DNA of 12,571 nt, taken from contig JACRGO010000038.1 in the NCBI GenBank assembly GCA_016212295.1, positions 1-12,571 of the forward strand. Reading direction: 5' to 3'. Below are positions 1 through 12,571 of the stretch, in pieces (position 1 is the first letter of the stretch; each line of letters opens with the position of its first letter). The translations under genes and the position numbers were made by a program. Under the pieces are notes generated by a model. That model ran no database searches and was not told where the DNA came from. It was given only the letters and a program-made list of their open reading frames with translations. Source of the DNA: Nitrospinota bacterium. Its GTDB lineage: Bacteria; Nitrospinota; Nitrospinia; JACRGO01.

Positions 1-5
1 ATTTT

Positions 6-72
6 AATATTTTTTTCTCCGCGCCTCAGCGTCTCCGCAGTGAAAAAGGTTTAAAATTTCAAATATCTTTGG
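6..72 (+). repeat. 67-bp dispersed repeat, copy 1 (inverted partner at 6432-6498)
   Basis: The reverse complement of 6432-6498 aligns to this stretch without gaps over 67 bases, with three mismatches counted by eye. The core is the GC-rich string CGCCTCAGCGTCTCCGC, flanked by AT-rich arms. The copy may extend beyond the window edge. Together the two copies bracket the third secreted protein gene and the sigma/zinc-finger/cyclase-CHAT genes in inverted orientation. It is non-coding and of unknown function. Confidence 0.85.
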
Positions 73-240
73 CTATGATTTAAAATTTAAATCCCAAATC
101 CGCAATCCTAAATCCGAAATCTCAGAGGCCGGGGGAGGGAGCAAGTGAGGGGAAAGAAACCTGCCCCCAACCCCCGGAGCCTGATTTTTGCCGGTCTCCA
201 GCCGCAGGTGTCCAGCCTGGGGCAACAGGCGGCCGGCAAC
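73..240. other. Gene-free spacer with G/C-rich hairpin potential
   Basis: No reading frame here looks coding on either strand. Bases 129-135 (CCGGGGG) can pair with 171-177 (CCCCCGG), giving a loose hairpin without a T-tract, so I do not call it a terminator. The stretch from about 79 to 122 is AT-rich with repeated AAATCC/AAATCT words, like the array that follows at 245. Nothing else is recognisable. Confidence 0.4.
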
Positions 241-244
241 TTTC

Positions 245-375
245 GATTTGAGATTTGAGATTTCAGATTTAAAATCTCGGATTTAAAATCTCAGTTCCCG
301 GATCATAAATCCCACTTTCGCATTTCAGATTCAAAATTTCAGATTCAAAATCTCAAATCTCAAATCTCAAATTTG
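245..375. repeat. Inverted arrays of heptanucleotide repeats
   Basis: Bases 245-272 read as four 7-base units (GATTTGA, GATTTGA, GATTTCA, GATTTAA). Bases 348-375 read as four units of the opposite sense (AAATCTC three times, then AAATTTG). The two arrays are roughly reverse complements and could form a long AT-rich hairpin in RNA or cruciform DNA. The interior has degenerate copies (CAGATTCAAAAT twice). This lies in the 3' flank of the cyclase-CHAT gene. Confidence 0.75.
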
Positions 376-379
376 AAAT

Positions 380-400
380 CCCCTTCCCCTTCCCCTTCCC
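380..400 (-). other. Possible G-quadruplex tract downstream of the cyclase-CHAT gene
   Basis: The plus strand has four C-runs of 4, 4, 4 and 3 bases separated by TT. The minus strand, which is the sense strand of the neighbouring gene, therefore carries four G-runs of three or more with AA loops. This meets the usual sequence rule for an intramolecular G-quadruplex. It begins 33 bases past the stop codon at 434, so it would sit in the 3' untranslated region. It could affect transcript ends, but that is inference. Confidence 0.45.
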
Positions 401-404
401 TGTC

Positions 405-432
405 AACCGTTAACTGATAACTGTCAACTGCT
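405..432. repeat. Heptanucleotide array (AACTGNN x4)
   Basis: Four successive 7-base units read AACCGTT, AACTGAT, AACTGTC and AACTGCT. The array abuts the stop codon of the cyclase-CHAT gene. It has the same period as the arrays at 245-375, 3203-3223 and 10668-10695 but an unrelated sequence. Confidence 0.6.
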
Positions 433-433
433 T

Positions 434-3205
434 TTAATGTTTTTCCTCCACCCGCATATCCTTCTCCAATCCACCCTCGCTCACTGCCGCCTCGGAATAT
501 TCCGCCTCGGCCTTATCCACGGCTATTTCCCCAACAGGGTCCTTCCGGTAGTCAACGATCTTTCCGTTCACCTCAACCGGCTGGCCGTCCTTATAAACGG
601 TAAACTTCATCCCCGGCGCGACCCCGGCTTTTCCACCGATATTCAGGATGATCCGCCCGCCCTCCACCGAGGATATTTTACCTCTCAGCGGATATTGGGC
701 AAGGAGGGCATCGGAGAGCTTGGACACCGCTTCCTCCGCCATCTTACTCAAGCCGTTGCCGTCAGCGGCCATTGAGGAGGCCGTGGCCACCAAGGAGGTG
801 GTTTCTGTTTCCAGGACCCGGAGGTCGAGCCTGTATTCCCCATTGAAAAACGAAAGGGCGCCCGCGCCGGTAAACCTGGCGCCAAGGATCCGCCCCAATT
901 TCAAGGCCGTGGCTGGGTCCGCCAGGTCGCTTGCGCCCAGGTTCAGTTCCCCGATCAATTTGTCTATAAGAGCCCTTTCCACAACCTTTATTCTCGCGCG
1001 CCGCGCAAAGAGGCCGCCAATATTCAAAGGTGCGTCAGCCAGCCCCTCCTTTCCCGTTACATTCAGCGGGAGAAAGGATATCACAAGCGGCCTGCTGGTC
1101 CACTGGTCCTCTGGAATCAGCGGAGCCTTCTCTTTTTCCTCACGGTATTTTTTCGCGAGGCCAGCGATCATTTCCTTCAATCGCTCGCCTTGAAGCTCCT
1201 CTTCCCGAGGCCTTTCCCGGTCCAACAGCAGTTCGCGGCTTTTTTGAAGGACCTTGGCGGTTTCAGCGGACCGTATGGCGTCCCTTTCCCGGACTTCCTT
1301 GAGGACCCAAAAAGCGGCCAGGCAGGCCAGGGCCAGCATTAAACCGAGGGCCGGCCGGAAACGCCGCGCCGCCGGGCCGTCCACGGTCCTGGAAGCTGCG
1401 TCCTGGGAATAGTCCGGCGAGCGGACCACGCCCGCTGGGACCGCCGCGGGCTCAGGCACGTCCTCCTCCGCCTCTTCTTCCGTTTCATCGGCGAAAGCCA
1501 GATAATTCGTGGTGGGGTCTCCGTAGAGCACGTAACCGGCCCAGACAATGCCGTCCTCTCCGTACACGGATATAAGGTGCTCCCTGGCGCGTTTTACCGC
1601 CTCGCCTATGGAATAACCCGCAAGCAGGTCCTCGTAAAATTTCGAGGCGAACAGGGTACCGGGATCGTCCTGTATCTCCCAAAAGGTCCCTATGTAGTGG
1701 TGGACCCCGGCCAGGAGGAAAGCGTTGGCAAGGCCGAAAATCCTCTTGCCCGCCTTCACGTCCATTTTCCATTCCCCGGTCTGCCCGGAATGGCAGGCAT
1801 TGGAAAAAATAAGGGCTGGAAAGGGGGTTGGACCGGACATCTTGCCGATGTCTTCCGCTGTGAATTTCCCGTCCTTCAGCAGCCATCCGCTGTTGGAGGG
1901 ATTCGCGGCGTCATAATCGCCGTGGCCCGCGAAGTGGACCAGGTCGAACTGGCGGATTTTTTCGCGGACGAACCCGGATGTTACGTCCATCTGTTTTAGA
2001 TGCACGTTGGCCCTCCTGGAGAATTTTTCCAGCTTGTCCCGGATGTTGATCCCTTCATGGTAGGCGCCTTGCAGGTCTCCGCCGGGGTCGGCCATAATCA
2101 ACATGCGGAGGGGAGGATGTATCCTGCGTCCTGGAAAAGGGCTGACGTCCTGCCTGGTGCTGACTATGCGGCCCATGCAAAACCTCTGGCACAGGAAGTT
2201 TTTCCCGTCGTACAGGATCTCCCAGGGGATATGGACCAGGGCGTCGTCGATTTTCAGAAGCAGGTGCTTGGCCTGGGTCTTGGCCAGCCGTTCCTTGACC
2301 GAAGGGGTGAGAATTTCATCCAGCAGATTTTGCCCCAGGGCCTGGAGTTTGTTCAATATCTCCTTGGAGGTCTTTCCACGTTTTATGGAGCGGTTCAGTT
2401 GCTCAACCACTTCCGCGCAATTTTCCTCAATGGACTTTTCCGAGACCCTGGACGTCTCGTAACGCCGGATAGTGGCCTCCTTGCCGCTGCCCTGCTCTGA
2501 GCCGCTTATTTTAATTCCGTCCGTGGTTCTGGACGCCTCCAGTATGAAAATGGAATCATTCTCTTCTCTTGGCGCGCGTCCGGCCTTTGCGGACCTGGTC
2601 CTGGCCGGCGGCTCTGTTTCAGGCCGCCAAACAACCCGGTAACAATCCACCGGGTCCTTCTTGCCTTTCACATTGATTCGTGAATGGAACCGGCAGATGA
2701 TTTCCTCCGATCTCCTCACGCTGTCGTAGACCGGGCCGGATACAAGGATCTCGCCCGCGTCCGCCAGTTTTTCCATCCTGGACGCCAGATTCACGCAGTC
2801 TCCGTAAACATCCTTTTCCTCCCGCAGCGCCTTTCCGTGGTTGATCCCGATCCTTACGCGGACCTTCTTCTCCTCCTCCAGCACGGCGTTATGGGATTCG
2901 AGGGCTTGCTGCATTTCCATGGCGGAAAGGACCGCCTTTTCCGGACTATCGAAGGTGGCCATGATGGCGTCCCCGATGGTCTTGACGATATTTCCGCCAT
3001 GTTTCAGGATGACTGGGAAGAGGGCGTCATTATGCCGCTGCACCATCTTCCGGCCTTCTATGTCGCCGAAATTCTCGAAGAAGGAGCAGGATCCCTTGAT
3101 GTCCGTGAACATCACGCAGATATCCTTCTCGTATTTGCGTTTGAGTTCTGACTCCAGGCGCTCCATGTCCTGAAGTATTTTTTCTATTCCGTTAGGGTTA
3201 GTCAT
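434..3205 (-). CDS. Transmembrane class III adenylate cyclase - CHAT peptidase fusion with periplasmic CsgG/FlgT-like region
   Basis: The protein has 923 residues. Residues 27-190 form a class III cyclase with all expected residues: metal-binding D35 and D79, adenine-selecting K75 and D132, and transition-state N139 and R143. It is therefore predicted to make cAMP as a dimer. Residues about 265-570 form a CHAT (caspase-like) domain with LVHIPWEILYDG at 323-334, H428 in HFAGHG and C471 in SNACHSG as the dyad. One transmembrane helix (617-635) follows an arginine-rich stretch, so the N-terminus is probably cytoplasmic. A charged coiled coil (about 636-695), a CsgG/FlgO-like fold (about 705-835) and a FlgT_C-like tail (841-920) should be periplasmic. 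The ATG is the first possible start, because an in-frame TGA lies two codons upstream, and no Shine-Dalgarno is visible. Domain calls are by eye; the C-terminal ones are less certain. Confidence 0.93.
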   Translation of the reverse strand: MTNPNGIEKILQDMERLESELKRKYEKDICVMFTDIKGSCSFFENFGDIEGRKMVQRHNDALFPVILKHGGNIVKTIGDAIMATFDSPEKAVLSAMEMQQALESHNAVLEEEKKVRVRIGINHGKALREEKDVYGDCVNLASRMEKLADAGEILVSGPVYDSVRRSEEIICRFHSRINVKGKKDPVDCYRVVWRPETEPPARTRSAKAGRAPREENDSIFILEASRTTDGIKISGSEQGSGKEATIRRYETSRVSEKSIEENCAEVVEQLNRSIKRGKTSKEILNKLQALGQNLLDEILTPSVKERLAKTQAKHLLLKIDDALVHIPWEILYDGKNFLCQRFCMGRIVSTRQDVSPFPGRRIHPPLRMLIMADPGGDLQGAYHEGINIRDKLEKFSRRANVHLKQMDVTSGFVREKIRQFDLVHFAGHGDYDAANPSNSGWLLKDGKFTAEDIGKMSGPTPFPALIFSNACHSGQTGEWKMDVKAGKRIFGLANAFLLAGVHHYIGTFWEIQDDPGTLFASKFYEDLLAGYSIGEAVKRAREHLISVYGEDGIVWAGYVLYGDPTTNYLAFADETEEEAEEDVPEPAAVPAGVVRSPDYSQDAASRTVDGPAARRFRPALGLMLALACLAAFWVLKEVRERDAIRSAETAKVLQKSRELLLDRERPREEELQGERLKEMIAGLAKKYREEKEKAPLIPEDQWTSRPLVISFLPLNVTGKEGLADAPLNIGGLFARRARIKVVERALIDKLIGELNLGASDLADPATALKLGRILGARFTGAGALSFFNGEYRLDLRVLETETTSLVATASSMAADGNGLSKMAEEAVSKLSDALLAQYPLRGKISSVEGGRIILNIGGKAGVAPGMKFTVYKDGQPVEVNGKIVDYRKDPVGEIAVDKAEAEYSEAAVSEGGLEKDMRVEEKH

Positions 3206-3266
3206 TGGTCATTGGTCATTAGTTAATGGCCACTCGTAAATGACGAATGACTAATGACCAATGACT
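3200..3266 (-). repeat. Inverted heptamer repeat over the cyclase-CHAT start codon
   Basis: Bases 3250-3266 are the reverse complement of 3200-3223, apart from one extra 7-base unit in the latter. Units at 3203, 3210 and 3217 read CATTGGT, CATTGGT and CATTAGT. On the sense strand each carries an ATG. The two upstream ATGs open frames of four to five codons that stop at once; the third is the start of the cyclase-CHAT gene. In mRNA the stem would bury this start codon. Whether it regulates translation is unknown. Confidence 0.7.
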
Positions 3267-3267
3267 A

Positions 3268-3939
3268 TTAATTGATTAACGAAAGGCAGAAGCTGCCTTC
3301 TTCCCTTCCCTCTTTTTGAATCTCGAAATAGTACACGCCTGGAAAAAGGTCCTCGAACACGACCCTGCCGTGCTCGGAAACATAGGAGGCGGTTTCAAAT
3401 CCGTCCCTGAAGGCCGTGATCCTTACGCCGTTCAATTGTTTTTTACCGGATGGAGAGAGCAGATGGATTTCGAGATCACTCTTCGCTGCCCCTTTTTTTT
3501 CTATATCAAGGCAAAGTCTCATGGCGGCGTGCTCCATGGAAAATGAGAGGAGATTCGACGTCTTTTCACGGTTGACGTCCCTCACCATTACCGGCTCCAG
3601 CCTCGCTGGTCCTTTCATGATAACCCTGCCGGTCGTTTCCACCAACTCCAATCCCTTTTCCAGGAACCGGAGGACCATGCCAAAGGATTTTTTTCCCCGG
3701 ATCGCCTTTTCAATACTCTTGAGGATTTTTGCTGGGGAGGAAGGGGCAAGGGCCTCTGGCCTCTCTTCTCTAAATATTTTGGCTGAGACAAACAGGTCGA
3801 GGCATTCGTGGCAGTTGGCCAGATGCCGGACTATCTTTTCCGATTCTTCTTTGTCCTCCAGGCCGTCAATGAACCTGGCCAGGGAAAGTTCGGACAGGCA
3901 GATTTCTCCCATGTCCAGGCGCATGGCATCGGCTTTCAT
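3268..3939 (-). CDS. Soluble zinc-finger anti-sigma-like protein with C-terminal beta-sandwich
   Basis: The protein has 223 residues from the preferred ATG at 3939, which has AAAGGA eight bases upstream. A longer in-frame ATG at 3981 lacks a ribosome site. Residues 39-46 carry H-x3-C-x2-C (H39, C43, C46), the zf-HC2/ZAS signature of anti-sigma factors, after a helix-rich start that would clamp the sigma factor. No transmembrane segment is seen, so this would be a cytoplasmic anti-sigma. The middle (about 65-130) is helical and unassigned. Residues about 140-223 look like a beta-sandwich of CarboxypepD_reg/SpaA type, with a VVFEDLFPGVYYFEI strand-turn-strand. It follows the sigma gene closely and precedes the cyclase-CHAT gene, so the three are probably one unit. 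Binding to the neighbouring sigma factor is inferred from position and motif. Confidence 0.85.
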   Translation of the reverse strand: MKADAMRLDMGEICLSELSLARFIDGLEDKEESEKIVRHLANCHECLDLFVSAKIFREERPEALAPSSPAKILKSIEKAIRGKKSFGMVLRFLEKGLELVETTGRVIMKGPARLEPVMVRDVNREKTSNLLSFSMEHAAMRLCLDIEKKGAAKSDLEIHLLSPSGKKQLNGVRITAFRDGFETASYVSEHGRVVFEDLFPGVYYFEIQKEGREEGSFCLSLIN

Positions 3940-3993
3940 GGTAAATATCCTTTTTAAAATTTTATCCATCATGTCTATCATTTTTTGCGGTTA

Positions 3994-4599
3994 CTATATA
4001 TAGATAGAGTCCCGAGCATCGTTTTTCTTACAATATTTTTCCAGTTTTTTTATTATTCTGGATTTTCTTACAAAAAAAGAGTTCTCCGATATATCCAGGA
4101 GTCCGGCTGCCTGCCTGGAGGACAGGCTGTATTGGTAGCAGAGCTTGAGAAGGAGGACATCCCTTGGTTTCAGAATATTTTTCATCGCCTCTTCCACCTG
4201 CCGGCGCTTTTGGTGAAACCCGTCGGAATCATCCTCCTCCCGTTCAGAGACGAGGCTGGCGGTGAATTCCGCGTCATTTTCCATGGCCTTTTTCCTGTAT
4301 CTGAAATAACGCCGGGAAGCGCGGATGGAAATCAGCATGAGCCAGGTGGAAAGGGAGCAGTTTTTTTTCCCCTTGAACTGGCGGAGCTTCTGGCAATCCT
4401 TCTCAAGGAGCGAGAGGAAGGTCCTTGACAACAGGTCCTCTCTTTCCTCGTAAGGGACCTGCAAACCCTGTTTTTTGGCCACAATGGAGATGGAGGCCAA
4501 TATGGTATTGGAATATTCGCCGATAAATATTTCCCATGCCCCTGGTTTGTTTTCCAGCAGGTCCTGGATTAATTTCATTTCCGATTCTGGAGTAATCAA
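3994..4599 (-). CDS. ECF-like sigma-70 family RNA polymerase sigma factor
   Basis: The protein is up to 201 residues, the usual size for an ECF sigma factor. Residues about 20-105 match region 2, including AWEIFIGEYS, an EDLLSRTFLSLL stretch and the STWLMLISIRASRRYFRYRKK helix (region 2.3/2.4). Residues about 140-192 match region 4, with a helix-turn-helix in SSRQAAGLLDISENSFFVRKS. A linker of acidic residues joins them. The outer start is a TTG at 4599; an ATG at 4578 (residue 8) is an alternative. Neither has a clear ribosome site, and a TAA three codons before the TTG blocks extension. The next gene is a zinc-finger anti-sigma candidate. The target promoters are unknown; one motif found before two genes (3995-4009 and 12214-12228) is a candidate. 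Confidence 0.9.
   Translation of the reverse strand: MITPESEMKLIQDLLENKPGAWEIFIGEYSNTILASISIVAKKQGLQVPYEEREDLLSRTFLSLLEKDCQKLRQFKGKKNCSLSTWLMLISIRASRRYFRYRKKAMENDAEFTASLVSEREEDDSDGFHQKRRQVEEAMKNILKPRDVLLLKLCYQYSLSSRQAAGLLDISENSFFVRKSRIIKKLEKYCKKNDARDSIYI
3995..4009 (-). promoter_or_regulatory. Candidate promoter motif shared with 12214-12228
   Basis: The sense-strand string CTCTATCTATATATA occurs exactly here and in front of the first secreted-protein gene. Here it overlaps the last codons of the sigma gene and lies about 55 bases before the preferred start of the zinc-finger gene. A transcript starting just after it could express the zinc-finger and cyclase-CHAT genes separately from sigma. 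The AT content makes chance possible. Confidence 0.3.
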
Positions 4600-4622
4600 T
4601 GTGTATTAAAGTCGATTTTTTT

Positions 4623-4710
4623 AATAGAACGCGGATGAAACGGATTAGGCTGATTTTCACGGATTTAAAAAATCTTTATCCGCGATAATCCGTATTATCC
4701 GCGTTCTATT
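4623..4710. repeat. 88-bp MITE-like inverted-repeat element
   Basis: The 25-base ends (4623-4647 and 4686-4710) are inverted copies with two mismatches, beginning AATAGAACGCGGAT. Internal words (CGGATTA, CACGGATT, ATCCGCG) repeat the theme. The element fills most of the spacer between the third secreted-protein gene and the sigma gene. Its terminal AATAG supplies the TAG stop of the former. No transposase is nearby, so it would need one in trans or be a relic. On RNA it would fold into a long hairpin with a T-rich flank only on the plus strand. Confidence 0.75.
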
Positions 4711-6403
4711 TTTTCCGCAAAAGAAAATGTTTAAGAGTCACTTTTCCTCCCTCTCCACGCAAGGCGTCTTTTCCCGTGCTATATCCGCTTTTCCTTATCG
4801 TGACAGGATATTTCCCCGCCGGGAGCTCCATGAAATAAGCCCCGATTCCATTGGTCTTCACGGTTTTTATGGGAACCGAAACCTCGGCCAGGGGGAGACT
4901 GAATCCGGTGGCTTGGGAAACCACCATTCCGACAAGTATCCCTGTCCCTGACGCGTTTCTCGTGGCGAAATAACCATTGGAGTTATCAGCGGACTGGAGG
5001 GCGTCGAAGCGCTTCAGGTCAAAGCCGTCTTTCCCATAGACATTGGCGGAGGTGATGTTCAACACGCTTAATCCATTCTTGAGGACCTTGAACTTTAAAT
5101 GAAGGGCCACGGCTTCGGAAATGGCCGCCACGTCCTTGGCGATGAGCGAAATTTTAATGGTCCCCTTGGACCCGTCTATGAAGTGGACCATTTCCACTGT
5201 CTTTTGGGCGGAAGAAGGAATAGAGGCGGCCATCGCCTTTAGAACGCTTTTGTCATATTGGATCCCGATGGTGGCTGATGCATAATTCGCGCTCCCTTTT
5301 ATTTCAACGGGAACATCAATGAGGCCGCCGCTTTTCCCGGAGCCGCTTCCCACGCTTATATTCCACGTGTCCTTGGTTTCCGTTGTGGCCCTTGAAAAAT
5401 CCGGTTGCAAGGAAAGGGCCGCTCCAGATGCTGTGGTGGAGGATATCATGGCGTCAATCAAATAGGCGTCGTTCGCGCCGATTTCTCCATCACCGTCCAG
5501 ATCGCCGGCGTTTTTTTGTTTTTCGTCCGGTTTTATTTGCCCGACCGCCATCTTCAGGACCATGGCGACGTCCTTTTTGGACGCCTCCCCATCCCCATCC
5601 ACATCCCCCCGTTTGTAAGCCGTGGAGGCCGTTACTTCTCCGTTTACGAGAGTCAAGGGAATGGATTTGAAATTCTCGTCCCATGCAAAAGTGAGTTTCA
5701 GGGAAGCATCAGAGGCGTTAAAGGCAAGCCGCGATGTGTCTCCTGCCTTTGCCGATTCGCGGAACCGGAAGCTAAGATAAAAAAAGGTCCCCTCGCCCAC
5801 GAGTTTCTCCCCCTGGCCGGTACTGATGGCGGCAATGAAAACCCCCGGCGTCTTGTTATTTGAAGTGAAACTGTAATTTTTCATCAGGGAAGTCTTCTCA
5901 ACATCCACGCACTCCAGCATCCCGCTGTCGTAAACAATCGTTATATTGGCGTTGGACATTTGAAGCCCGTCAAGGTTTCTTGCGTTGACCGGGACCTTGA
6001 ACACGCCTTCGGAGGGGTCGGCGGAAATTTTGGGGATCCACAGTGACAAGGCCCGGAAGGCACCCTCGCCGGTGGAGGAATACTCAAACTCCGCGCCGGT
6101 GAAGTCCACGGCCCCTACCTGATAGAGGTATTCCTGGTCCGGGACCAGGGACGCGTCCTTGTCCAGGTAAAACGTCTCTTGCACCAGGTCCGCGTTGATT
6201 TTTTTATAATTCTTCAATCCGTCCTGGGTTTTCTCCGCGCGGTAGATATTGAATCCGTAAATCTTGTAGGCGGCGGGAGCGGACCATTTCAGTTCCATGT
6301 CCGCCACGCCCGGCTCGACGGCCAGGCTGAAGGCGAAGGCATGGCTGGAAACAGATAAAAGAGCTATAAGAAAAAGAGTCGTCAACAACTTTTTGGCGGA
6401 CAT
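4706..6403 (-). CDS. Secreted FnIII-cohesin-dockerin-cohesin protein with CarboxypepD_reg-like tail
   Basis: The protein has 565 residues. A signal peptide (1-24, ending SHAFA) is followed by a fibronectin type III-like module (about 25-115), a cohesin-like beta-sandwich (119-260) and a type I dockerin with two calcium loops (265-321: DVDGDGEASKKD and DLDGDGEIGAND). A second cohesin-like module (about 347-470) and a short carboxypeptidase-regulatory-like module (about 487-565) complete it. There is no catalytic domain and no LPXTG or PEP-CTERM anchor. The ATG at 6403 has AGGAG nine bases upstream. The TAG stop lies in the end of a repeat element. Its role is probably structural at the cell surface or outside it. 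It is paralogous to the proteins at 10703-12184 and 7228-10197. The partner of the dockerin cannot be told from sequence. Confidence 0.9.
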   Translation of the reverse strand: MSAKKLLTTLFLIALLSVSSHAFAFSLAVEPGVADMELKWSAPAAYKIYGFNIYRAEKTQDGLKNYKKINADLVQETFYLDKDASLVPDQEYLYQVGAVDFTGAEFEYSSTGEGAFRALSLWIPKISADPSEGVFKVPVNARNLDGLQMSNANITIVYDSGMLECVDVEKTSLMKNYSFTSNNKTPGVFIAAISTGQGEKLVGEGTFFYLSFRFRESAKAGDTSRLAFNASDASLKLTFAWDENFKSIPLTLVNGEVTASTAYKRGDVDGDGEASKKDVAMVLKMAVGQIKPDEKQKNAGDLDGDGEIGANDAYLIDAMISSTTASGAALSLQPDFSRATTETKDTWNISVGSGSGKSGGLIDVPVEIKGSANYASATIGIQYDKSVLKAMAASIPSSAQKTVEMVHFIDGSKGTIKISLIAKDVAAISEAVALHLKFKVLKNGLSVLNITSANVYGKDGFDLKRFDALQSADNSNGYFATRNASGTGILVGMVVSQATGFSLPLAEVSVPIKTVKTNGIGAYFMELPAGKYPVTIRKSGYSTGKDALRGEGGKVTLKHFLLRKK

Positions 6404-6431
6404 TTTTGTTCGCTCCTGCGTTAAAGACTAT

Positions 6432-6498
6432 CCAAAAATATTTGAAATTTTAAACCTTTTTCACCGCGGAGACGCTGAGGCGCAGAGAAAAAAATATT
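6432..6498 (-). repeat. 67-bp dispersed repeat, copy 2
   Basis: This is the reverse complement of 6-72 with three mismatches over 67 bases. It lies in the 5' spacer of the third secreted-protein gene, ending about 30 bases before its start codon, so it is part of the probable leader or promoter region. Confidence 0.85.
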
Positions 6499-6541
6499 TA
6501 AGATTAAAGGGCTTTTGTCTGCGCCAAAGCGTCTCTGCGGT
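6463..6541. repeat. Imperfect long hairpin (24-bp arms)
   Basis: Bases 6463-6486 and 6518-6541 are inverted copies with three mismatches over 24 bases (ACCGCGGAGACGCTGAGGCG and its partner). They share the core of the 67-bp repeat. A 31-base AT-rich loop separates them. The hairpin has no T-tract directly after it on the minus strand, so it is not a convincing terminator for the upstream small gene. Confidence 0.65.
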
Positions 6542-6549
6542 TCATTCGC

Positions 6550-6582
6550 CCCTTCTTTGTGCTCTTTGTGTCTTTGTGGTTA
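6550..6582. repeat. CTTTGTG-type short repeat overlapping a stop codon
   Basis: The word CTTTGTG recurs three times with 8- to 9-base spacing, ending in GTGGTTAA. The TTA at 6580-6582 is the TAA stop of the small membrane protein read on the minus strand, so the repeat supplies the last codon of that gene. Confidence 0.5.
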
Positions 6583-6915
6583 ATTCCTGGCTTTGTTTTT
6601 GGCGCCTTTCGCGGCTAATAAAAAAGCAAGACATAAAATTCCGCTTACCGCAATAGAGGAAAGCAGGGCCCACAGCCAAATCGCCTTCTCTTTTTTTTCG
6701 ACGGCCTGAATAACCGTGTTATGCTCCTCTCTGTATTTGCGCACCAGCTCTGGTTTACCGTCCAAAATGGACCGGGCGGCCTTGTCCAGGATAGCGATGG
6801 CGCCCACTCTCTCCTCCAAATATTTTTGTTTCAGGTGTTTTGCCGCGCTCGTGTAGGACAAACCAGCGGCCAGGGCCAGGACCACGACGGCGATAATTTT
6901 TTTAGTTTTGCTCAT
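6580..6915 (-). CDS. Small protein with two transmembrane helices, function unknown
   Basis: The protein has 111 residues. A lysine-rich start is followed by a hydrophobic segment (7-22) that could be a membrane anchor or signal peptide. A charged amphipathic helix (about 25-75) and a strong transmembrane helix (about 79-101) with a lysine/arginine tail complete it. The layout suggests both ends in the cytoplasm with a periplasmic helix. I recognise no family. AGAGGGA lies seven bases before the ATG. It sits alone between two repeat-filled spacers; the gene above it has its own terminator, so a separate promoter is expected. A role with the secreted proteins on either side is possible but not shown. 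Confidence 0.7.
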   Translation of the reverse strand: MSKTKKIIAVVVLALAAGLSYTSAAKHLKQKYLEERVGAIAILDKAARSILDGKPELVRKYREEHNTVIQAVEKKEKAIWLWALLSSIAVSGILCLAFLLAAKGAKNKARN

Positions 6916-6935
6916 GATATCATCCCTCTGGACAG

Positions 6936-6998
6936 TTATTAACTCCAGCCTTCAGGCTGGGGCCTGCGGACAAACCAAGCAGGGCTTTCAGCCCTGAA
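6936..6998 (-). repeat. Palindromic repeats A (6936-6960) and C (6980-6998)
   Basis: Unit A contains the palindrome CCAGCCTTCAGGCTGG with TTATTAACT beside it. Its reverse complement is found exactly, over 25 bases, at 10587-10611. Unit C (CAGGGCTTTCAGCCCTGAA) matches the palindrome at 10550-10567 with a small gap. They lie in the leader of the small membrane-protein gene and resemble REP elements. Confidence 0.75.
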
Positions 6999-7038
6999 GA
7001 TATATTTGCCTGTCAGCGCGCATCACGCGGGCAGTAAA

Positions 7039-7100
7039 GTCATGGCTAATGCCGGGTAGTTGTTTCCGTTTCTCCGCCATAAATGGCGGAGTTATTAAAA
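7039..7100 (-). repeat. Repeat B, inverted partner of 10323-10390
   Basis: The reverse complement matches 10323-10390 with about five mismatches and one 6-base gap. The shared part goes well beyond the central palindrome (CTCCGCCAT...ATGGCGGAG) into AAACGGAAACAA and AGCCATGAC, so it is one composite element rather than a chance hairpin. With A and C it forms the lower half of a nested inverted set around the VWA gene. Confidence 0.8.
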
Positions 7101-7164
7101 ACCTTATATAACAGATCATTCCTGCCTGTGCGTGTCCCTTATTTTTTTCTTTTCCTTGGCTCTT

Positions 7165-7198
7165 AAAAAAAACCCGGTGCCGGTTTCCCGGCGCCGGG
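7165..7198 (-). terminator. Intrinsic terminator of the VWA-cohesin-dockerin gene
   Basis: On the minus strand an 11-bp stem with one mismatch (CCCGGCGCCGG / CCGGCACCGGG, loop GAAA) is followed directly by eight T residues. It starts 29 bases past the TAA at 7228. This is a textbook rho-independent terminator and marks the end of a separate transcription unit. Confidence 0.92.
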
Positions 7199-7227
7199 CT
7201 ATTATGCTGAACTATTGAATGGAAGCG

Positions 7228-10197
7228 TTATTTTCCACTCTTGTAGTCCTTTATTCCGCTTTTCTGAATAACGGCCTTCAACCTGGAGCGGGTGATGTTC
7301 CGCCCCTTGTCATCGAACAGGTTCGCGTCCGAGACCTGAATACCCTTCAAGGCAGCGGTGCTCTTAAAGGATACAGTGGCGAGAACCACGTCCTTGGCGC
7401 CCAGGCCCTTGTACTTCTTGCTCTTGGTAATGTCTTCCGTCAGGTTGATCACTACCGCGCCCTTCTTCTTTGTGTTGGAGAATCCGGTTGCGGCGCTGTT
7501 CACCTTGACTGACCTTGCCTCGGCGTTTTTACTGAAGGCGAGCTTCAGGGTAGCGGAGACGATCTTGCTGCTTCCCACGCTGCCTTTGTCAAGCACGACC
7601 TCCACGTCGCTTCCCTTCTTCCTCAGGGAAACCTTGACGCTCTGGCCCGCCTCCTGCCGTTCCTTCAGGACATGCTGCCTTTCGAGGACCAGGGATTGGA
7701 GGTTAGTGCTCCCGCCGGCGAGGATATTCGGGAAGGTGCCGTTCACAACGCGGTAGAGTATCATGGCCGCGTCGTTCGCGTAGATGGCCTCATCTCCGTC
7801 TATGTCCCCGGCCCACGTTTGCAAGGGCCAACTTGGTTTTACCAGGTCGGACGCGAATATCATGTCGTAAGTGGCGTCGTCCGCCTTGGTAGTGCAGCTC
7901 CCGTTGGGATCGCCCAGCTTGTAGTTACACTTGACCGTGACGGTCCCGCCCTCGGTGTTCAAAGGCACATCGATTAACTCCAGGGGTTTGCTGCCGGCGC
8001 TCGGCTGGTGCCAGATCTTCGTGGCAGTCTCCTGGTTCGCTGGATCGTCGTTGCTGGTAAAGCTAAAGGAGTCGAAATCACCCTCCTTAGCTGTTTTGCT
8101 CACCTTGAAATTGATATAGAAGAGGGTACCCTCTCCAGCCAAGGTTGTATCGGACTGGCCCGTCGCCAAGGCCACGTTGATCTTGCCTTTTGTCTTGGTG
8201 TTAACGGCCCAGCCCATGCCTGTCACCAAGTCCGTCCTCTCCAGGCCTCCATCCCCAACGCTTGTATCCAAGGTTAGGATTGTGGAGTCATAATTGAGGA
8301 AGACCTGGGCAGCGGCCATGTAGATATTATCGGCGTTCTTGATGCTCACCGGCAGCTTGAACTTGAAATCAGGTTCCTTCTTGTCAGTGCCTGGCGGGAC
8401 CTGCACGTCAGGGACAAAAATAGAAGCAGTGCTCAGAGAGGCGCCGGCTTCATTGGAAGGATCGCTCTTGCCAGCCGCGCCATAATCCGCCTTGGCGATG
8501 TAATAATACCTCGCGGGTATGTATTTCCCGGAACACCCCATGGCGTCGCCGCAAGCGTCAAGCGAATAATCGTCCGCCACGCCGCTGTTGGTGTTAAGGT
8601 ATTTGATAGTGACCTTCTTCTTGAGGTTGGTGTCCATGAAGAGGGTATTCGTGCCAGTATACACGGTTTCAACCGTGGCGCCGGAGCATGTCGTGATGGA
8701 GGTGTCGAAACAGCCGCCGATATCGGAGCGGATGAGTTCGTACTGGACCACGTCAGGGTCGGTCACGGCGTCCCACTTCACCTCTATGTTGTCCACCGAG
8801 GCGTCCGCCCTCAGGTTGAAAGGCGCGGCCAAGCCATCCACTATGAAATCCTTGGAACTTTCGGGCGTCTTGACAGTGACTGTTCCATTCGCGGCAACGG
8901 TAATGGCTGGCGGACCAACGACAACGCTGATCTTTCCAGTGCTGGCCCCTTGTGGGACCTCAGCCTCGATGGTTGTCGTGGATGAGCCCAGGACAGTGGC
9001 GGGAACGCCGTTGAACAGAACGCTGTTGCCGCTGGTGGAGACCACGTTGCTGTCCAGGAAGCCGCTGCCGGTAATGGTAACCTTATCGCCGGTCTTTCCT
9101 GAAGAGGGGGTAAAACCGTCTACCTTAGGACCTTTGGCCGCGCAGGCGGAGTAAGTATAGGAGGCGGTCCCTGTCGGCACATTTCCGCTTATGTGAGCGC
9201 TCGCGCCAGAGGCAAAGGATATGGACATTGTGTGGTCATTGCCGTCCGAGGCATTGGGGCTGTTATACTCCAGCAGATAACTGGTGGAGAGTTCCGTGCT
9301 CATGGCCTGGTAAATCGCGGCCAGTTGGGCGAGATCGTTAGTCGAGTTGTATGTGCCCCCTGTGCTGGTGGCCATGCTTTGCAATACCGTGGAATTGACG
9401 TAGCTCCCGTAACCAACAGTATAAATGGGGATGGGAACCGTCGAGGTGGTTCCTAACGCCTTGGCGATGACCGAGGCAGAGGTGGCGGCGCTGCCGTTGT
9501 CGTCTCCGTCCGTGAATACGAAGACCGCCCTTTTGCCCGTCTCGGTAGACAGATGGTCCAGGGCCGAGTTAACAGCGTCATACAGGGAGGTCCAGCCTGA
9601 CGCATACGAATATTTATCGATTTCCGCGATCAGGGTGGGTTTGTCGTTGGTGAAGCCAATACTAGAATCCACCGTGGAGGAGAAATAAAGAATCTCCGCG
9701 CGGTCATTGGGGTTCATCCGGCTTACGAAATCCCTGGCCGCGTTCTTGAGGTTTTGAAAATCCCAACTCAAGCTCCCGGACCTGTCCAGCACCAAGGCGA
9801 TGGTCAGGGGGTTGTTAGTGGAGTTCTGGATCTTTGACATATAAAAGCTGAGGCCGGCTCCATCCTCCTTGACCGTGAAATCGGCGTCCGTTAGGCTGTC
9901 CTCGGTCTGGTTTTTGTCATTCTTCGGCGTGACATAGGCTTGCACCCTCTGGCAGTCCGACTGCAACTGCACGTTGTCGATGTTCAGGTAGGCCCCTGAC
10001 CCAAAACCGCCGGCGCCGGAAATATTGGTGTACGTTCCGCCGCCCCCGGAGAGATGGGCCTTATGGCGAATGGGGGCCGGACCCGCCTGGCTGCTTCCCA
10101 GGCCAAAAAGGGTGACAACGCCCGCGATTATCAAGCCGAGGCACAGGCTATGAAAAAGGAGCCAGCCCCCTTTTTTGAAAAATGATTTTTTTTTCAT
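7228..10197 (-). CDS. Secreted VWA-IPT/TIG-FnIII-cohesin-dockerin protein
   Basis: The protein has 989 residues. A long signal peptide (1-38, ending SSQA) precedes a glycine-rich stretch and a von Willebrand A domain (about 131-305) with a complete metal-ion site: D138-x-S140-x-S142, T203 and D230. An IPT/TIG module (about 357-445), an FnIII-like module (455-590) and a cohesin-like module (592-756) follow. The dockerin (760-823) has a degenerate first loop (DPNGSCTTKADD, Ser in place of Asp) and a canonical second loop (DIDGDEAIYAND). The C-terminal part (about 852-965) looks like a second, diverged cohesin-type sandwich. It probably acts as a metal-dependent adhesin or scaffold outside the cell. 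AGGAGG lies six bases before the ATG. The gene has its own terminator, and its flanks carry mirrored repeats. No anchor motif is seen. Confidence 0.93.
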   Translation of the reverse strand: MKKKSFFKKGGWLLFHSLCLGLIIAGVVTLFGLGSSQAGPAPIRHKAHLSGGGGTYTNISGAGGFGSGAYLNIDNVQLQSDCQRVQAYVTPKNDKNQTEDSLTDADFTVKEDGAGLSFYMSKIQNSTNNPLTIALVLDRSGSLSWDFQNLKNAARDFVSRMNPNDRAEILYFSSTVDSSIGFTNDKPTLIAEIDKYSYASGWTSLYDAVNSALDHLSTETGKRAVFVFTDGDDNGSAATSASVIAKALGTTSTVPIPIYTVGYGSYVNSTVLQSMATSTGGTYNSTNDLAQLAAIYQAMSTELSTSYLLEYNSPNASDGNDHTMSISFASGASAHISGNVPTGTASYTYSACAAKGPKVDGFTPSSGKTGDKVTITGSGFLDSNVVSTSGNSVLFNGVPATVLGSSTTTIEAEVPQGASTGKISVVVGPPAITVAANGTVTVKTPESSKDFIVDGLAAPFNLRADASVDNIEVKWDAVTDPDVVQYELIRSDIGGCFDTSITTCSGATVETVYTGTNTLFMDTNLKKKVTIKYLNTNSGVADDYSLDACGDAMGCSGKYIPARYYYIAKADYGAAGKSDPSNEAGASLSTASIFVPDVQVPPGTDKKEPDFKFKLPVSIKNADNIYMAAAQVFLNYDSTILTLDTSVGDGGLERTDLVTGMGWAVNTKTKGKINVALATGQSDTTLAGEGTLFYINFKVSKTAKEGDFDSFSFTSNDDPANQETATKIWHQPSAGSKPLELIDVPLNTEGGTVTVKCNYKLGDPNGSCTTKADDATYDMIFASDLVKPSWPLQTWAGDIDGDEAIYANDAAMILYRVVNGTFPNILAGGSTNLQSLVLERQHVLKERQEAGQSVKVSLRKKGSDVEVVLDKGSVGSSKIVSATLKLAFSKNAEARSVKVNSAATGFSNTKKKGAVVINLTEDITKSKKYKGLGAKDVVLATVSFKSTAALKGIQVSDANLFDDKGRNITRSRLKAVIQKSGIKDYKSGK

Positions 10198-10203
10198 CTG
10201 TTT

Positions 10204-10255
10204 CCTCCTAAAAATTTAACGAGAGACAATTGGTTCCAGGGAAATTCCAGGAACC
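10204..10255 (-). promoter_or_regulatory. Ribosome site and leader hairpin of the VWA gene
   Basis: AGGAGG (10204-10209) is a strong Shine-Dalgarno six bases before the ATG at 10197. Just upstream, 10232-10255 forms a near-palindrome (GGTTCC...GGAACC, with pairing GGAA/TTCC inside). It could be a leader hairpin or an operator; no specific regulator is recognised. Confidence 0.5.
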
Positions 10256-10275
10256 GTGCACTGAATATTTGCCTT

Positions 10276-10294
10276 TTAAATCATCACCTCCTTT
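10276..10294 (-). promoter_or_regulatory. Perfect Shine-Dalgarno with a minimal ORF in the leader
   Basis: The sense strand reads AAAGGAGGTGAT, the full complement of a 16S rRNA 3' tail, ending about 86 bases before the real start codon. It runs into GTG-ATG-ATT-TAA, so any initiation would stop within four codons. It could be a ribosome standby site, a tiny leader ORF or the remains of a displaced gene start. The function is unknown. Confidence 0.35.
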
Positions 10295-10322
10295 GTTTTA
10301 ACCGTTCAACCTGCCTATCATA

Positions 10323-10390
10323 TTTTAATAACTCCGCCATTCATGGCGGAGAAGAAGAAACGGAAACAAATACCAGGCTTCAGCCATGAC
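10323..10390 (+). repeat. Repeat B', inverted partner of 7039-7100
   Basis: The central palindrome is 10332-10351 (CTCCGCCAT TC ATGGCGGAG). The element shares about 62 bases with 7039-7100 in the opposite sense, apart from a 6-base AGAAGA insertion. It opens a 290-base field of palindromes upstream of the VWA gene. Confidence 0.8.
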
Positions 10391-10401
10391 CCCTGGCTCT
10401 C

Positions 10402-10510
10402 GTGCCCAGGCTCCTGCCTGGGCACACCGGATCACGAGGCTCCGCCTCGTGTGCCATTATTGGAGGCAGAGCCTCCAGGATCAGCGCTCCCAGGGAGGAC
10501 CCTGGGAGCG
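10402..10510. repeat. Cluster of four distinct palindromes (REP-like)
   Basis: Four perfect or near-perfect hairpins follow each other: 10402-10425 (GTGCCCAGGC, loop TCCT), 10433-10451 (CACGAGGC, loop TCC), 10461-10477 (TGGAGGC, loop AGA) and 10485-10510 (CGCTCCCAGGG, loop AGGA). Arms are 7-11 bases with loops of 3-4. All four sequences differ. None has a T-tract, so they are not terminators. They look like dispersed REP-type elements; no RAYT transposase is in the window. Confidence 0.8.
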
Positions 10511-10549
10511 AGAGGAGGCTGTTTCTGCTTATTTTGAGACCCTTAATAA

Positions 10550-10611
10550 TTCAGGGCTAAAGCCCTATGGAGTTGGTCCATAACCTCCAGCCTGAAGGCT
10601 GGAGTTAATAA
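10550..10611 (+). repeat. Palindromic repeats C' (10550-10567) and A' (10587-10611)
   Basis: C' (GGGCTAAAGCCC core) and A' (CCAGCCTGAAGGCTGG core, then AGTTAATAA) are inverted copies of the units at 6980-6998 and 6936-6960. A' matches exactly over 25 bases. Their order mirrors that on the other side of the VWA gene. Confidence 0.8.
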
Positions 10612-10628
10612 CTCCAAGAAAGCGGGAG

Positions 10629-10697
10629 TCAATAACCACTCACGGTGTATAAACTCACGGTTTTCAACCCAGAACCCAGAACCGTGAACCGTGAACC
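10629..10697. repeat. CACGGT repeats and heptanucleotide array
   Basis: Bases 10668-10695 read as four 7-base units: CCCAGAA twice and CCGTGAA twice. CACGGT at 10641 and 10656 is complementary to the CCGTG units, so a weak 7-bp stem (10656-10662 with 10680-10686) is possible. The block sits just past the stop of the first secreted-protein gene. With no T-tract it is not a clear terminator. Confidence 0.55.
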
Positions 10698-10702
10698 TTA
10701 TT

Positions 10703-12184
10703 TTATTTCGACACTGTCATGGTTTCCGCAAGACCCTCCACCTCTATATTCAAGTCGGAGCGCTCGAAATCACGCGCATAGGCGTCCCCCATCCTGGCAA
10801 GGGAGAAATTAATCCGGCTGGAGCCTGGCTTTTTGGCTAGGGTTTTCAGTTTGCCGAAGGCTTCGAGATTTGAATTAGATGCTGCGCTCCCGTCCTTGGA
10901 TGCTAGTGCGAATTGAAAAACCCCCTTGCTTTGCTTGGACGGGTATTTGACTTCAAAGTTTTTCAGCATGCTCCCGGGCTGAAAGGATTTGATCTCCAGT
11001 ATCTTGGGATCGTAGGTAAGCATGATCTCGCACGAGGCCATTCCTTCCGGATTATTGAGATTCATGGCAAGGAAAAACGCCTTATTCTTTTTATAGCTTC
11101 CTCCTTGCTTGGTAAAGGAAAAGGTGCGTTTTTCCTTTGAGATTCCGGTAAGGGAGTCCAGGTCCGGCCAATCCTGATTCACCACGTAATACAGTATGGC
11201 CGAGGCGTCTAAATTGCCGATGGCCTCGTCTCCGTTGACGTCCCCGGCGGCAAGCTGTTTGGATGAGGGAGAAAGCGACTTGTTCGACGAGAACGTAAGG
11301 GCATAAGATCCGTCATCGGCGCGGACATTTTGATCGCCGGTGATATCTCCCAGTATATAATCCGAGCCGGCGGCGAAGTCGCCGTCATCCAGTTGCAGGT
11401 CAATCACCGCGAAATTTTCGTTCCACATCTTTGTGGCCTTCCCCGTGATGGAGCCGTCAACATCGAACTTTACCCCGGATACCGCGCCTTTTTGTATATC
11501 CTGGTTTACCGTGAAATACAGCTCGACGAAGTTTCCCTCTCCAACTATCACCGGCGGGTTGGAAATGTTTCCCACCATGGCTATGACGACGTAATTGGTT
11601 CCTGTCGTGTTCACGGACCAGCCATATTCGCGGGTCAGAACGGTCCGCTTGACCGCGGCCTTTTTGTCCTCCACCAGGGTAAGGACAGCAGGGTCATATA
11701 CAATGGAGATATTAGCCGAGGTCACTCTCAGATTGTCGGCGTTCTTGACGCTTACCGGGACCATTATGGTGGACCCCGGCTCGCCGTAAACCTGGGGAAT
11801 AAAGAAAAGCCCCTTTCCGAAATAAGCTGAGGCGGTGTTGGAATAATCGCTCTTTATCTTACCGCCGTAATTCACCGCCTTAACCGCGTATTCGTATGTA
11901 TTTCCGGGTACGAGGCTGGAATCATCATCTATATAAAGGGTGTCTTTCACAAGCCCGGCATTTATGGGGGTGGGTGGAAAGGCCGTGTCCCCGACCGCTC
12001 TCCTATGCACATTGTAACCTTCCACATTGCTGTCAGCGGACGGGAGCCATTTCAATTCAGTGGCAAGGGGGCCTGACTGCGCCACCAGCTTTCCAGGGGG
12101 GGGGAGGCTCCCCGCAAAAAGGGCATTCGGCAAAAAAGAGAGCGCAAACAAGGAAACCGCCAAAAAAAGATGTGCTTTTTTCAT
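10703..12184 (-). CDS. Secreted FnIII-cohesin-dockerin-cohesin protein
   Basis: The protein has 493 residues from the preferred ATG at 12184, which begins a clear signal peptide (1-24, ending ALFA) and has GGAGG about 11 bases upstream. An in-frame ATG at 12232 would add 16 residues before the signal and overlap the putative promoter. Modules are FnIII-like (27-122), cohesin-like (127-272), dockerin with two calcium loops (278-337: DITGDQNVRADD and DVNGDEAIGNLD) and a second cohesin-like sandwich (about 353-470). No enzyme domain or wall anchor is present. It shares the module order of the 565-residue protein, so the two are paralogues. A structural role outside the cell is inferred; whether cohesin and dockerin bind each other in cis or trans is open. 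Confidence 0.9.
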   Translation of the reverse strand: MKKAHLFLAVSLFALSFLPNALFAGSLPPPGKLVAQSGPLATELKWLPSADSNVEGYNVHRRAVGDTAFPPTPINAGLVKDTLYIDDDSSLVPGNTYEYAVKAVNYGGKIKSDYSNTASAYFGKGLFFIPQVYGEPGSTIMVPVSVKNADNLRVTSANISIVYDPAVLTLVEDKKAAVKRTVLTREYGWSVNTTGTNYVVIAMVGNISNPPVIVGEGNFVELYFTVNQDIQKGAVSGVKFDVDGSITGKATKMWNENFAVIDLQLDDGDFAAGSDYILGDITGDQNVRADDGSYALTFSSNKSLSPSSKQLAAGDVNGDEAIGNLDASAILYYVVNQDWPDLDSLTGISKEKRTFSFTKQGGSYKKNKAFFLAMNLNNPEGMASCEIMLTYDPKILEIKSFQPGSMLKNFEVKYPSKQSKGVFQFALASKDGSAASNSNLEAFGKLKTLAKKPGSSRINFSLARMGDAYARDFERSDLNIEVEGLAETMTVSK

Positions 12185-12213
12185 TTTAATCATCCCCTCC
12201 CAAATAGATGTTT

Positions 12214-12228
12214 TATATATAGATAGAG
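12214..12228 (-). promoter_or_regulatory. Candidate promoter of the first secreted-protein gene
   Basis: The sense strand has CTCTATCTATATATA, identical over 15 bases to the site at 3995-4009. It lies 30 bases before the preferred start, a fitting place for a -10 region and short leader. A matching -35 box is not obvious. Control by the ECF-like sigma factor of this window is a testable guess. Confidence 0.35.
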
Positions 12229-12275
12229 ACATGAGAATTAAATTTCTTACATATTTTTTTAAAAAAATTTATGAA

Positions 12276-12341
12276 AGCCGCGAAGAACGCCAAGTACCAC
12301 TAAGAAAAAAACTTCGCGAGGCTTCGCGCCCTTGGCGGCTA
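12276..12341. repeat. Dispersed repeat of GCCGCGAAG / CTTGGCGGC type
   Basis: The stretch begins AAGCCGCGAAGAACGCCAAG and ends GCGCCCTTGGCGGCT, with inverted words GCCGCGAAG, CTTCGCG and CTTGGCGGC. The ends could pair imperfectly. It separates the coding-like relic from the promoter of the first secreted-protein gene. Confidence 0.5.
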
Positions 12342-12345
12342 AAAA

Positions 12346-12462
12346 TCAAAAATTCCTGCTTTTCAGCTCCGATTTTCCGCTGTATGTGGCGTCGGACTTG
12401 GAGACGTTGCCTTGCGGGTCCACGTAATCAATAGAGCCTACGCATAAATTAAAAATCAGCAA
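12346..12462 (-). pseudogene. Short coding-like relic, possible 3' end of a lost gene
   Basis: The minus-strand frame ending in the TGA at 12346-12348 reads, in its GC-rich last part, DYVDPQGNVSKSDATYSG followed by KSELKSRNF. This looks like a real protein tail, with the D-x-x-G-N-V pattern of small beta-repeat proteins. Upstream of it the frame turns into AT-rich, low-complexity sequence and meets a stop near 12500. A TTG at 12462 is the only start candidate and has no ribosome site. I read it as a fragment left by deletion or repeat insertion; chance cannot be excluded. Confidence 0.3.
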
Positions 12463-12571
12463 ATCTATTTTTAAAAATACAATAAAAACAATAAGTTAGG
12501 TTTTTAGCCTAAAATAATCGCGGAATTTAATTTGTAAAATTCTTTCAAAAAATCCAAAAAATGCACATAAA
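12463..12571. other. AT-rich gene-free end of the window
   Basis: No coding frame or known element is seen. A 5-bp hairpin (TTAGG / CCTAA near 12496-12512) is too weak to interpret. Confidence 0.4.

Follow-up and report, generated by a model that had tools for sequence, protein, structure and literature searches.

We found that the gene at positions 434 to 3205 (reverse strand) of a 12,571-nucleotide stretch of Nitrospinota DNA (contig JACRGO010000038.1; the whole stretch is referred to here as the window) is the third gene of a sigma/anti-sigma/CHAT operon. We propose, at a probability of roughly 0.65, that its 923-amino-acid (aa) product acts as the transmembrane receptor-protease of an ECF pathway, whose CHAT domain cuts the anti-sigma factor and so frees the sigma factor. 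We favor this reading because the order sigma, anti-sigma, CHAT is conserved over several phyla, because a reverse search placed CHAT near full-length anti-sigmas, because the CHAT dyad is retained, because a membrane helix is found on CHAT and is lacking from the anti-sigma, because an Arg recurs in the disordered anti-sigma linker, because the CHAT fold is nearest to separase and to Csx29, the cleaver of the sigma inhibitor Csx30, and because a DUF4384 sensor swaps between anti-sigma and CHAT. Computation yielded the domains, the fold, the topology pattern, the conserved linker Arg and the gene order with its degree of conservation. The operon and the domains of its third product are as follows.

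3994 to 4599, reverse strand: ECF sigma factor, 201 aa, with a TTG start as listed and a possible internal ATG (TIGR02937)
3268 to 3981, reverse strand: soluble ZAS anti-sigma factor, 237 aa, with zinc-finger helices, a disordered linker and a beta-sandwich (zf-HC2, H53/C57/C60, PDB matches, model)
434 to 3205, reverse strand: transmembrane cyclase-CHAT protein, 923 aa (ORF, Pfam, AlphaFold model, fold search)
2621 to 3133, reverse strand: class III nucleotide cyclase domain, aa 25-195 (PF00211, residues, match to Ma1120)
1487 to 2557, reverse strand: CHAT protease region, aa 217-573 (PF12770, dyad, fold)
1922 to 1924 and 1793 to 1795, reverse strand: CHAT codons His428 and Cys471, respectively
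1286 to 1354, reverse strand: transmembrane helix, about aa 618-640 (hydropathy and a position common to 73 of 76 homologues)
443 to 1108, reverse strand: C-terminal CsgG/FlgO/FlgT_C-like domain, probably a periplasmic sensor (weak Pfam match here, clear CsgG in relatives)

The third gene is an intact open reading frame with an ATG start. The initial annotation had described its product as a transmembrane fusion of an intact adenylate cyclase and an intact CHAT peptidase with a CsgG/FlgT-like C-terminus, and this architecture was borne out. Pfam matched the CHAT peptidase family (PF12770) at aa 288-563 with 123.5 bits against a cut-off of 24, and Guanylate_cyc (PF00211) at aa 25-189 with 88.4 bits against a cut-off of 21.9. 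All six cyclase residues named in that annotation are present, namely the metal Asp residues D35 and D79, the transition-state residues N139 and R143, and the adenine-specifying K75 and D132, as is the CHAT His/Cys dyad, H428 and C471. Structure prediction, which had been suggested as a check, yielded an AlphaFold2 model from 26 relatives with a mean pLDDT of 78. A fold search with this model assigned a cyclase fold to aa 25-195 (Ma1120, Z 26.2, rmsd 1.4 over 161 residues) and a CHAT fold to aa 216-573, similar to separase (5fc2, Z 25.6) and Csx29 (8eey, Z 24.9) in an alignment spanning about 306 residues. Two linkers, aa 197-215 and aa 573-617, were disordered (pLDDT below 50). The claimed transmembrane segment is a single hydrophobic helix C-terminal to CHAT, at about aa 620-638, and present in 73 of the 76 homologues with a long enough tail. 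Behind it, FlgT_C (E of 3e-4) and CsgG (E of 0.08) matched below the Pfam threshold in the 923-aa protein itself, and CsgG was matched in 19 of the 26 aligned relatives (best 1.2e-10). The domains in this position vary among homologues and include CsgG-like, TPR plus CsgG-like, DUF4384, trypsin and F5/F8 type C domains. By family, dyad and fold, the CHAT half is predicted to be a protease; the class III cyclase domain appears intact as judged from its sequence, with activity and dimerisation being predictions.

The sigma and anti-sigma genes lie directly upstream of the CHAT gene on the same strand. The sigma gene product matched TIGR02937 with 56.2 bits (cut-off, 42.9), and its family profile matches SigH, SigE and SigW in the PDB. 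The anti-sigma scored 19.7 bits for Pfam zf-HC2, below the cut-off of 22.2, and the same domain was matched in 36 of 45 relatives at an E value of 0.01 or less. Its HxxxCxxC zinc motif is formed by H53, C57 and C60, each found in 42 of 45 homologues, and its PDB matches are RsiW and ChrR. In the model, zinc-finger helices (residues 31-73) are followed by a disordered stretch (residues 123-138, pLDDT below 50) and a beta-sandwich (residues 144-236). A membrane helix is missing from 54 of 56 anti-sigmas, including the one in the window, which is thus not of the canonical transmembrane type processed by regulated intramembrane proteolysis (RIP). From the gene order, the anti-sigma would be expected to bind and inhibit the sigma factor encoded next to it. 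A fold search with the beta-sandwich returned just common Ig/macroglobulin-like folds (best Z 8.8) and hence no informative relative. The initial annotation made no mention of these two genes. We also observed that the N-terminus of PDB entry 8rot, a CHAT protein, weakly matches the ZAS profile (E of 0.034); a search of the open literature retrieved no description of this entry.

To follow this arrangement across genomes, we scanned genome contigs with an alignment of six relatives and obtained 80 CHAT loci; the scan needed the alignment as query, as a single protein sequence retrieved no relative. HMMs based on five seed sigmas and anti-sigmas served to detect the upstream pair, only loci with 1.6 kb or more of upstream sequence entered the gene-order counts, and a CHAT score of at least 400 defined a close homologue. 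The loci are distributed over Nitrospinota, Nitrospirota, Desulfobacterota, Myxococcota, Omnitrophota and others, and the earliest relatives retrieved already had the order sigma, anti-sigma, CHAT. Desulfonema magnum, which can be cultured, has four such cassettes. This order, on one strand, was present at 49 of 67 loci and at 42 of 49 close homologues, 40 of them nearly contiguous, and the median distance from anti-sigma to CHAT was −1 nt. The remaining 18 of the 67 loci, mostly remote ones, had no sigma/anti-sigma pair upstream, and no promoter motif common to the regions upstream of the sigma genes rose above shuffled sequences; we counted both observations against the best explanation. In a reverse search from the anti-sigma alone, the full-length homologues fetched were all near CHAT wherever there was room to see, the partner sometimes lying upstream or on the opposite strand, and the matches that had no CHAT (loci L209 and L211) share the zinc-finger part only. 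The CHAT His was kept in 81 of 81 homologues and the Cys in 80 of 81. The constancy of both the dyad and the upstream pair points to anti-sigma cleavage as the main output.

ECF sigma factors often drive their own operon, and CHAT/caspase-like peptidases act as effectors in conflict systems (PMC7159879). The sigma/anti-sigma pair might accordingly only control operon expression, with CHAT as an induced output that cuts other proteins, in a suicide or envelope response, for example. We consider this rather improbable, given that full-length anti-sigmas of the cassette type were found only near CHAT, that sensor-like domains sit on CHAT itself while the anti-sigma has no membrane sensor, and that an Arg in the anti-sigma linker is almost invariant. 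This residue is listed here together with two similar Arg sites in the CHAT protein.

3580 to 3582, reverse strand: Arg134 of the anti-sigma, candidate CHAT cleavage site (EPVMVR/D; conservation, disordered linker)
2594 to 2596, reverse strand: Arg204 (ARTRSAK) in the cyclase-CHAT linker, possible self-cleavage site (T-R-small motif in relatives)
1421 to 1423, reverse strand: Arg595 (AGVVRSP) in the linker N-terminal to the membrane helix, possible self-cleavage site (motif enrichment)

Arg134 was invariant in an alignment of 45 anti-sigmas, and Arg was found in 75 of 76 sequences when more were added. One of the 75, from locus L209, probably aligned by chance and was rejected as homologous; the L209 protein shares the ZAS part only and carries DUF4384. 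The conserved Arg sits among variable residues, in a stretch with a model pLDDT below 50, and is preceded mostly by Val, Leu, Ala or Ile. Of 68 distinct sequences, 53 have Gly or Ser at P1′, and the anti-sigma of the window itself has Asp there (EPVMVR/D). Separase cleaves after Arg in unstructured stretches (PMC10317155). Being near-invariant, disordered and followed mostly by Gly or Ser, and with the CHAT fold nearest to separase, Arg134 is a likely CHAT cleavage site. An S1-type Asp (D513) was considered as proof of Arg specificity and dropped, since other CHAT proteins have an Asp too.

Against cleavage, the conserved Arg could instead serve sigma binding, folding or contact with CHAT. Moreover, no single Csx30 residue is essential for cleavage in Craspase, so CHAT proteases do not in general require an invariant P1. 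The release mechanisms described for soluble anti-sigmas are conformational change, partner switching and a mechanosensing complex (PMC8999054), and CHAT might likewise bind the anti-sigma via the Arg linker and pull it off the sigma factor by binding, with no proteolysis. Such partner switching appears highly improbable, as the His/Cys dyad is kept in 80 of 81 proteins, and as the linker around the Arg is disordered, with a P1′ preference resembling that of a cleavage site.

The initial annotation had proposed a single receptor that couples an outside signal to both cAMP and protein cleavage. The survey of proteins with both catalytic domains suggested there revealed an N-terminal cyclase on 31 of 81 CHAT loci, so the fusion is not a one-off, and no cyclase on the 50 others that retain CHAT. 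The cyclase alignment covered 32 sequences, one of which came from a truncated locus. All six residues are intact in 22 of them; another 6 deviate at the purine-specifying Lys/Asp and at none of the other residues, and the remaining 4, including both copies from the same genus, have lost a catalytic residue. Mapping cyclase presence onto the CHAT tree takes about 10 changes, and well-supported branches make at least 3 of these unavoidable; the cyclase is therefore a mobile module. The part of the claim that two intact domains share one transmembrane protein stands, and coupling to cAMP is not the most conserved function, given that the cyclase is optional and that 4 of 32 copies lack a catalytic residue. 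A receptor that works mainly through proteolysis and cAMP and sets a soluble cyclase free by cutting itself would be consistent with the 22 complete cyclases, with the Arg motifs in both linkers, with the genes for cNMP-binding domains that adjoin cyclase-bearing cassettes (loci L046, L047, L062 and L077) and with the 22 such domains encoded in the source genome. As a sole function it is unlikely, because of the cyclases absent or degraded elsewhere and because it leaves the conserved sigma and anti-sigma genes unexplained; as a side branch of the anti-sigma pathway it may still hold.

Self-cleavage, the other element of that proposal, gained some support. In the linker before the helix, the motif [VLIM]R[GS] occurs in 32% of 71 CHAT proteins, against a mean of 8.6% and a maximum of 19.7% in 1000 shuffles. 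In the linker between cyclase and CHAT, where Thr-Arg-Ser/Gly/Ala motifs lie in the relatives, a looser hydrophobic/Thr-Arg-small motif reached 74%, against 46% in shuffled sequences (maximum of 500 shuffles, 68%), and the strict hydrophobic-Arg-Gly/Ser motif was not enriched in the shuffle test. Cleavage of the 923-aa protein at its own linker Arg motifs thus seems plausible from these patterns, with the strict motif enriched only in the linker before the helix.

The cassette also appears to be linked to the envelope. The relevant neighbors, all of the secreted ones being possible regulon members by position, and the end of the window that connects to another contig are as follows.

4706 to 6403, reverse strand: secreted cohesin-dockerin protein, upstream (Pfam)
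7228 to 10197, reverse strand: secreted VWA-TIG-cohesin protein (Pfam)
10703 to 12232, reverse strand: secreted fn3-cohesin protein (Pfam)
1 to 21, no strand: 21 bases shared with the end of contig C191 (21-mer search of the genome; ORFs)

A CsgG lipoprotein (TPR-Ig-CsgG) was encoded near 25 of 49 cassettes and a FadL/OMPP1-type barrel near 24 of 49. In the source genome, a CsgG lipoprotein and a FadL-like barrel occur together on contig C191. The final 21 bases of this contig, read in the same direction, match those at the start of the window, and the genome contains no further copy of the 21-mer. Joining the two contigs on these 21 bases would place lipoprotein and barrel, in this order, after sigma, anti-sigma and CHAT, which is the arrangement present at loci L070, L076, L078 and L080. 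The shortness of the join was also counted against the best explanation. An envelope-linked CHAT pathway is suggested by the two partner frequencies and by the presence of both partners on the overlapping contig. On both sides of the cassette, the window and C191 encode secreted cohesin, dockerin, VWA, Ig and LCCL proteins, which are plausible regulon members judging from position only. A function in anti-phage defence was considered and rejected: the only PADLOC matches were PycC and BovA, through domains in common (cyclase and CHAT), and the window showed no further defence genes.

From these data we infer a protease activity, its substrate and cleavage sites, its activation, the signal and the regulon along the following lines. 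At rest, the soluble ZAS anti-sigma would hold the ECF sigma factor in the cytoplasm. The C-terminal CsgG/FlgT-like domain would sense an envelope signal, probably together with the CsgG lipoprotein and the FadL-type outer-membrane barrel, and this signal would activate the cytoplasmic CHAT protease. CHAT would then cut the anti-sigma after Arg134 in the disordered linker, separating the sigma-binding zinc-finger part from the beta-sandwich and leading to release of the sigma factor, possibly once the fragment still bound to it has been degraded further. Self-cleavage of CHAT at the similar Arg motifs of its linkers is also probable; it would detach CHAT and cyclase from the membrane, or one from the other. 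The cyclase would be a secondary, replaceable module, its cyclic nucleotide serving as a second input or an output. A fuller version of this scheme is tentative: one Arg cut in a soluble ZAS anti-sigma and self-cuts in CHAT, by which a single signal from the envelope would both free the sigma factor and release or switch the cyclase, with CHAT linked to the FadL barrel and the CsgG lipoprotein, would constitute a separate class of ECF signalling.

Several known systems share parts of this logic. In Craspase, or CASP (type III-E; Cas7-11, Csx29, Csx30 and CASP-sigma), a CHAT protein, a soluble sigma inhibitor and an ECF sigma factor likewise occur together. There, the TPR-CHAT protein Csx29, which aligns to the cassette CHAT fold with a Z of 24.9, cleaves the sigma inhibitor Csx30 (PMC10028731); a cut in a flexible loop relieves the inhibitor, and the cassette has the gene triad and a candidate site. 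In contrast, the cassette CHAT is membrane-anchored with envelope domains, the cassette anti-sigma belongs to the ZAS type and has an invariant Arg in its linker, and an optional cyclase replaces the RNA sensor. Pfam detected no CRISPR/Cas domains among the genes of the window and the overlapping contig C191, which, for these two contigs, sets the cassette apart from Craspase with its Cas7-11 and crRNA locus. For sigma binding, the N-terminal part of Csx30 suffices (PMC10028731), so a cut behind the sigma-binding domain of the anti-sigma may need a second degradation step. Such a step is also thought to be needed for the CalpT fragment in the CalpL/CalpT/CalpS system of type III CRISPR, which resembles the cassette in its triad of protease, anti-sigma and ECF sigma factor and, as in our model, leaves a sigma-bound fragment after cleavage; however, CalpL is a Lon-SAVED protease activated by cA4 and is neither a CHAT protein nor membrane-bound (PMC11417357).

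Separase (Peptidase C50), the nearest fold to the cassette CHAT (Z 25.6) and a protease that cuts after Arg, is a eukaryotic cohesin protease with no membrane or sigma link. Fec signalling (FecA/FecR/FecI) also combines an outer-membrane barrel, an inner-membrane protein and an ECF sigma factor in one cluster, whereas the cassette has a FadL-type barrel and a CsgG lipoprotein in place of a TonB receptor, and a CHAT protease and a soluble ZAS protein in place of FecR. The ECF54 group is found near CHAT, subtilase and carboxypeptidase genes, and proteolytic control has been proposed for it; by its description, however, it has no anti-sigma factor (PMC8999054). The same 2022 review of non-canonical ECF factors mentions CHAT genes near ECF54 only, and none of the three mechanisms that it gives for soluble anti-sigmas is CHAT cleavage (PMC8999054). 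Our search of the open literature, subscription papers lying outside it, retrieved no account of a sigma/anti-sigma/CHAT operon independent of CRISPR.

CHAT peptidases are common throughout bacteria, and to our knowledge substrates have been established for few of them; the cassette suggests both a substrate and a residue for one such enzyme. If the proposal is true, the Craspase logic of a CHAT protein cutting a sigma inhibitor exists outside CRISPR as a signalling module in several phyla, and a transmembrane protease can relay a signal from the envelope to a soluble anti-sigma. The RIP pathways (RseA/DegS/RseP and RsiW) run similarly from an envelope signal through a cut ZAS anti-sigma to a freed ECF sigma factor, but in them the membrane-spanning partner is the anti-sigma, which is first cut outside, while in the cassette it is the protease, and the anti-sigma is soluble. 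Both topologies occur with DUF4384. At locus L209, where the stretch read contains no CHAT, an ECF sigma gene adjoins that of a transmembrane ZAS anti-sigma bearing DUF4384 at its C-terminus, and at loci L063, L065 and L102 DUF4384 is carried by a transmembrane CHAT protein with a soluble anti-sigma alongside, so that the same type of sensor is found wired either way.

Four cyclase-bearing cassettes, in which the CHAT protein carries an N-terminal class III nucleotide cyclase domain, adjoin a gene for a cNMP-binding protein, and two of these four neighbours are PilZ-cNMP-kinase fusions. It is possible that the adjoining proteins read the cyclase product.

L046:8745-10526, cNMP-binding protein
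L047:4514-6159, cNMP-binding protein
L062:6641-7024, cNMP-binding protein
L077:2175-3266, cNMP-binding protein

At locus L209 (2902-3810), a transmembrane ZAS anti-sigma factor carrying DUF4384 adjoins an ECF sigma gene. It is the same sensor as in some CHAT cassettes, wired directly; the source genome, G154, has CHAT cassettes too. The N-terminus of a solved CHAT protein (PDB 8rot chain B, 991 aa) weakly matches the ZAS anti-sigma profile, and perhaps this single chain fuses anti-sigma and CHAT.

The single genome of Desulfonema magnum (G172, locus L099) holds four separate sigma/anti-sigma/CHAT cassettes. At four other loci, a distant second CHAT protein is encoded directly 3′ of the cassette CHAT gene, and in the CHAT tree these extra proteins form their own branch, apart from the others. 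The window's genome (G000) also encodes a second CHAT protein, beside which no sigma or anti-sigma genes were seen.

L063:11043-16589, distant second CHAT protein
L065:12947-16192, distant second CHAT protein
L067:7909-11328, distant second CHAT protein
L069:11120-15880, distant second CHAT protein
G000:C21:2093-5422 (L002), second CHAT protein, 1109 aa, 57 bits

Window 4706-12232 encodes three large secreted proteins, each with cohesin domains; two have dockerin-like domains and one has VWA and TIG. Their host is a Nitrospinota-like MAG, whose contig C191 encodes additional Ig, LCCL and cohesin proteins. An inverted-repeat hairpin, made up of GCGGAGACGCTGAGGCGCGGAG and its complement, marks the point where the two contigs break (window 1-370 and the C191 end); after it comes low-complexity sequence resembling AAATTTGAGATTT.
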